Assembly (NCBI RefSeq): GCF_027604915.1
Contig: NZ_JAJAQC010000016.1
Location: forward strand, 1 to 64,000
Source: Streptomonospora mangrovi
GTDB taxonomy: Bacteria > Actinomycetota > Actinomycetes > Streptosporangiales > Streptosporangiaceae
Direction: 5' to 3'
DNA length: 64,000 bases
Position 1 is the stretch's first letter. Each line of letters opens with the position of its first letter. A model generated the notes under the pieces. It was not told the DNA's origin, searched no databases, and was given only the letters and a program-made list of their open reading frames with translations. A program made the translations under genes and the position numbers. Shown here piece by piece: positions 1 to 64,000 of this stretch.

Positions 1-1
1 G

Positions 2-2149
2 CGCCCCGCCGCCCGCGAGTCGCGCCCGGCGGCGCCCGCCGCGCCGCCGGAGTACCCCCCGCCCGCCGCGGCACCGGCGCCCGCGCCCGCTTCGGCGCAG
101 GCCGCGCCCGCCCGCCCGGCGGCGCCCGAGTACCCGCCGCCGACCGCCCGGCCCGCCGACCCCGAACCGGCCGCCCCCGAGGCGCCCGAGCCCGAGGTGC
201 GGGCCCCCGCCGACGCCGACACCGCCGCCCCGGCGCCCGACACCGAGCGCCCCACTCCGACCCCGACCCTGACCCCGAGCGAAGACGGTTCTCCTGTGAA
301 CGCGCACGCAGCCGCCGCCCAGCCCGAGCACCCCGACCACGGCCCCGACACGGCCGGCGACCAGGCCGCCCCCGCGCCCGCCGAACCCGCCCGCACCGCC
401 GAGCGGCCCGGCGCCGCCGCCGAGCACGCCTACGACGAGGCCGAGCGCGCCGCCGTCTACCGCGCCATCCGCGACCGCCGCGACGTGCGCGTGGGCTTCC
501 GCGCCGACCCCGTTCCCGACGACGTGCTCACCCGGGTCCTCGACGCCGCCCACCGCGCCCCCTCGGTCGGCTACTCCCAGCCCTGGGACTTCATCGTCGT
601 CCACGACGAGGACCTGCGCGCCCGCGTGCACGAGCTGGTGCGCGTCCAGCGCGACGAGTACGCCCGCGCCCTGCCCGGCGCCCGCGCCCAGGCGTTCTCC
701 GGCCTCAAGGTCGAGGCCATCCTCGACACCCCGGTCAACGTCGTGGTCACCGTCGACCCCACCCGCGGCGGGCGCCACACCCTGGGCCGCCACGCCCAGC
801 CCCGCACCCCCGGCTACTCCGCCGCCCTGGCCGTGGAGAACCTGTGGCTGGCCGCCCGCTCCGAGGGCCTTGGCGTGGGCTGGGTCAGCTTCTTCGACGA
901 GCGCGAACTCGCCCGCGCCCTGGACCTGCCGCCCCACCTGGAGGTCGTGGCCTACCTGTGCGTCGGCTACGTCGAGGACTTCCCGCCCGAGCCCGAGCTG
1001 TCCATGAGCGGCTGGGCCCGCCGCCGCCCCCTCTCCTGGGCCGTCCACCGCGACCACTACGGGCGCCGCGGCCTGCCCGGCGAGGACGCCACCAGCCTGC
1101 TGGACGAGACCGTCAGCGCCATCACCCCCCTCAACCAGCGCGCGCTGAAGGAGGCCGAGGAGCGCCAGGCCGCCATGACCAAGCCGGCCGGGTCCCTGGG
1201 CGTCCTGGAGGAGGTCTCGGTGCGCCTGGCCGGCCTGGCCGGGGAGTGCCCCCCGCCCGTGCCCGAGCCCGCCGCCGTGGCGGTCTTCGCCGGCGACCAC
1301 GGCGTGCACGCCCAGGGCGTGAGCGGCTGGCCCCAGGAGGTCACCGCGCAGATGGTGCACAACTTCCTGCGCGGCGGCGCGGTCGTCAACGCCTTCGCCG
1401 AGCAGGTGGGCGCCGAGGTCACCGTCGTCGACGTCGGCGTGGCCGCCGACCTGCCCGCCGTGCCCGGTCTGCTGCCGCGCCGGATCGCGCCCGGCACCGC
1501 CGACATCACCCAGGGCCCGGCCATGACCCGCACCCAGGCCGACTACGCGGTGGAGGCCGGCATCGAGGCCGCCCGCGACCTCGTCTCGGCCGGCAACCGC
1601 TGCCTGGTCACCGGGGACATGGGCATCGCCAACACCACGCCGGCGGCCGCGCTCATCGCCGCCTTCACCGGCGCCGACCCCGCCGAGGTCACCGGGCGCG
1701 GCACCGGCGCCGACGACGCCATGCTGGAGCGCAAGATCGAGACGGTCCGCCGGGCGCTGGCGGTCAACGACATCGACACCGCCGACCCCGTCGGCGTCCT
1801 CGCCGCCGTGGGCGGGTTCGAGCACGCCGCCCTCACCGGGTTCATTTTGGGCGCCGCCGCGCTGCGGGTGCCCGTCCTGCTCGACGGGGTGAGCGCCGGG
1901 GCCGCCGCCGTGGTCGCCGCCGCCATCGAGCCGCGCGCGCTCAACGCCTGCTTCGCCGGCCACCGCTCCGCCGAGCCCGGCCACGCCGCCGCGCTGCGCC
2001 ACGTGGGCCTGCGCCCCCTCATCGACCTGGAGATGCGGCTGGGCGAGGGCTCGGGCGCGCTCCTGGCGCTGCCGCTGCTCCAGGGGTCGGTGCGGGCGCT
2101 GCGCGACGTGGCCACGTTCGGGTCCGCCGGGGTGAGCGAACGGTACTGA
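2..2149 (+). CDS. cobT: BluB-CobT fusion: 5,6-dimethylbenzimidazole synthase / nicotinate-nucleotide-DMB phosphoribosyltransferase, 5' partial
   Basis: This cytoplasmic protein should make and activate the lower ligand of cobalamin. The first domain is a flavin nitroreductase-fold BluB that fragments FMNH2 to dimethylbenzimidazole. The second is CobT, which transfers phosphoribose from nicotinate mononucleotide to it. The BluB part runs from about VYRAIRDRRDVR to the VHRDHYGRR region (nt 450-1070) and contains HRAPSVGYSQPWDF. The CobT part follows from about nt 1095, with MTKPAGSLG, GDHGVHAQGVS and a C-terminal LGEGSGA, the motif that carries the catalytic glutamate in CobT. The frame is open to the window edge, and the first 140 or so residues are a Pro/Ala/Glu-rich linker with EYPPP repeats. 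In-frame GTG codons at 197 and 296 are possible starts, so the true 5' end is uncertain. Confidence 0.88.
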   Translation, partial: RPAARESRPAAPAAPPEYPPPAAAPAPAPASAQAAPARPAAPEYPPPTARPADPEPAAPEAPEPEVRAPADADTAAPAPDTERPTPTPTLTPSEDGSPVNAHAAAAQPEHPDHGPDTAGDQAAPAPAEPARTAERPGAAAEHAYDEAERAAVYRAIRDRRDVRVGFRADPVPDDVLTRVLDAAHRAPSVGYSQPWDFIVVHDEDLRARVHELVRVQRDEYARALPGARAQAFSGLKVEAILDTPVNVVVTVDPTRGGRHTLGRHAQPRTPGYSAALAVENLWLAARSEGLGVGWVSFFDERELARALDLPPHLEVVAYLCVGYVEDFPPEPELSMSGWARRRPLSWAVHRDHYGRRGLPGEDATSLLDETVSAITPLNQRALKEAEERQAAMTKPAGSLGVLEEVSVRLAGLAGECPPPVPEPAAVAVFAGDHGVHAQGVSGWPQEVTAQMVHNFLRGGAVVNAFAEQVGAEVTVVDVGVAADLPAVPGLLPRRIAPGTADITQGPAMTRTQADYAVEAGIEAARDLVSAGNRCLVTGDMGIANTTPAAALIAAFTGADPAEVTGRGTGADDAMLERKIETVRRALAVNDIDTADPVGVLAAVGGFEHAALTGFILGAAALRVPVLLDGVSAGAAAVVAAAIEPRALNACFAGHRSAEPGHAAALRHVGLRPLIDLEMRLGEGSGALLALPLLQGSVRALRDVATFGSAGVSERY

Positions 2150-2361
2150 CCGGCTCCCCGTAGAGTTGTGCGCGGCCCGCCGTGCACGGCGACGGGGGGC
2201 CGGGGCGCGCCGGTGGCGACCGCGGTGCGCACGTGCCCCCCGTTTGACACGGTATTTTGGGTTTCGCCGTCGGCACACCGCGCTACGCGGCGAACGCGGC
2301 CCGCATCCCCCGCACAACACCCGCCAACGAACGCACGCTCGCGGATACGGAGGCAGCCTCG

Positions 2362-3675
2362 GTGACGTATCTCCTCGGCCTGCGGATGGAGGGGCGCGCG
2401 GCCCTGGTCGTCGGCGGCGGCCGGGTCGCCCAGCGGCGCGTCCCCGTGCTGCTGGAGTCCGGCGCCGACGTCACCCTCGTCGCCCCCGAGGCCACCGCCA
2501 CCCTGGAGGGCCTGGCCGCCGCCGGGCGCCTGACCTGGCTGCGCCGCGCCTACACCCCCGGCGACATCCGCGACGGCGCCCTGGGCCGCTTCTGGCTGGT
2601 GCACGCCGCCACCGACTCCGCCGAGGTCAACGCCGCCGTGGCGGCCGAGGCCGAGGCCGAGCGCGTGTGGTGCGTGCGCGCCGACGACCGCCACGCCTCG
2701 GCCGCCTGGACACCGGCCAGCGGCGGCGCCGCCGGCGTCACCGTGGGGGTGGTCGCCAACGGCGACCCGCGCCGCGCCGCCGGCCTGCGCGACGCCGTCC
2801 TGGACGGGCTCTCCGACGGCACCCTCGACGCCCGCCGGGGCCGCGAGCGCCACCACGGCGTGGCCCTGGTCGGCGGCGGGCCCGGCGACCCCGGGCTGAT
2901 CACCGTGCGCGGCCGCCAGCTCCTGGCCCAGGCCGACGTCGTGGTGGTCGACCGGCTGGCCCCCACCTCCCTGCTGGACCGCCTGCCCGCCGACGTCGAG
3001 ATCGTCGACGCCGCCAAGATCCCCTACGGCCGGTCGATGACCCAGGAGGACATCAACCGCGTCCTCGTCGACCGCGCCCGCCAGGGCAAGTTCGTCGTGC
3101 GGCTCAAGGGCGGCGACTCCTTCCTGTTCGGCCGCGGCGGCGAGGAGGCCGCGGCCTGCGCCGCCGCCGGCGTGCCCGTCACCGTCGTGCCCGGCATCAC
3201 CAGCGCGCTGGCCGCGCCCGCCGCCGCCGGCATCCCCGTCACCCACCGGGGCGTGGCCCAGGACGTCCACGTGGTCTCCGGCCACGTGGCCCCCGGCGAC
3301 CCCCGCTCCACGGTCGACTGGGCCGCCCTGGCCGCCGGCGGGGGCACCGTCGTGGCGCTGATGGCGGTGGAGCGCCTCGCCGCCATCGCCGACGCGCTGA
3401 TCGCCCACGGCCGCTCGCCCGACACCCCGGTGGCCGCGGTGCAGGACGCCACCCTCCCCACCCAGCGCACCGTCCGCGCGACCCTGGGCACCGCCGGGCG
3501 CGCCGTCCGCGACTCCGCGATCCGGCCGCCCGCCGTGATCGTGATCGGAGAAGTGGTCAACCTGGCCGGGGAACTTGACATACTTCAGACGGGGCGTGAA
3601 GGGCCGGGGGCGCGGGGCGCCGCCTCCGCCGATCCCGCCGTCGGCGACCCACCCGAGGGGAACCGGGTCTTGTGA
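2362..3675 (+). CDS. cobA: CysG-like fusion: precorrin-2 dehydrogenase/ferrochelatase N-domain plus uroporphyrinogen-III C-methyltransferase
   Basis: The protein (437 aa) joins a Rossmann-fold precorrin-2 dehydrogenase domain (residues about 1-150, nucleotide-binding VVGGGRVAQRR near the start) to a SAM-dependent uroporphyrinogen-III methyltransferase. The methyltransferase motifs are VGGGPGDPGLITVRG, VVRLKGGDSFLFGRGG and PGITSALAAPAAAGIPVTHRG. It supplies precorrin-2 and sirohydrochlorin for siroheme and cobalamin, which fits the BluB-CobT gene just upstream. The GTG at 2362 is chosen because an ACGGAGGC ribosome site lies about 9 nt before it. The upstream ATG-like extensions lack coding bias. 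The stop overlaps the GTG of the next gene by 4 nt. Confidence 0.93.
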   Translation: MTYLLGLRMEGRAALVVGGGRVAQRRVPVLLESGADVTLVAPEATATLEGLAAAGRLTWLRRAYTPGDIRDGALGRFWLVHAATDSAEVNAAVAAEAEAERVWCVRADDRHASAAWTPASGGAAGVTVGVVANGDPRRAAGLRDAVLDGLSDGTLDARRGRERHHGVALVGGGPGDPGLITVRGRQLLAQADVVVVDRLAPTSLLDRLPADVEIVDAAKIPYGRSMTQEDINRVLVDRARQGKFVVRLKGGDSFLFGRGGEEAAACAAAGVPVTVVPGITSALAAPAAAGIPVTHRGVAQDVHVVSGHVAPGDPRSTVDWAALAAGGGTVVALMAVERLAAIADALIAHGRSPDTPVAAVQDATLPTQRTVRATLGTAGRAVRDSAIRPPAVIVIGEVVNLAGELDILQTGREGPGARGAASADPAVGDPPEGNRVL

Positions 3676-5525
3676 CCGCGACGACCGATGAGAAGGGCGG
3701 AAGCGCTATGTCCCGGCCGCCTGCGATGCCGGAAGCCACAGGGGCGGGCCAGCACGGGCCCACAGCGGCCGACCGGTCCGAGCCCAGACCGGGCCGCCAC
3801 GAGCGCGCCGACCCGTCCGCGCCGCAGCGGCGGGGCCGGGCCAAGCACCGGGGGGCCTCCAGCGACACCCGGTTCGAGAAGGTCCTGGAGAACCTCGGCG
3901 CGCGCATCCGCGGCCTCCAGTTCGCCGAGGGCCTGCCCGGGGCGAGCGAGGGTGCCAGCGCGCGCACCGACGTCCTGCACCAGCTCGAAGACTACGTCCT
4001 GCCGCGCGTGCGCCGCCCCGACACCCCCCTGCTCATCGCGGTCGCCGGCTCCACCGGCGCGGGCAAGTCCACCCTCGTCAACAGCCTCGTGGGCGAGCAG
4101 GTCACCACCACCGGGGTGCGCCGGCCCACCACCAACAGCCCCGTCCTGGCGTGCAACCCCGCCGACGTCGACTGGTTCAGCGAGGCGTCGTTCCTGCCCA
4201 CCCTGCCGCGCGTGCGCCAGCAGGGCCTGGCCATGCCCGGCAAGGACGGCATGCTCGTGCTGGCCCCCAGCGAGTCCATGCCCGAGGGCGTCGCCCTGCT
4301 CGACACCCCCGACGTCGACTCCGCCGTCTCGGCCCACCACGAGTTCGCCGCCAAGTTCCTCGACGCCGCCGACCTGTGGGTGTTCGTCACCACCAGCCGG
4401 CGCTACGCCGACGCCCGCGTCTGGGAGTTCCTCCAGGTCGCCCGCGACCGCGACACCTCGCTGGCGGTCGTGCTCTCGCGGGTGCCCAAGAAGGGCCGCC
4501 GCCAACTGGTCGAGCACTTCGGCGCCATGCTGGAGGCCAACGGCCTGGGCGGCGCCACCCGGTTCGTCATCCCCGAGACCGACCAGATCGTCCGCGAGCG
4601 CTTCAAGGGCAACACCGTCGACCCCATCCGCGACTACCTCGCCGACGTCGCCGGCGACCTCGTGCAGCGCGACCGCGTGTCGCTGCGCACCTTCATCGGG
4701 GTCATCGACAGCTTCCGCACCCGCGTGCCCGACCTCGCCAAGCAGGTCGAGGTGCAGGTCGAGATCCGCCGCGCCCTGGAGTCGGCGGTGCAGTCGGCCT
4801 ACGAGTCCGCCGGCGCCGAGGTCGACACCGCCCTCAGCGACGGCTCCCTGCTCAGCGGCAACCTGCTGGCCCGCTGGCACGACATCGCCGCCAGCGGCGA
4901 ACTCGTCCGCATGCTGCGCTCGCGCGGCAAGCGCAAACCGCGCGGCGGCGGCGACGCGCGCGACCGCGTGCAGGCGCTGGAGACCGCGGTGCGCGACAGC
5001 CTGGAGTCGCTGGTGCTGACCTCGGCCGAGCGCGCCGTGGAACGCGTCGCCGACCGCTGGTCCGACATCCCCGGCGGCCAGGACCTCGCCGACCGCGCCG
5101 GCGGGCGGCGCCTGCCCGAGTCCTTCGGCCCCCGCACCCGCGACGCCGTCGCCGCCTGGCAGCACACCGTCGGCGAGATGATCGCCGCCGACGGCGCCAC
5201 AAAGCGCTCGGTGGCCCGCGTGGCCGACTTCGACAAGCAGGCGTTCACCCTCGTGCTCATCGTCGAACTGCTCGGCTTCGACGCCGCACCGGGCGGCGCC
5301 GGCGCCCGGACGTCACCGAACCGTTTGCTCAAGGGTGTGTTCGGCGCCGATTCCCTGCGTAACATTGGCAACAGGGCGCGCAACGACCTTCGGCAGCGCA
5401 TCGGCACCCTGCTGTATGAGGAGCGCACCCGCTTCACCGACACCCTGGCAGCGGTCAAGCTGCCCGACGAATCCGATGCCGTCCAGCTCTACCAGGCGAC
5501 ATACAACCTTGAGATTGCGCGATGA
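3672..5525 (+). CDS. dynamin-like GTPase, first of a pair
   Basis: A 617-aa large GTPase of the dynamin/YfjP-like type. The P-loop GSTGAGKS is at residues 126-133, the switch threonines are in TTTGVRRPTTNS just after it, and the G3 DTPD is at 211-214. No membrane segment is obvious, so it may act as the soluble partner of the next gene's membrane-anchored GTPase. Bacterial dynamin-like proteins often occur as adjacent pairs (Streptomyces DynA/DynB in sporulation septation, mycobacterial IniA/IniC). Kinship to either pair is inference from layout. The GTG at 3672 overlaps the previous stop (GTGA). An ATG at 3708 with GAAGGGCGG upstream is an alternative start. It overlaps the next gene by 4 nt. 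Confidence 0.88.
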   Translation: MTATTDEKGGSAMSRPPAMPEATGAGQHGPTAADRSEPRPGRHERADPSAPQRRGRAKHRGASSDTRFEKVLENLGARIRGLQFAEGLPGASEGASARTDVLHQLEDYVLPRVRRPDTPLLIAVAGSTGAGKSTLVNSLVGEQVTTTGVRRPTTNSPVLACNPADVDWFSEASFLPTLPRVRQQGLAMPGKDGMLVLAPSESMPEGVALLDTPDVDSAVSAHHEFAAKFLDAADLWVFVTTSRRYADARVWEFLQVARDRDTSLAVVLSRVPKKGRRQLVEHFGAMLEANGLGGATRFVIPETDQIVRERFKGNTVDPIRDYLADVAGDLVQRDRVSLRTFIGVIDSFRTRVPDLAKQVEVQVEIRRALESAVQSAYESAGAEVDTALSDGSLLSGNLLARWHDIAASGELVRMLRSRGKRKPRGGGDARDRVQALETAVRDSLESLVLTSAERAVERVADRWSDIPGGQDLADRAGGRRLPESFGPRTRDAVAAWQHTVGEMIAADGATKRSVARVADFDKQAFTLVLIVELLGFDAAPGGAGARTSPNRLLKGVFGADSLRNIGNRARNDLRQRIGTLLYEERTRFTDTLAAVKLPDESDAVQLYQATYNLEIAR

Positions 5526-7969
5526 CGACTCAGTGGAACCCCGCTCACGCTGACGAGGAACCGGAGGCGGCGGGGAACCAGGCGGCCGACCGCCCCGCAC
5601 CCCAGCCCGCCGCGGACACCCGCCGCGCGCAGGCGGGCTGGACCGGCTACGTCGTGCCCGAGGCCGACCGGCTGAACGCCGGGTGGGCGCCGCCCGCCGG
5701 CGACACCTGGCCCGCCCGCCGCCCGGTGGGGCCGCCGGCCGACTCCTACCCCGCGCTGCGGCGCGCGGTGGACCTCCAGTCGGGGGTGGCCGCCGCGGGC
5801 ATCGTCCCGCCCGAGTCCGCCGGGCCCAGCGTGCCCGCCGCCCCGCCCGCCCCCGCCGCCCGCCCCGATCCGGCCGAGCCCGCCCCGCCGGAGCGCCCGG
5901 CCGACACCGCGCCCCAGCGCGACCCCGGGTCCGCCGCCCCCGCCGGCCGGCCCGAACCCGCCCCCCGCAGCACCCCCGGCCGCCACGCCGCGCCGCCGCG
6001 CGGCGCCGCCCGCCGCCGCGACGACGACGACCCCGACGACGACCGCCTCGCCGCCTGGGTGGGCAGCCTCGCCGAGGTCGACGAAGCCGGCATGATCGCC
6101 GGCCGCCGCACCGGCCCCATCCCCGTGGTCGGCGCCGCCGCCGACACCCCGCGCGGCGCGGAGTCCGGCCCCGAGCCCGCGCCCGAGGCCCCCGCCGACC
6201 CGCCGGCCGACCCCGCCCCGCGGCCGGCGGCCGACCCCGAGCCGGCACCGGCCCCGGCCGCCTCCGCCGGCCCCGCCGACTACGACTCCTACGCCGCCGC
6301 CGACGACGACGAGTACGAGCCCACCACCGGCGAGTGGTGGCAGCCCATGCCGGCCACCACCCGCGAGGAGCTGATCACCCGCCTGGACGCGCTGTCGGCG
6401 CTGGTGGGCATCGGGCACGACGACTTCGAGCGCGAGCTGATCGAGGACGCCCACCACCTGCTCAACCACGCCGGAGCCCGGCTGCGGCTCTCGGCCGACC
6501 ACACCGTGGTGGCGCTGGCCGGCGGCACCGGCAGCGGCAAGTCCTCGCTGTTCAACGCGCTGTGCGGGCTGGAGTTCTCCCGCGTGGGCATCACCCGGCC
6601 CACCACCTCCTCCGCCCACGCGTGCGTCTGGGGCAACGAGGGCGCCGAGGGCCTGCTGAGCTGGCTGGGCGTGCCGCGCCGCAACCGCCACTCCCGCACC
6701 AGCGAACTCGACCGCGCCGGCTCGGAGCTGTCCGGGCTGATCCTGCTGGACCTGCCCGACCACGACTCCGTGCGCGCCATGCACACCGCCGAGGCCGACC
6801 GCCTCATCGGCGCCTGCGACCTCATCGTGTGGGTCCTGGACCCCCAGAAGTACGCCGACGCCGCCGTGCACCACCGCTACCTCGCCGAGATGTCGGGCTA
6901 CGGCGCCGTCACCGTGGCCGTCCTCAACCAGGTCGACCGGGTCGAGCCCGACGAACTCGAGGAGCTGCTGACCGACCTCCGGCGGCTGCTGGAGACCGAG
7001 TCCGGGGTGCAGACCCGGGTGCTGACCACCTCCACCGTCACCGGCCAGGGCATCCGCCAGTTGCGGACGCTGCTCGCCGACACCGTCGGCCAGCGCCGCG
7101 CGCTCATCGACCGGCTGGTCGCCGACCTCGACCGCGTCGTGGTCGGCTTCGAGCGCTACCACGGCGACGCGGGCGCCGCCGACATCGACCCCGTCCTGCC
7201 CGAGCGGGTGCGCGCCCGCCTGGTCGACGACCTGGTGGCGGCGGGTGGCGTCGCCGCGATCGCCGACACCGCCGAAGCCGTCTACGAGCAGCGCGGCGCC
7301 AAGCGCGTGGGGTGGCCGCTGGGCCGCTGGGTCCGCGGGCTGCGGCGCGACCCGCTGCGCGCGGTGGGCGCCGACCTCGGCGGCGAGGGCGCCGACCCCG
7401 CGCCGGTCGAGCCGCACGCCGCCGGCATCGACAAGGCGGCCGTGGCCGTGGCCGACCACGCCGCCGGGTCGCTGCCCTGGCCCTGGCCGCGCCGGGTGCG
7501 GGCCGCCGCGCGCGGCGGCCTGGACGTCCTGCCGCGCGAGCTGAGCCAGGCGGTGGCCGCCACCGTCCCCTCGGCCGATGACACCCCCGCCTGGTGGAAC
7601 GCCGTGCGGGTGCTCCAGTACCTGCTGACCGTGGTCTCGGGCGCCGGGCTGGTGTGGCTGGTCGCGCTGCTGGTGAGCTGGCTGGGCGGCGGCCTCACCG
7701 GGCTGCCGGTGCTGGACGACCCCCGGTTCCTCGGCCTGGCCGCGGCGGTGGTGGTGGCCACACCGCTGGTGGGGTGGCTGATCGGCAACGGGTGCGTCAA
7801 CCTGGTGTCGGTCGCGGCGGCGCAGCGGCGCGAGCGCATCGAGCAGCGCTCGGCCCAGCGCGCCCGCGAGATCGCCGAGCAGCGGATCCTGGCCCCCGTG
7901 GAGCAGGAACTCGCCCGCTACCGGGAGTCCTGCGAGGCGCTGGCCACCGCGCGCGGTCCGCGCCGCTGA
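5522..7969 (+). CDS. dynamin-like GTPase with C-terminal membrane hairpin, second of a pair
   Basis: An 815-aa protein. Residues 1-270 are a Pro/Ala-rich disordered region. A GTPase domain follows, with P-loop GGTGSGKSS at 334-342, PTTSSAH switch I and LLDLPDHDS as G3. NQVD is the specificity motif and an ADAAVHH region matches large stress GTPases. Near the C terminus two hydrophobic stretches (LQYLLTVVSGAGLVWLVALL and FLGLAAAVVVATPLVGWLIG) form a membrane hairpin, followed by a charged coiled tail. It begins at an ATG overlapping the previous stop (ATGA), so the two GTPases are almost certainly co-translated. A membrane-remodelling or division-site role is plausible but not shown. Confidence 0.88.
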   Translation: MTTQWNPAHADEEPEAAGNQAADRPAPQPAADTRRAQAGWTGYVVPEADRLNAGWAPPAGDTWPARRPVGPPADSYPALRRAVDLQSGVAAAGIVPPESAGPSVPAAPPAPAARPDPAEPAPPERPADTAPQRDPGSAAPAGRPEPAPRSTPGRHAAPPRGAARRRDDDDPDDDRLAAWVGSLAEVDEAGMIAGRRTGPIPVVGAAADTPRGAESGPEPAPEAPADPPADPAPRPAADPEPAPAPAASAGPADYDSYAAADDDEYEPTTGEWWQPMPATTREELITRLDALSALVGIGHDDFERELIEDAHHLLNHAGARLRLSADHTVVALAGGTGSGKSSLFNALCGLEFSRVGITRPTTSSAHACVWGNEGAEGLLSWLGVPRRNRHSRTSELDRAGSELSGLILLDLPDHDSVRAMHTAEADRLIGACDLIVWVLDPQKYADAAVHHRYLAEMSGYGAVTVAVLNQVDRVEPDELEELLTDLRRLLETESGVQTRVLTTSTVTGQGIRQLRTLLADTVGQRRALIDRLVADLDRVVVGFERYHGDAGAADIDPVLPERVRARLVDDLVAAGGVAAIADTAEAVYEQRGAKRVGWPLGRWVRGLRRDPLRAVGADLGGEGADPAPVEPHAAGIDKAAVAVADHAAGSLPWPWPRRVRAAARGGLDVLPRELSQAVAATVPSADDTPAWWNAVRVLQYLLTVVSGAGLVWLVALLVSWLGGGLTGLPVLDDPRFLGLAAAVVVATPLVGWLIGNGCVNLVSVAAAQRRERIEQRSAQRAREIAEQRILAPVEQELARYRESCEALATARGPRR

Positions 7970-8602
7970 GGGCGGTGCGCCGGCCCGCGGGGCGCGGCGG
8001 GCACACGCGAAGGGCGGTGGGCCGGGGTTCCTCCCCGGTCCGCCGCCCTTGTTCGTGTGCGTCCGACGCCTTGCCGCGCGGTTGGGCGGCGAAGGCGGGT
8101 GACGTGCCAGACGTGCTGGCCGTGCTGGTCGAGGGCCGCCGGCGGCCGGGGGCAGGCGATCCGGGAACCGCTCGCCCCGGCGGTCGGCACCGCGCCTAGA
8201 CCCACTGGATACCGGAGGACATGGCCCCTCCTACTGGTCGCGACCACGCGGCCGGAGCGCCGGCGCGCGCCCGAGCCGCCCTGCCGGCCGTGGCGGGTGT
8301 ACCACCCGAACGAGTCTGCCGGCGGCCGACCCGCCGGGGTCGGGACACCGCGCCGCGCCGCCGCCGGTGCCGCGGGCGCGGACTCGGCCGCCGGCCGGGC
8401 GCGTCAGTGGACACCAGCACACTTCAATCTAGCTGTTTCCCTCTACCACTGCACAATCAGCGATTAAAATATCACTGACTGTAATCCAAAGACGATCCTG
8501 TCGCCGGCACCCGACACGCCGAAACGGACGCGCGATCGGCCGCCGGGCGTCGACCGATCCGTGTCGGGCGGGATGCCCTGATCGCGAGCGGGGGAGATCC
8601 AC
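7970..8602. other. 633-bp intergenic region: terminator, GC-rich spacer, AT-rich promoter zone
   Basis: After the GTPase stop there is a long hairpin at 8002-8059. A GC-rich stretch without convincing coding bias follows. An AT-rich patch at about 8420-8490 (around TAGCTGTTTCCCTC and GATTAAAATATCACTG) probably holds the promoter of the diguanylate cyclase gene. An ORF starting at ATG 8221 behind CCGGAGGAC could encode 85 aa. Its codon third positions are mixed and its product is Arg/Pro-rich with no recognisable motif, so I do not call it a gene. Confidence 0.6.
8002..8059 (+). terminator. hairpin terminator after the GTPase pair
   Basis: CACACG (8002-8007) pairs with CGTGTG (8054-8059). Between them AAGGGCGGTGGGCCGGGG pairs with CCCCGGTCCGCCGCCCTT across a TTCCT loop with two G-U wobbles. 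It starts 33 nt after the stop codon at 7969. Confidence 0.7.
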
Positions 8603-10045
8603 GTGGCGGTGGCCGAGCAAGGGGTGGCTGAGCGGCGGCGGCCGTGGACCCTGTGGTGGAGGGACTGGCCGGTGTTCGCCCAGCCGCGCCGCCTGGTGGT
8701 CTTCATGGGCGTGGTCCTGACCTGCGCCGCCCTCATGGGCGTGTGGTCGGGCGTGCTGACCCCCATCCGCGGCGACGAACTCGCCACCTTCGCCGCCCTG
8801 GCGATCTGCGCGGGGCTGTGCGTGGAGGCCATGCGCCGCCTGGGCACCCCCGCCGGGCTCACCCGCGACCTGCTGGGGGCGTGGTGGTTCCCCACCCTGC
8901 TCCTGCTGCCGCCCATGTACTCCCTGATCCTGCCGGTGCCGGTCTACCTGCTGCTCCAGTTCCGCATCCGGCGCACGGTCATCCACCGGCGGCTGTTCAA
9001 CGCCGCCTCGGTGGCGGTGTCGGGCTTCGTCGCCTCCCTGCTGTTCCACAGCGCGCTGGTCGACGGCACCGCCTCGGCCCTGCGCGTGCCCATGGCCGTC
9101 ACCGAGCACCACATCACCTCGGTCGAGGGCGCGTCGCTGGCGGCCCTGTGCTGCGCCGTGTTCACCGTCGTCAACACCCTCATCGTGGCGGTCGCGGTGC
9201 ACCTCAGCTCCTCCGAGGCCCCCTGGCGGCAGATGCTCTTCGACCGCGAGGCCCTGACCGTCGACTGCGTGGAGCTGTGCGTGGGCGTCACCGCCGCCGT
9301 CCTCACCGGCCTGTCGCCCGCGCTGCTGGCCCTGGCGCTGCCGCCGGCGATGCTCCTCCAGCGCAGCCTGCTGTTCCAGCAGTTGCAGACCGCCGCGCGC
9401 ACCGACCCCAAGACCGGCCTGCTCAACGCCAGCACCTGGGAGGCCGAGGCCGCGGCCGAACTCGCCCGCGCCCGCCAGAGCGGCCGGGCGGCGGCGCTGC
9501 TGATCATCGACATCGACCACTTCAAGGCCGTCAACGACACCTACGGCCACCTGTTCGGCGACCACGTGCTGCTGGGCGTGGCCACCACCATCGGGGCGCA
9601 GTTGCGCAAGTCCGACGTCATCGGGCGGTTCGGCGGCGAGGAGTTCGTGGTGCTGCTGCCCGACTCCGACATGGCCGAGGCGTGCCGCGCGGCCGAGCGG
9701 CTGCGCATGCGGATCGGGCGCATGGCGCTGAGCGCCAACGGCGACGACGTCCGCATCACCGTCTCGCTGGGGGTGGCGGTCCTCAACGTCCACGGCGACG
9801 ACCTGGTCGACCTTCTCGCGGCGGCCGACCTCGCGCTGTACCGGGCCAAGGGCGCGGGCCGCAACCGGGTGTGCCTGCCGGTCCTGACCCGCTCCGCGGT
9901 GCCCGCCCGCCAGCCCGGTCCGGCCGTGGCCGAGGTCCCGCCGGAGCCCTCGGTGGTCCGCCACGTCCCCCGGCCCCGCGCCACCGAGGGCGGACGGCCC
10001 GACGCCCCGAGCGGTTCGGGCGCAGCCAGCGGCCAGGAGCCCTGA
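8603..10045 (+). CDS. membrane diguanylate cyclase (GGDEF)
   Basis: A 480-aa protein predicted to make cyclic di-GMP from two GTP. The N-terminal half has several hydrophobic segments (from LVVFMGVVLTCAALMGVW to about residue 260), so sensing is at the membrane. The GGDEF domain begins at TDPKTGLLNASTWE. The signature is GGEEF at residues 344-348, preceded five residues upstream by RKSD (335-338), the product-binding I-site, so the enzyme should be active and feedback inhibited. No EAL domain is fused. The GTG start follows a GGGGGAG ribosome site. A disordered 50-residue tail ends the protein. Confidence 0.92.
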   Translation: MAVAEQGVAERRRPWTLWWRDWPVFAQPRRLVVFMGVVLTCAALMGVWSGVLTPIRGDELATFAALAICAGLCVEAMRRLGTPAGLTRDLLGAWWFPTLLLLPPMYSLILPVPVYLLLQFRIRRTVIHRRLFNAASVAVSGFVASLLFHSALVDGTASALRVPMAVTEHHITSVEGASLAALCCAVFTVVNTLIVAVAVHLSSSEAPWRQMLFDREALTVDCVELCVGVTAAVLTGLSPALLALALPPAMLLQRSLLFQQLQTAARTDPKTGLLNASTWEAEAAAELARARQSGRAAALLIIDIDHFKAVNDTYGHLFGDHVLLGVATTIGAQLRKSDVIGRFGGEEFVVLLPDSDMAEACRAAERLRMRIGRMALSANGDDVRITVSLGVAVLNVHGDDLVDLLAAADLALYRAKGAGRNRVCLPVLTRSAVPARQPGPAVAEVPPEPSVVRHVPRPRATEGGRPDAPSGSGAASGQEP

Positions 10046-10063
10046 CCGCTCCGCAGCGCCGGG

Positions 10064-10072
10064 TTATCCACA
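10064..10072 (+). promoter_or_regulatory. perfect DnaA-box-like 9-mer
   Basis: TTATCCACA sits between the cyclase stop and the DUF4192 start. It equals the general DnaA-box consensus, but it is single, so an origin role is unlikely. Confidence 0.35.
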
Positions 10073-10095
10073 TCCCGCCAGGTTGCCGTTGCTCC

Positions 10096-10116
10096 GCGTG
10101 ATCAAATTGATCACGC
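10096..10116. promoter_or_regulatory. perfect 10-bp inverted repeat upstream of the DUF4192 gene
   Basis: GCGTGATCAA (10096-10105) and TTGATCACGC (10107-10116) are exact reverse complements around a single A. The right arm ends 8 nt before the ATG at 10124. In a genome this GC-rich an AT-centred palindrome so close to a start looks like an operator. No terminator-like T run follows it. Confidence 0.6.
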
Positions 10117-10123
10117 TGGGTGC

Positions 10124-11197
10124 ATGGAACCCAACCGTCCGCGGCTCCCGGCCCCCGGGCCCACCGCCCCCCTCGCCCCCGCCGTCCTCACCCTCTCCAG
10201 CCCCGCCGACATCGTCGCCGCCGTCCCCTACCTCCTCGGCTACCACCCCGCCGACACCCTCGTCGTGCTGGGCCTGCGCGGCGGCACCCCGCGCCTGCAC
10301 ACCCTCTTCCGCTGCGACCTGGGCGAACACGTCCTGGGGCATCCGCTTGAGGCCGCCCGCCACCTCGTCACCGGGCTGCGGGCCGACCACTGCGGCACCG
10401 CGCTGATCGTGGGTTACGGCCCCGCCGCCGACATCACCCGCTGCGTCGACGCCCTGCGCCGCCGCGCGGCCGAGGCCGGTATCGCCGTGGGCGAGGCGCT
10501 GCGGGTCGCCGACGGCCGCTACTGGTCCTACGTGTGCGACTCACCCGGCTGCTGCCCGCCCGAGGGCGTGCCCGTCGACCCCTCCGCCTCGGCGGTGTCG
10601 GCCGCCGCAGTCGCCAACGGCCTCAGCGCCTGGCAGAGCCTGAACCGCATCCGCGCCTACCTCGCGCCGCTGGACGACCCCGCCCGCGCGCCCATGCGCG
10701 CCGCCACCCGCCGCGCCGAACGCCGGGGCCGGCGGCTGCGCGCGGCCTCGCCCGGCCGCGACTCCTTCGGCCCCCGGTTCCGGGTGCGGGGCGCCCGGGT
10801 GGTGCGGGCCGCCGTCGCGGCGGCGCTGCGGGGCGACCTCCCGCGCGCCCCCGACCACCTGGCGTGGCTGGGCGTGCTGCTGGCGTGCGTGCGGGTGCGC
10901 GACGACGCCTGGGTGCGCATCGGCCCCGGCACGGCCGACCCCCACGTGGAGCTGTGGCGGCAGGTGCTGCGCCACGTCGACCCCGCGTACCGGCCCGCGC
11001 CCGGGTGCCTGCTGGCGGTGGCGGCCTGGGCCCGGGGCGACATCGCGCTGGCCGACGCCGCCCTCGACCTCGTGCGCGCGGCCGACCCCCGCTACCCCCT
11101 GGCCGAACTCCTGTGCCAGGCGCTGCGGGCCGGGCTGCCCTGGCAGGGCGTCCCCGCCGAGCGCCTGGCGGCCGCCTGGCCCCGGGACCGGCCGTGA
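10124..11197 (+). CDS. DUF4192 family protein
   Basis: A 357-aa protein of an actinobacterial family of unknown function. The opening LTLSSPADIVAAVPYLLGYHPADTLVVLGLRG is characteristic of the family, and the second half holds GDIALADAALDLVRAADPRYPLAELL. No catalytic motif, signal peptide or membrane segment is evident. No good Shine-Dalgarno precedes the ATG, so a leaderless or short-leader transcript is possible. A perfect palindrome sits just upstream. The gene is followed at 95 nt by ettA in the same direction. Confidence 0.85.
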   Translation: MEPNRPRLPAPGPTAPLAPAVLTLSSPADIVAAVPYLLGYHPADTLVVLGLRGGTPRLHTLFRCDLGEHVLGHPLEAARHLVTGLRADHCGTALIVGYGPAADITRCVDALRRRAAEAGIAVGEALRVADGRYWSYVCDSPGCCPPEGVPVDPSASAVSAAAVANGLSAWQSLNRIRAYLAPLDDPARAPMRAATRRAERRGRRLRAASPGRDSFGPRFRVRGARVVRAAVAAALRGDLPRAPDHLAWLGVLLACVRVRDDAWVRIGPGTADPHVELWRQVLRHVDPAYRPAPGCLLAVAAWARGDIALADAALDLVRAADPRYPLAELLCQALRAGLPWQGVPAERLAAAWPRDRP

Positions 11198-11292
11198 GCC
11201 CCGCGGTCGGCGCCGCGGCGCCCGCCGGCCCGGCCGGGGGCCGCTACCGCGCATGGCCGGGGCACCTGCGCCCACACCCTAGGCTTGGAGGC

Positions 11293-12957
11293 ATGCCGGA
11301 GTACATCTACAGCTTGCGAAACGTGCGCAAGGCGCACGGCGACAAGGTCGTGCTTGACGACGTCTCGGGGCAGTTCCTGCTCGGGGCGAAGATCGGCGTG
11401 GTGGGGCCGAACGGCGCGGGTAAGTCCACGCTGCTGAAGCTCATGGCCGGGGTCGAGCAGCCGTCGAACGGAGACGCCCGCCTCATGCCGGGCTTCAGCG
11501 TCGGCCTGCTCGCCCAGGAACCGCGCCTCGACCCCGAGAAGACCGTCCTCCAGAACGTCGAGGACGGCGTTGCCGAGACCAAGGCGATGCTCCAGCAGTT
11601 CAACGACATCGCCGAGAAGATGGCCACCGACTACTCCGACGACCTGCTCGCCGAGATGGGCAAGCTCCAGGAGCAGCTCGACCACCGCAACGCCTGGGAT
11701 CTGGACAGCCAGCTCGCCCAGGCCATGGACGCCCTGCGCTGCCCGCCGCCCGACTCCGACGTCACCACCCTCTCCGGTGGCGAGAAGCGCCGCGTGGCGC
11801 TGTGCAAGCTCCTGCTGGAGCAGCCCGACCTCCTCCTGCTGGACGAGCCCACCAACCACCTCGACGCCGAGAGCGTGCAGTGGCTGGAGACCCACCTCGA
11901 GGGCTACCCGGGCACGATCATCGCGATCACCCACGACCGCTACTTCCTCGACAACGTGGCGACCTGGATCCTCGAACTCGACCGCGGCAAGCTCTACCCC
12001 TACGAGGGCAACTACACCACCTACCTCGACACCAAGGCCGCCCGCCTCAAGGTCGAGGGCCAGAAGGACGTCAAGCGGCAGAAGCGCCTGGCCGACGAAC
12101 TGGAGTGGGTGCGCTCCAACGCCAAGGCCCGCCAGACCAAGAGCCGTGCCCGCCTCCAGCGCTACGAGGAGATGGCGGCCGAGGCGGCCAAGACCCGCAA
12201 GCTGGACTTCGAGGAGATCCAGATCCCGCCGGGTCCGCGCCTGGGCACCACCGTGGTCGAGGTCAAGAACCTCACCAAGGGCTTCGACGACCGCGTGCTG
12301 ATCGAGGACCTGTCGTTCTCCCTGCCGCCCAACGGCATCGTCGGCGTCATCGGCCCCAACGGCGTCGGCAAGACCACGCTGTTCAAGATGATCGTGGGCG
12401 AGGAGCAGCCCGACTCCGGCACCATCAACGTCGGCGACACCGTGAAGATCTCCTACGTCGACCAGTACCGGGGCCGCATCGACGACAAGAAGAACGTCTG
12501 GGAGGTCGTCTCCGACGGCGAGAGCTTCATCCAGGTCGGCAACGTCGAGATCCCCAGTCGCGCCTACGTGGCGGCGTTCGGGTTCAAGGGCTCCGACCAG
12601 CAGAAGCCGAGCGGCGTGCTCTCCGGCGGCGAGCGCAACCGGGTGAACCTCGCGCTCACCCTCAAGCAGGGCGGCAACCTCCTGCTGCTGGACGAGCCCA
12701 CCAACGACCTCGACGTCGACACCCTGGGCTCGCTGGAGAACGCGCTGCTGGACTTCCCCGGCTGCGCCGTGATCACCAGCCACGACCGCTGGTTCCTGGA
12801 CCGGGTCGCCACCCACATCCTGGCCTGGGAGGGCGGCGCGAACTGGTTCTGGTTCGAGGGCAACTTCGAGTCCTACGAGAAGAACAAGGTGGAGCGCCTC
12901 GGCGCCGAGGCCGCCCGCCCGCACGCGGTCACCCACCGCAAGCTCACCCGCGACTGA
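11293..12957 (+). CDS. ettA: energy-dependent translational throttle protein EttA (ABC-F ATPase)
   Basis: A 554-aa soluble ABC-F protein with two ATPase domains. Walker A motifs GPNGAGKST (about residue 38) and GPNGVGKTT (about 354), two LSGGE signatures (TLSGGEKRRVAL, VLSGGERNRVNL) and two LLLDEPTN Walker B motifs are all intact. Between them is the charged P-site tRNA-interaction linker (about residues 240-320, rich in Lys/Arg). EttA binds the ribosomal E site and gates the first peptide bond according to energy state. The ATG follows TTGGAGGC, and a TAGGCT hexamer at 11280-11285 may be its -10. A 15-bp hairpin terminates it. Confidence 0.95.
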   Translation: MPEYIYSLRNVRKAHGDKVVLDDVSGQFLLGAKIGVVGPNGAGKSTLLKLMAGVEQPSNGDARLMPGFSVGLLAQEPRLDPEKTVLQNVEDGVAETKAMLQQFNDIAEKMATDYSDDLLAEMGKLQEQLDHRNAWDLDSQLAQAMDALRCPPPDSDVTTLSGGEKRRVALCKLLLEQPDLLLLDEPTNHLDAESVQWLETHLEGYPGTIIAITHDRYFLDNVATWILELDRGKLYPYEGNYTTYLDTKAARLKVEGQKDVKRQKRLADELEWVRSNAKARQTKSRARLQRYEEMAAEAAKTRKLDFEEIQIPPGPRLGTTVVEVKNLTKGFDDRVLIEDLSFSLPPNGIVGVIGPNGVGKTTLFKMIVGEEQPDSGTINVGDTVKISYVDQYRGRIDDKKNVWEVVSDGESFIQVGNVEIPSRAYVAAFGFKGSDQQKPSGVLSGGERNRVNLALTLKQGGNLLLLDEPTNDLDVDTLGSLENALLDFPGCAVITSHDRWFLDRVATHILAWEGGANWFWFEGNFESYEKNKVERLGAEAARPHAVTHRKLTRD

Positions 12958-12982
12958 CCCCCGCGGTCTCCGGCACACCGCC

Positions 12983-13024
12983 GCGCGGGCCGGCGCACCC
13001 CCTCCGGGATGCGCCGGCCCGCGC
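12983..13024 (+). terminator. 15-bp perfect hairpin terminator after ettA
   Basis: GCGCGGGCCGGCGCA (12983-12997) and TGCGCCGGCCCGCGC (13010-13024) are exact complements with a 12-nt loop, 25 nt after the ettA stop. Confidence 0.75.
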
Positions 13025-13102
13025 GTCAGGCGGCCAGGCATCGGCGAAGGCGCCGGTGCCGCTCGCGCGCGCGGGCGGCACCGCATAAGCTGACGGGCGA
13101 CT

Positions 13103-13564
13103 ATGACTTCCCCGCGCGAAGACCAGCAGACGTTCTACGACGCCGTGGGCGGAGAGGACACCTTCGTCCGCCTCGTGCGCCGCTTCTACGAGGGCGTGGC
13201 CGCCGACCCGGTCCTGCGTCCCCTCTACCCCGAGGAGGACCTCGGCCCGGCCGAGGACCGGCTGCGCCTGTTCCTCATGCAGTACTGGGGCGGTCCCCGC
13301 ACCTACAGCGAGCAGCGCGGCCACCCGCGCCTGCGCATGCGGCACTTCCCGTTCCGCATCGGCTCGCGCGAACGCGACCACTGGTTGGCGCACATGCGCG
13401 CCGCCGTGGACGACCTCGCGCTGCCCGAGCCGCTGGACCGCCAACTGTGGGAGTACCTGGTCTATGCCGCGCACAGCATGGTGAACGCGCCCGACGACCT
13501 CCCTCCGGCGCAGGACTCCGCCGACCTGCCGGTGCAGCCCCCGCCGGAGAACCCCTCGTCCTGA
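13103..13564 (+). CDS. glbO: group II truncated haemoglobin
   Basis: A 153-aa globin of the GlbO type. The sequence shows [47 protein letters not shown] and [14 protein letters not shown], whose [11 protein letters not shown] part carries the proximal histidine region. The tryptophan and tyrosine pattern (QYWGGP, the Tyr in RRFYEG) fits the heme-pocket residues of this group. It is expected to bind O2 or NO in the cytoplasm. A TAAGCT hexamer at 13086-13091 may be the -10. It converges with the DUF885 gene. Confidence 0.92.
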
Positions 13565-13594
13565 CCGCTGGCCGCCCCGACCCGCCCCCGGCCG

Positions 13595-14875
13595 CTAGCG
13601 TGCGCCGGGCGCGGGGTGCAGCGGGGAGTCCGCCGGCAGCAGGTCCACCGGCAGCAGTTGCTCGGTGAGCAACCGCCGCACCCGCCGCGCCCGGTCGGGG
13701 CCCGCCAGCCACGGCGCCACGATCCGCCGGCCCAGGTCGTAGCCCAGCACGTAGGTGCCCATGGCGGGGGCGCGCACCAGCGCCAGCGCCGCCGCAAGCC
13801 CGGCCTCGTCCAGCAGCGCCCAGCGGGTGAGGTAGGCGGCGACCTCGTCCTCGCCGCGCCCCTCGGCCGCCATCAGCGCGGCGTTGGCCCACACCCCCCA
13901 CAGGACGTTCTTCGCCCGGTGGACCGCCGCCAGGTCGCAGTCGTCGGGGGCGGCCCCGGCCTCGGCGGGGAGGTGGTCGCACAGCCACCGCTGGGCGTCG
14001 TCGCCGGGGAACACCAGCTCCTGGGCGTGCAGGCCGAGCCCCTCGCTGAGGACGAACGACGGCGAGACCATGAACCGCACGCGGTGGTCGAGCAGGCCGC
14101 GCCGCTCCACCAGGTGCGACTCCTTGAGCATCGACTCCGCGATGTGCCCCGGATAGACCTCGTGGCTGACCAGGTAGAGCAGGTCGGCCAGGTTGAACGG
14201 CACCGAGGTGTTGACGAACAGCGTGCCGCGCGCGCCCCCGGCGTAGTGCCCGGCGCCCTGGAAGCCGCCCTCGGTGACCAGGCGAACCTCGACCGACGCG
14301 CCGGCGGGCAGCGCGGCGAACGCGGCCTCGGTGCGCCTGCGGCACTCCGCCACCGCGCGGTCCAGCAGGTCCGGCAGCAGGTCGGTGCGCCGCAGCGCGT
14401 GCCGGTCCTGCCAGGCGTGCAGCCGCCCGGCCAGCGTGCCGCCGGTGCGCGGCAGCGCGGCGTCCAGCAGGCCGTGCGCCGCCGCGAAGTCGGACTCGGG
14501 CCGGGGGACCGGCTCCACGCCCAGGCAGTCGCGCGCGTGGTCGCCGGGCGCGGCCCGCCGCCCGGCGAGCGCCCGCGCCACCGCCCGCATGGCGCGGACC
14601 TGCGCGCCCAGGTAGGCCGCGCGCGGCGGGCCGAACGGGATCTCGCCGAGCAGGCGCCCGGCGTCCTCGGCGAGCCGCGCGGGGTCGGGCGGGGGCTCGG
14701 CGGCCGCCGCCGCGCGCCACTTCTCGGGGCCGCGGTAGATCAGCACGGTGGCGCCCCCGCCCTCGGTGGCGAGCCGGTCGATGCGCAGCGCCGTCAGCGC
14801 GTATTCGCGCAGCCACCGGTCGGCCGCGCCGCCGGCGTCGTGCGCGCTCTCCGCCGGGGCGTCCAGGTCTGCCAT
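13595..14875 (-). CDS. DUF885-type metallohydrolase
   Basis: A 426-aa protein without signal peptide. HEVYPGH at residues 238-244 is the zinc-ligand motif of DUF885 proteins (gluzincin-like, HExxPGH), and SEGLGLHAQE about 35 residues later supplies the expected downstream acidic residue. It may be a peptidase or carboxylester hydrolase; the substrate is unknown. It is shorter than typical DUF885 proteins (500-600 aa) because the N-terminal helical part is reduced. It is divergent from a TetR regulator, with a palindrome between them, so it may be that regulator's target. Confidence 0.75.
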   Translation of the reverse strand: MADLDAPAESAHDAGGAADRWLREYALTALRIDRLATEGGGATVLIYRGPEKWRAAAAAEPPPDPARLAEDAGRLLGEIPFGPPRAAYLGAQVRAMRAVARALAGRRAAPGDHARDCLGVEPVPRPESDFAAAHGLLDAALPRTGGTLAGRLHAWQDRHALRRTDLLPDLLDRAVAECRRRTEAAFAALPAGASVEVRLVTEGGFQGAGHYAGGARGTLFVNTSVPFNLADLLYLVSHEVYPGHIAESMLKESHLVERRGLLDHRVRFMVSPSFVLSEGLGLHAQELVFPGDDAQRWLCDHLPAEAGAAPDDCDLAAVHRAKNVLWGVWANAALMAAEGRGEDEVAAYLTRWALLDEAGLAAALALVRAPAMGTYVLGYDLGRRIVAPWLAGPDRARRVRRLLTEQLLPVDLLPADSPLHPAPGAR

Positions 14876-14958
14876 GATCCCTCTCCTCTCCGCCGGTTCT
14901 GCCGGTACAGCCGGTGCGGCCGGATCGACGGGCCACCCGGCCGGCGGTTACGTTAGCC

Positions 14959-14974
14959 GTACGGTTTTCCGTAC
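14959..14974. promoter_or_regulatory. palindromic operator GTACGG-TTTT-CCGTAC
   Basis: A perfect 6-bp inverted repeat with a 4-nt spacer lies midway between the divergent DUF885 gene and tetR gene. Position and symmetry suggest it is the TetR binding site controlling both. Confidence 0.6.
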
Positions 14975-15020
14975 AGCGCACGGGCGCACAGCAGGCGGCC
15001 GGACCGGGATGGAGGACTGC

Positions 15021-15749
15021 ATGGCGGCGGGCGGTGGAGCGGCCGGGGAGCCGGGCGGGGTGTGGCTGCGCGCCGAGGGCGGGCGGCCCCGCCGGGAGCG
15101 GCTGTCGCGCGAGCGGATCGTCGCCGCGGCGATCGGCCTGCTGGACGCCGAAGGGGTGGCCGGGTTCTCCATGCGCCGCCTGGCGGCGCGGCTGGCGGCC
15201 GGCACCATGTCGCTGTACGAGTACGTCAGCGGCAAGGAGGACGTCCTCGACCTCGCCCTTGACGAGGTGCTCGGCGAGATCCGCCCGGCCGCCGCCGGTA
15301 CCCCGTGGCGCGCGGCCGTCACCGCCCAGGCCGTCCAGAGCCGCCAAGTGATGCTGCGCCACCCGTGGGTGCCGGCGCTGGTGGGCACCCGGCCCCTGCT
15401 GGGACCCAACGCGCTGGCCTCCTCCGAGCGCTTCCACGCCGCCCTGGCCGCCACCGGCCTGGACGACCGCCGGGTCGCGGCGGCGGTCAGCGCCGTGACC
15501 GGCTACGTCGACGGCTACGTTGTCAAGGAGGCCCTGTGGCGGGCGCGCCACCGCGACCCGGCGGCAGAGGCCGACCTGCGCGGCCGCGTCTGGGCGCACA
15601 TCGGCGAACACGCCGACACCTACCCCGCGCTGGGGCTCTACGCCCGGCTGGCCGCCGAGGGCCAGACCGACTTCGACACCCAGTTCCGCATCGGCCTGGA
15701 CCTCGTGCTCGACGGCGTCGAGGCCCAGATCCGCGCCGGCGGCACCTGA
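15021..15749 (+). CDS. TetR family regulator with TetR_C-type C domain
   Basis: A 242-aa repressor. The N-terminal helix-turn-helix is LSRERIVAAAIGLLDAEGVAGFSMRRLAARL, with SLYEYVSGKEDVLDLALDEV completing the DNA-binding domain. The C-terminal all-helical ligand domain (VQSRQVMLRHPWVPALVGT, DTQFRIGLDLVLDGVEAQI) is of the tetracycline-repressor type. The ATG at 15021 has GGAGGAC just upstream; an ATG at 15009 is possible. It likely controls the divergent hydrolase gene and itself through the palindrome at 14959-14974, and perhaps the convergent MFS gene. The ligand is unknown. Confidence 0.85.
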   Translation: MAAGGGAAGEPGGVWLRAEGGRPRRERLSRERIVAAAIGLLDAEGVAGFSMRRLAARLAAGTMSLYEYVSGKEDVLDLALDEVLGEIRPAAAGTPWRAAVTAQAVQSRQVMLRHPWVPALVGTRPLLGPNALASSERFHAALAATGLDDRRVAAAVSAVTGYVDGYVVKEALWRARHRDPAAEADLRGRVWAHIGEHADTYPALGLYARLAAEGQTDFDTQFRIGLDLVLDGVEAQIRAGGT

Positions 15750-15811
15750 GCGGGGAGGGCGGCCGGCGCCGTCCGAGGCGGGGCGGAACAGGGACAGGAC
15801 CCGGGGCGGGA

Positions 15812-17143
15812 TCAAAGCGGGGGAGGGCCGGCAGCCCGGTCGCGGGGGACGGCCAGCACCGCCGCCGCGCAGAAGGCCGCCGCCACCGCGAAGACCGTGT
15901 GCAGGCCCAGTCCGGTGATCACCAGGCCCATCAGCAGCGGCGTGGCGGTGGTGCTCACCGCCTGCAAGGAGTTCTGCGCCGCCATCGCCCGCCCGGCCCA
16001 GGCCAGCCCGGCGGTCTCGGCGACGGCGGTGAAGGTCAGCCCGTTGTGGCTCATCGACAGCACCAGGCAGGCCAGCAGCAGCGGCACCGCCGCCCCCGGC
16101 AGCACCGCCGAGGAGGCCGTGAGCCCCAGCAGCGCCGCCCCCGACACCAGCGCCACGGTGCGCACCGGCCGCAGCCGACTGCCCAGCCGGTCCGACCACA
16201 GGCCCAGCAGCAGCCGGCTCAGCGCGCCGGGCACCTGCGTGGCCGCGATGACGGCCCCGGCGGTGGGCGCGCTCCAGCCGTGCTCGGACACCAGGTAGAC
16301 CAGCGCGTAGGTCATCACCGTGAACTGCGGTACGCCCAGCAGCATGCTGACCCCGTGCACCCGCCAGATCGCGGCATGCCGGTAGGGCGAGGCCCCCCGG
16401 CGCGCGCCGCCCGGCGCGCCCGGAGCCCGGGGAACGGAGTCAGCGTGTCCGGCCGGGGTGCCAGCGGCGGTGCCGGGCTCCGGACTCGGGGACACGGGTC
16501 CCGGCTCAGGAGTCCGGGATTGGGAGCCGGGCGGCCCCGGCTCGCCCGGCTCGCGCCGTTCGCCGGACTCGCGCGGCTCGGCGTCGGGTGCGCCCGCGTA
16601 CAGCAGCACCGGGGGCACCATGGCAACGGCCAGCGCCGCCGGCAGCAGCATCGCCGCGACGAACCCCCAGTGCTCGGCCACCAGCGGCATCAGCGCGGCC
16701 GACGCCCCGATTCCCAGCGGCTGGGCGGCCTGCCGTATCCCCATGGCGAGCCCGCGCTGGCGCGCCGAGAACCACGCCAGCACCAGCCGCCCACTGGCCG
16801 CGTTCACCGGCCCGCCCGCCGCTCCGACCAGCGTGAGGACCGCACCCGCGCCCCACGGGCCGTCGACGACGCCGAGCAGCAGCAGCGCCAGCGCGGTCAG
16901 GACCAGGCTCGCGGCCATGGTGAAGCGCTCACCGTAGCGGTCGATCACCACCCCCCACCCGAACAAGGTGGCCAGCAGCCCCAGACTGGGCAGCCCGGCG
17001 AGGGTCCCGGCCTCGGCGATGGTCAGCCCGTAGGCGGCCCGCAGTTCAGGCAGGACGAAGGGCACCCCGAACAGCGCGGAAACACTCGCGATCTGCGCGG
17101 CGATTCCGATACAGAGGATGACCCAACGTCTGTGCTCGCCCAC
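15812..17143 (-). CDS. MFS transporter
   Basis: A 443-aa major facilitator protein with about 12 hydrophobic segments. The first half starts MGEHRRWVILCIGIAAQIASV and has the loop 2-3 motif GWGVVIDRYGERFT. The halves are joined by an unusually long, Pro/Glu/Gly-rich cytoplasmic loop of about 60 residues (near residues 195-260, ESGERREPGEPGPPGSQS). The second half repeats the loop motif as LLLGLWSDRLGSRLRPVR. The substrate cannot be read from sequence. The start is GTG. It converges on the tetR gene and may be drug or metabolite export. Confidence 0.85.
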   Translation of the reverse strand: MGEHRRWVILCIGIAAQIASVSALFGVPFVLPELRAAYGLTIAEAGTLAGLPSLGLLATLFGWGVVIDRYGERFTMAASLVLTALALLLLGVVDGPWGAGAVLTLVGAAGGPVNAASGRLVLAWFSARQRGLAMGIRQAAQPLGIGASAALMPLVAEHWGFVAAMLLPAALAVAMVPPVLLYAGAPDAEPRESGERREPGEPGPPGSQSRTPEPGPVSPSPEPGTAAGTPAGHADSVPRAPGAPGGARRGASPYRHAAIWRVHGVSMLLGVPQFTVMTYALVYLVSEHGWSAPTAGAVIAATQVPGALSRLLLGLWSDRLGSRLRPVRTVALVSGAALLGLTASSAVLPGAAVPLLLACLVLSMSHNGLTFTAVAETAGLAWAGRAMAAQNSLQAVSTTATPLLMGLVITGLGLHTVFAVAAAFCAAAVLAVPRDRAAGPPPL

Positions 17144-17197
17144 CCGGCCAGGGTAGTCACCGGCGTTGACCAGGGTCGCGGGCAGGGCGGGTCACCG

Positions 17198-17407
17198 CTA
17201 CGCCTCGAAGTAGCGCACGTAGGCGTTGCCCTTCGTCTTCCAGTACTCGAACACGCGCTCGTCGGAGTAGCCCAGCTTCGCGCGCAGGCGCGGAACCGCC
17301 TTGACCATCTGCGCATCGTCCGTGGTGAGGGAGCCGTCGTCGTGCAGCGTCAGGAACGGCCACGTCTCGCGCGTGCGCCGGTCCTGCATGTACAGCACTC
17401 GGGGCAT
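17198..17407 (-). CDS. small conserved-looking hypothetical protein (69 aa)
   Basis: The ORF has a strong GGGGAGGAG ribosome site 2-10 nt before its ATG and actinomycete codon bias. The product starts MPRVLYMQDRRTRETWPFLTL and ends KTKGNAYVRYFEA. It has no membrane segment and no motif I recognise. It lies between the MFS gene and the thioesterase gene on the same strand and may be cotranscribed with the thioesterase. Confidence 0.75.
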   Translation of the reverse strand: MPRVLYMQDRRTRETWPFLTLHDDGSLTTDDAQMVKAVPRLRAKLGYSDERVFEYWKTKGNAYVRYFEA

Positions 17408-17444
17408 GTCTCCTCCCCGCGCCGGTCCGCGCGGCGGTGCCGGG

Positions 17445-17909
17445 TCAGGCGGAGCCGGACGGCTCCAGGTGGGCGGTGAGGAAGGCCCGCTCGTCGCCGC
17501 TGAGGCGCCGGGGCGCCTGCTTGGCGGTGTCGTAGCCGACGAGCACGCTCATGGCGCGGGCGTAGACGTGGTCGTCGTCGCGAATCTCATAGGCCAGGCG
17601 GAAGCTGGCGGTGCGGACCTCGGTCACCCACGTCTCGACCCGCACGGGGTCGCGGCGGAGCAGGATCGGCTTGAGGTAGTCGATCTCGTGCCGGGCCACG
17701 ACCAGCCCGCCCAGCCGGGTGTGCGACTCCGCGGGGACGTCCCACCGCAGGAACGCGATGCGGGCGTCCTCAAGGTAGGTGAGCATCCGGACGTTGTTGA
17801 CGTGGTTGAGCGGATCCAGGTCGGCGAACCGCACGTGCGCCCAGTAGACGTGCCGCCCCGACTCCCGCCCCTGCACCCGGGCGCCCTCGGCCGTGGTGAC
17901 TGCCTCCAC
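17445..17909 (-). CDS. acyl-CoA thioesterase (4HBT hot-dog fold)
   Basis: A 154-aa single hot-dog domain. The 4HBT hallmark VRFADLDPLNHVNNVRMLTYLEDARIAFL contains the catalytic-type aspartate (DLDPLNHVNN). IDYLKPILLRRDPVRVETWV and SFRLAYEIRD complete the fold. It should hydrolyse an acyl-CoA or related thioester in the cytoplasm; the chain length is unknown. The GTG start follows a GAAGGGGAGGGG stretch. Confidence 0.88.
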   Translation of the reverse strand: MEAVTTAEGARVQGRESGRHVYWAHVRFADLDPLNHVNNVRMLTYLEDARIAFLRWDVPAESHTRLGGLVVARHEIDYLKPILLRRDPVRVETWVTEVRTASFRLAYEIRDDDHVYARAMSVLVGYDTAKQAPRRLSGDERAFLTAHLEPSGSA

Positions 17910-18037
17910 CTGGAACCCCTCCCCTTCACAACGCGGACGGCACCACGCTACCGGCCGCGCCCCGAACGGGGTTCGGGAAGCCCAGGCCCAACGGAGCGAC
18001 CCCGCTCACACCGGGAGCGACGGGCCCGGCGGCGGGG

Positions 18038-18511
18038 TCAGTTCTCGTCGGCCTTCGCGACGGCTTCGGCCTCCAGTGCGGCGGCGAGCCGGCGGCGCAG
18101 CCAGTCGGGTGTGGAGTCACTGTCCCGGGGATAGGCGCGGGAGTCCACGAGGAAATCGTAGTCGTGAGCCGGGATTGAGAATGAGGGTTCCTCGTCGTGG
18201 CTGTAGTGAACCGTGAACCGCCCCGGGCGGGTAAGGATGTAGACAGCCTTGAACCACGTGCCCTTGCCCGGTGAGTACATCCCGTCCCGCAACTCCGTCA
18301 TCTTCGCGATGGCAGCGGGCGGCGTTGACACTGACGTTGACTGTTCGTCGTCCAGCACGGCGGTCGTCTTCGTGGAACAGAAGTCCAGCAATGCGTCGCA
18401 GCGCAAAGTGACCTTGTTCCAGTTCCGCGGCGCTGCTTTGGCTAGAGCCCGGCCGACCTCGCGGAGGATGGCCTCCTGCTGCGCGGGAGTGAGGCGACCA
18501 CGGGCGCTCAT
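18038..18511 (-). CDS. YezG-like immunity protein, copy 3 (distal to toxin)
   Basis: A 157-aa acidic protein, the last of three tandem paralogues downstream of the nuclease toxin. REVGRALAKAAPRNWNKVTLRC at the N terminus, GRFTVHYSHDEEPSF in the middle and LVDSRAYPRDSDSTPDWLRRRL at the end recall the YezG/DUF600 immunity fold, which in Bacillus protects against a toxin with the same nuclease domain. That family call is inference from pattern. It ends in ALEAEAVAKADEN. Start ATG with AGGTAG upstream, as in the other two copies. Confidence 0.8.
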   Translation of the reverse strand: MSARGRLTPAQQEAILREVGRALAKAAPRNWNKVTLRCDALLDFCSTKTTAVLDDEQSTSVSTPPAAIAKMTELRDGMYSPGKGTWFKAVYILTRPGRFTVHYSHDEEPSFSIPAHDYDFLVDSRAYPRDSDSTPDWLRRRLAAALEAEAVAKADEN

Positions 18512-18541
18512 GGGGCTACCTGTCTTATGAACGGGGCGCAG

Positions 18542-19015
18542 TCAATGGTCATTGTCCTTCGCGACGGCCTCGGCCTCCAGCGCGGCGGCGAGCCGTCGGC
18601 GCAGCCAGCCGGGGGTGGCGTCGCTGTCCCTCGGGTACGCGCGCGAGTCCACGAGGAAGTCGTAGTCGTTGACCGGTATAGAAAACGAGGGCTCGTCGGT
18701 GTAGTTGTAGTCGATTGTGTACCGCCCTGGTTGCATGACCCGGTAGATCGCTGTGTACCAGGTGCCTTTGCCCGGCGTGTACATACCAGTTCGGAGCCGT
18801 CCCATCTTCACCGCTGCCTCGGTGGGGACGGACACGCTCGTTGAGGTGCCGTCGTCCAGCACAGCAGTGGCCTCGGTGGACCGGAACTCGACAAGTGCGT
18901 CACAGCGCAAGGTCACCTCGCTCCAGTTCCGCGGCGCGGCCTTGGCGAGTGCTTGTCCGATCTCGCGGAGTAGGGATTCTTGCTGTGACGGAGTGAGGCG
19001 GTCGCGGGCACTCAT
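18542..19015 (-). CDS. YezG-like immunity protein, copy 2
   Basis: 157 aa, the same length as both neighbours and alignable without gaps: REIGQALAKAAPRNWSEVTLRC, PGKGTWYTAIYRVMQPGRYTI, LVDSRAYPRDSDATPGWLRRRL. Differences cluster in the middle third (ATAVLDDGTSTSVSVPTEAAV, GRYTIDYNYTDEPSFSI), the region likely to contact a toxin. The 30-nt spacers before and after it are near identical, so the copies arose by tandem duplication. It is probably cotranscribed with the toxin. Confidence 0.8.
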   Translation of the reverse strand: MSARDRLTPSQQESLLREIGQALAKAAPRNWSEVTLRCDALVEFRSTEATAVLDDGTSTSVSVPTEAAVKMGRLRTGMYTPGKGTWYTAIYRVMQPGRYTIDYNYTDEPSFSIPVNDYDFLVDSRAYPRDSDATPGWLRRRLAAALEAEAVAKDNDH

Positions 19016-19045
19016 GGGGCTACCTGTCTTATAAACGGGTCGCGG

Positions 19046-19519
19046 TCATTTGTCGTTGGCCTTCGCGACGGCCTCGGCTTCCAAAGCGGCGGCGAGTCGA
19101 CGGCGTAGCCAGTCGGGTGTGGACGCGCTGTCCCGGGGATAGGCGCGGGAATCCCTGAGGAAGTCGTGGTCGTAAGCCGGGATCGGGAACGAGGGTTCTT
19201 CGTCGTAGCTGTAGTGAGCCTTGAACCGACCTGGGCGTGTAACCCTGCAGACCGCTCTGTACCACGTTCCCTTGCCAGGTGTGTACATTCCGGCCCGCAA
19301 CTTCCCAAGCTTGACCGCGACTTCAACAGGAGTGGACATCTGTTCCGTACTGCCATCATCCAAAACGGCGGTGGCCTCCGTGGTACTGAAATCGAACAGG
19401 GCGTCACACTCCAATCTCAATTCTTCCCAGTTTCGCGGCGCCGCTTTTACCAGGGCGCGGCCAATCTCACGAAGCAGGGAGTTCTGCTGCGCGGAGGTGA
19501 GGTGGTCGTGGTGTCTCAT
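19046..19519 (-). CDS. YezG-like immunity protein, copy 1 (adjacent to toxin)
   Basis: 157 aa, and the most divergent of the three: it starts MRHHDHLTSAQQNSLLREIG and has PSFPIPAYDHDFLRDSRAYP. Its base composition is noticeably less GC-rich than the chromosome average. As the gene next to the toxin (26 nt apart) it is the best candidate for the cognate immunity partner. The two distal copies may be paralogous spares or guard against related toxins of competitors. Confidence 0.8.
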   Translation of the reverse strand: MRHHDHLTSAQQNSLLREIGRALVKAAPRNWEELRLECDALFDFSTTEATAVLDDGSTEQMSTPVEVAVKLGKLRAGMYTPGKGTWYRAVCRVTRPGRFKAHYSYDEEPSFPIPAYDHDFLRDSRAYPRDSASTPDWLRRRLAAALEAEAVAKANDK

Positions 19520-19543
19520 GGGGCTACCTGCTCTTACGGGCGT

Positions 19544-22132
19544 TCACTGCCAGTTCGGAATATTTGGGTACCTAAGAGGGCGGGGGTACCTGACTCCGTT
19601 GACCTCCCACTCTACGAAAATATCGGTGGGCGGGGGATGCAGCACTCTTCCGTTTGGAGCGGTCAGCGTCGGCATGTTTGGATCGTACACATTGGTGATA
19701 CGGACCTTGATCTCCGGCTTCGGATCCTGGCGCAGGAGGCGGACCCACTCCTCCTCAAGCCTGCGGAAACTGCCGTCGATACCGGGCAGGTGCGTCCGCT
19801 TCTGGTTGACCGTCTCCAGCATCGGGACCACATTGAGGCGTTCCCCACCACCGCCGAACTCGCTGGCGCCCGCCATGTGCCCGCCGTTCCACTCGACGTC
19901 CTCGTAGAGCGGAAGCTCGCCGGGGTTGGGCGGGCGCCCGTGCCTGGCCGTGAACTGCTCGGTGAGGTACTCGTTGTAGACCCGGTAGTAGTCGCGGCCC
20001 TCCCAGCCGATGGCCCGCTGCTGGGTGTCGTTGCGGGCATTGCTGTCCAGTTCAAGGACGCCCTCCATTGACTCCGTTCGGCCCAGGTGATCGGTGCGGT
20101 AGGTGTACCGGTCGTCGACTACGTAGGTGGCGTTCGGCCGGGGGTTCGTCAGTTCGGGGTTCTGCGCGCTGTCTCGATCCGTACGCGTGTGGACCTCGAT
20201 GACCTCGCCCTTGTCGTTGGTGATAAACACCTCGGCGTGGCCGTTCTCGTAGTCGGCGTCACTCGCGTGGTTCTCCCGATAGTCCCGCAGTTCGTAGCGG
20301 GTGTTCGGGTCGAGTCGGCCGCTGTCGCCGAAGCGCTTTCCCTCCTCCGGCCACAGGGGACTGTCTGGGTCGAGCCTTTCCAGCGCGGGCGGCCGAGGTG
20401 GGGCGTCCTCACCCTCTTCGCCGTCCCCGCTGCCATCGTCGTCAGGGAGGTCGAAGTCGACCTCGGCGTCCTCGTTCCGTTCGTCCTCAGGAGACCCATT
20501 CGGGTCCTCCTGGGCCGGGTTCGCCCGGTCTGCCGGGTCGCCCTCGGGAGCGCCCTCCGGGCGCTGCCCCTCGGGGATGTCGGGTTCCTCGTCCGGTAGG
20601 CCGGGATCGTCGTCCCCCGGGCCGCCGGAACCGTCTCTGCCGCCGGTCCCGCCCCCGCCTCCGCCGGACGGGTCGGGACTCGCGACCGTCTCCGACCCCG
20701 AACCGGTCCGGGTGCCGCCGGACGGCGGCGGGTCGGTCGGGGTGGTGGTGGGTGGGCGGGTGGGGGAGTCCGAGGGGGTCGGGGTGGACGAGGGCGGGGT
20801 GTCGGGGCCGTCGGCGTTGGCCTCGATGTCGGGGGCGCCCACCAGTGCGGGTTGGCGGCGCCAGCCGGCGGCCTCCTCCAGGGCGGCCTCCAGGCCGATC
20901 TCGTCGGCGCGGATGTCCAGCACCTCGTTGATGCGCTGCTGGAGTTCGCTCGTGGTGGGGGCGTCCTGGCCGTTGATCCGGCTCAGGTCGAACTCCGTGC
21001 CGGTGCGGGTGAACTCCGGGCCGTCCCCGCCGCTGCCGTCGCCGTTGCGACCGGGTCCCAGGTCGCCGAGATTGCCCAGGGTGCGCACGATCCGCGTGCC
21101 CCGCCAGGCCATCAGCGGGACGCCCACGATCGCCCCGGCACCGGTGGCGGTCAGGGCCGCGCCGCCCACGATGCTGCCGATGTTGACGAGTCCCTGGGTG
21201 ATCACGTAACCCGGCCGGTCGTCCCACTCCCGCCACGGGACCATGGAGTGGGCGATCTCCGTCCATGCAGTGCGGGCCGTGGAGAGGCTCCACTCGCCGT
21301 CGTGGTAGCCCGCGAGCATTCCGACACCGGCCAGCGTGTCGCCCCAGGCGGTGGTGGCGTTGTCCCACATGGTCCCGGGATCGATCGTCCAGTCGCCCTG
21401 GCCGTCGTGGAAGCCGAACATCCCCAGGGTGTCCTGCACCGAGCCCCAGGTCAGGTCCACCAGCGCCGAGCCGACGTCCTCGTACCAGGGGGCGTCGTGC
21501 TCCTGGGGGACCGCCCAGGGAGTGGCGACGTCCTCGGGAGGGCGGGTGTAGCCGTAGGCGACCTCGTTGCGGCCCAGGTTGGGTTGGGAGTCGGGGTCGG
21601 TGGCGACGAACCGGGTGCCGCCGAACAGGGCGGTGATGGCGTTGGCGCAGGTGCGCTCGGCGGCCATGAAGTCGTTCTGGACCTTGATCAGGTCGTTGTT
21701 GAGGGTGCTGAGCTCCTCGACCTTGTCCTCGTCCTTGCGCCAGTCGTCATTGCCGTCGATGTGAGCCTGCATGGCGACGGCGTCGGCCTTGAGGCGGTGC
21801 CAGCGCTCCAGGATGGGGCGCACTTCGGCGGCGAACTGGATGAGGGCGTCGCCGGCGGCGGTGGCCGCGTCGTCGATCTCCCCGCCCCAGGTGGGGACCT
21901 CGTCCACGGCGCTCAGCAGGGTGTCGGCTTCGGGCGCGGAGTAGATGCCGCTGAGGCCGTTCCACCCGGTCTTGATGTCGTCGCCGATCTCGGCGATGTC
22001 GCCGCCGGTGCCCTTGAGGGCGCGCCCGGCCTCTTCGACGTCGTCGGGCTGCACCGGGGGAATCGCGATCGCGGAAGGGTCGATTCCGTCCGAAAGACCC
22101 GGGGGAAGGTCGTCCTCGCCCATTCCTGTCAC
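19544..22132 (-). CDS. WXG/T7SS-type polymorphic toxin with C-terminal NucA-like nuclease domain
   Basis: An 862-aa modular toxin. Residues 1-200 are a helical WXG-type secretion region (DIKTGWNGLSGIYSAPEADTLL), the marker of type VII (ESX) export in actinobacteria. A hydrophobic stretch lies near residues 315-350 (GLVNIGSIVGGAALTATGAGA). Residues about 430-610 are a Pro/Gly/Asp-rich linker. The last 190 residues match the DNA/RNA non-specific endonuclease NS_2 pattern: YTYRTDHLGRTESMEG, then GGHMAGASEFGGGGERLNVVP (histidine near residue 750), then a basic tail. The acidic residue of the usual DxGH is Asn here (WNGGH). It is followed by three immunity genes. It should act as an antibacterial nuclease in target cells. 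Confidence 0.85.
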   Translation of the reverse strand: MTGMGEDDLPPGLSDGIDPSAIAIPPVQPDDVEEAGRALKGTGGDIAEIGDDIKTGWNGLSGIYSAPEADTLLSAVDEVPTWGGEIDDAATAAGDALIQFAAEVRPILERWHRLKADAVAMQAHIDGNDDWRKDEDKVEELSTLNNDLIKVQNDFMAAERTCANAITALFGGTRFVATDPDSQPNLGRNEVAYGYTRPPEDVATPWAVPQEHDAPWYEDVGSALVDLTWGSVQDTLGMFGFHDGQGDWTIDPGTMWDNATTAWGDTLAGVGMLAGYHDGEWSLSTARTAWTEIAHSMVPWREWDDRPGYVITQGLVNIGSIVGGAALTATGAGAIVGVPLMAWRGTRIVRTLGNLGDLGPGRNGDGSGGDGPEFTRTGTEFDLSRINGQDAPTTSELQQRINEVLDIRADEIGLEAALEEAAGWRRQPALVGAPDIEANADGPDTPPSSTPTPSDSPTRPPTTTPTDPPPSGGTRTGSGSETVASPDPSGGGGGGTGGRDGSGGPGDDDPGLPDEEPDIPEGQRPEGAPEGDPADRANPAQEDPNGSPEDERNEDAEVDFDLPDDDGSGDGEEGEDAPPRPPALERLDPDSPLWPEEGKRFGDSGRLDPNTRYELRDYRENHASDADYENGHAEVFITNDKGEVIEVHTRTDRDSAQNPELTNPRPNATYVVDDRYTYRTDHLGRTESMEGVLELDSNARNDTQQRAIGWEGRDYYRVYNEYLTEQFTARHGRPPNPGELPLYEDVEWNGGHMAGASEFGGGGERLNVVPMLETVNQKRTHLPGIDGSFRRLEEEWVRLLRQDPKPEIKVRITNVYDPNMPTLTAPNGRVLHPPPTDIFVEWEVNGVRYPRPLRYPNIPNWQ

Positions 22133-22294
22133 CTCGTCGGCGTTTCACCCAGAGTGGAACGCCAGACACTTTAGCGACGCTTTGCTTGTACTGAAGGGTG
22201 ATTTGACCTGTTTGTGACTGGTGGTAATTCGGGCCGGACCGAAAAACGAATCCGCCCTGCGGAGTTCTCGCATGTAACAGGCGAAAAAGACAAC

Positions 22295-22351
22295 GCGGCG
22301 GGCGCCGGTGCCGTGACCGGGAGTGGTCACGGCGAAACCGGCGCCCGCCGC
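22295..22351 (-). terminator. strong rho-independent terminator of the prolyl oligopeptidase gene
   Basis: GCGGCGGGCGCCGGT (22295-22309) pairs perfectly with ACCGGCGCCCGCCGC (22337-22351). Inside it GCCGTGACC pairs with GGTCACGGC. Read on the minus strand the hairpin is followed by GTTGTCTTTTTCGCC, a true U tract. The rest of the 22133-22382 gap is relatively AT-rich and should hold the toxin promoter. Confidence 0.85.
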
Positions 22352-22382
22352 ATTGCGTCGCCGACCGCCTCGGGGCGGCCGG

Positions 22383-24479
22383 TCAGTCCTCCGCCACCTC
22401 CAGGCCGGTGTGGTGGGCCAGGAACGCCAGTTGGTCGGCGCTCAGCCGGACCGTGCGGCTGACCGACCGGGCGCTGTGGCCGACCTCCGCCTCGCGGCGC
22501 AGCAGGACGGGGCGCTCCCGCACCGGGGCCGGGGTGGCGTGCTGCATGGCCGCGCACATCTTGCGGGCGTGCAGGGGGTCGACCCGGGTGTCGTTGTCGA
22601 AAACCGTGAAGAGCGTCGCCGGGTAGCGCACACCCTCACGCACGTTGTGGTACGGCGAGTACGCCAGGAGCCACCCCAGCGCCTCAGGATCCTCGGCGCT
22701 GCCGTACTCCACGTTCCACAGTTCGCCCAGCCCGAACCGCTCGTAGCGCACCATGTCCAGCAGCGGTGCCGAGCACACGGCCGCCGCGAACAGGTCGGGC
22801 CGCTGCGTGATCACCGCGCCCACCAGCAGGCCGCCGTTGCTGCCGCCCATCACCGCCAGTCGCCCGGGCGTGGTGCGGCCGGTGGCCACCAGGTGCTCGG
22901 CCGCCGCGACGCAGTCGTCGAACACGTTCTGCTTGTCGCCCAGCATCCCGCCGCGGTGCCACTCCTCGCCCTCCTCCAGGCCGCCGCGCAGGTTGGCCAC
23001 CGCGTAGACGCCGCCCGAGCGCACCCAGGCCAGCGCGGTCGCGGAGTAGTCGGGCGTCATCGAGATCGAGAACCCGCCGTAGCCGTAGAGGATGGCCGGG
23101 CGCGGCCGGACCTCCCCGGGGGGCGACACCACCAGCATCCGCACCGGCGTGCCGTCGCGCGAGGTGAAGGTGACCTGCTCGGTGCGCACCTCGGGCACCT
23201 CCGGCGCGCCCGGCGCCGACGCCCACAGCGCCACCTCGCCCGTGCGGGCGTCGTAGCGGTACACCGCCCCCGGTGTGGTGCTGTCGCTGTAGCGGAACCA
23301 CGCCTCGTGGCCGCCCTCGGGGCGCGCCGCCACCCCGCCGATCGAGCCGATGCCGGGCATCTCCACCGAGCCCGTGCGCCGGCCGTCCGCCAGCGCGTGC
23401 ACGCTGACCTCGCTCACGGCGTGGCGCCGCCACGACACAAGCAGCCGGGGCTCGGCCAGTCCGGGGCCGTCCAGCACGGCGTAGCCGCCGAACACCGCGT
23501 CGGGGTCGGCCGCCACCAGCGTGGTCCAGTGCTCGTAGCCGGGCGTGCGCGGGTCGGCCACGCACAGCCGCCCGCGCGGGGCGTCGCGGTCGGTCACCAG
23601 GTACAGCCGGCCGTCGCGCCCCACGTGCGGGGCGACCTCGGCGTCCACGCCCTCCTGCACGACGCTGAAGCGGGGCCGCTCCGGCCCCGACTCCGCCAGG
23701 TCGGCGATCCAGGCGTCGTTGCGCGAGGAGGTGCCCTTGGTGGCGGTGAGCACCAGCCACCGGCCGTCGCGGCTGACCCCCACCCCGTAGTACTCGGTCT
23801 TGTCGCGGCCCTCGCCGAACACCAGCACGTCGTCGTCGGGCGAGGTGCCCACCCGGTGCAGGTAGACCCGCCGGTGGTACTGCTCCTCGCCCTCGGGCAC
23901 CGCGCCGGGCGCCAGCCGGCGCACGTAGTAGAACGCCTCGCCGCCGGGCAGCCAGGCCACCGGGGAGTAGCGGCAGCGGTCGATGGGGCCGTCCACCACC
24001 TCGCCGGTGGCGATGTCCATGACCCGCAGCAGCGACTCCTCGTCGCCGCCCTCGGAGACCTGGTAGGCCAGCAGCCGCCCCTCGTGGTCGGGCCGCCAGG
24101 AGTCCAGGGTGGTGCCGCCGGTGGGGTCGAGCGCCACCGGGTCGATCAGCGGGCGCTCGACGCCGCCGGGCTCGGCCAGGTAGAGCACCCCGTGCTCCTG
24201 CTCGGGCGCACGCCGCATGAACAGGTACCGCTCGCCCCGCCACACCGGCACCTGGACCGTGCCGGCGCCCAGCAGCGCCTGGACCCGCCGGCCCAGCTCC
24301 TCGCGCCCGCTCCAGCGCGCCGACTCCTCCGCGAACAGCGTGTCCTGGGCGTCGGACCACTCCTTGGTCCGGGGCGAGCGCGGGTCCTCCAGCCAGCGGT
24401 AGGGGTCGTCGACCAGGTGGCCGTGCAGGTCCTCCCGGCAGTGCACGCGCTCGGCGGCGGGGTAGCGAGGTTCAGGCAT
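22383..24479 (-). CDS. prolyl oligopeptidase, S9A family
   Basis: A 698-aa cytoplasmic-looking serine peptidase without signal peptide, cleaving short peptides after proline. The N terminus (YRWLEDPRSPRTKEWSDAQ) is typical of S9A and leads into a seven-bladed propeller. The C-terminal hydrolase domain has the nucleophile Ser547 in GGSNGG, the acid in FDNDTRVDPLHARK and the histidine in EVGHSARS. The length is standard. It is a single-gene unit ended by the hairpin at 22295-22351. Confidence 0.93.
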   Translation of the reverse strand: MPEPRYPAAERVHCREDLHGHLVDDPYRWLEDPRSPRTKEWSDAQDTLFAEESARWSGREELGRRVQALLGAGTVQVPVWRGERYLFMRRAPEQEHGVLYLAEPGGVERPLIDPVALDPTGGTTLDSWRPDHEGRLLAYQVSEGGDEESLLRVMDIATGEVVDGPIDRCRYSPVAWLPGGEAFYYVRRLAPGAVPEGEEQYHRRVYLHRVGTSPDDDVLVFGEGRDKTEYYGVGVSRDGRWLVLTATKGTSSRNDAWIADLAESGPERPRFSVVQEGVDAEVAPHVGRDGRLYLVTDRDAPRGRLCVADPRTPGYEHWTTLVAADPDAVFGGYAVLDGPGLAEPRLLVSWRRHAVSEVSVHALADGRRTGSVEMPGIGSIGGVAARPEGGHEAWFRYSDSTTPGAVYRYDARTGEVALWASAPGAPEVPEVRTEQVTFTSRDGTPVRMLVVSPPGEVRPRPAILYGYGGFSISMTPDYSATALAWVRSGGVYAVANLRGGLEEGEEWHRGGMLGDKQNVFDDCVAAAEHLVATGRTTPGRLAVMGGSNGGLLVGAVITQRPDLFAAAVCSAPLLDMVRYERFGLGELWNVEYGSAEDPEALGWLLAYSPYHNVREGVRYPATLFTVFDNDTRVDPLHARKMCAAMQHATPAPVRERPVLLRREAEVGHSARSVSRTVRLSADQLAFLAHHTGLEVAED

Positions 24480-24659
24480 GACCAGAACTCTATCCGGCGG
24501 TCCCGGCGCGCCTCGGCGCCGCCGCCGGGGCCGCCGACGATCATGAGTTTCCCGCCGGTTTTCGCTGCCTACGCATAATTAGGGTGGCGGCGGAGCCGGT
24601 CGACCAAGCAAACTGAATGCGGGACGTTACTCGGCGGGAACCACCCACGGGAGGTCCGT

Positions 24660-24782
24660 GTGGCAACGCGAACAGTGCCGGTCGTCGTGCGACCGGTTGA
24701 CAAGGAGGTCTCCTGGCTGGCCGATCGGCTGGCCGGGGATGAGACACGGCCGAGCGCTACGCCGGTCCGGGAGACGCCGTGA
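24660..24782 (+). CDS. 40-aa small protein translationally coupled to the HNH nuclease gene
   Basis: A GTG start with GGGAGG 5 nt upstream opens a 40-codon frame: MATRTVPVVVRPVDKEVS, then WLADRLAGDETRPSATPVRETP. Its TGA overlaps the next GTG by 4 nt (GTGA). The spacing and overlap are hard to obtain by chance. A CATAAT/TAGGGT promoter-like patch at 24574-24585 lies before it, so it would be in the same transcript. I do not recognise a family. It could be a small accessory protein or a leader peptide controlling HNH translation. Confidence 0.6.
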   Translation: MATRTVPVVVRPVDKEVSWLADRLAGDETRPSATPVRETP

Positions 24783-25324
24783 GCACCGCGCGCAGTACGG
24801 AGGGCGACACAATCCACCGCCACGTGCTGCTGCTCAACGCCAGCTACGAGCCGCTGACCACGCTGCCCATGCGCCGCGCGATCCTGCTGGTGCTGCGCGA
24901 GAAGGCCGAGGTCGTGCACGGCGACTCCGCCGGCAAGGCGCTGCACTCCGCGACCACCGCGCTGTCGGTGCCCTCGGTGATCCGGCTGCGCCGCTACATC
25001 AGAGTGCCCTACCGGCGCCGGGTGCCGCTGACACGGGTGGCCCTCATGCGCCGCGACGCCCACCGCTGCGCCTACTGCGGGAAGCGGGCCGAGACCATCG
25101 ACCATGTCATCCCGCGCAGCCGCGGCGGCGGACACGTCTGGGAGAACGTCGTGGCCTCGTGCAAGACGTGCAACCACCGCAAGGCCGACCGCCTGCTCGA
25201 CGAACTGGGCTGGACGCTGAACGTCACCCCGACCGTCCCGCGCGGCCTGCACTGGCGGCTCATCAACGGTGAGAGCCACGGCGACCCCCAGTGGGCGCCC
25301 TACATGGCGCGGGTGGCGGCCTAG
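24779..25324 (+). CDS. HNH endonuclease family protein
   Basis: A 181-aa protein of a family widespread in actinobacteria. The N-terminal VLLLNASYEPLTTLPMRRAI and VPSVIRLRRYIRVPYRRRVP are followed by the HNH core with CAYCGKRAETIDHVIPRS and ENVVASCKTCNHRKADR. The paired CxxC motifs form a structural zinc site, and Asp-His of IDHVIPRSRGG plus the Asn and His in the last helix form the catalytic metal site. The natural substrate is unknown. Genomic context gives no restriction system. It overlaps the preceding 40-aa ORF. Confidence 0.9.
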   Translation: MSTARSTEGDTIHRHVLLLNASYEPLTTLPMRRAILLVLREKAEVVHGDSAGKALHSATTALSVPSVIRLRRYIRVPYRRRVPLTRVALMRRDAHRCAYCGKRAETIDHVIPRSRGGGHVWENVVASCKTCNHRKADRLLDELGWTLNVTPTVPRGLHWRLINGESHGDPQWAPYMARVAA

Positions 25325-25347
25325 CGGCCCCGCCCCCGGCACGGCCG

Positions 25348-25391
25348 GGCGCCCGGAGGCGGACTCCACGTCCCATCCGCCTCCGGGCGCC
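25348..25391 (+). terminator. 16-bp perfect hairpin terminator after the HNH gene
   Basis: GGCGCCCGGAGGCGGA (25348-25363) and TCCGCCTCCGGGCGCC (25376-25391) are exact complements with a 12-nt loop, 24 nt after the stop. The next gene's -10 hexamer begins immediately after it. Confidence 0.8.
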
Positions 25392-25397
25392 TATTCT
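25392..25397 (+). promoter_or_regulatory. -10 element of a leaderless fmdB-like mRNA
   Basis: TATTCT lies 6 nt before the ATG at 25404 and there is no Shine-Dalgarno, the usual arrangement of leaderless actinobacterial genes. Confidence 0.55.
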
Positions 25398-25403
25398 TGT
25401 GCC

Positions 25404-25607
25404 ATGCCTCGTTACGACTACCGGTGCCGCGAGTGCGGCGACACCTTCGAGCTGTCGCGCCCCATGGCGGAGTCCGACGCCCCGGCCGTCTGCCCCGGCG
25501 GCCACGACGACACCGTCAAGCTGCTGTCGACCGTGGCCGTGGGCGGGATGGCCGCCGCGCCCGCGCCCGCCGGGGGCGGCTGCTGCGGCGGGGGCTGCTG
25601 CGGCTGA
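25404..25607 (+). CDS. FmdB-type zinc ribbon protein
   Basis: A 67-aa protein beginning MPRYDYRCRECGDTFELSRPM with a second metal pair in APAVCPGGHDD, the FmdB/CxxC_CxxC zinc-ribbon pattern, although the second pair is CxxxH rather than CxxC. The C terminus is a Gly/Cys tail (GGGCCGGGCCG) that could hold additional metal. The molecular function of the family is not settled. The first base of the ATG is probably the transcription start. Confidence 0.85.
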   Translation: MPRYDYRCRECGDTFELSRPMAESDAPAVCPGGHDDTVKLLSTVAVGGMAAAPAPAGGGCCGGGCCG

Positions 25608-25676
25608 CCCGAGCCCCGCACCCCGCCCGCCCGGCCCGGCGCCCGGGGCACCGGCCGGACGGGCGGCGCGGGTCTG

Positions 25677-27539
25677 CTAGCGCTCCACCTGCGACACGTC
25701 GCGGGCCGCGCCGGTGGAGGCCGAGGTCGCCATGGCGGCGTAGGCGCGCAGCGCCGCCGACACCGGCCGCTGCCGGTCGCGCGGGCGGAACCCGCCCAGC
25801 TCCGCCAGCAGGGCGGTGCGGCGGGCGTCCAGTTCGTCGTCGGGCACGTCCAGGCGCAGCACCCGGTTGGGGATGTCGATCACCACGGTGTCGCCGTCGC
25901 GCACCAGCGCGATGTCGCCGCCCTGGGCCGCCTCGGGCGAGGCGTGGCCGATGGACAGCCCCGAGGTGCCGCCGGAGAACCGGCCGTCGGTGACCAGCGC
26001 GCACGCCTTGCCCAGGCCGCGGCCCTTGAGGAAGCTGGTGGGGTAGAGCATCTCCTGCATGCCCGGGCCGCCCTTGGGGCCCTCGTAGCGGATGACGACC
26101 ACGTCGCCCGGCTCCACCCGCTTGCTGAGGATGCCGTCCACGGCGTCCTCCTGGCTCTCGAACACCTTGGCCGGGCCGGTGAAGGTGTACAGCTCCTCGT
26201 CGACCCCGGCGGTCTTGACGATCGCGCCCTCGGGGGCGAGGTTGCCGTAGAGCACCGCCAGGCCGCCGTCGGCGGTGTAGGCGTGGGCGACGTCGCGGAT
26301 GCAGCCCTCGGCGCGGTCGGTGTCCAGCGACTCCCACCGGGTGTCCTGGGAGTACGCCTGGGTGGTGCGCCGGCCGCCGGGCGCGGCGTGGAACAGCTCC
26401 CGGGCCTCCTCGGTGCAGGTGTCGGCGGCGATGTCCCACTTCGCGAGGTACTCGCCCAGCGTGGCGCCGTGGACGGTGGGCACCGAGGTGTCCAGCAGCC
26501 CGCCGCGCGCCAGTTCGCCCAGGATGGCGGGGATCCCGCCCGCCCGGTGGACGTCCTCGATGTGGTACTTGTCGGTGTTGGGCGCGACCTTGCACAGGCA
26601 CGGCACCCGGCGCGACAGCTCGTCGATCTCGGGCAGGCCGTACTTCACGCCGGCCTCGGTGGCCGCCGCCAGCAGGTGCAGGATGGTGTTGGTGGAGCCG
26701 CCCATGGCGACGTCCAGCGCCATGGCGTTGGCGAACGCGGCGGGGGTGGCGATCGAAAGCGGCAGGACCGAGGAGTCGTCCTCGTCGTAGTAGCGCCGGG
26801 CGACCTCGACCACCGTGCGGCCGGCGTCCTCGTACAGCCGCTTGCGCGCGACATGGGTGGCCAGGACCGTGCCGTTGCCCGGCAGCGCCAGGCCCATGGC
26901 CTCGGTCAGGCAGTTCATGGAGTTGGCGGTGAACATGCCCGAGCAGGAGCCGCAGGTGGGGCAGGCCGCCTCCTCGATGGCGTCCAGTTCGTCCTGGGAC
27001 ACCGACTCGTCGGCCGAGGCGATCATGGAGTCGATCAGGTCGAGCTTGCGCACCGTGGTGGCGCTGCCGTTGACGACGGTGACCTTGCCGGCCTCCATCG
27101 GCCCGCCCGAGACGAACACGGTGGGGATGTTCAGCCGCATGGCCGCCAGCAGCATGCCCGGGGTGATCTTGTCGCAGTTGGAGACGCACACCAGGGCGTC
27201 GGCGCAGTGGGCGTTGACCATGTACTCCACCGCGTCGGCGATCAGCTCGCGGCTGGGCAGGGAGTAGAGCATGCCGCCGTGGCCCATGGCGATGCCGTCG
27301 TCCACGGCGATGGTGTTGAACTCGCGCGGCACCCCGCCGGCCTCGCGCACCGCGCCGGCCACCACGTCGGCGACCTCGCGGAGGTGCACGTGGCCGGGGA
27401 CGAACTGGGTGAAGCTGTTGGCGATGGCCACGATGGGCTTGCCGAAGTCCTCGCGTTCGACACCGGAGGCGCGCATAAGGGCGCGCGCGCCCGCCATGTT
27501 CCTGCCGTGGGTGACCGTTCGTGAGCGCAGCGCGGGCAT
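25677..27539 (-). CDS. ilvD: dihydroxy-acid dehydratase
   Basis: A 620-aa Fe-S dehydratase that converts 2,3-dihydroxy acids to 2-oxo acids in valine, isoleucine and pantothenate synthesis. Cluster-binding cysteines are in [12 protein letters not shown] and [22 protein letters not shown]. The Mg-binding lysine region and the C-terminal catalytic [25 protein letters not shown] are intact. The length equals the E. coli type. GGGAG precedes the ATG. It stands alone here, without other ilv genes. Confidence 0.96.
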
Positions 27540-27654
27540 GGGGTGCTCCCATCGACGCCGGGAGGCGTGGAAGACGTGTGGTTCTCGTTCGATGGTAGCG
27601 CCGCGCCGGACCTGTTGATGTCTCGACTCGAAAGACCGGGTGTCCGAATAATGA

Positions 27655-27680
27655 GATGGGCGGCGGTGGGGCCGCCCATC
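27655..27680 (-). terminator. 10-bp hairpin between the NERD gene and ilvD
   Basis: GATGGGCGGC (27655-27664) and GCCGCCCATC (27671-27680) are exact complements with a 6-nt loop. On the minus strand TCATTATTCGG follows. It lies about 120 nt after the NERD stop and 116 nt before the ilvD start, so it is probably a terminator. An ilvD leader structure is the alternative. Confidence 0.5.
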
Positions 27681-27797
27681 GCCTGGACGGGGGAGGGGCT
27701 GAAAATGGTGCGGCGGCCCGGGACCGGGCCGCGCGCCGAGGGTGTCGGGAGTCGGGGAGCCGGGAGGGGGCGGGGCCCCGCGGCAGCCTGGTGCCGC

Positions 27798-28637
27798 CTA
27801 GTACCGGGCCGGCAGCACCTCCTCGGCCGCCTTGTAGATCTCCTCGATCTCCTTCTCGCTGAGGTTCTGGGACTTGCCGCTGCGCAGCCACTTGCGGACC
27901 TTGGTGCCGGTGATGACGTCGACACCGCGCAGGTTGTGGCTGTCCCAGGGCATGCTCGGGCCGTAGATGGCCAGCGACGCCCGGATGTCGATCTCGCGGC
28001 CGATGCGCTCGCTGATCAGCTTCTGGGCGGTGCGGGCCTCCTCAAGCGCCTCGTCGATGCGCTCGTTCTTGGAGAACTTGCCGTGGTAGAGCTTCTCGAG
28101 CTTGTTGCGCAGGGGCAGCCGCTTGTCCCACGACTCGGAGTCGATGGCGAACGCGCCGCGCCGCCCCACAACGAAGTGGTCGATCTGGCCGTTGCCGCCG
28201 GGGATCCCGCGCGCGTGCAGCACGCGGTAGCCCAGGCGCTTCATCAGGCGCAGTTGCGCCTCGGTGCGGCGCTGGGCGGCGTTGGGCTTGCGCCAGCGCG
28301 GAACCTCGGAGTAGCGGCGCGAGGCGTGGACGACGAACGCGACGAGGGTGCCGATCCCCAGGGTGGCGCCGATCCGCCAGTCGGCCGTGAGCAGGCCGGC
28401 CGCCACGCCGACCGCCGCGGCCACCGCGCCGCGGACCAGCATGCGCCGCCCCGTGGCCGAGGTCAGTGCGCCGTATGTTTTTCGGGCTGCTCCATTGGAG
28501 CCCTGGGGACCGCGCGAATTCGCGGTGCGGGAGGTACTGAAGGGCGAGCCGCCGCGTTTCTGCTGCTGGGCAGTATCGGCGGGGGCGCCGTTGACTCTGC
28601 TTGCCGATTGCACGCTGGAAAGAGTAGTTCGATCCAT
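27798..28637 (-). CDS. NERD (nuclease-related) domain membrane protein
   Basis: A 279-aa protein. The first 60 residues are disordered and Ser/Gln-rich. A hydrophobic hairpin follows (MLVRGAVAAAVGVAAGLLTA, IGATLGIGTLVAFVVHA). The NERD domain is RTEAQLRLMKRLGYRVLHARGIPGGNGQIDHFVVGRRGAFAIDSESWDKRLPL, where the GxIDHFVVG and AIDSE residues match the PD-(D/E)xK-like core. NERD proteins are suspected nucleases, often linked to DNA processing. This one should be anchored to the membrane with the domain in the cytoplasm. Confidence 0.82.
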   Translation of the reverse strand: MDRTTLSSVQSASRVNGAPADTAQQQKRGGSPFSTSRTANSRGPQGSNGAARKTYGALTSATGRRMLVRGAVAAAVGVAAGLLTADWRIGATLGIGTLVAFVVHASRRYSEVPRWRKPNAAQRRTEAQLRLMKRLGYRVLHARGIPGGNGQIDHFVVGRRGAFAIDSESWDKRLPLRNKLEKLYHGKFSKNERIDEALEEARTAQKLISERIGREIDIRASLAIYGPSMPWDSHNLRGVDVITGTKVRKWLRSGKSQNLSEKEIEEIYKAAEEVLPARY

Positions 28638-28677
28638 ATGCGAGTCCTAGTACATTGAATCTCACACTTTACTTGCC

Positions 28678-28753
28678 CGCCATAAATGGCGTTCTCACGT
28701 GTCCACAGGGTTGCCCGGGGGGAAGACATATCTTCTCCAGGGTTCTCTAGAGA
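28678..28753. promoter_or_regulatory. three perfect palindromes in the divergent NERD/amidase intergenic region
   Basis: CGCCAT-AA-ATGGCG (28678-28691), GAAGA-CATA-TCTTC (28722-28735) and TCTCTAGAGA (28744-28753) follow one another in a comparatively AT-rich 167-bp gap between divergent genes. Regulator binding sites are the simplest reading. Confidence 0.4.
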
Positions 28754-28790
28754 GATCCCCCTCGCGGGCCGGTCTGACACCCGTTTGGGT

Positions 28791-28796
28791 TACGCT
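28791..28796 (+). promoter_or_regulatory. -10 element of the amidase gene
   Basis: TACGCT 8 nt before the ATG at 28805, with no Shine-Dalgarno in between, suggests a leaderless or near-leaderless mRNA. No clear -35 is seen. Confidence 0.45.
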
Positions 28797-28804
28797 TCCT
28801 GCCC

Positions 28805-30229
28805 ATGGCCGAGATTCACGACCTCACGGCGGTCCAGCAGGCCGCGGCCGTGCGGCGGCGCGAACTCTCCCCGGTGGAGATCACCGAGCACTACCTCGAC
28901 CGCGTCGCCCGCCTGGACCGCAAGGTCGGGGCGTTCATCACCGTGGCCGCCGACTCCGCCCGCGCCCAGGCCCGCGCCGCCGAGCGCGAGGCGCTCTCGG
29001 CCACCCCGGGCGAGCCGCCGCCGCTGCTGGGCGTGCCCGTGCCCGTCAAGGACCTCGAACCCGTCGCCGGCCTGCGCCACACCTCCGGCTCGGCCGTCCA
29101 CGCCGACCGCGTCGCCGACGCCGACTGCGACGTCGTGGCCGAGCTGCGCGCCGCCGGCGCCGTGTTCACCGGCAAGACCAACACCCCCGAGTTCGGCCTG
29201 CCCTGCCACACCGAGAACGACATCGCCCCGCCCGCCCGCACCCCCTGGGACCCCACCCGCTCGGCCGGCGGCTCCAGCGGCGGCGCCGCGGCGGCGGTGG
29301 CCGCCGGGTTCGCGCCGGTGGCCCACGCCAGCGACGGCGGCGGCTCCATCCGGATCCCGGCGAGCGCCTGCGGCCTGTTCGGGCTCAAGCCCACGCGCGG
29401 CCGGGTGACGTCCGGCCCGTTCAAACCCGACTTCATCGGGCTGTCCACCGCCGGCCCCATCGCCCGCACGGTCGCCGACGCCGCGCTGATCCTCGACATC
29501 GTCTCCGTCAACCGCCCCGGCGACTACTACACCGCGCCGCCGCTGCCCGCCGGCGAGACGTTCCTGGGCTACGCGCTGCGCGACCCCGGCCGGCTGCGCA
29601 TCGCCCGCTACGACACCGCGCCGGTGCCCGGCCTGCGGCTCGACCCCGAGGTCACCGCCGCCTACGAGGCCGCCACCAAGCTGCTCATCGACCTCGGCCA
29701 CGACGTCGAGGACATCGACCCGCCCTACGGCGCCGACACGGTCGAGGACTTCAACCTGGTGTGGGCGGCCATGGCGGCGGCCACCCCGGTGCGGCCCGAG
29801 GACGAGCACCTGCTGCGCCCCCTCACCCGGTGGCTGCGCGGGCGGGCCGCGGACTCCTCCGTCGGCGCCTACATGGCGGCCACCGCGCGGATCCAGGGCG
29901 CCGTGCGGGCGGCGCTGCCGCGGACCCTGCCCTACGACGCCGTGCTCACCCCCACCCTGGCGCTGCCGCCGGTGCCGGTGGGCCACTTCGGCACCGACCC
30001 CGAGGAGGAGTTCCGCCGGATGACGGCCTTCACGCCGTTCACGGCGCTGGCCAACATCACCGGCCAGCCCTCGGTCAGCGTGCCGCTGCACTGGAGCGCC
30101 GAGGGCCTGCCGATCGGCACCATGCTCACCGGGCGGCCGGGCGGGGAGCCTACTCTGCTGGCCCTGTCGGCCCAGTTGGAGGCGGCGCGCCCGTGGGCGG
30201 GCCACCGGCCGCCGGTCTGGGCGGAGTAG
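28805..30229 (+). CDS. amidase-signature family amidase
   Basis: A 474-aa hydrolase of the amidase signature family. The catalytic triad is visible: Lys82 in PVPVKDLEP, cis-Ser157 in SAGGSSGGAAAAVAAG and nucleophile Ser181 in SDGGGSIRIPAS. Neither GatB nor GatC lies nearby and the C-terminal part is of the general amidase type, so it is a stand-alone amidase rather than GatA. The substrate is unknown. The last 80 bp overlap the 3' end of the convergent MFS gene. Confidence 0.92.
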   Translation: MAEIHDLTAVQQAAAVRRRELSPVEITEHYLDRVARLDRKVGAFITVAADSARAQARAAEREALSATPGEPPPLLGVPVPVKDLEPVAGLRHTSGSAVHADRVADADCDVVAELRAAGAVFTGKTNTPEFGLPCHTENDIAPPARTPWDPTRSAGGSSGGAAAAVAAGFAPVAHASDGGGSIRIPASACGLFGLKPTRGRVTSGPFKPDFIGLSTAGPIARTVADAALILDIVSVNRPGDYYTAPPLPAGETFLGYALRDPGRLRIARYDTAPVPGLRLDPEVTAAYEAATKLLIDLGHDVEDIDPPYGADTVEDFNLVWAAMAAATPVRPEDEHLLRPLTRWLRGRAADSSVGAYMAATARIQGAVRAALPRTLPYDAVLTPTLALPPVPVGHFGTDPEEEFRRMTAFTPFTALANITGQPSVSVPLHWSAEGLPIGTMLTGRPGGEPTLLALSAQLEAARPWAGHRPPVWAE

Positions 30230-31742
30230 CGGGGCCGGAGGAGTCCGGCGGGCCGGGGGCCTCCGCGCGCTCCCCGGGTTCCGCGCGCTCCGCCGGCTCC
30301 CCGGGCTGCGCGCCGTCCGGGCCGCCGGGCGCGCCGCGCCGCAGGGCCAGCGCCACCAGCGCCGCGACCAGCGCCGCCGCCGCGGCACCGGCGGCACCGG
30401 CCGCCGCGCCGCCGAGGTCGATCAGCCAGCCGGTCATCGGCGCCGCCACCGAGATTCCGCCGGTGATCGCCGAGGACAGCCAGCCGTATGCTTCGCCGCG
30501 CCGGTGCGCCGGCGCCATCTCGCCCACGCGCTCGGTGACGGCGGCGATGGTGGGCGCGATTCCCAGCCCGGCGGCGAACAGCACCGGCGTGATCAGCCAC
30601 GGCGAGGGCAGGTGCAGCACGGGCGGCAGCAGCGGCACCAGCAGCACCACGCCCGCCGCCGCGGCGAACGCCCGCCGCGCCAGGCGCGGCCGGCCCGGGA
30701 ACGTGCCCGCCAGCAGCCCGCCCACGGCCGAACCGGCGGCGTAGACCGCCATCAGCGCACCCGCGTAGCCGGGCGTGCCCAGCTCCCGCGACCAGGCCAC
30801 CGAGGTCAGGTCCACGCCGCCCAGTCCGGCCACCAGCAACGCCGACATCACCAGGATCAGCAGGATCTGGGCGTCCAGCAGCAGGGAGCGCCGGGCCGGG
30901 GCGGGCCCGCCGGTGCCGGCGGCGGGGGGTTCGGGCGCCGACAGCCCGGCGCGGCGCAGCGCCCAGGCGAACCCCGAGGCGCCCACCACCGAGAGCACCG
31001 CCATGACGGCCACGCCCGCGCGCCCGTTGGTCAGCCCCACCACGGCCGCCGCCAGCAGGGGGCCGACGATGAACAGCAGTTCCTGGAAGGTGGCCTCGGC
31101 GGCGTACATGGTCTGGCGGGTGGGGCCGGCGGTCAGGCGCGGCCAGACGGCGCGGGCGATCTGGTTGGCCGGCGGCAGGAACAGGCCGGTGGCCAGGGCC
31201 AGCGGCAGCGCCGCCCACCACAGCGCGCCCGGCAGCAGGGCCAGCACGGCCAGGCCCGCGCCGTAGACCAGCGCCGAGGAGGTGAGCAGGCGGTCCTTGG
31301 CGCGCAGGTCGGACATGCGGCCCCGGATCGGCCCGGCCAGGGCCGTGCCCACGGTGAGGCCGCCGGCCACCAGGCCGGCCACGGCGTAGGAGCCGGTCCA
31401 CCCGGCCACCAGGAAGGTGACGGCGATCGGCAGGCCGCCGATGTGCACGCGCGCGAACAGCGACCAGAACAGCAGCGCGGGGACGTGGGGGACCGCGAAG
31501 AGGCGGCGGTAGGAGCCGAGGGCCGACCGCACCGGGCCGGCGGGCGGCACCGGCGGCGCCGCGAGGTGGTCGGGCGCGGGAGGCGCCGGGGGAGTCGGGA
31601 CCGCCGGAAGGGCCGGGGGTGCCGGGGGTGGCGGAGGCCCTGCGGGCGCCGGGGGCGGTGCCTGGCCGCCCGGTGCGCCGGGCGGCGCCGGTCGGTCCGG
31701 TCGCGTGGGTGGGGCGGGCTCCGCCGGTTCCGCTGAGTGCAT
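30150..31742 (-). CDS. MFS transporter with Pro-rich termini
   Basis: A 530-aa protein. An N-terminal 70-residue Pro/Ala-rich cytoplasmic tail precedes 12 predicted membrane helices (from LFAVPHVPALLFWSLFARVHIG). Loop motif RGRMSDLRAKDRLL fits MFS. The C-terminal tail (about 70 residues, PDGAQPGEPAERAEPGERAE) is also disordered, and its last 26 codons are antisense to the end of the amidase gene. The substrate is unknown; YbfB/sugar-efflux-like MFS are the nearest general comparison. Confidence 0.82.
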   Translation of the reverse strand: MHSAEPAEPAPPTRPDRPAPPGAPGGQAPPPAPAGPPPPPAPPALPAVPTPPAPPAPDHLAAPPVPPAGPVRSALGSYRRLFAVPHVPALLFWSLFARVHIGGLPIAVTFLVAGWTGSYAVAGLVAGGLTVGTALAGPIRGRMSDLRAKDRLLTSSALVYGAGLAVLALLPGALWWAALPLALATGLFLPPANQIARAVWPRLTAGPTRQTMYAAEATFQELLFIVGPLLAAAVVGLTNGRAGVAVMAVLSVVGASGFAWALRRAGLSAPEPPAAGTGGPAPARRSLLLDAQILLILVMSALLVAGLGGVDLTSVAWSRELGTPGYAGALMAVYAAGSAVGGLLAGTFPGRPRLARRAFAAAAGVVLLVPLLPPVLHLPSPWLITPVLFAAGLGIAPTIAAVTERVGEMAPAHRRGEAYGWLSSAITGGISVAAPMTGWLIDLGGAAAGAAGAAAAALVAALVALALRRGAPGGPDGAQPGEPAERAEPGERAEAPGPPDSSGPATPPRPAAGGPPTGAPPPTGPTGPAE

Positions 31743-31749
31743 CGACCGA

Positions 31750-31755
31750 ATCGTA
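31750..31755 (-). promoter_or_regulatory. -10 element of a leaderless MFS mRNA
   Basis: On the minus strand TACGAT is followed by 7 nt and then the ATG at 31742, with no ribosome site, so transcription probably starts at the start codon. The adjacent AT-rich stretch CGGAATATGAATAAGGG and its imperfect inverted mate ATATTTCCGG may bind a regulator of this divergent promoter pair. Confidence 0.5.
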
Positions 31756-31898
31756 CATACCGGCTCGGAATATGAATAAGGGATATTTCCGGTTTAGCCG
31801 ATGGGGGTCGGCCCGAAACGCATGTTCCGGGACCGGTGACACGGCAAGGGCATGGCGCACCCGCCACGGAACGTCCCCGTACGGCATTATCAGTATCT

Positions 31899-34106
31899 GT
31901 GAGTGATGCGGACCTGGCCCGGCTGGCCGAAGAGTACGGTGTCGCGACGACCTACGAGGACTGGCGCGGCCGCCGCGTGCCCGTCGCCGTCGACACACTC
32001 CGCCACGTGCTGGGGTCCCTCGGCGTCGACGCGTCGGCCCCCCGCGCGGCCCTGGAGGCCCACTGGGCCGACCAGGCCACCCGTCTGCTGCCGCCCTGCG
32101 TGGTCACCCGCGCCGGGCGCACCCCCCAGATCCCGCTGCCCGACGGCTCCCGCTGCTGGGTCGAGAAGGCGGGTGGCGGCTGGGCCGAACCCGGCCCCCA
32201 ACTCCCGCTGGGCACCCACACCCTCCACGTCGAACACGGCACCGTGCGCCAGCAGGCGCCCCTTCTGGTGGTGCCCGACCGCCTGGCGCCCGTCGCCGCC
32301 GACCGCCGCGTCTGGGGGCTGATGGCGCAGCTCTACTCGGTGCGCTCCCGCGCCTCCTGGGGCATGGGCGACCTGCGCGACCTCGCCGAACTCGCCGACT
32401 GGAGCGCACGCGACCTCGGCGCCGACTTCGCCATCGTCAACCCGCTGCACGCCACCGAGCCCGTCACCCCCATCGAGCCCTCGCCCTACCTGCCGGTCAG
32501 CCGCCGCTACGCCGGCGCGCTGTCCATCCGCATCGAGGACATCCCCGAGTACGCCGCCCTGGAGCCCACCCAGCGCGAGACCATCCAGCGCCTGGCCCGG
32601 CCGCTGCGCGAACACGCCCGCACCGCCGACCTGCTCGACCGCGACGCCATCTGGGAGGCCAAGCGGACGGCCCTGGGCATGCTGTTCTCGGTGCCGCGCC
32701 CGCCCGCGCGCGAGGCCGCCTTCCAGGCGTACCTGGAGCGCGAGGGCGCCTCGCTGGTGGAGTTCGCCACCTGGTGCGCGCTGGCCGAGGAGCACGGGCG
32801 CGACTACCGCGCCTGGCCCTTCGAGCTGCGCGACGTCCGCGCCGACGCCGTGGGCACCGAGGCGCTGCGCCACTGGCCCGCCGTGGAGTTCCACCGGTGG
32901 CTCCAGTGGATCCTCGACGAGCAGCTCGCGGCGGCGCAGGCGGGCACCCGCGCCGCCGGGATGTCGATCGGCATCGTCCACGACCTCGCCATCGGCGTGC
33001 AGCCGGGCGGCGCCGACGCCTGGATGTTCGGCGACGCCATCGCGCCGGGCGTGAGCGTGGGCGCGCCGCCCGACGAGTTCAACCAGCAGGGCCAGGACTG
33101 GGGGCAGCCGCCGTGGCACCCGGTGCGGCTGGCCGAGCTGGGCTACGGCCCCTTCCGGCAGGTCCTGGGGCAGATCCTGCGCCACTCCGGCGGCGTGCGC
33201 ATGGACCACATCATGGGGCTGTTCCGGCTGTGGTGGGTGCCCGAGGGCGCGTCCCCGGCGGAGGGCACCTACGTGCGCTACGACCACGAGGGCATGGTCG
33301 GCAGCCTGCTGCTGGCCGCCCAGGCGCACGAGGCCGCCGTCATCGGCGAGGACCTGGGCACCGTCGAGCCGTGGGTGCGCGACCACCTCGGCGAGCGCGG
33401 CGTGCTGGGCACCTCGGTGCTGTGGTTCGAGCGCCGCGACGACGGCAGCCCCCGCCGCCCCGAGGAGTGGCGCGCCGACTGCCTGGCCACGGTCGCCACC
33501 CACGACCTCCCGCCGGTGGCCTCCTACCTCTCCGCCGAGCACGTCGAGCTGCGCGACCGGCTGGGGCTGCTCAACCGCCCGGCCGCCGAGGAGCGCGCCG
33601 ACGCCGAGGCGGCCGTGGCCGCCTGGCGCGACCGCCTGGTGGGCCTGGGGCTGCTGGATCCCGACGTGGACCCGCTCTCCGAGCCCGCGACGGTCGTGAC
33701 GGCCCTGCACGCCTACCTGGCCCAGACCCCGGCCCGCCTCATCGGGGTGGCCCTGACCGACGTGGTCGGCGACCGCCGCATGCAGAACCAGCCGGGGACC
33801 AGCGACGCCTACCCCAACTGGCGCATCCCGCTGACCAGCGCCGAGGGCGAACCCGTCCTGCTGGACGAGCTGATCGCCGACCCCCGCCTGGCCGAGACCG
33901 CCCGCCGCGTCCTGCGGCCGCTGACCGACCCCGCCTACCGGGGCCCGGGGGCGGGGAGCGCAGCCGGGGAAGCCCTCTCAACGGATCCCGGCTCCGCCAC
34001 CTCCGCCACCTCCGACGGTCCGGCCGGCTCCCCCGGCTCCGCCGCGGGAGCCCCGGAGCCGCGGTCGCGGTTGGACTCGGAACTGGAGACCGGCCTGGAG
34101 ATGTAG
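31899..34106 (+). CDS. malQ: 4-alpha-glucanotransferase (amylomaltase, GH77)
   Basis: A 735-aa GH77 enzyme that transfers alpha-1,4-glucan segments in maltodextrin and glycogen metabolism. An N-terminal accessory domain (to about residue 150) precedes the barrel. Catalytic motifs are RMDHIMGLFRLWWVPEG (nucleophile Asp near 435), IGEDLGTVEPWVRDHL (acid Glu near 483) and THDLPPVASYL (third Asp near 535). The last 50 residues are a Ser/Gly/Pro-rich tail not found in the core family. The GTG at 31899 begins the family's usual N terminus. No Shine-Dalgarno is evident, so leaderless initiation is possible. Confidence 0.93.
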   Translation: MSDADLARLAEEYGVATTYEDWRGRRVPVAVDTLRHVLGSLGVDASAPRAALEAHWADQATRLLPPCVVTRAGRTPQIPLPDGSRCWVEKAGGGWAEPGPQLPLGTHTLHVEHGTVRQQAPLLVVPDRLAPVAADRRVWGLMAQLYSVRSRASWGMGDLRDLAELADWSARDLGADFAIVNPLHATEPVTPIEPSPYLPVSRRYAGALSIRIEDIPEYAALEPTQRETIQRLARPLREHARTADLLDRDAIWEAKRTALGMLFSVPRPPAREAAFQAYLEREGASLVEFATWCALAEEHGRDYRAWPFELRDVRADAVGTEALRHWPAVEFHRWLQWILDEQLAAAQAGTRAAGMSIGIVHDLAIGVQPGGADAWMFGDAIAPGVSVGAPPDEFNQQGQDWGQPPWHPVRLAELGYGPFRQVLGQILRHSGGVRMDHIMGLFRLWWVPEGASPAEGTYVRYDHEGMVGSLLLAAQAHEAAVIGEDLGTVEPWVRDHLGERGVLGTSVLWFERRDDGSPRRPEEWRADCLATVATHDLPPVASYLSAEHVELRDRLGLLNRPAAEERADAEAAVAAWRDRLVGLGLLDPDVDPLSEPATVVTALHAYLAQTPARLIGVALTDVVGDRRMQNQPGTSDAYPNWRIPLTSAEGEPVLLDELIADPRLAETARRVLRPLTDPAYRGPGAGSAAGEALSTDPGSATSATSDGPAGSPGSAAGAPEPRSRLDSELETGLEM

Positions 34107-34170
34107 CACCGGGCGCGCGGTCGACGGGGCGAGCCGGGCGCTTGGCGGGCGTTCGACGATCCGCCCGTCG

Positions 34171-34377
34171 TCATCCCTCAGGGCGGCGCCCGACGGTGAT
34201 CAGGATGACGGCGACCACCAGTGAAGCAATGACCGCCCCGTGGACCACGGCCCAGAGCACCGCCTGGTCGTAGACGACGTGGACCCGCGTGCGGCGGAGG
34301 AACTCGGCGGACACCCCATGCCCGCACCAGGCCGGGCCGTCGAACAGCAGCACCCGCACGGCACAGAACTCCCGCAC
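34171..34377 (-). CDS. small single-pass membrane protein (68 aa)
   Basis: The product has a soluble N-terminal half (MREFCAVRVLLFDGPAWCGH) and a C-terminal membrane helix (AVLWAVVHGAVIASLVVAVI) ending in a basic tail. Codon third positions follow the genome bias. GTG start without a clear ribosome site; the sequence just upstream is the abnormal G/C homopolymer block, so the true 5' end may be misassembled. No family is recognised. Confidence 0.55.
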   Translation of the reverse strand: MREFCAVRVLLFDGPAWCGHGVSAEFLRRTRVHVVYDQAVLWAVVHGAVIASLVVAVILITVGRRPEG

Positions 34378-34387
34378 GACAGGCCCC

Positions 34388-34520
34388 GGGCCGGGGGGGG
34401 GGGGCCGCGGGGGCCCCCCCCCCCGCGGGGGGGGGCGGGCCCCCCCCCCGCCCCCCCCCCCCCCGGCCGCCGGGGGGGGGGGCGCCCCCCCCCCCCCCCC
34501 CCCCCCCCCCGGCCCGGGGG
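34388..34520. repeat. G/C homopolymer block
   Basis: About 130 bp made almost only of runs of G (up to 11) alternating with runs of C (up to 28). No coding frame or regulatory motif survives here. The runs would fold into very stable hairpins. A poly-G base-calling artefact assembled on both strands is at least as likely as real sequence. Confidence 0.85.
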
Positions 34521-34578
34521 TGTCAGCGGCCCAAGGACCAGGGCGCTACCGCGCCACCGGTGCTGCCCGCCCTACCGC

Positions 34579-37125
34579 CTACCGCGCCGCCTCGGCGTCG
34601 CGGCGGCGGGCCCGCAACGCGCGGCGGACGCCCGCCTCGCCCTCCACCAGGAGGCGGCGCAGGGCCGGCGCGGGGGAGCGGTCGGCGATGTAGGACTCGG
34701 TGCGCGTGATGGTCTCCTCCTCGATGAGGTGGGCGGGGTAGGCCATCTCCGCGAACGTCTGGGCGAACTCGCCGGTCCAGTCGCGCCACGCCGCCTCAAG
34801 CTGGGCGAAGTAGCGGTCGACGTAGGGCCGGTACAGCTCGGCCTGCCCCGGCTCGGTGAACCCGGCCAGGGTCGCCCGGAACTCGGCGTTGGCCATGCTC
34901 CCCGAGACGATGCGGTCCCACGCCTGGGCCTTGGCCTCCGGCGTGGGGATCGCCGCGCGGCAGCCCGCCGCCTGGCGCTCGCCCGTGGCGGTGGGGTCGA
35001 GGTCCAGTTCGGCAGCGATCTCCTTCTCGTCGGCGCGCCCGGCCGCCACCAGCCTGCGCAGCAGGGTCCAGCGCAGGTCGGTGTCGATGGTCAGCCCGTC
35101 GACCGTGATGGCGCCGTCGTAGAGCCCCTGGAGCAGCGACAGGTGCTCGTTGCTCACGGCGGAGTCGGCGAAGCCGTGGGCGTAGGCGAGTTGGAGGTCG
35201 CCGCCCGGCTCGGCGGCGGTCAGCAGGTCGCGCAGGCGCCCGGCCACCAGGTCGAAACCGGTCGCGCGCCACTCCGGGTCGGTGTAGTTGTACAGCGCCG
35301 AGACGGCCTGGCGCAGCAGCATCTGCACCACCGCCACGTCGCTGACCCCGCCGATGCCCGACACCACGAGCTTGACGTAGTCGCGGGCCGCCATCTCGGC
35401 GTCGCGGGTCATGTCCCAGGCGGCGGCGAAGCACAGCGCGCGCGGCAGCGACTCGGCGATCTCGCCCGCGCCCTCCACCACGGTGCGCAGCGACCGCTCG
35501 TCCAGCCGGATCTTGGTGAAGGTGAGGTCGTCGTCGTTGATCAGCACCAGGTCGGGCTGGGCCTGGCCGACCAGTCGCGGGACCTCGGTGCGCGGGCCCG
35601 ACACGTCCAGCTCGACCCGCTCGCGCCGCACGATGCCCTTGTCGGTGCGGTCGTAGAGGCCGATCGCCAGCCGGTGCGAGCGCAGGGTCGGGTGGTCCTC
35701 GGCCGCCTCCTGGAGCACCGCGAAGGAGGTGAACGCACCGTCCGCGCCGACCTCGAACTCCGGGCGCATCGTGTTGACGCCGGCGGTCTCCAGCCACTCC
35801 CGCGACCACGCCGACAGGTCGCGCCCGGAGGCCGCCTCCAGGTGGCGCAGCAGGTCCGCCAGTTCGGTGTTGCCCCACTTGTGCTCGGCGAAGTAGGCCC
35901 GCACCCCGGCGAAGAACGCCTCCACGCCCACGTAGGCCACCAGTTGCTTGAGCACCGAGGCGCCCTTGGCGTAGGTGATGCCGTCGAAGTTGACCTCCAC
36001 CGCCTGCATGTCGGGGATGTCGGCGGCGATGGGGTGGGTGGAGGGGAGCTGGTCCTGGCGCAGCGCCCACGCCTTCTCGATGTTGGCGAAGGTGGTCCAG
36101 GCGTCGGTCCACTTGGTGGCGTGCGCCTGGCAGTACACGCTGGCGAAGGTCGCGAACGACTCGTTCAGCCACAGGTCGTCCCACCAGCGCATGGTGACCA
36201 GGTCGCCGAACCACATGTGCGCCATCTCGTGCAGGATGGTCTCGGCGCGGCGCTCGTAGCGGGCGTCGGTGACCCGCGACCGGAAGACGTAGTCCTCCAG
36301 GAAGGTCACCGCGCCGGCGTTCTCCATCGCCCCGGCGTTGAACTCCGGAACGAAGAGCTGGTCGTACTTGCCGAACGGATACCGCAGCCCGAACAGCTCG
36401 TGGTAGAAGTCGAAGCCCTGCTTGGTGACCTCCAGGATCGCGTCGGCGTCGAGGTGCTCGGCCAGCGAGGCCCGGCAGTAGACGCCCAGCGGGATCCCGT
36501 CGTGCTCGTCGCGGACCACGTGGTAGGGGCCGGCGATCAGCGCGGTGACGTAGGTCGACATCCGCTCGGTCGCGGGGAAGTGCCAGCGCGACTTCGGCCC
36601 GGCCGGGTCCTCCACCACCGCGCCCGACACGTCGGGGGCGCTGTTGGAGACCACCTGGAAGTCGGCGGGCGCGAACACCGTCAGATCGAACGTCGCCTTG
36701 AGGTCGGGCTGGTCGAAGCACGCGTACATCCGGTGCGCGTCGGCCGTCTCGAACTGGGTGTAGAGGTAGGTGGAGCCGTCGACCGGGTCGACGAACCGGT
36801 GCAGACCCTCGCCGGTGCGCATGTAGGCGCAGTCGGCCAGCACCCGCAGCTCGTTGCGCGCCTTGAGGCCGGGCAGCCGGATGCGGCCGCCGTCGAACAC
36901 CTCGGCCGGGTCGAGTTCCTCGCCGTTGAGCACCACGGCGGACACCGAGGGCGCCACCAGGTCGATGAACGTCTCGGCGCCGGGCTCGGCGCACTCGAAC
37001 TCCACCACCGTCTGCGAGGGGAAGGTCTGGTCGCCCGCCGTGAGGTCGAGTTCCACGGTGTAGGAGCCCACGCTGAGGATGCGCGCGCGTTCGCGCGCCT
37101 CGTCGCGTGTCAGGTTGCCCGCCAC
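34579..37125 (-). CDS. pepN: aminopeptidase N (M1 family)
   Basis: An 848-aa cytoplasmic zinc aminopeptidase. The exopeptidase motif is [11 protein letters not shown]. The zinc site is HEMAH at residues 299-303, with the third ligand in LNESFATF about 20 residues later. The ERAP1-like C-terminal helical domain is complete (to [15 protein letters not shown]). The length is that of actinobacterial PepN. The GTG start has GAAGGGAG upstream. It is divergent from the mycothiol nitroreductase gene across 280 bp that holds GC-rich hairpins but no clear promoter. Confidence 0.96.
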
Positions 37126-37405
37126 GTCGCTCCCTTCGGGCCGGCGTCCTCGTCGGCCTCAGTCGCTGTCGTCCCCCCGCGAGCAGCCGCGTCGCCGCCG
37201 GGACCTGCGCAGGGGGGTGCAATGCCTGCCGGGTCCGATCCTGCCACGCCGGGCGCCGGAATGCGGAACCCGGCGCGAAGGTTGCAGCAGGGTGCGGGCC
37301 CGGCCCCAGGCCGCGGCAGGCCGGCGGTGGAGGCCGCCGCGCCGCCGCGCGCGCCCCCGGCGCGGCCGCGGCGGCACCCAGGCGAGCAGCGAAAAGGAGA
37401 CACAC

Positions 37406-38050
37406 GTGAGTGGTGGCGAGGAGCGGGACGGCACCGTCCCCGTCGACTTCTGGTTCGACCCGGTGTGCCCGTGGGCGTGGATGGCCTCGCGGTGGCTGCT
37501 GGAGGTCGAGAAGGTGCGGCCGATCACCCCGCGCTGGCACGTGATGAGCCTCAGCGTCCTCAACGAGGGGCGCGACCTGCCCGACGACTACCGCGCGCTG
37601 CTGGACGACGCGTGGGGGCCGGTACGGGTGGCCATCGCGGCCGAGGAGCGGCACGGGTCCGAGGTTCTGGGCCCCCTCTACACGGCACTGGGCACCCGCC
37701 TGCACAATCGGAAGGAGCCGCGCTCCGACGACACCGTCCGGGCGGCGCTGCGCGAGGCGGGGCTCCCCGAGGACCTCGCCGAGGCGGCCCGCACCGACGC
37801 GTTCGACGAGGCGCTGCGCCGCTCCCACCACGACGGCATGGACCGCGTGGGCTACGAGGTCGGCACGCCCGTCATCTCCGTTGAAGGCGTGTCGTTCTTC
37901 GGCCCGGTGGTCTCGCCCGCACCCAAGGGCGAGGCGGCGGCCCGGCTGTGGGACGGTGTGCGGCTGGTCGCCGGCACCGACGGGTTCTTCGAACTCAAGC
38001 GCAGCCGGACCCGCGAACCCGTCTTCGACGACGAGGCCGGGCGGCCCTGA
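37406..38050 (+). CDS. mycothiol-dependent nitroreductase, Rv2466c type (DsbA-like fold)
   Basis: A 214-aa thioredoxin-fold protein with a helical insertion. It resembles Rv2466c of Mycobacterium tuberculosis almost throughout: [79 protein letters not shown] and FFELKRSRT. The active site reads CPWA (Cys21 to Ala24) instead of CPWC, so it should work as a monothiol enzyme with mycothiol. AAAAGGAGA precedes the GTG. It is followed at 111 nt by a small gene in the same direction. Confidence 0.9.
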
Positions 38051-38161
38051 CCGCGTTCACCCGGCACGGCGCGCGGGTGCACCGGGCCGGAGGGTGCAGG
38101 GGGCGCGGGGGCGGCCACCGGCACGAACGGGCAGGCAGAGCACGCTAGGAAGGCGGCAGCG

Positions 38162-38320
38162 ATGAGCGGACCCGAGGACGACCGCCCGGTCGACCTCTTC
38201 GAGGACGGGCTGGAGATCCTGCCCGACACCACCAGTGACGAGCGCGGCCCGGGCTGGGGCGACCCCGACCGCGACGACAACATCGACCGGCTGCTGGAGG
38301 AGCGCCCTCCGCACTGGTAG
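38162..38320 (+). CDS. small acidic protein (52 aa)
   Basis: An ATG with AGGAAGGCGG upstream opens a 52-codon frame: MSGPEDDRPVDLFEDGLEIL, then a middle rich in Asp, ending in LLEERPPHW. Strong third-position GC, a good ribosome site and a terminator hairpin 10 nt after its stop support a real gene. Many small actinobacterial proteins end in a similar RPPHW motif. The function is unknown. It is probably cotranscribed with the upstream nitroreductase. Confidence 0.75.
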   Translation: MSGPEDDRPVDLFEDGLEILPDTTSDERGPGWGDPDRDDNIDRLLEERPPHW

Positions 38321-38329
38321 CCCGGTGTC

Positions 38330-38358
38330 GGGGGCGGTCCGCGCGGCGGGCCGCCCCC
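38330..38358 (+). terminator. hairpin after the 52-aa gene
   Basis: GGGGGCGG (38330-38337) pairs with CCGCCCCC (38351-38358), starting 10 nt after the stop. Confidence 0.55.
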
Positions 38359-38430
38359 GCCCGCCGTCCGGCGGGCCGCCACCCGTCCGCTGCGCCGCTC
38401 CACGGCCGGCCGCCCCCACCTCGTTCCCAC

Positions 38431-38467
38431 GGGTCCGCCCCCGCCGGGTCCCGGCGGGGGCGGACCC
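38431..38467 (+). terminator. 17-bp perfect hairpin before the ALDH gene
   Basis: GGGTCCGCCCCCGCCGG (38431-38447) and CCGGCGGGGGCGGACCC (38451-38467) are exact complements separated by 3 nt. It insulates the nitroreductase unit from the ALDH gene. The 262-bp gap otherwise holds a TAGAAT-containing promoter patch at about 38550 and the palindrome GTTC-TGG-GAAC. Confidence 0.75.
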
Positions 38468-38582
38468 CTCAAGCGGATTCCCCCCGTCCCGCCCCGCGCG
38501 GCCGCCCCGACCCGGTGTCCCGGTCGGCCCGGTTCCGGCATTCGGCGGAGTAATAGAATCCCGTTCTGGGAACGTGGTCACC

Positions 38583-40004
38583 ATGCGATCCCTTTACCTC
38601 AACGGCACCTGGACCGAGTCGGCGTCCGCCACCGCCATCGACGTCGTCAACCCCGCCACGGAGGAGGTCGTCGACTCCGTCCCGGCGGGCGACCCCGCCG
38701 ACGTCGACCGCGCGGTCTCCGCGGCCCGGGCCGCCTTCCCCGCGTGGTCCGCCCTGCCCTACCCCGAGCGCCGCGCCGTCCTGGCCCGCGCCCTGGAGCT
38801 GCTGCAACAGCGCTCCGCCGACATCGCCGCCGCCATCGCCACCGACATGGGCGCCCCCCTGCGCTTCGCCACCGGCGTGCAGACCGGGTTCCCCCTGCTG
38901 ATGTTCCAGACCTTCCTGGACCTCCTCGACACCCACCACGAGCGGCTGTTCGGCGGCGAACCGGTCGGCGACTCCATCATCGTCCGCGAGCCCTTCGGCG
39001 TCGTCGGCGCCATCACCCCCTGGAACTACCCCCTCCACCAGATCGTGCTGAAGGCCGTGCCGGCCATGGCCGTGGGCAACACCGTCGTGCTCAAGCCCAC
39101 CGAGGTCGCCCCGCTCGCCGCCTACGCCCTCACCGAGGCACTGCACGACGCGGGGCTGCCGCCGGGGGTGTTCAACCTCGTCTCGGGCACCGGCCCGGTC
39201 GTCGGCGAGGCCATCGCCGCCCACCCCGGGGTGGACATGGTCTCCTTCACCGGCTCGGGCCGCGCCGGCAAGCGCGTCGCCGAGGTCGCCGCCGCCACCG
39301 TCAAGAAGGTCGCCCTGGAACTCGGCGGCAAGTCGCCCAACGTGATCCTGCCCGACGCCGACCTCACCGCCGCCGTGGCCGCCGGGGTCGCCGACGTCAT
39401 GCGCAACACCGGGCAGAGCTGCAACGCGCTGACCCGCATGCTCGTGCACCGCGACCACTACGCGCGCGCCCGGGAACTCGCGGCCGAGGCCGCCGCGAAG
39501 TTCGAGCCCGGCGACCCCTTCGAGGAGGGCGTCCGCATGGGGCCGCTCGTCTCGCGCACCCAGTTGGACCGGGTGCGCGACTACATCGACACCGGAGTCA
39601 AGGAGGGCGCCCGCATCGTGGTGGGCGGCGCCGAGCCCCCCGCCGGCCGCGAGCGCGGCTACTACGTGCGCCCCACCGTCTTCGCCGACGTCGACAACGG
39701 CATGCGCATCGCCCGCGAGGAGATCTTCGGCCCCGTCGTCGCGCTCATCCCCTACGACACCGAGGACGAGGCCGTGGCCGTGGCCAACGACACCGACTAC
39801 GGCCTGGCCGCCGCCGTGTGGTCGGGCGACTCCGACCGCGCGCTGCGCGTGGCCCGGCGCCTGCGCGCCGGCCAGGTGCAGGTCAACGGCGCCCGCACGC
39901 AGCCCCTGCTGCCCTTCGGCGGCTACAAGCAGTCGGGTGTGGGCCGCGAGTGGGGCCTGCACGGCATCGAGGAGTTCTGCGAGACCAAGGGCATCCAGCG
40001 CTAG
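38583..40004 (+). CDS. NAD(P)-dependent aldehyde dehydrogenase
   Basis: A 473-aa enzyme of the ALDH superfamily. The catalytic Cys280 is in NTGQSCNALTRM, the general base Glu246 in ALELGGKSPN, and the cofactor motif is FTGSGRAGKRV. It ends in the oligomerisation region QPLLPFGGYKQSGVGREWG. It oxidises an unidentified aldehyde to its acid. No Shine-Dalgarno is obvious before the ATG; the promoter patch lies only some 20 nt upstream. A possible partner, the small membrane protein, follows at 104 nt. Confidence 0.93.
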   Translation: MRSLYLNGTWTESASATAIDVVNPATEEVVDSVPAGDPADVDRAVSAARAAFPAWSALPYPERRAVLARALELLQQRSADIAAAIATDMGAPLRFATGVQTGFPLLMFQTFLDLLDTHHERLFGGEPVGDSIIVREPFGVVGAITPWNYPLHQIVLKAVPAMAVGNTVVLKPTEVAPLAAYALTEALHDAGLPPGVFNLVSGTGPVVGEAIAAHPGVDMVSFTGSGRAGKRVAEVAAATVKKVALELGGKSPNVILPDADLTAAVAAGVADVMRNTGQSCNALTRMLVHRDHYARARELAAEAAAKFEPGDPFEEGVRMGPLVSRTQLDRVRDYIDTGVKEGARIVVGGAEPPAGRERGYYVRPTVFADVDNGMRIAREEIFGPVVALIPYDTEDEAVAVANDTDYGLAAAVWSGDSDRALRVARRLRAGQVQVNGARTQPLLPFGGYKQSGVGREWGLHGIEEFCETKGIQR

Positions 40005-40107
40005 CGCCGCCCCGGCGCGGGCCGGGCGCCGGCGTATGGCAGGATCGGCGTGCAGAGGTGCGGGTTCGCCCCGCGCCGTGTCCGTACCCCGATACCCGAG
40101 GTGTGAG

Positions 40108-40260
40108 TTGAGCAAGCCGACGGAGTCCAAGGCCGGCCCGCTGAGCAAGGACATCAAGGCCATCGTCCTGGTGAACGTCATCGCGGTGCTGTCGCTGGCC
40201 CTGTTCGCCGCCATGGGGATGGCCATCGCCTCGATCGCCACCGGCGTCCCGCTCATCTAG
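40108..40260 (+). CDS. small single-pass membrane protein (50 aa, TTG start)
   Basis: A TTG preceded by GAGGTG begins MSKPTESKAGPLSKDIKAI, followed by one hydrophobic helix (VLVNVIAVLSLALFAAMGMA) and a short IASIATGVPLI end. Genome-like codon use and the ribosome site support it. Earlier in-frame starts run into non-coding sequence. The function is unknown. Confidence 0.65.
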   Translation: MSKPTESKAGPLSKDIKAIVLVNVIAVLSLALFAAMGMAIASIATGVPLI

Positions 40261-40296
40261 CGGCCGGGCCGCACCGGCCCCGCCGAATTCCGTTAC

Positions 40297-40329
40297 GCCC
40301 GCCCCCGGTGCTGCGCGCCGGGGGCGGGC
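40297..40329 (+). terminator. hairpin before rpiB
   Basis: GCCCGCCCCCGG (40297-40308) and CCGGGGGCGGGC (40318-40329) are exact complements with a 9-nt loop, 36 nt after the small membrane protein gene. Confidence 0.7.
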
Positions 40330-40352
40330 TCGTGCCATGGGAAACTAACGAC

Positions 40353-40820
40353 GTGCGTGTCTACCTGGGATCCGACCATGCCGGATTCGATCTCAAAGAA
40401 CATCTGGTGACCTGGCTCAAGGAGCAGGGCCACGAGGTCGTCGACGCCGGCCCCGCCGCGCTCGACCCCGCCGACGACTACCCACCCTTCGTGCTGCGCG
40501 CCGCCGAGGGCGTCGCCGGCGACCCCGGTGCGCTGGGGGTGGTGCTGGGCGGCTCGGGCAACGGCGAGCAGATCGCCGCCAACAAGGTGAAGGGCGTGCG
40601 CGCGGCGCTGGCCTGGAGCGAGGAGACCGCCCGGCTGGCGCGCGAGCACAACGACGCCAACGTGCTCAGCCTGGGCGCGCGGATGCACACGGCCGAGGAG
40701 GCCACGTCGTTCGTCGCGGTCTTCCTGGCCACGCCCTACAGCGGCGAGGAGCGGCACAGCCGGCGCATCGGCATGCTGTCGCGCTACGAGGAGTCGGGCG
40801 AGCTGCCCCCGCTGCCCTAG
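40353..40820 (+). CDS. rpiB: ribose-5-phosphate isomerase B
   Basis: A 155-aa RpiB/LacAB family isomerase interconverting ribose-5-phosphate and ribulose-5-phosphate. SDHAGFDLKEHL binds the substrate phosphate. VVLGGSGNGEQIAANKVKGVRAAL has Ser-Gly-Asn-Gly-Glu in place of the E. coli cysteine site, the arrangement known for the mycobacterial enzyme where Glu is the base. The C terminus EERHSRRIGMLSRYE is typical. The GTG start has no ribosome site. Confidence 0.93.
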   Translation: MRVYLGSDHAGFDLKEHLVTWLKEQGHEVVDAGPAALDPADDYPPFVLRAAEGVAGDPGALGVVLGGSGNGEQIAANKVKGVRAALAWSEETARLAREHNDANVLSLGARMHTAEEATSFVAVFLATPYSGEERHSRRIGMLSRYEESGELPPLP

Positions 40821-41228
40821 CGTCCCGGCGCCGCCCGCGCAGCCCCCGGGACGGTCCGGGCGGCCCCAGAGGCGGTCCGGACGGGCGCCGTTGGCCGGTT
40901 CGGTCGGCCGCCGGCGCTCGATCGGCCCGCCGCCCCTCCAACCCGCCCGCCGGTGCCCGGTGGGCGGCTTTGCCGTGCGGTGCATCCGGCCCGGCCCGGC
41001 GGATCCGCGGCGCTGCCGGTGCGCGGATCCGCCGGGTCCGGTGAGCGCGCGGCGCGGCGGCTGTGCGGCGGTGCGCTCGCGCCCCGCAGCGGCCGGCCGA
41101 CGCCGTTCACGCTCTGCCGTGACGGTAATACGGATCGGCGGAGCTGAGAACCCCGCGATCCGCCGGCGCGGTGCGGGGCGCGCGCCACCGCGCCCGCCCC
41201 GCCCGCGCCGGTCTCCGGCGTGCGCGGC
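40821..41228. other. 408-bp gap between convergent rpiB and the GNAT gene
   Basis: No coding frame with plausible codon use is seen on either strand. It holds the strong two-way terminator at 40995-41036. Near 41120 there is an isolated AT-richer patch (GTGACGGTAATACGGATCGG) of unknown meaning. Confidence 0.6.
40995..41036. terminator. bidirectional 15-bp hairpin terminator
   Basis: CCCGGCGGATCCGCG (40995-41009) and CGCGGATCCGCCGGG (41022-41036) are exact complements with a 12-nt loop, between genes that end towards each other. Confidence 0.75.
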
Positions 41229-42494
41229 CTAGAAGACGTTGCCGCAGTAGGGCAGGTCGGCGCGGTGCAGGGCGGTGTCCAGCCGCTGGACCGCGCCCGG
41301 CGCGGCCTCGCTGAGCAACCCGGCCGCCAGGTAGCCGCCGAGCCGGGTGCCGCCCAGGTAGGCGGCGCCCAGGTGGGCGGCGTCCAACCGGATGTCGGGC
41401 TCCTGGTCGGTGGGCCGGCAGCGCGCGGCGGCGGTGTCGGCGGTCAGCCGCCACCGGCCGGCGTTCCACGGGCAGTGGCGGTCGGCGACCTCCAGCACCA
41501 CGTCCACCGCCGCCGCGTAGGAGCGCCGCTCCAGCGCGGCGGGGAGGTCCACCAACCGGATCCACAGGTTCTCGATGTGCCGGCGGCGCGCCCGGAAGGG
41601 GTCGGCCAGCAGGTGGAACAGCGGGTCGTCGAGCGCCGCCATGTCGCAGGTCACCGAGGTCACCAGGTCGCGGGTCAGCACGTGCTCCCACAGCAGGGTG
41701 TGCGCGGCCGGCGCGGTGGCGTAGACCTCCTCGACCCGCAGCGCGGAGTCGGCGGTGCCGTGGTCGTCCCACACCTGCCGGGTGCGGTAGAGCACGTAGC
41801 CCAGCGGGCCGGCGTCGTCCTCGGCCACGGCGCACTTGAGGTCGCTGAACGGGTTGCCCGGCGGGTTGTGCAGCACCCGGGTCCACCACGCCTCGGTGCG
41901 CTGGAACTCGCCGACGCGCTGCGGCGCCGCCGCCTGGTGCACCACGGAGATCTCCTTGCGGGCCTCGGCGGCGTCGAGCAGCCGCAGACGCAGCGCGGGG
42001 TCGCGCGGGGCGTCGGGGCGCAGCGCGGTCTCGCGCGTGGGCAGGGTGAAGGACACGGCGGAGGCCGCCGGGCCGTAGCCGAACCGGCCGTAGATCGCGC
42101 CCTCGCTGGCGAACAGCGCCGCGACGTCCTCGCCGCGCTCGCGGATGTCGGCGAACTGGCGGCGCATCAGCGCGCTGAGGACGCCGCGCCGCCGGTAGGT
42201 GGGCCACACCCCCACCGCCGAGACGCCGGAGACCCGGCGCGCGCCGCCGGGCAGGGTCATGGTGAGGGGCAGCGCGGTGGTGTTGCCCACCGGCTGCGCG
42301 CCGTCGAAGACCGTCAGGGTGCGGTCGAGGTGGGTGAGTTCGCGGTAGGACTCGGCGTCGGACTTGCCGCCGAGCAGGGCCTCGCCGACGAGGCGGACGA
42401 CGGCGGGGAACTCGGATTCGTCGGGCACCCGCGGGTGCCACCGCGAGGTCGGCCCGGGGTCCGCGCCGGCGGCCCCGTCTGCGGAAATGGACAT
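41229..42494 (-). CDS. Eis-like GNAT N-acetyltransferase
   Basis: A 421-aa protein with the tripartite Eis layout: GNAT domain, second GNAT-like domain, C-terminal sterol-carrier-like domain. The acetyl-CoA loop is VGVWPTYRRRGVLSALM. The conserved Tyr lies in SEGAIYGRFGYGPA. The protein ends exactly in YCGNVF, matching Eis proteins whose C-terminal Phe carboxylate serves as base. Eis relatives acetylate aminoglycosides and other amines; this substrate is unknown. It is a single-gene unit. Confidence 0.9.
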   Translation of the reverse strand: MSISADGAAGADPGPTSRWHPRVPDESEFPAVVRLVGEALLGGKSDAESYRELTHLDRTLTVFDGAQPVGNTTALPLTMTLPGGARRVSGVSAVGVWPTYRRRGVLSALMRRQFADIRERGEDVAALFASEGAIYGRFGYGPAASAVSFTLPTRETALRPDAPRDPALRLRLLDAAEARKEISVVHQAAAPQRVGEFQRTEAWWTRVLHNPPGNPFSDLKCAVAEDDAGPLGYVLYRTRQVWDDHGTADSALRVEEVYATAPAAHTLLWEHVLTRDLVTSVTCDMAALDDPLFHLLADPFRARRRHIENLWIRLVDLPAALERRSYAAAVDVVLEVADRHCPWNAGRWRLTADTAAARCRPTDQEPDIRLDAAHLGAAYLGGTRLGGYLAAGLLSEAAPGAVQRLDTALHRADLPYCGNVF

Positions 42495-42800
42495 GGTCCG
42501 TGCCTACCACCCCGGCGCGCGGCGGCGCGAGCGGTTTTTCTGGCCCCGGCGGGTTGCGCCCTGTCCGAAGACCGGGTTGACGACCGTCCGCGGCTGTGAA
42601 TTTGCCGGGATTCCGTCCCGGGCGCCCGTCTGGACTGACGAGCACCCGATTCTCGGCACATACTGGATCATGCGGAGTTCGACGCGATTTTCGGTGCGTG
42701 TGCAGGCACGATATCGGCTCGGCCGATACACGGGGCCCGAGGGGAGGCACCCCGCGGGCCGCGTGCCCGCCCCTGCCGCGCGCGCTACAGTGCGGGCACG
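42495..42800. other. 306-bp divergent intergenic region
   Basis: Between the Eis-like gene and the phosphatase gene. The AT-richer centre (about 42640-42720, around CATACTGGATCATGCGG and CGCGATTTTCGGTG) probably carries the minus-strand promoter and regulatory sites. The plus-strand -10 is near 42786. No gene is seen. Confidence 0.5.
42786..42791 (+). promoter_or_regulatory. -10 element of the PP2C phosphatase gene
   Basis: TACAGT lies 9 nt before the ATG at 42801. No Shine-Dalgarno intervenes, so the mRNA is likely leaderless or has a leader of 2-3 nt. Confidence 0.45.
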
Positions 42801-43904
42801 ATGAACGCCACGCCGACCGCCCGACTCCTGCGCCGCGCGCGCTCGCTGTGGCAGCGCGCGGCCGCGCTGCTGCGGCGCAAGGTGCTGTTCCGCTACCGCC
42901 TGGTATTGATCACGCTGGTCCTGCTGGCCGTGGGCATCGGGGTGGGCGCGGTGTGGGGCCCGCCCGGGTGGTTCCCGCCCAGCTCCGTCATCGTCACCGT
43001 GGTCGCCGGCGGGCTGCTGCTCAAGCGCAAGAGCCTGGCGTTCCTGCTCGCCGTCGACGCCGCCGTGCTGCTGTTCACCGCCTTCAGCCTGGACTTCGGC
43101 CAGGTCGGCCCGGGGCTGCTGGTCACCATCGGGGTCACCGCCGTGGTGGCCTACCTGCTGTCGGGCGTGCGCGAGCGGCTGGGCGTCCAAGGCCTCAGCG
43201 GCGAGCGCATGCTGCTGGAGTTGCGCGACCGGCTGCGCTCCCAGGGCGAGCTGCCCGAACTCCCGCCCGGCTGGCGCGGCACCTCGGTCCTGCGCCAGGC
43301 CGGCGGGTCCTCGTTCGGCGGCGACTTCGTGGTCTCCATGCGCCAGGACGACCGCCTGGAGGTGGCGGTGGTCGACGTCTCGGGCAAGGGCATGGACGCC
43401 GGCACCCGCGCGCTGCTGCTCTCGGGCGCCTTCCGCGGCCTGATCGCCGCCGTGCCCAGCGGGGAGTTCCTGTCCCGCTGCAACGACCACCTGATCCGCA
43501 CCTCGCTGGGCGAGGGGTTCGTCACCGCCGTCCACCTCAGCCTGGACCTGGAGACCGGCGACTACATCCTCGCCTCGGCCGGCCACCCGCCCGCCGTGCA
43601 GTACGACACCGCCACCGGCGTCTGGAGCCCGGCCGACGCCCGCGGCATGGTGCTGGGCGTGCTGCCCGAGACCGCCTACACCCCGGTCAAGGGGCGGCTG
43701 CGGCCCGGCGACGCCATCATGCTCTACACCGACGGCCTCATCGAGACCCCGGGCGAGGACCTCGACTCCGGCGTCGAGCACCTGCTGAAGGCGGCCGAGT
43801 CCGCCGCCGCAAAGGGATTCGACCAGGGCGCCGTGGCGATCGTCGACTCCCTCAGCAAGGGCAAGAACGACGACACCGCCCTCGTTGTGATCTGGCGCGA
43901 CTGA
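42801..43904 (+). CDS. membrane PP2C-type (SpoIIE/RsbU) serine phosphatase
   Basis: A 367-aa protein. Two to four N-terminal membrane helices (LVLITLVLLAVGIGVGAVWG, VIVTVVAGGLLL, LLVTIGVTAVVAYLLSGV) precede a SpoIIE-type phosphatase domain. The metal-binding aspartates are in FGGDFVV, VVDVSGKGMDAG, MLYTDGLIETPGED and NDDTALVVIWRD. LASAGHPPAV is the second conserved block. Such enzymes dephosphorylate anti-sigma antagonists or other phosphoserine proteins. No partner kinase or STAS gene is adjacent, so the target is unknown. Confidence 0.9.
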   Translation: MNATPTARLLRRARSLWQRAAALLRRKVLFRYRLVLITLVLLAVGIGVGAVWGPPGWFPPSSVIVTVVAGGLLLKRKSLAFLLAVDAAVLLFTAFSLDFGQVGPGLLVTIGVTAVVAYLLSGVRERLGVQGLSGERMLLELRDRLRSQGELPELPPGWRGTSVLRQAGGSSFGGDFVVSMRQDDRLEVAVVDVSGKGMDAGTRALLLSGAFRGLIAAVPSGEFLSRCNDHLIRTSLGEGFVTAVHLSLDLETGDYILASAGHPPAVQYDTATGVWSPADARGMVLGVLPETAYTPVKGRLRPGDAIMLYTDGLIETPGEDLDSGVEHLLKAAESAAAKGFDQGAVAIVDSLSKGKNDDTALVVIWRD

Positions 43905-44045
43905 CCCCTCGGGCGCGGCGCGGCGTGCCGGGGCCGCCGCCGGGGCCGGTAGGGTCGTCATGTTCCCCGGGCAGACGAGAGGTGCCTCGTTGCCGTGTCC
44001 AGAGGCCCCCGCGCCCCATACGCGATCGACAAGGGGGTGCTCAGC

Positions 44046-45392
44046 ATGGCCGACGACGACGAGCGCGAGATCGAACTCACCTCGCTGGTCGAACGCAACG
44101 ACCTCACCGGGATCCGGCTGTGGCTGGCCGAGCACCAGCCCTACGAGATCGCCGACGAGCTGTCGCGCATGGACGTCCACCTCGCCCTGGTGCCCTTCCG
44201 GCTGCTGGACAAGGACCGCGAGCTGGAGGTCTTCGAGGAGCTGGACCCCCACCACCAGCACCAGATCCTGCTGGGACTGCGCGACTCGGCGTTTCGGGCG
44301 CTGCTGGAGGAGATGGACCCCGACGACCGCGCGCGGCTGATCGGGGAGGCCCCGGCCAAGATCGCGACCCGGGCGCTGGCCGGGCTCAGCCCGGCCGAGC
44401 GCAAGATGACCGCCGCGCTGCTGGGCTACCCCGAGGGCGCGGTTGGCCGGTACATGACCCCCGAGACCGTCATCCTGCACCGCGACCTCACCGTGGGCCG
44501 GGCGCTGGAGGTGGTGCGGGCCAAGGGCGCCGACGCCGAGACCGTCTACACCCTGCCGGTCGTGGACGACGGCCGCCGCCTGGCCGGCACGGTCCAGCTC
44601 AGCGACCTGGTGGTCAGCGACGACTCCGAGCTGATCAAGGACATCGTGGACGTCCTGGTGCCCCGGGTGCGCGCCACCGAGCCCGCCGAGGACGCCGCGC
44701 GGCTGATGCAGCAGGCCAACCTGGTGGCGCTGCCGGTGGTGGACTCCGAGGAGCGGTTCGTGGGGCTGCTCACCTTCGACGACGCCCTGGAGCTGATCGA
44801 GGCCGCCGACACCGAGGACATCGCCCGCCAGTCCGGCGCGAGCCCGGTCTCGGGCCACTACGTCGCCGCCGGGGTGGTGCGCCTGGCCCGCGCCCGGTCG
44901 GTGTGGCTGCTGCTGCTGATCGTCGCCGCCACCCTCACCGTCAACGTGATGCAGGTCTACGAGGCCACCCTGGAGCAGGTCACGGCGCTGGCGCTGTTCG
45001 TGCCGATGCTCACCGGCACCGGCGGCAACGTCGGCTCCCAGTCGGCCACCGCCATCGTGCGCGCCCTGGCCGTGGGTGAGGTGCGGCTGCGCGACCTGCC
45101 CAAGGTGGCGTGGAAGGAGTCGCGGGTCGGCGTGCTGCTGGGGCTCATGCTGGCCTCCGTGGCGCTGGTGGTGGGCACGGCGCTGGTGGGGCCGCTCATC
45201 GCCGCCGTGGTGGCGGTGTCGGTGATCGCCATCTGCACGTGGGCGGCCGTCATCGGCAGCACCATGCCCATCCTCGCCCGGCGGGTGGGGGTGGACCCGG
45301 CCGTGGTGTCGGCGCCGCTGGTGTCGACCCTGGTCGACGCCACCGGCCTGCTGATCTACTTCTCCATCGCCCGGCTGGTCCTGGGCATCTGA
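44046..45392 (+). CDS. mgtE: MgtE-type magnesium transporter
   Basis: A 448-aa Mg2+ channel. The N-terminal MgtE_N helical repeats run to about residue 125 (LLEEMDPDDRARLIGEAP). A pair of CBS domains follows (GRYMTPETVILHRDLTVG, VPRVRATEPAEDAARLMQQANL). The membrane domain has five helices with the pore signature LFVPMLTGTGGNVGSQSATAIVRALAVGE. The ATG at 44046 has AAGGGGG 8 nt upstream. A GTG at 43995 would add 17 residues. A TAGGGT hexamer at 43950-43955 is a likely -10, leaving a leader with the small hairpin ACGAG-AGGTGC-CTCGT. Confidence 0.92.
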   Translation: MADDDEREIELTSLVERNDLTGIRLWLAEHQPYEIADELSRMDVHLALVPFRLLDKDRELEVFEELDPHHQHQILLGLRDSAFRALLEEMDPDDRARLIGEAPAKIATRALAGLSPAERKMTAALLGYPEGAVGRYMTPETVILHRDLTVGRALEVVRAKGADAETVYTLPVVDDGRRLAGTVQLSDLVVSDDSELIKDIVDVLVPRVRATEPAEDAARLMQQANLVALPVVDSEERFVGLLTFDDALELIEAADTEDIARQSGASPVSGHYVAAGVVRLARARSVWLLLLIVAATLTVNVMQVYEATLEQVTALALFVPMLTGTGGNVGSQSATAIVRALAVGEVRLRDLPKVAWKESRVGVLLGLMLASVALVVGTALVGPLIAAVVAVSVIAICTWAAVIGSTMPILARRVGVDPAVVSAPLVSTLVDATGLLIYFSIARLVLGI

Positions 45393-45423
45393 GCGTTCGG
45401 AGGCCGTGCGCCGCCGCGCGTGT

Positions 45424-45438
45424 GTCGCTTTACGCGAC
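45424..45438. promoter_or_regulatory. inverted repeat GTCGC-TTTAC-GCGAC
   Basis: A small perfect inverted repeat 30-45 nt after the mgtE stop and about 90 nt before the antitoxin-like gene. It may be part of that gene's promoter region. Confidence 0.3.
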
Positions 45439-45529
45439 CGTGGTGCCACACTTCGGAGTATCCCGCGGTCGGGGCGGGTATGCCCAGACGACCGACGAAC
45501 GTCGTCGCTGCGAGCAGGAGGTGGAAGGC

Positions 45530-45745
45530 ATGGGTGCCTTCGACAAGTTCAAGGACGCGGCCGGGGACCACGGCGACCAGGTCGCCAAGGGCGTCGACAA
45601 GGCCGAGGAGTTCGCCAAGGACCGCACCGGCGGCAAGTACGACGACAAGATCGACAAGGCCGGCGACTCCGCCACCGAGTACCTGCGCCGCCAGGCCCAG
45701 CAGGACCGCGCCCGGGGCGGCTCCGGCGACGGCCAGGGCACCTGA
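45530..45745 (+). CDS. MT0933-like antitoxin family protein
   Basis: A 71-aa highly charged protein: MGAFDKFKDAAGDHGDQVAK, then GVDKAEEFAKDRTGGKYDDKIDK-type helical repeats and a Gly/Ser tail. It matches the MT0933/Rv0909 antitoxin family pattern. In mycobacteria the family pairs with a toxin of about 140 aa (Rv0910). No such partner lies next to it here, so it may act as a stress-related or CsbD-like small protein. AGGAGG lies 8 nt before the ATG. Confidence 0.85.
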   Translation: MGAFDKFKDAAGDHGDQVAKGVDKAEEFAKDRTGGKYDDKIDKAGDSATEYLRRQAQQDRARGGSGDGQGT

Positions 45746-45768
45746 CCCCGGGCACCGCCCGACCACCG

Positions 45769-45806
45769 GGGCGGCCGCGGACCGGGGGCACGGTCCGCGG
45801 CCGCCC
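45769..45806 (+). terminator. 16-bp perfect hairpin terminator
   Basis: GGGCGGCCGCGGACCG (45769-45784) and CGGTCCGCGGCCGCCC (45791-45806) are exact complements with a 6-nt loop, 23 nt after the antitoxin-like gene. Confidence 0.8.
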
Positions 45807-45829
45807 TTCGCGTGGGCCATGATGGGGGC

Positions 45830-46663
45830 GTGCCCTTTGCCGCGCCGCCCGCCCGCGCCCGCCGCCTGCCCCCGGTACCGGTCCTGCTGGCGCGGGTGCG
45901 GATGCCGCTGATGTGGGCCGGCACCCTGGCCCTGGCCTTCGGCGGGCTGGCGGGGCTGTCCTGGTGGGTGCGCGGCCCGCTGTTCGTCCTGGGCCTTGCG
46001 GTCTACCTGCGGCTGGGCCGGGTGCGGTGCGCACCCCGAACGGTCCTGCCGCCGGTGCGGGGGCGCTGGATGGCGCTGGCCGGCCCGGCCGAGGCCGTGC
46101 CCAGCCTCGGCGCGCACGCCTACGGCCAGACCTACGCCCTGGCCCTGGTGGCCGAACCCGCCGACGGCGCCCGCCCCGACGTCGCCTGGCGGCCGCTGAG
46201 CCGCCCGCCCGAGGAGTTCCCCGCCTTCGGCGAACCCGTCCACGCGCCGCTGGCCGGCACCGTGGTCACCGTGCACCGGCGCGGGCGCGACCACCGCAGC
46301 CGCACGTCGTGGCCGTGGCTGGTGGCGATGGTCGCCGAGACCGCGCTGCGCGAGCTGCGCGGCCCCGCCGGGCTGCTGGGCAACCACGTCGTCATCGCCG
46401 CCGACGAGGGCGGCTACCTCCTGCTGGGCCACCTGCGGCGCGGCTCGGTCGTGGTCGCGCCGGGGGAGCGGGTGGCGGCCGGGCAGATCGTCGCCGCCTG
46501 CGGCAGCTCGGGTAGCTGCGCCGAACCGCAGTTGCGCCTCCAGCTCATGGACCACAGCCGACCGCTCGTGGCGGCCGGCCTGCCCCTGCGGTTCGCACCG
46601 GACTCCTTCGCCGGCCCCCACCGCGACGGCGTACCGCGCGCCTGGCGGCCGTTCACCGCCTGA
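45830..46663 (+). CDS. M23-like (LytM) domain membrane protein, probably catalytically degenerate
   Basis: A 277-aa protein. Two hydrophobic segments near residues 25-65 (LMWAGTLALAFGGLAGL, LFVLGLAVYLRL) are followed by an LytM-like beta domain: GNHVVIAADEGGYLLLGHLRRGSVVVAPGERVAAGQIVAACGSSG and EPQLRLQLMDH. In active M23 peptidases the last motif is HxH; here it reads QLRL, so a zinc ligand is missing. It may be an activator of amidases or a structural wall protein. The start is uncertain (GTG 45830; weak ribosome site). Confidence 0.7.
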   Translation: MPFAAPPARARRLPPVPVLLARVRMPLMWAGTLALAFGGLAGLSWWVRGPLFVLGLAVYLRLGRVRCAPRTVLPPVRGRWMALAGPAEAVPSLGAHAYGQTYALALVAEPADGARPDVAWRPLSRPPEEFPAFGEPVHAPLAGTVVTVHRRGRDHRSRTSWPWLVAMVAETALRELRGPAGLLGNHVVIAADEGGYLLLGHLRRGSVVVAPGERVAAGQIVAACGSSGSCAEPQLRLQLMDHSRPLVAAGLPLRFAPDSFAGPHRDGVPRAWRPFTA

Positions 46664-47491
46664 TCAGGCTCCGGGCGCGGCGGTGCGCGCGCTCCAGCGG
46701 CCCCCGCGGCGCTCGATCTCGATGGGATGGTCGAAGCACGCCGTGACGAGCTTGGTGGTGAGCGTGGCCGCGGCCTCGCCGGCCGCCACGACCTGCCCGC
46801 CGCGCAGCAGCATGGCGTGGGTGGTGGAGGCGGGCAGCTCCTCCAGGTGGTGGGTGACCAGCACCGTGGCCAGCTCGGGGTGCTCGGCGCGCAGTTGGTC
46901 GATGCTGGTCAGCAGTTGCTCGCGGGCCGCGACGTCCAGGCCCGTGGCCGGCTCGTCGAGCAGCAGCAGGCGCGGCACCGGCATCAGCGCGCGGGCGATG
47001 AGCAGCCGGCCGCGCTCGCCCTGGGACAGCGTGGGCCAGGTCTCCTCGCGCAGCGCGGTCACCCCCAGCATGGCCATGAGGCGGTCGGCGCGCGCCTCCT
47101 CCTCAGGGGCGGGCCGCCAGCGCGGCGGGATCTCGATGCTGCCGGTGGCGCCGGTGAGCACGATCTCGCGGCCGCGCAGCGCGGAGCGCAGGTCGTGGCG
47201 CGGGTTGACGTGGCCGATGAAGCGGCGCAGTTCGCGGATGTCGGTGCGGCCCAGCCGGCGGCCCAGGATCTCCACGGTGCCGCGCGTGGGGTGCCGCACG
47301 GCGCCCAGGAGGCTGAGCAGGGTGCTCTTGCCCGCGCCGTTGGGGCCAAGAAGCGCCCAGTGCTCACCCGGGCGCACCACCAGGCTCACCTGGTCGAGGA
47401 GGGTCTTGCCCGACCGGACGAGATCGACGCGGTCGGCGCTGAGCAGGGGGGAGGCCGCGGCCTCCGCGGAATCGGAAATCACGGCGTCCAC
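46664..47491 (-). CDS. stand-alone ABC transporter ATP-binding protein
   Basis: A 275-aa ATPase. Walker A is GPNGAGKSTLL, the signature LSQGERGRLLIARAL (LSQGE rather than LSGGQ), Walker B LLLLDEPATGLD and the switch histidine in LVTHHLEELP. No permease gene adjoins, so its partner is elsewhere or it acts like the ModF/YlmA-type soluble ATPases. The C terminus is a short Arg-rich tail. The start is GTG. Confidence 0.88.
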   Translation of the reverse strand: MDAVISDSAEAAASPLLSADRVDLVRSGKTLLDQVSLVVRPGEHWALLGPNGAGKSTLLSLLGAVRHPTRGTVEILGRRLGRTDIRELRRFIGHVNPRHDLRSALRGREIVLTGATGSIEIPPRWRPAPEEEARADRLMAMLGVTALREETWPTLSQGERGRLLIARALMPVPRLLLLDEPATGLDVAAREQLLTSIDQLRAEHPELATVLVTHHLEELPASTTHAMLLRGGQVVAAGEAAATLTTKLVTACFDHPIEIERRGGRWSARTAAPGA

Positions 47492-47640
47492 GGTAGCGCC
47501 ACGCGGCCGAGGGCCGCGCCGCGCAGGGCGACATAGCAGGTCACAGCGGTGCGAGGCGGTGGATACCGTTGGAGGGGCGGCGGACGGGCGGCCGCTCGGC
47601 CGCCGCCGCGCCGCCCGAGACCGGAGGAGGCCCCGACCCC

Positions 47641-48279
47641 GTGGAGCCCGCAGGACGCCCGTGCCGGCTGGTGGTGTGCCGCGGCTGCTGCTGCGGCACC
47701 CGCAAGAAGGTGCCCGGGGTGGACCACGCGGCGCAGTTGGCGCGGCTGCGCGGCCTGCGCGACGGCCGGGGCCGCGACGTCCCGGTGCGCACCAGCACCT
47801 GCCTGGGCATCTGCTTCCAGGCCAACGTGGTGGTGGTCCAGCCCTCCGGGGAGGGGCGGGCGCGCGGCGGGCGCCCGGTGTGGCTGGGGGAGTTCACCGA
47901 GGACCGCCTGGTCGACGACCTCCAGGAGTGGATCGCCGAGGGCGGCCCCGGCGCCGCGCCGCTGCCCGAGCGGCTGGCCGGCCACCTCACCTCCAAGGAC
48001 GCCAAGAAGCCGAAGAAGGCGAAGAAGAAGGCCAAGGACAAGAAGTCCAAGAAGCTGAAGAAGGCGCGCGAGGCCGAACAGGAGCGCCTGCGCGACGACG
48101 CGCGGCCGGGATCCGCCGCGCCCGCCGGCACGCGGGCGGACGGGACGGACCCGAAGGCCACGAAAGCCAAGAAGAAGGACACGAAGGCCAAGAAGAAGGC
48201 CAAGCGGGACAAGAAAGAGGACAAGAAGGCCAAGCGCGGGAAGAAGGCCGAGCGACGCGAGAAGAAGGACCGCCGGTAG
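47641..48279 (+). CDS. 2Fe-2S thioredoxin-like ferredoxin with lysine-rich tail
   Basis: A 212-aa protein. Residues 1-100 are a thioredoxin-fold 2Fe-2S ferredoxin: CRGCCCGTRKK near the start and TSTCLGICFQANVVVVQPSG carry the cluster cysteines, followed by GGRPVWLGEFTEDRLVDDL. From about residue 118 the sequence becomes a basic tail of some 95 residues dominated by Lys, Ala and Asp (SKDAKKPKKAKKKAKDKK, later KATKAKKKDTKAKKKAKR), like the nucleic-acid binding tails of HU-type proteins. The GTG at 47641 follows GGAGGAGG; an upstream in-frame extension is less likely. Confidence 0.8.
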   Translation: MEPAGRPCRLVVCRGCCCGTRKKVPGVDHAAQLARLRGLRDGRGRDVPVRTSTCLGICFQANVVVVQPSGEGRARGGRPVWLGEFTEDRLVDDLQEWIAEGGPGAAPLPERLAGHLTSKDAKKPKKAKKKAKDKKSKKLKKAREAEQERLRDDARPGSAAPAGTRADGTDPKATKAKKKDTKAKKKAKRDKKEDKKAKRGKKAERREKKDRR

Positions 48280-48292
48280 TCCGGCGGTCCTT
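48265..48292 (+). terminator. terminator overlapping the ferredoxin stop codon
   Basis: AAGGACCGCCGG (48265-48276) pairs with CCGGCGGTCCTT (48281-48292) around TAGT, so the stop codon is the loop. CCTCTTCC follows. Confidence 0.75.
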
Positions 48293-48441
48293 CCTCTTCC
48301 GGTGCGGCCGGCGGCCGCATGAGCCGCCGGGAGAACGGTGTGCGGCGGCCGCGTGCCCCGGGCCGCCGCACACCCAGCGGTCCGCGGCGCCCCCGGCCGG
48401 GCGAAGCCGGGCCGCCGCGGACCTGCTCCCGCGGGGGCGGG

Positions 48442-50082
48442 CTAGTCGGCCACCCCGGCCGGCGCGGCGGGCCGGTCCTGGGCGGCGTCGGCCTCGGCGT
48501 CGGCCGCGTTCTCCCCGAGGCGGGTGGCCAGCGGGCGCTCGGTGATGAAGAACGTCAGCGCGAACCCGACCAGCACGATCGGCACCGCGTAGACGAAGAT
48601 CGGCGGCAGCGCCTGGGCGAACGCCTGCACCAGGAAGTCGCGGACCTGCGGCGGCAGCGCGGCCAGCATCTCGGGGGTCAGGGAGCTGAGGCCGGCCTCG
48701 CCGCCCTCGAACTGCATGCCCTGCGCGGCGCCGGCCGGAAGCCCGGCCACCTGGTCGTTGAGGCGGCTGACGAAGACCGACCCGAAGACCGCGATACCGA
48801 ACGACGCGCCGATCTGGCGGAAGTAGTTCGTGGCCGAGGTGGCGGTGCCCAGGTGGCGCGGCGGCGCGGAGTTCTGCACGATGAGCACCAGGTTCTGCAT
48901 CACCATGCCCACGCCCAGGCCCAGCACCAGCATGCCCGTCGCGTTGAACAGGTAGCTGGAGTCGGCGTCCATCCGCGACAGCAGGAGCAGGCCGAGCATG
49001 ATCACGGCGGTGCCCACGATCGGCCACACCTTGTAGCGCCCGGTGCTGCTGATCAGCCGACCGGTGGTGATGGTGGCGGCGAGCATGCCGACCACCATCG
49101 GGATCATCCGCAGCCCCGACTCGGTGGCGCTGGCCCCGTTGACCATCTGGAAGAAGGTCGGCAGGTAGGACACGGTCGAGAACATCGCGATGCCCACGGT
49201 GATGCCCACCAGCGAGGTCAGCACGAAGTCGCGGTCGCGGAACAGGCTCAGCGGGATGACCGGCTCGGCGGCGAACCGCTCGGCCACCACGAACAGCACC
49301 GCGGCGACCACGGCGGCGGCCCCCAGCCCGAGGATGACCGGGCTGGTCCAGTCGTACTCGGTGCCGCCCCAACTGGTGACCAGCACCAGGCAGACGCTGG
49401 CCGCGGCCAGCAGGAGCGTGCCCAGGTAGTCCAGGCGCGGGCGCGGGCCCTGGGGGCGGGGCAGGTTCAGCGCCACGGTGACGACCAGCAGCGACAGCGC
49501 GCCCAGGGGCAGGTTGATGTAGAAGATCCACCGCCACGACAGGTGGTCGGTGAACAGCCCGCCCAGCAGCGGCCCGGCGACCGAGGCCAGGCCGAACACG
49601 CCGCCGATCAGGCCCATGTACCGGCCCCGCTGGCGGGGCGGCACGATGTCGGCCACGATGGCCTGCGCGCTGATCATCAGCCCGCCGCCGCCGATGCCCT
49701 GGAGCGCGCGGAACAGGATGAGCTGCGTCATGTCCTGCGCGGCGCCGGAGAGCACCGAACCCAGCAGGAAGGTGACGATGGCGAACTGGAAGACGATCTT
49801 GCGGCCGAACAGGTCGCCGGCCTTGCCGTAGATCGGCATGCCGACCGTTGCCGCCAGCATGTAGGCGGTGACCACCCACGACAGTTGCTCAAGGCCGTGG
49901 AGTTCGCCCACGATGGTGGGCAGCGCCGTGGAGACGATGGTCTGGTCGAGGGCCCCCAGCAGCATCGTCAGCATCACGCCGACGAAGACCCAGCGGACCC
50001 GGCGGCGCGGCAGCGGGCCCGAGGAGTCGGCGGCCGCGGGTGCGGGTTCGGGTAACGGCGTTTGCGCGCGGGTGGACGTCAT
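48442..50082 (-). CDS. DHA2-family MFS drug transporter (14 TM)
   Basis: A 546-aa transporter of the EmrB/QacA type. [25 protein letters not shown] and [27 protein letters not shown] are the helix 1 and loop 2-3 motifs with the conserved Asp and Gly residues. [37 protein letters not shown] is motif C-like. About 14 helices are predicted and the tail is acidic. It probably exports drugs or metabolites. It lies 71 nt downstream of a TetR gene on the same strand, the usual regulator-pump unit. Confidence 0.92.
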
Positions 50083-50153
50083 GGATGACTGCTCGCTTCC
50101 CCTGATCGGAACACGCGCCGAGCGGGAGCGGCCGCGTGTACTGGTGGCCCGCC

Positions 50154-50810
50154 TCAGCGGGCCGTGTCGAATGTCTGCCGCAGGGCGTCGAACGCCTCGT
50201 CGAGCAGGTCGCGGAGTTCGGCGATCTCCGCGGCCCGCGCGCCTTCGGCGCCCGCGCCCTCTGCGGTGTCCCCGTGGTGGTGCAGGTGGCGCAGGGCGAA
50301 CCGCAGCGCGGTCATGCCCAGCGCGGCGACGATCTGCGGGCGGATGGCCTCGGGTTCCTCGCCCAGCCGGGCGGCCACCCCCGCGACGACCTCCCGCTCG
50401 GTGGCGGCGAAGGTGGCCATCATGCGCGTGACCAGGTGGGATTCACGCAGCATGAGCTGCTTGCGGGCCAGGAAGTCGGTGAAGGTGTAGCCCAGCTCCT
50501 CCGCGCTCAGGTCGAGCATGGGGGAGAGGATGAAGTGCTTGAGGTCGTCCAGCAGGTCGCCGGTGGGGCCGTTGGCCACGAAGACCGCGGTGGCGTCCGC
50601 CGTGGGCCGGGGCGGACCGTCGCCGATGATCGCCTCCTCCTTGGAGGAGAAGTAGTTGAAGAACGTCCGCGTGGACACGTTCGCCGCGGCGGCGATGTCG
50701 TCCACGGTGACGTTCTCCGAGCCGTGCTCGATGGCCAGCCGCAGCGCCTCGTGCTGGAGGGTGCGGCGGGTGGCCAGTTTCTTGCGCTCGCGCAGTCCCA
50801 TGGGCTCCAT
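50154..50810 (-). CDS. TetR family regulator of the DHA2 pump
   Basis: A 218-aa repressor. The helix-turn-helix is [30 protein letters not shown] after [25 protein letters not shown]. The C-terminal domain (acyl-CoA/drug type) is unspecific. The ATG at 50810 has GGGGGTGAT upstream; a longer reading from 50882 lies in AT-rich non-coding sequence. It most likely represses its own promoter and the pump. Confidence 0.88.
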
Positions 50811-50935
50811 GCCATCACCCCCGTCGACCGTCCGGTACCTGCCTTGGGTTAGATCATTGCACTCCATGAAAAAATGCACCAAACGAATTAATGCGTGACA
50901 TGAATCTCTTCACGGTGTGCAACGAGTGAAGTTCG
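50811..50935. promoter_or_regulatory. AT-rich promoter/operator zone upstream of tetR
   Basis: The stretch at 50850-50930 is strikingly AT-rich for this genome. It contains the near-repeats TTGCACTCCATG and AATGCACC, and the inverted repeat CTTCAC (about 50909) / GTGAAG (about 50927). It is the likely binding region of the TetR protein. Confidence 0.5.
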
Positions 50936-51064
50936 GTGTGTCGCCGTCGCCGGCGGCGGAGGAGGGGACAGGGTGGCCGCGGTCGGGGCCGCACACACAG
51001 CGGCGCCGGGCGCGAAGGGCCGGGCGCGTGCGCGCCCCGCCGATCGCACCCGGCGCCGCCGGGA

Positions 51065-52978
51065 TCAGGCGCCGACCTCGGCCGACGGAGTGCGCCGGGC
51101 CGTCCCGCGCTCGCGCTCCTGGGCGGCGAACTGGGTGCGGTAGAGCGCGGTGTAGAGCCCGCCGGCCGCCAGGAGTTCGTCGTGGGTGCCGCGCTCCAGG
51201 ATGCGGCCGTCCTCCAGCACCAGGATCTGGTCGGCCTCGCGGACGGTGGCCAGCCGGTGCGCGATCACCAGCGAGGTGCGGCCCTCCAGCGCGGTGCGCA
51301 GCGCCTCCTGCACCGCGGCCTCGGACTCGGAGTCCAGGTGCGCCGTGGCCTCGTCCAGCACCACCACGCGCGGCGCCTTCAGCAGCAGCCGGGCGATGGC
51401 CAGGCGCTGCTTCTCGCCGCCCGACAGGCGGTAGCCGCGGTCGCCGACCATGGTGTCGAGGCCGTCGGGCAGGCTCTCCAGCAGGGACTGGAGCTGGGCG
51501 GCGCGCATGGCCTCGACCAGTTCGTCGTCGGTGGCGTCGGGCCGGGCGTAGCGGAGGTTGGCGCCCACGGTGTCGTGGAAGAGTTGGGCGTCCTGGGTGA
51601 CCACGCCCACCGCGTCGCGCACCGCCTGGGCCTTGGCGTCGCGCAGGTCCACCCCGCCGATCCGCACCGCGCCCTCGACCGGGTCGTACAGGCGCGACAC
51701 CAGGTGGGTCAGCGTGGTCTTGCCCGCGCCCGAGGGGCCGACCAGGGCGACCAGTTGCCCGGGGGGCGCCGTGAACGAGACGTCGCTGAGCACCTGGGTG
51801 TCGTCGGCGGTCTCCGCCTGCGGGGTCAGCTCCAGGGACTCCAGCGACGCCTCGGCGGCGGTGGGGTAGCGGAACGACACGGCGTCGAAGCTCACCTCCA
51901 GCGGGCCGTCGGGGAGGTCGCGGGCGTCGGGGCGCTCGTCGATCATCGGCTTGAGGTCGAGGACCTCGAACACCCGGTCGAAGCTGACCAGCGCGGTCAT
52001 GACCTCCACGTGCACGTTGGACAGCGCCGTGATGGGCGCGTAGAGGCGGGTGAGCAGCGTGGTCATGGCCACGAGGGTGCCCAGCTCGAACGCGTCGCCC
52101 ACGACCAGGGTGCCGCCCACGCCGTAGACCACGGCGGTGGCCAGCGAGGTGATCAGCCCGATCATGGTGAACAGCAGCCCGCCGAACACGGCCTGGGAGA
52201 CGCCGATGTCGCGGACGCGGGCCGCGCGGTCGGCGAAGCCCTCGGCCTCCTCGTCGGGGCGGCCGTAGAGCTTCACCAGCATCGCGCCGCCGACGTTGAA
52301 CCGCTCGGTCATCAGCGAACTCATGTCGGCGTTGACGTTCATGCCGTCGCGGGAGATGTTGGCGACCTTGCGGCCGATGAACTTGGCGGGCAGCACGAAC
52401 AGCGGCACCAGCGCCAGCGCGATGAGGGTGATCTGCCAGGAGAGCACCGCCATGGTGGTGACCACGGCGACCACGCTGATCAGGTTGGACACCACCGACT
52501 GGAGCACCGAGGTGATGGCGCGCTGGGCGCCCACGACGTCGGTGTTGAGCCGGCTGATGAGCGAGCCGGTCTGGGTGCGGGTGAAGAACGCGAGCGGCAT
52601 GCGCTGCACGTGCCGGAACACCTGGGTGCGCAGCAGGTAGATGACGCCCTCGCCGATGCGCGAGGACAGCCACCGCCCGGTGAGCCCCAGCCCGGCCTCG
52701 ACCACCGCGAGCAGGCCCACCGCGCCCGCGAGCAGGGCGATGAGCTGGGTGTCGCGGTGGGCGACGCCCTGGTCGATGATGGTCTTGAGCAGCAGCGGGT
52801 TGGCGATGACGATCCCCGCGCTGACCGAGGTCGTGACCAGGAACAGCAGGATCGCGCGCCAGTGCGGCCGGGCGTAGCCGACGATGCGGCGCACGGTCCC
52901 CGGCGTGAGGCTGGTCCTGCGGGCGCTGCCGTCGTTGACCAGCGACCGGTAGATGGGCGGACCGCCCGACATCATCAT
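51065..52978 (-). CDS. ABC exporter, fused permease-ATPase (ABCB type)
   Basis: A 637-aa half transporter expected to homodimerise. Six membrane helices occupy residues about 35-330 (HWRAILLFLVTTSVSAGIVI first). The ATPase domain has Walker A GPSGAGKTTLTHLVSRLYDP, signature LSGGEKQRLAIARLLL, Walker B VVVLDEATAHLDS and the H-loop in LVIAHRLATV. It exports lipids, peptides or drugs; the substrate is unknown. Three consecutive ATG codons open the frame (52978, 52975, 52972). It does not overlap its neighbours; the upstream 293-bp gap shows nothing more than a weakly AT-richer stretch near 53110-53190. Confidence 0.93.
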   Translation of the reverse strand: MMMSGGPPIYRSLVNDGSARRTSLTPGTVRRIVGYARPHWRAILLFLVTTSVSAGIVIANPLLLKTIIDQGVAHRDTQLIALLAGAVGLLAVVEAGLGLTGRWLSSRIGEGVIYLLRTQVFRHVQRMPLAFFTRTQTGSLISRLNTDVVGAQRAITSVLQSVVSNLISVVAVVTTMAVLSWQITLIALALVPLFVLPAKFIGRKVANISRDGMNVNADMSSLMTERFNVGGAMLVKLYGRPDEEAEGFADRAARVRDIGVSQAVFGGLLFTMIGLITSLATAVVYGVGGTLVVGDAFELGTLVAMTTLLTRLYAPITALSNVHVEVMTALVSFDRVFEVLDLKPMIDERPDARDLPDGPLEVSFDAVSFRYPTAAEASLESLELTPQAETADDTQVLSDVSFTAPPGQLVALVGPSGAGKTTLTHLVSRLYDPVEGAVRIGGVDLRDAKAQAVRDAVGVVTQDAQLFHDTVGANLRYARPDATDDELVEAMRAAQLQSLLESLPDGLDTMVGDRGYRLSGGEKQRLAIARLLLKAPRVVVLDEATAHLDSESEAAVQEALRTALEGRTSLVIAHRLATVREADQILVLEDGRILERGTHDELLAAGGLYTALYRTQFAAQERERGTARRTPSAEVGA

Positions 52979-53271
52979 CGCGCCACCCCGTTCCGGTGAA
53001 TGTGCTCGGACCGCTCAGGCACTGGCATAACCCCTCCCGTTCGGATGCCTCAACACCTCCGCCCGGCACCTGCTTCCCCGGGGGGCTCCCGCAGGCGGCT
53101 TCCACGCCCAGAGCGAAATCGCGGCGTTCGCACAACGAAAGGGTCACGGCGACGCGAGTACAGCGAACCACGCCCCAGTGACAATCCACCGGACCCGCAC
53201 GGGGGCAGCCCGGAGCGCGCGGAAAGCACCCGGACAAAGGTCGCGACCGCCGCCCGGGCCGGCGGGACGCG

Positions 53272-53772
53272 TCAGAGGGAGCGGGCCAGCCGGTTCAGCG
53301 CCGCGCTCGTGGAGCGGCCTTCGGTCAGGGGCAGCACCCACGCGTCGGCCCCCAGCGCCTCGGCGCCCCGCCGCTTCTCCTCGGTGTAGGGGTCGCCCGT
53401 GGTGAAGGCCAGCGCCGCCATGCCCAGCGGGCGCAGCAGGTCGGCGTAGGAGTCCCAGTCGGCGACCTCGGCCGGCCCGGAGATGATGAAGACGCCGTCG
53501 ACGCACCGAAGGGCCGCCAGCATCTCGGCGCGCTCCTCGGCCGGGTTCACCGGGCGGGTCGGCCCCTTCCAGCCGCTCACGCGGGCGTCGTCCTCGACGC
53601 CCACGACCAGGGGGGCGTGGCGGCCGCGCACGTCGGAGAGGAAGCGCACGTGGCCGACGTGGAGGACGTCGAAGGCCCCGGTGACCACCACGGGGGCGGC
53701 CGGGGACTCGGGCCGCGCGTACCAGCGCATCGTCAGAGGTGGCAGGTGCAGCGGATCAGGACTCGTCATCAC
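53272..53772 (-). CDS. cytidylyltransferase-like nucleotidyltransferase
   Basis: A 166-aa single-domain enzyme of the HIGH superfamily. VTGAFDVLHVGHVRFL contains the HxGH nucleotide-binding motif and GRSTSALNR-like residues (GRSTSAALNRLARSL) at the C terminus form the second motif. It resembles glycerol-3-phosphate cytidylyltransferase and the RfaE adenylyltransferase domain. The acceptor is not predictable and no pathway partners are near. Two adjacent ATG codons open the frame. Confidence 0.85.
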   Translation of the reverse strand: MMTSPDPLHLPPLTMRWYARPESPAAPVVVTGAFDVLHVGHVRFLSDVRGRHAPLVVGVEDDARVSGWKGPTRPVNPAEERAEMLAALRCVDGVFIISGPAEVADWDSYADLLRPLGMAALAFTTGDPYTEEKRRGAEALGADAWVLPLTEGRSTSAALNRLARSL

Positions 53773-53875
53773 TCACCTTCACAACCGGCCCGCGTCGCTC
53801 GGTCGGCCGCCGTCCGGCCGCACGCACAACATATCCGCCGGGCTCGACCGTTCCGCAGCGCACGCCGTGTCGTTC

Positions 53876-53920
53876 AACACATTCCGTATTGAACAAACCG
53901 TTTGCAATGAATCGTTCAAC
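53876..53920. promoter_or_regulatory. GTTCAA/TTGAAC repeats in the divergent promoter region
   Basis: GTTCAA (about 53874) and TTGAAC (about 53889) form an inverted repeat 11 bp apart, and GTTCAAC recurs at about 53913. The region is AT-rich. These may be binding sites of the HTH protein encoded just downstream. Confidence 0.4.
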
Positions 53921-53936
53921 GACGCACACTGTCCTC

Positions 53937-54407
53937 ATGCCCGAGAACCAGCAGCCCTCGCCCGAGGGCCACCAGGCCCGCCCCACCGGCCCCGACGACC
54001 CCTTCACCCCGCCCGACCCCGACACCGCGCGGCGGCACCGGGAGTACGCCGCCCTGCACCGCATCACCGAGCGCCACGCGGCCGGCGACGCCCGCCGCCG
54101 CTGGGACGAGGGCGGCCTGTTCCTGGAGCCCTTCGACGCCGTCCGCCGCGTCCACGACCTCGCCGCCGGCTCGGCCCTGCCCGAACCCGGCGAACCCCCG
54201 CTCGACACCGCCGACATCAGTGCCGCGCTCACCCTCACCCCGCGCATGCGCGCCGACATCGACGCCCTGGAGTCGGGCCTGCTGGCCATGGCCCGCGGCC
54301 GCGAGATGACCTGGCAGGAAATCGCCTTCGGCCTCGGCCTGGGCACCCCCCAGGCCGCCCGCCAACGCCACGAACGCCTCAGCACCCGCACCCCGTCCGC
54401 GGAGTGA
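53937..54407 (+). CDS. small helix-turn-helix-like protein (156 aa)
   Basis: The N-terminal 40 residues are Pro/Asp-rich. The middle is helical (RRRWDEGGLFLEPFDAVRRVHDLAAG). The C-terminal MTWQEIAFGLGLGTPQAARQRHERL looks like a sigma-factor region 4 or winged-helix DNA-binding segment. ATG 53937 is chosen because codon bias starts there; ATG 53907 would add 10 residues with atypical codons. No ribosome site is visible. It is the last chromosomal gene before the integrated element. Confidence 0.7.
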   Translation: MPENQQPSPEGHQARPTGPDDPFTPPDPDTARRHREYAALHRITERHAAGDARRRWDEGGLFLEPFDAVRRVHDLAAGSALPEPGEPPLDTADISAALTLTPRMRADIDALESGLLAMARGREMTWQEIAFGLGLGTPQAARQRHERLSTRTPSAE

Positions 54408-54602
54408 CGGCGGCGCCCCCAAAGCGAGAAAGCCCCCGTCGAGGAGGCCCAGCGGCAGACGGCCGAGGCGCGCACCCACCGCCGCAGGGGTCACGGAAGG
54501 ATGACGGATTCCGGACCCTCCACCCACCCCTCGGCGCGCGGTCGGGCGGCGGTGGTGGGGGCAGTCCGAAGGGGAGGCCACAAGAAAGGAAGCCCAAAGC
54601 GA

Positions 54603-54640
54603 AAGGGCCGGGGCCGGTTCACACCGGCCGCCCGGCCCTT
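54603..54640 (-). terminator. stranded original terminator of tRNA-Gly
   Basis: AAGGGCCG (54603-54610) pairs with CGGCCCTT (54633-54640), with GGCCGGT/ACCGGCC inside. It sits immediately beyond the left copy of the tRNA 3' end, where the tRNA-Gly terminator should have been before the insertion. Confidence 0.55.
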
Positions 54641-54644
54641 CGTG

Positions 54645-54692
54645 CTGTGGAGCGGGCGACGGGAATCGAACCCGCACGGCCAGCTTGGAAGG
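54645..54692. repeat. left attachment repeat (48 bp)
   Basis: Identical over 48 bp to 62816-62863. It is the displaced 3' half of the tRNA-Gly gene (starting CTGTGGAGCGGG, ending CAGCTTGGAAGG). The sequence diverges at once on both sides. Confidence 0.9.
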
Positions 54693-54793
54693 TCGCGCGT
54701 GGCGTAGCGGTCTTTGCCAAGCTCTTCTCACCTGCGACGGAAGCACCCACGGCGGACGCTGTTGCCCGTGGCTTCCTTTCGATCACCGTCCTG

Positions 54794-54813
54794 TGTGGCA
54801 CGAGTGTGGCACG
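54794..54813 (+). repeat. left arm-type integrase site pair
   Basis: Two copies of TGTGGCACG separated by AG (54794-54802, 54805-54813), matching a pair with the same spacing at the right end. Confidence 0.6.
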
Positions 54814-54909
54814 TCCTGACGATGCGGCGAGAGGGTGGCGGGGGTCGGAGTCGGCCTCAGTCTGAAAGGGCTTCCTTGGCCACTACACGGCCACCCGAGG
54901 GGTGAGAAA

Positions 54910-54997
54910 CCACGGTCCCGGTCCGAGGCGCTTGGTCGCGCCGGGGCCGGCACCCCAGACAGTGAGGGTCGCGCGACCAAGTGCCTCGGGACCGTGG
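54910..54997. repeat. 88-nt imperfect hairpin, candidate replication or transfer origin
   Basis: CCACGGTCCCG (54910-54920) pairs with CGGGACCGTGG (54987-54997). After a 4-nt bulge GAGGCGCTTGGTCGCGC (54925-54941) pairs with GCGCGACCAAGTGCCTC (54971-54987) with one wobble. The 29-nt loop includes GGGGCCGGCACCCC. No gene ends nearby on either strand, so a terminator role is unlikely. Confidence 0.5.
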
Positions 54998-55186
54998 GCG
55001 CCAGGAACCACAGCCGGTTCGCCTGGAGAGGCTTCGGCGCTTCGTATCGGATCGTCCCGGCGACGGCGCGACCCACAGCCGACGGACGGCCTCAAGGCGA
55101 CGGACGCTTCCGCGGCCCCGGCGGCCGACCGCGCGCTCGGGACCGGGCGGCAGCCCGCAGCCCGAGCGGCGGGCGGCACGCCGGGA

Positions 55187-55209
55187 GCGACGGCGCGAAG
55201 CGCCGTCGC
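55187..55209 (-). terminator. hairpin terminator of the HATPase gene
   Basis: GCGACGGCGC (55187-55196) and GCGCCGTCGC (55200-55209) pair perfectly around GAA, 32 nt beyond the minus-strand stop. Confidence 0.65.
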
Positions 55210-55240
55210 CTTGATCCCATACAGCCCAATTCGGCAATGC

Positions 55241-55657
55241 CTAGTGGCAGCGCACGACTCCCCATGTCATCCGTTCGGCCGGGCCGCCTTGGCTTCCCCA
55301 GCTCTCGGTGAGACGGTCGACCAAGTGCAGGCCGCGCCCCCTCTCCGTGTCGAGTGGTGGCGCGGCGATGTAGGGCACGTGGGAGGCGCTGCCCGCGTCA
55401 TGGACGGTGATGAGCGCGCCCTCGGCGGTGTGCTCCAGCATGACGAGGAAGCCGGTTGTCCAGTTGCCGGACTCGGTGTGCTGGAGGGCGTTGCTGGCAA
55501 GCTCGCTCGCAACGAGGATGGCCGCGTCCGGCTCGGCGCAGTACTGGAGGCGGTTGGCGACGAACCGGCGGACATCGCCGACGGACGAAGGGTGACCGGG
55601 GAACCAGCGGAGGGCCGCCACCTGTCCTCGATTAGGGCCGTTCGGGTGCAGAGACAT
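55241..55657 (-). CDS. RsbW/SpoIIAB-like ATP-binding protein (HATPase_c_2)
   Basis: A 138-aa GHKL ATPase domain. The N box is ILVASELASNALQHT and the G1 box is LITVHDAGS, with a G2-like RGRGLHLVDRLTESWG. Such proteins act as anti-sigma factor kinases or regulatory partners and are abundant in filamentous actinomycetes, often beside XRE regulators as here. The ATG at 55657 has GAGGTGAG upstream; the GTG at 55666 is an alternative. It is divergent from the monooxygenase gene across an operator-rich 156-bp region. Confidence 0.85.
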   Translation of the reverse strand: MSLHPNGPNRGQVAALRWFPGHPSSVGDVRRFVANRLQYCAEPDAAILVASELASNALQHTESGNWTTGFLVMLEHTAEGALITVHDAGSASHVPYIAAPPLDTERGRGLHLVDRLTESWGSQGGPAERMTWGVVRCH

Positions 55658-55710
55658 AGGGCTCACCTCGGTGAGATCAACAGCTCACGAGACACTGAGC
55701 TGCATGTCTA

Positions 55711-55734
55711 GTACTATTAGTACGGCTACCGTAC
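55711..55734. promoter_or_regulatory. overlapping palindromes GTACTATTAGTAC and GTACGG-CTA-CCGTAC
   Basis: Two perfect palindromes (55711-55723 and 55720-55734) share a GTAC and lie between the divergent HATPase and monooxygenase-regulator genes, in an AT-rich promoter region. The first has a counterpart at 57319-57331. Confidence 0.6.
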
Positions 55735-55813
55735 ATTAGGTGTCTGGTACTTGCACTACGTTCGCAAGACAATTAGTGCGACAAGTGATGTCGAAGTGAG
55801 TTGAGGAGTCCCC

Positions 55814-56122
55814 ATGTTCGGACTTGCCGTGCGATTCACGCTCAAGGACGAGGACAGCGCTTCGGGCTTTGATGTCCTGGTGGGGGAGACGCTGCCCCAC
55901 ATCCGCGAGAGTGAGCCGGGCACGCTCGTCTACGCCGTTCACCAGGTCGAAGGCAAGCCGCTGGAGCGGTACTTCTACGAGCTGTACCGCGACCCCGCCG
56001 CGTTCGACGAGCACGAGGAACAGCCCCACGTCAAGCGGTTCCTTGAGGCGCGCGGTGCGTTCCTCGACTCCGTCGAGGTCGACTTCCTTTCACTCCAGGG
56101 GGCAAAGGGGGTCGCAGGGTGA
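55814..56122 (+). CDS. antibiotic-biosynthesis-monooxygenase (ABM) domain protein
   Basis: A 102-aa single ferredoxin-like fold domain: MFGLAVRFTLKDEDSASGFD, GTLVYAVHQVEGKPLERYFYELYRDPAAFDEHEEQPHVKRFL, matching YgiN/ABM quinol monooxygenases (PGTLVYAVH, YELY, H-E region). Its role on the element is unclear; it may handle quinones or be a ligand-sensing partner. TTGAGGAG precedes the ATG. Its stop overlaps the regulator's GTG by 4 nt, so the two are co-translated. Confidence 0.85.
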   Translation: MFGLAVRFTLKDEDSASGFDVLVGETLPHIRESEPGTLVYAVHQVEGKPLERYFYELYRDPAAFDEHEEQPHVKRFLEARGAFLDSVEVDFLSLQGAKGVAG

Positions 56123-57327
56123 GCAATGACTACCAAAAGGCTCTAGGCCGAAAAATCGCGCAGCACAGAAAGCGGCGCGGCCTCTCACAGCGCGAATTCG
56201 CCCGTCTGGTCGAGCGCTCGGAAGCCTGGGTCTCGCAGGTGGAGCGTGGCGTTCGCCGGATTGATCGCATGTCGGTCCTGGAGACTGTCGCCGATGCGCT
56301 GGAGGTCCCGCTTTCGGAGCTGGCCGCCGAAGCGCCCATTGTCGCCTCGGCCGCCGAGGAGGCGCCCGGCAGCAGTCGCCTTCGGTTGGTCCTGAGTCGG
56401 GCGCATGCGCTGACGGCGATGCTCAGCGCCGGGGGCGAACCGCCGGATGTCGACGCGCTGGGCCGCAAGGTCGAGCACGTGTGGGAGTTGACCCATACCA
56501 GCCGCTACCTGGACCTGACGGAAGCGCTCGAGCCGCTGATTCCCGAGTTGGAGGCGGCGGCGCGCTCGGTGCCCAACGGACAGCGGGTTCCGCTGTTCCG
56601 CCTGCTCAACAGCGCCTATCAGGCGTGCTCTTCGGCGTTGACCAAGCTCGGGGAGTACGAGGCGGCCTGGATCGCGGCCGATCGGTCGATCACGGCGGCC
56701 GAACGCGCCGATGATCCGCTGTTGATGGCCGCCGGTGAGTTCCGGTTGTGCCTGACGTTCCAGGGTGCGGGCTACTACGAACAGGTCGAGGCGACCGCCG
56801 GCACGTCCTGTGAGGCGCTGTCGCGTCTGGCCGACAAGGGCGACCCCGAAGCCATGTCCCTGTTTGGCGCCCTCACTCTGCAACGGGCGGTTGCCGCAGC
56901 TCGGCGCAACGACGCCACGGCCGCCTATCGCAACGTGGCCCATGCGCGCTCGGTGGCGGACCGCCTGGGCGGTGACCGCAACGACTACAACACCGAGTTC
57001 GGGCCGACCAACGTGTCCCTCCACGAGGTCGCCGTGGCCGTGGAACTGGGAGATGCCGGGGTGGCGCTGCGGGCGGCCGAAGGTGTCGACGCGTCCGGCC
57101 TTTCGCCTGAGCGGCAGGGGCGCTTCCTCATCGATGTCGCGCGGGCTCACCTTCAGCGGCGCAACGCCGACAGGGCGGTCTCGACGCTGGAGAAGGCGGA
57201 GGCGATCACGCCTGAGCAGGTGCGCACTCACCCGCTGGTGCGCCAGGCGCTCGGAGACCTTCTGACCATTCAGGACCCTGCCGGACCGGCTCTCCAGGGG
57301 CTGGCGAGGAGGGCGGGCGTACTTTGA
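56119..57327 (+). CDS. XRE-type regulator with TPR-like C-terminal domain
   Basis: A 402-aa protein. Residues 10-65 form a Cro/CI helix-turn-helix (LGRKIAQHRKRRGLSQREFARLVERSEAWVSQVERG). The rest is alpha-helical repeats like TPRs (YEAAWIAADRSITAAERADD, NADRAVSTLEKAEAI), a sensor layout similar to peptide- or ligand-responsive regulators. It is probably the main switch of the element. The palindromes at 55711-55734 and 57319-57353 flank its operon and the pra-like promoter and are its likely operators. Confidence 0.88.
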   Translation: MSNDYQKALGRKIAQHRKRRGLSQREFARLVERSEAWVSQVERGVRRIDRMSVLETVADALEVPLSELAAEAPIVASAAEEAPGSSRLRLVLSRAHALTAMLSAGGEPPDVDALGRKVEHVWELTHTSRYLDLTEALEPLIPELEAAARSVPNGQRVPLFRLLNSAYQACSSALTKLGEYEAAWIAADRSITAAERADDPLLMAAGEFRLCLTFQGAGYYEQVEATAGTSCEALSRLADKGDPEAMSLFGALTLQRAVAAARRNDATAAYRNVAHARSVADRLGGDRNDYNTEFGPTNVSLHEVAVAVELGDAGVALRAAEGVDASGLSPERQGRFLIDVARAHLQRRNADRAVSTLEKAEAITPEQVRTHPLVRQALGDLLTIQDPAGPALQGLARRAGVL

Positions 57328-57353
57328 GTACGAACTAGTACTACAACTACTAG
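57319..57353. promoter_or_regulatory. palindromes GTACT-TTG-AGTAC and CTAGTA-CTACAAC-TACTAG
   Basis: Two inverted repeats (57319-57331, overlapping the regulator's stop codon; 57335-57353) lie in the promoter region of the pra-like gene. The first has the same 13-bp GTACT-N3-AGTAC form as the site at 55711-55723. A GTACGG half-site follows at 57366. Confidence 0.6.
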
Positions 57354-57477
57354 ACAGAATTAAAAGTACGGGTTAGCGTGTGGGCTATCGCCGATGACCT
57401 TCCAACCCTGGAAGCGGCGACGGCCCACACGCTTTCGTATGTCCGGCCCGGTCACCGGGCCGTAGAGAGGTCCAACC

Positions 57478-57894
57478 ATGGCGATTCAGGGTGCGCTGCC
57501 GATCGAGTTCGGGACGGTGTTCCCCTACGGCGCCTTCGCGCTGGGCGTCGAAGCGCTGATCGACTTTGAGACCAAGCGCCCGCAGCTGGACAAGGCCACG
57601 GGGCTGCCGCTGTGGGCGGTGGACGTGATCGACGCCGACCCGGACGCGCGGGGCAAGGCCAAGTCGGTGAAGGTCAAGCTCGCCGCCGAGCACTGCCCGA
57701 CCCTGCCCGACGAGGTGCCCGGCCTGCCGTTCCGCCCGATCGAGTTCGAGGCCATGTCGGTCGTCCCCTACGTGGACGAGTCCGGCCGCCGTCCTCGGGT
57801 GGCCTACTCGCTGCGGGCGCGGGGCGTGAAGACCCCCAGTACTCCGGCCTCGCGCAAGTCCCCGGCGGCTGCGGCGGCCAAGGACGCCGCCTAA
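57478..57894 (+). CDS. pra: Pra-like activator of replication, integration and excision
   Basis: A 138-aa protein beginning MAIQGALPIEFGTVFPYGAF and containing LPDEVPGLPFRPIEFEAMSVVPYVDESG. It resembles the proteins annotated as plasmid replication, integration and excision activator on Streptomyces AICEs; in pSAM2 Pra turns on the rep-xis-int operon. The assignment rests on recalled family sequence and on position at the head of the transfer-replication genes. The C-terminal 25 residues are an Ala/Ser/Pro tail. Confidence 0.75.
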   Translation: MAIQGALPIEFGTVFPYGAFALGVEALIDFETKRPQLDKATGLPLWAVDVIDADPDARGKAKSVKVKLAAEHCPTLPDEVPGLPFRPIEFEAMSVVPYVDESGRRPRVAYSLRARGVKTPSTPASRKSPAAAAAKDAA

Positions 57895-58008
57895 CCAGCC
57901 GCTGAACCCAAGCGGGGCGGCCGTTGGTGTTGGCGCACCCGGCCGCCCCTTCAACCCCTCTGATCCGCGACTTCCCAATCACGTGATGGCAGAAGAGGTG
58001 TCTTCAGT

Positions 58009-58239
58009 ATGTCCGACCGAACCGCGCGGGTGAGTCCGCGTGAGATCGCCGACTTCCTGGCCGCTCTGCGCTCCCGCTCTGCTGGTGACGGTGCGGCGCT
58101 GCTGGCCTGGAAGTCCTCCCTGCTTGACCGCATCGCCCAGTCCACGGCCGATCCGGGGACGCACGCGGTTGCTGAGGCGGCGCGCGCCGAACTGGCCGCC
58201 GCCCGCTCCAGCGACGATGTTGAGGCGGGTGGTCTCTGA
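58009..58239 (+). CDS. small AICE protein (76 aa)
   Basis: It starts MSDRTARVSPREIADFLAAL and consists of amphipathic helices ending in SSDDVEAGGL. GAGGTG lies about 11 nt upstream and its stop shares a base with the start of tra (TGATG). I do not recognise a domain. The position just before tra suggests an accessory role in transfer. Confidence 0.75.
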   Translation: MSDRTARVSPREIADFLAALRSRSAGDGAALLAWKSSLLDRIAQSTADPGTHAVAEAARAELAAARSSDDVEAGGL

Positions 58240-59651
58240 TGCTGGGCCGCAAGAGCGCCGGTGCCGCGCAGGTGCAGCCGACCGCGCCCGTCCCGGCGCA
58301 GAGCTTCCGCTTTGCCACCCCGGTCGTCCAGACGCCGGGGGTGTTCATCCTGGCCGGGTGGATGTGGCGCCTGGTGCGCTTCCTTCTCGTCCTACCGTTC
58401 CGGTTCCCGGTGGCGGTGGGGACTGTGGCCGTCTCGGTGGCCCTGTGGTACTTCACCGGCTGGCTCGGGCTCGCCGTCGCCTGGTCGATCGCTGATGCGG
58501 TGCTGCTGGTGTGGTGGCGGCGGTGGCCGCGCTCGTTTCGCGACCGGGTGGCGCTGCGGGTGCTGGCCGGGTGGCGGTGGGCGTGGATCTACCAGCGGCA
58601 CTGGCAACCCGTCCTGGTGGTCGCCGGTCTGGCCGAGTCCTACCTTGAGCGCCAGTACCTTCCCCGCATCCGGGGTGTGACGTGCTCGGCGTGGGCCGAC
58701 CGGGTGCGGGTGCGGATCGTGGCCGGCACGTCCCCGGCCGACTTCCAGAAACGCGTGACCGAGCTGGCCCACGGGTTCGGCGCCCCCTCCTGCCGGGTCG
58801 AAGTGCGCGGACCCAGGGATGTGGTGCTGGAGTTCCCGCGCTATGACACCCTCGCCGACCCCATCGACGCACTCCCGATCCCCGAGGAACCGGACCTGGC
58901 GGCCCTGCCCGTGGGGGTGTGTGAAGACGGCGAGGTGTGGACGCTCCGCCTCCACGGAACCCACGTCCTGACGGTGGGCGTCACCGGGGCGGGCAAAGGG
59001 TCGGTGCTGTGGTCGGCCATCCGGGCGATGTCCTCGGCCATCACCGCCGGTATCGCCGAGGTGTGGGCGATCGACCCCAAGCGCATGGAGCTGTCATACG
59101 GCCGGGCGCTGTTCGCCCGCTACGCCGACGACGGCGAATCCGCGGTGGCCCTCCTGGAAGCGGCGGTGGCCGCGATGCAGGAGCGGGCCGAGCGCTACGC
59201 CGGACGTCAACGCATCCACACCCCCACCACGCGCGACCCGTTCACCGTGATCGTCCTGGACGAGGTGGCGTTCCTGACCGCCTACCACCCCGACCGCGAC
59301 ATCCGCCGCCGCGCCGAGAACGCCATCGCGACGTTGACCAGCCAGGGCCGGTCGGTGGGGTTCTGCGTCCTGGCCGCGCTCCAAGACCCCCGCAAAGAAG
59401 TCCTCAACCTGCGCAACCTCTTCCCCGACAAGATCGCCCTCCGGTTGGACGAGGCAAGCCAGGTGGACATGGTGCTCGGGGAGGGAGCCCGGGACCGGGG
59501 CGCCAACGCCCACCTCATCGACCCCGAGCTTCCCGGGGTGGGGTTTGTGAAGCTGGAGGGCTCCCCGGTCCCCGTCCGTGTGCGGGCCGCGTTCGTCTCC
59601 GATGCCGACATCGACCACACGACTGCTACGGCAGCTGGAACGGGGGAGTGA
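58239..59651 (+). CDS. traSA: FtsK/SpoIIIE-like DNA translocase Tra
   Basis: A 470-aa septal-translocase type transfer protein. Two to three membrane segments lie near residues 45-125 (FPVAVGTVAVSVALWYFTGW). The motor has Walker A VTGAGKGS near residue 250 and Walker B FTVIVLDEVAFL near 345, followed by LTSQGRSVGFCVLAALQDP. In AICEs such proteins form hexamers that move double-stranded plasmid DNA to the recipient. The last residues (DHTTATAAGTGE) form a short tail instead of a clear winged-helix gamma domain. ATG overlaps the preceding stop and the stop overlaps rep. Confidence 0.9.
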   Translation: MLGRKSAGAAQVQPTAPVPAQSFRFATPVVQTPGVFILAGWMWRLVRFLLVLPFRFPVAVGTVAVSVALWYFTGWLGLAVAWSIADAVLLVWWRRWPRSFRDRVALRVLAGWRWAWIYQRHWQPVLVVAGLAESYLERQYLPRIRGVTCSAWADRVRVRIVAGTSPADFQKRVTELAHGFGAPSCRVEVRGPRDVVLEFPRYDTLADPIDALPIPEEPDLAALPVGVCEDGEVWTLRLHGTHVLTVGVTGAGKGSVLWSAIRAMSSAITAGIAEVWAIDPKRMELSYGRALFARYADDGESAVALLEAAVAAMQERAERYAGRQRIHTPTTRDPFTVIVLDEVAFLTAYHPDRDIRRRAENAIATLTSQGRSVGFCVLAALQDPRKEVLNLRNLFPDKIALRLDEASQVDMVLGEGARDRGANAHLIDPELPGVGFVKLEGSPVPVRVRAAFVSDADIDHTTATAAGTGE

Positions 59652-61327
59652 TGCCCACCCCGACCGGTAAGAGCACGCGGGCCGAGCGCCTCGCCCAACC
59701 CCTGGCGCGTGAGGTCGCCGAGACCATCGCGGCGGAGAAGGGGGTGTGCATCCGGCCGGTGGCGCTGCGCCGCACTGACATCGTCACCGGGCGGACCGAG
59801 ATCATCGATGTGCCCTGTGGGGCCACGCTGGAGTCGTGGTGCCCGGCGTGTGCCCGCCGGAAGCGCTCGATCCGCCGCACTCAGTGCGAGGAGGGCTGGC
59901 ACCTCACCGAAGACCCGGTTGTGGTTCCCGATCCCGCGAGCCAGATGCAACGGGCCTGGGTCGAACGCCGGGCGATGGTCACCGCCGAGCGCGACCGCCT
60001 GGTGCAAGCCGGTCAAGCGTCCCCCGATGAGGTGGCGGCGCTGGATGCGGCCATCGCCGACCTGGACGCCGAGATCACCGCCTCCGGCCTGCGGGGGTCG
60101 GTCACCCGGAACACCTCGCCCTCGGGGCGGTCCCGGCGGGTGCGCTCCACCAGACGCCGCCAGGACACACCCGACCTGCCCAAGAGGCAGAAGGCGCCCA
60201 CCACCGTGGGCCGGACCTTCGAGGACCCGGCCACGGGCAAGACGTTCCGGCCGTCGCTGTTCATCACTCTGACCTGCGACACCTACGGCCGCGTGCGCTC
60301 GGACGGTACCCCGGTCGATCCCTCGACGTATGACTACCGGCGTGCCGCGCGCGACGCGCTGCACTTCTCCAAGCTCATCGACCGCTTCGTGCAGAACCTC
60401 CGCCGGGTGGCGGGCTTCGACGTCCAGTACTTCGCCACGGTGGAGCCGCAACGGCGCCTGGCGCCTCACCTGCACATGGCCACGCGCGGCACGATTCCGC
60501 GCGCGGAGCTGCGCCAGATCGCCGCCGCCACCTCCCACCAGGTCTGGTGGCCCCCGGCCGACACCGTGGCCTACGACGGCGCGAACCTGCCCGTCTGGGA
60601 CGAAGACGCCACCACCTACGTCGATCCCCGCACGGGGGAGGTGCTGCCCACCTGGGATGAGGCGCTGGACGCCCTCGACGCCGACCCCCACGCCAAGCCG
60701 ATGCACGTGGTCCGCTTCGGGCCGCAGGTGGATGCCAAAGGCGTCCTGGCGGGGTCTCCCGATGCCGACCGGTGCGTGCGCTACCTGGCGAAGTACCTGA
60801 CCAAGGACATCGCCGAATGCCACGCCGTGGAGACCGACGCCCAAGCCCGCCACGTGGAGCGGCTCGTTGAGGCCCTGCGGTTCGAGCCGTGCTCGCCCCG
60901 CTGCGCCAACTGGCTGCGCTACGGCGTCCAGCCCGACAACCCCAAGCCGGGGATGGTGCCGGGGTTCTGCCGGTCCAAGGCGCATCGCCGTGAACACCTG
61001 GGCTACGCCGGGCGCCGCGTCCTGGTCTCGCGCAAGTGGTCCGGAAAAACGATGGCGGACCATAAGGCCGACCGCCTGACCTGGGTTCTCAACGCGCTGG
61101 GCGCCCGACCCGGCGATGAGGGCCTGGACCACGACGCCCAGCAACCCCCGGCGCTGGCGTCGGTGGCCTCCGGCAACCACGCCTGGGAGCTGGCACGCCC
61201 CACTGACCCCGACGTTCCCCCGCGTGAACACCGCCTGCTGCGCGCGGTCGGCGAAGCCCTCAAACGCCGCGCCCAACTCGACGCGGCACGGCACGGCAGT
61301 CTTTCGGCAACTGAGAGGGCAGCGTGA
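59651..61327 (+). CDS. repSA: RepSA-type rolling-circle replication initiator (HUH)
   Basis: A 558-aa Rep. An N-terminal zinc-binding region (CPACARRKRSIRRTQCEEGW) is followed by the HUH nuclease with metal-binding His273-x-His275 in RRLAPHLHMATRG and candidate catalytic tyrosines 378 and 382 in CVRYLAKYLTKD. A charged linker lies near residues 110-180. It should nick the element's origin for rolling-circle replication after excision. The ATG shares a base with the tra stop; the xis ATG overlaps its stop by 4 nt. Confidence 0.9.
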   Translation: MPTPTGKSTRAERLAQPLAREVAETIAAEKGVCIRPVALRRTDIVTGRTEIIDVPCGATLESWCPACARRKRSIRRTQCEEGWHLTEDPVVVPDPASQMQRAWVERRAMVTAERDRLVQAGQASPDEVAALDAAIADLDAEITASGLRGSVTRNTSPSGRSRRVRSTRRRQDTPDLPKRQKAPTTVGRTFEDPATGKTFRPSLFITLTCDTYGRVRSDGTPVDPSTYDYRRAARDALHFSKLIDRFVQNLRRVAGFDVQYFATVEPQRRLAPHLHMATRGTIPRAELRQIAAATSHQVWWPPADTVAYDGANLPVWDEDATTYVDPRTGEVLPTWDEALDALDADPHAKPMHVVRFGPQVDAKGVLAGSPDADRCVRYLAKYLTKDIAECHAVETDAQARHVERLVEALRFEPCSPRCANWLRYGVQPDNPKPGMVPGFCRSKAHRREHLGYAGRRVLVSRKWSGKTMADHKADRLTWVLNALGARPGDEGLDHDAQQPPALASVASGNHAWELARPTDPDVPPREHRLLRAVGEALKRRAQLDAARHGSLSATERAA

Positions 61328-61551
61328 TGACCGGCAAAGACAAGCACCCTTCTGGGCGGCTGCTGACGGTGGCGCAGGTGGCCGAACGGCTCAACACCAG
61401 TGAGCGCTATCCCCGCCGCCTCATTGAGGAGCGACGCATCACCTTTGTCAAGCTGGGGCGCCACGTGCGCATCCCTGAATCGGCGCTGGACGAATTCATA
61501 GCCGCCGGTCTGGTTGAGCCGGTGCGGCTGCGGATGAGGAGGGCAGCGTAA
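61324..61551 (+). CDS. xis: excisionase (MerR-like helix-turn-helix)
   Basis: A 75-aa protein: LLTVAQVAERLNTSERYPRRLIEERRITFVKLGRHVRIPESALDEFI is the excisionase-family helix-turn-helix of the DNA-binding domain excisionase type. It directs the integrase towards excision. ATGA overlap with rep and TAATG overlap with int show tight co-translation of rep-xis-int. Confidence 0.92.
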   Translation: MMTGKDKHPSGRLLTVAQVAERLNTSERYPRRLIEERRITFVKLGRHVRIPESALDEFIAAGLVEPVRLRMRRAA

Positions 61552-62714
61552 TGCCAGGGGAGAAAAAGCGGTCTTTCGGCAACGTGCGGGTGCTCGCCTC
61601 AGGGCGCTTCCAGGCACGGTATCGCGGGCCGGACGGACGCCTCCGTAACGCTCCGATGACGTTCGCCACGAAGAAGGCGGCGGAACGTTGGCTGACGCTC
61701 AAGGAAGCCGAAATCGTCCAAGGCGACTGGTTCGATCCGGACGCCGGGGCCGTCCGCTTCGCCGAGTACGCCGAGCAATGGGTGGCGGAACGGGACCTCG
61801 CTCCGCGCACGGCGGACCTCTACCAAAGTCTTCTTCGCCTCCATCTGGACCCGACCTTCGGAGACGCGCTCCTCAAGGACATCCGGGAGTCGCACGTCCG
61901 CGCGTGGCGGGCCTCCCGCCGCCGGGCCAACGTCGGAAAAGTGACGGTGGCCAAGGCGTACCGCCTGATGCGGGCCGTGATGAACACCGCCGTCCGTGAC
62001 CGCCTGGTCAAGGACAATCCCTGTCGGATCGAGGGCGCCGGTCAGGAGGAGAGCGAGGAGCGCCCGGCACTGTCCGTGGCCGAGGTGTACAAACTCGCCG
62101 ACGCCGTTCCACCGCGCTACCGCGCGCTCGTGCTCCTCGCCGCGTTCGGCAGTCTGCGGTGGGGCGAGCTGGCCGGGCTAAGGCGTCGCTGTCTCGATCT
62201 CGACGGGCGTACCGTCACCGTCCGTGAGGTGGCCTATGAGCTCAAGGGCGTGCGCTTCGGGCCGCCCAAGTCGAAGGCCAGTCGGCGGACCGTACAGCTC
62301 CCCAAGCTGATCGTGGCCGACCTCCGCGCACATCTCGACACCTTCGCCGCTCCGGGACCGGACGGACTCGTCTTTGTGGGAGAGAGGGGCAACCCGCTGC
62401 TGCGGTCGAACTTCTCACAGTTGTGGGTGAGAGCACGTGCGTCGGTCGGGCTCGCGGGAGTCCGCTTCCACGACCTCCGGCACGCGGGCAACACGTACTC
62501 CGCCGAAGCGGGGGCCTCGCTGCGGGAGTTGATGACCAGGATGGGTCACTCCAGCACCCGTGCCGCGCTCATCTACCTGCACGCTAGGGACGACCGCGCC
62601 CGCGCGCTGGCGGACAGTCTCGGCGAACGGGCGGCGCGGGAGTTGGCAGAGGCGCGTGAGCGGGAGCAACGAGAGGGCTCCGGAGGGCCGGAAGCGGCCT
62701 CAGGCGGGGGCTGA
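61551..62714 (+). CDS. int: tyrosine integrase
   Basis: A 387-aa site-specific recombinase. An N-terminal arm-binding domain (NVRVLASGRFQARYRGPDGRLR) and core-binding domain (FAEYAEQWVAERDLAPRTADLY) precede the catalytic domain with Arg203 (GSLRWGELAG), His307-x-x-Arg310 (FHDLRHAGN), His333 (MGHSSTRAA) and Tyr342 (IYLHARD). The C-terminal tail is charged. It should recombine within the 48-bp repeat in tRNA-Gly. The stop is only 10 nt before the right-hand arm-type repeats. Confidence 0.94.
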   Translation: MPGEKKRSFGNVRVLASGRFQARYRGPDGRLRNAPMTFATKKAAERWLTLKEAEIVQGDWFDPDAGAVRFAEYAEQWVAERDLAPRTADLYQSLLRLHLDPTFGDALLKDIRESHVRAWRASRRRANVGKVTVAKAYRLMRAVMNTAVRDRLVKDNPCRIEGAGQEESEERPALSVAEVYKLADAVPPRYRALVLLAAFGSLRWGELAGLRRRCLDLDGRTVTVREVAYELKGVRFGPPKSKASRRTVQLPKLIVADLRAHLDTFAAPGPDGLVFVGERGNPLLRSNFSQLWVRARASVGLAGVRFHDLRHAGNTYSAEAGASLRELMTRMGHSSTRAALIYLHARDDRARALADSLGERAARELAEAREREQREGSGGPEAASGGG

Positions 62715-62723
62715 ACCGGCGGT

Positions 62724-62743
62724 TGTGGCACGTGTGTGGCACG
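62724..62743 (+). repeat. right arm-type integrase site pair
   Basis: TGTGGCACG at 62724-62732 and 62735-62743, 2 nt apart, as at the left end (54794-54813). Confidence 0.6.
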
Positions 62744-62772
62744 GCGGGTGCGCCGCCTCCCGGCATGAACGA

Positions 62773-62809
62773 GGGCCAGGTCTCCGGATGCTCCGGGCTG
62801 ACCTGGCCC
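62773..62809 (-). terminator. replacement terminator for tRNA-Gly supplied by the element
   Basis: GGGCCAGGTC (62773-62782) pairs perfectly with GACCTGGCCC (62800-62809), 10 nt beyond the tRNA 3' end on the minus strand. Confidence 0.65.
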
Positions 62810-62815
62810 CTTGCT

Positions 62816-62863
62816 CTGTGGAGCGGGCGACGGGAATCGAACCCGCACGGCCAGCTTGGAAGG
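62816..62863. repeat. right attachment repeat (48 bp), within tRNA-Gly
   Basis: The identical partner of 54645-54692. It covers the tRNA-Gly gene from the anticodon loop to the CCA end plus 3 nt, so integration restores an intact tRNA. Confidence 0.9.
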
Positions 62864-62892
62864 CTGGAGTTCTACCATTGAACTACGCCCGC
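62819..62892 (-). tRNA. tRNA-Gly (anticodon TCC)
   Basis: A 74-nt cloverleaf on the minus strand: acceptor GCGGGCG/CGCCCGC, anticodon loop CTTCCAA, TPsiC arm with GGTTCGATTCC and an encoded CCA. Its 3' part comes from the integrated element and its 5' part from the chromosome. Confidence 0.96.
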
Positions 62893-63004
62893 ATGGCGCC
62901 GACGGCCCGGAGTTTCCTCTAGACTCTTGGGGCCGACAGGGACAGACTACAGTCTCCGCAGCGCGGGTTGTGCACTGATTTCGCGGGTATCGGCACCTGG
63001 TCCA

Positions 63005-63079
63005 CGGGGAGTAGCGCAGCTTGGTTAGCGCGCATGCTTTGGGAGCATGAGGCCGCGGGTTCGAATCCCGCCTCCCCGA
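63005..63079 (+). tRNA. tRNA-Pro (anticodon TGG)
   Basis: A cloverleaf with acceptor CGGGGAG/CTCCCCG, D arm GCGCAGCTTGGTTAGCGC, anticodon loop TTTGGGA between CATGC and GCATG, and TPsiC GGGTTCGAATCCC. The 3' CCA is not encoded, so it must be added enzymatically. Confidence 0.95.
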
Positions 63080-63290
63080 CAAGATGCCCGGGCGGCTGCG
63101 CGCGGTCATGGTCCGGCTGACTGCCCTAGACTTGGCACGATCAGCAGGAAAACGTCAAAGCCAGTGTCAGGCCCACAGCTCGGTGCCTCAGCCTGCGCCG
63201 GCCCGCCGGTACCTCCGCGTACGGGTCGGGAGTGCGCCATGCGTGCCGGGTCGTCCCGGAAAACTGCCGGAAATCTAGGAGTACCGCCCC

Positions 63291-64000
63291 GTGAAGACCG
63301 ATGTCGAGGAGCTCAGCCCGACCCGGGTCAAGCTGACCATCGAGGTTCCCTTCGAGGAACTCGAGCATGCCTTCGACGTGACCTACAAGTCGCTCGCCAA
63401 GCAGGTCCGGATCAAGGGCTTCCGCCCGGGTAAGGCGCCGGCTCGGCTGATCGATCGGCACGTCGGGCGCGGAGCGGTGATCAGCGAAGCGGTGAACCAC
63501 GCCGTTCCCGAGCTGTACAACGAGGCCATCCAGAAGGAGGAGATCTTCGCGCTCGGCCAGCCCGACGTGGAGGTCACCAAGCTGGAGGACAACGCCGAAC
63601 TCGCCTTCACGGCCGAGGTCGACGTCCGCCCCAAGTTCGAGGTCACCGGCTACGAGGGCCTCGAGGTCACGGTGGACGACGCCGAACCCACCGAGGACCA
63701 GGTCGAGGACCAGGTCAACAACCTGCGTGAGCGCTTCTCCACCCTCGTGGGCGTGGACCGCCCGGTCGAGATGGGCGACCACGTCTCCATCGACCTCTCC
63801 GCCGCCGCCGACGGCGAGCCGCTTGAGGACGTCCAGACCAGCGGCCTGTCCTACGAGGTCGGCACCAACACCGTCCTCGAGGGCCTGGACGACACCCTCC
63901 AGGGCATGTCCGAGGGCGACTCCGCCACCTTCGCCACCAAGCTCGTCGGCGGCGAGTACGAGGGCCGCGAGGCCGACGTCACCGTCACCGTGCACAGCGT
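63291..64000 (+). CDS. tig: trigger factor, 3' partial
   Basis: The frame from GTG 63291 (AGGAG 8 nt upstream) is open to the window edge; 236 codons are seen. The ribosome-binding domain contains the signature FRPGKAPARLIDRHVG (nt about 63421-63468). The FKBP-type peptidyl-prolyl isomerase domain follows (MGDHVSIDLSAAADG, YEVGTNTVLEGLDDTLQGM). Trigger factor is the ribosome-bound chaperone for nascent chains. The clpP-type genes that usually follow would lie outside the window. Confidence 0.96.
   Translation, partial: MKTDVEELSPTRVKLTIEVPFEELEHAFDVTYKSLAKQVRIKGFRPGKAPARLIDRHVGRGAVISEAVNHAVPELYNEAIQKEEIFALGQPDVEVTKLEDNAELAFTAEVDVRPKFEVTGYEGLEVTVDDAEPTEDQVEDQVNNLRERFSTLVGVDRPVEMGDHVSIDLSAAADGEPLEDVQTSGLSYEVGTNTVLEGLDDTLQGMSEGDSATFATKLVGGEYEGREADVTVTVHS

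Follow-up and report, generated by a model that had tools for sequence, protein, structure and literature searches.

Among the closest described counterparts is the EsaD–EsaG system of Staphylococcus aureus, in which a NucA/His-Me nuclease toxin is followed by its cognate DUF600 immunity gene and by non-identical copies of it, up to twelve in number (as described in PMC9484751 and PMC9616950). For these esaG strings, Garrett et al. 2022 (PMC9484751) report alike spacers and recombination via conserved blocks. EsaG is described as splitting the EsaD nuclease in two parts and disordering its metal finger, with helix C′ of EsaG contacting the C-terminal nuclease fragment (PMC9616950). YeeF–YezG of Bacillus subtilis, a system named in PMC9616950, likewise pairs a nuclease toxin with a DUF600 immunity protein. 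Zhang et al. 2012 (PMC3482391) place Tox-NucA with Imm36 (equivalent to DUF600) and WXG-type type VII secretion systems (T7SS), Actinobacteria included; in their account Imm36 is among the prominent homogeneous polyimmunity loci and is predicted to have a BH3703-like fold.

The window analysed here, a stretch of 64,000 nucleotides from Streptomonospora mangrovi, holds a locus that in our judgement is likely to be a polymorphic toxin operon of the T7SS type, in which a short run of paralogous immunity genes, referred to here as i1, i2 and i3, follows the toxin gene. Its features, all on the minus strand, are as follows.

19544..22132, minus strand: toxin gene, 862 aa, GTG start as listed (ORF list)
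21581..22132, minus strand: first 184 aa of the toxin, containing W57-x-G59 (helical model, alignment)
19676..20137, minus strand: nuclease region with two stretches matched to Endonuclea_NS_2 (PF13930), 19994–20137 and 19676–19894
19877–19879, minus strand: toxin H752 (alignment to EsaD)
19805–19807, minus strand: toxin N776 (alignment to EsaD)
19046..19519, minus strand: i1, 157 aa, DUF600/YezG-like (ORF list, fold match)
19016..19045, minus strand: i1–i2 spacer, 30 nt, repeated before i3 (sequence comparison)
18542..19015, minus strand: i2, 157 aa, paralogue of i1 with 68% identity (ORF list, protein alignment)
18512..18541, minus strand: i2–i3 spacer, 30 nt, near-identical to the i1–i2 spacer (sequence comparison)
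18038..18511, minus strand: i3, 157 aa, paralogue of i1 with 66% identity (ORF list, protein alignment)

An earlier note on this DNA had described an 862-aa toxin and three 157-aa genes 504 bp apart, with repeated spacers and no indels, and the ORFs, repeats and protein alignment bear this out. The i1, i2 and i3 proteins align without gaps, and direct-repeat families of 262 nt and 180 nt, three copies each, lie 504 and 504 nt apart from start to start, a shared register that rules out chance; equal spacing is the expected outcome of tandem duplication without indels. A 24-nt leader, similar to the 30-nt spacers and shorter, separates the toxin stop codon from the start of i1. Standing in tandem on one strand, belonging to one family and separated by short spacers, i1–i3 form a homogeneous polyimmunity string, against the single immunity gene of YeeF–YezG. 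Terminator-like sites number 3, with 2.5 expected, and none falls between the toxin, i1, i2 and i3, so the four genes are likely to form one operon; a promoter scan, whose patterns included none for actinomycete promoters, found none. GC content is 0.605–0.65 in the toxin end and immunity genes, against 0.727 in the toxin middle and 0.733 in the window, as would be expected of an imported module. The spacers are alike in length and sequence, as in the esaG strings described in PMC9484751 and PMC9616950, where the copies number up to twelve rather than three. Polyimmunity loci as presented in PMC3482391 are set apart from regular toxin loci, whereas here a complete toxin gene immediately precedes the string.

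The toxin is composed of a T7SS-substrate-like N terminus, a Pro/Gly-rich middle and a C-terminal nuclease. Its C-terminal region matches PF13930 (Endonuclea_NS_2) in Pfam with 51.5 bits (cut-off 27, E 1.5e-13) and has the EssD/EsaD nuclease domain as top PDB sequence match, in agreement with the NS_2 endonuclease domain proposed earlier. Toxin residues H752 and N776 correspond in the alignment to H528 and N551 of EsaD, the catalytic histidine and metal-binding asparagine. On these alignments, the conclusion that the toxin ends in a putative Endonuclea_NS_2/NucA nuclease with key residue positions kept is supported. The toxin is the sole PF13930 match in the genome, so this search gave no second home NucA toxin that would account for i2 and i3. 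A search of PHROGs assigned no family to the toxin, i1, i2 or i3.

For the WXG-type N terminus claimed for the toxin, a W-x-G motif is present as W57-N-G59, of which the tryptophan is invariant in all 11 aligned toxins; in a helical model of this region (pLDDT 82.8) one long helix ends at the motif. The same N terminus is found at five places of the genome. T7SS substrates fill 11 of the 12 top Foldseek rows for this model, a resemblance that is not significant (best E 0.07), and in VIA BAR domains score equally high. WXG100 of Pfam is matched weakly by 3 of the 11 N termini and is absent in the window toxin; an N-terminus profile against PDB sequences gave 13 matches (best E 0.08), none a T7SS protein by name. 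EsaD and YeeF are LXG toxins. The N terminus here is WXG/PPE-like and not LXG-annotated, with no Pfam LXG match in the toxin or the 11 N termini, such absence being weak evidence. The search for T7SS machinery, made with EccB alone, detected EccB on contig C64 (E 4.6e-89), and EccB belongs to the actinobacterial type of T7SS. The locus further differs from EsaD–EsaG in low sequence identity and in its setting, a high-GC actinomycete with EccB.

The YezG/DUF600 resemblance of the 157-aa proteins stands through fold matches and intermediate relatives, and falls short for each protein taken singly: i1, i2 and i3 score 14.1, 13.6 and 12.7 bits against PF04634, below the cut-off of 21.7, and NCBIfam gives no family for any of them singly. 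Of 67 aligned relatives, 32 match PF04634 with E-values no higher than 0.01 (the lowest being 4.2e-8), and TIGR01741 is matched by 22 of 43 relatives at E ≤ 0.1. Structure prediction, the check proposed earlier, gave for the i1 model DUF600 proteins, EsaG and BH3703, as the sole significant fold matches, and no unrelated family was seen. The VIA fit of i1 to EsaG spans residues 7–112; whole-chain Foldseek gives an r.m.s.d. of 10–11 Å (TM 0.43–0.54), so the C-terminal part of i1 may pack differently. W86 and W137 are invariant in 67 sequences; two conserved Trp are listed for Imm36 in PMC3482391, a likeness in number. Because their scores lie under the PF04634 cut-off, we refer to the proteins not as PF04634 hits but as divergent relatives predicted to share the DUF600/EsaG/BH3703 fold, a conclusion that the model supports. 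The cognate immunity gene is probably i1.

In the nearest relative within the genus (G003), the same neighbours flank a toxin with one immunity copy, which shares 84% identity with i1, 70% with i2 and 71% with i3. Flanking the locus are genes for a prolyl-oligopeptidase-like protein and a thioesterase (window 17445–24479). Matches to these flanking genes are 125–134 bp apart, with no insertion, in three of the six genus genomes (G001, G004 and G005), and in G002 other genes occupy the site, by eye including an AraC-like regulator; the site therefore takes varying inserts. This comparison of copy number across related genomes, suggested in the earlier note, shows the toxin locus to be a lineage-specific insertion. 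The G003 toxin frame is split over two frames in its N-terminal part (L009, about 11170), by sequencing error or real damage.

Amino-acid differences in successive thirds of the proteins are 0.33/0.40/0.23 for i1–i2, 0.40/0.44/0.17 for i1–i3 and 0.25/0.42/0.21 for i2–i3. Concentration of divergence in the middle third, as first noticed, holds at the amino-acid level for all three pairs, but the conserved last third is the clearer pattern, extending to third codon positions for i1–i2 and i1–i3. Differences at third positions are uneven and lowest in the last third for i1–i2 (p 0.008), i1–i3 (p 0.0006) and G003–i3 (p 0.002), and not significantly uneven for G003–i2 (p 0.08) and i2–i3 (p 0.28), all by permutation and uncorrected; in the control pair, i1–G003, they are flat (p 0.92). 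Clustered in the gene centre (p 0.02, uncorrected) are the 29 of 45 informative sites that group i1 with the G003 copy, a grouping that is weak in the protein tree (95/2). Together, i1–i3 and the G003 copy form one clade (100/99) with weak inner branches (95/2, 80/67). Pairwise dS is 0.47 for i1–G003 and 0.82–1.45 among the window copies, and ω is 0.15–0.28 in all six pairs, values that do not support positive selection behind the middle divergence.

By these patterns, the copies duplicated long ago and are kept under purifying selection, and their ends show signs of exchange. A history that fits is duplication before the G003 split, followed by loss in G003 or by gain of diverged copies here, with exchange of ends. 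The earlier proposal of diversification or amplification under selection is supported in part: low ω and the third-position pattern fit old duplication with end exchange, and diversification of immunity against different toxins is plausible. Between i2 and i3, amino-acid divergence is highest in codons 41–80. Within this stretch is i1 helix 65–77, to which the end of EsaG helix C′ (from residue 77) aligns, which gives reason to suspect differences in specificity and is no proof of them.

One-protein searches found relatives in three of the six genus genomes and, across the taxonomic family, in 146 of 341 genomes and 20 of 68 genera, with up to 11 matches per genome; named examples include Actinorugispora, Actinomadura, Nocardiopsis and Streptomonospora. 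Scanned were 45 loci, window included, picked from the best matches and thus giving no prevalence estimate: copies lie ≤600 bp apart on one strand in 18, and a nuclease match is present in 19. Three copies within 600 bp are found at two of these loci, the window (all intact) and L050 (one partial). For 20 of 22 nuclease domains with a same-strand downstream relative, duplicates included, the domain edges are 37–85 nt apart. Distances among nucleases correlate with those among first immunity copies (r 0.74, p 2e-4, n 17, with duplicates and one distant case removed and genome relatedness not corrected for); the comparison of nuclease distances with those of first and second immunity copies showed no correlation and, with six two-copy loci, is uninformative. 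Searched by tblastn, i2 has no match in plasmids, and in phages matches MW584169 and MW584207, Mycobacterium abscessus prophages, in proteins of 25–28% identity annotated as hypothetical.

Several loci differ in architecture. In four, a single ORF combines a DUF600-like domain with TNT (PF14021, E 2e-12 to 2e-30) at the C terminus: L075:6530-8545, L059:2306-4564, L073:8266-9666 and L079:2585-4063, with a further case by eye at L079:6551-8014; the DUF600-like domain was called here by a purpose-built profile, and Pfam gives no PF04634. At L079 the unit, a TNT fusion with two DUF600-like genes, is present twice, head to tail. Two DUF600-like domains 490–535 nt apart in one open frame, resembling polyimmunity proteins, occur in L051, L053, L057, L058, L062, L092, L094–L098, L101, L103 and L105 (some being the same places), in relatives labelled mostly as Nocardiopsis. 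Upstream of the toxin is a DUF600-like gene at L008:4725-5183 in the same genome as the window and at L011:9620-10078 in G003; these toxins have the N terminus of the window toxin and a different C terminus, and are followed by an ORF of about 165–185 codons. At L043:8946-9434, fragments of a second nuclease domain separate immunity copy two from copy three and resemble a displaced toxin end. In L040 (about 5790 and 17150) both nuclease domains are split over two frames, through sequencing error or real damage.

Two other origins of the string are unlikely, to a similar degree. The extra copies could serve dosage only, supplying more immunity protein to counter the home toxin, with no specificity of their own; the presence of a single PF13930 toxin in the genome and the apparent operon of short spacers free of terminator-like sites are in keeping with this, but a recent dosage amplification would leave near-identical copies, whereas differences at about 30% of residues and dS of 0.8–1.4 indicate that these are old. 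Alternatively, i2 and i3 may be drifting leftovers of module exchange, immunity genes of earlier, swapped-out toxin ends, a suggestion consistent with the low GC of the toxin end and immunity genes and with the nuclease pieces between copies at L043. Against it, i2 and i3 are intact, with low ω against each other and i1; the single clade with the G003 copy indicates that the copies were not drawn from different families, and no toxin piece was noticed in the 30-nt spacers.

An improbable reading is that the DUF600 domain in these actinomycetes acts beyond NucA inhibition, as a modular unit for handling toxins. It occurs in tandem, as a fused double, ahead of toxins whose C termini differ, and together with TNT, and on this reading i1–i3 may act on toxins of more than one kind. 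Highly improbable is a role as adaptors or chaperones for toxin export, instead of or besides immunity, to which the upstream genes at L008 and L011 (same toxin N terminus, other C terminus, other downstream genes) and the TNT fusions could point, but the window genes follow a nuclease of the EsaG-inhibited kind and have the predicted EsaG fold.

In the preferred reading, a toxin operon with a string of paralogous immunity genes, the toxin would exit the cell through the T7SS of this genome and cut the DNA of competitors. Retention of i2 and i3 would serve to neutralise variant NucA toxins of relatives, and recombination between copies may homogenise their ends and leave the middle divergent. 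Each element, namely NucA toxins, DUF600/Imm36, polyimmunity in tandem and recombination of paralogues, is already published, and the window is a tidy added example in an actinomycete; our literature search found no paper on this locus and none joining YezG with Nocardiopsis, which is no proof of absence. Since the triplet is free of indels, G003 is syntenic with one copy and other genomes of the genus have an empty site, the locus would allow a direct test of NucA specificity among DUF600 paralogues outside Firmicutes. Exchange at the ends is known for esaG and tipC strings, and the locus suggests that it also occurs in a high-GC actinomycete.
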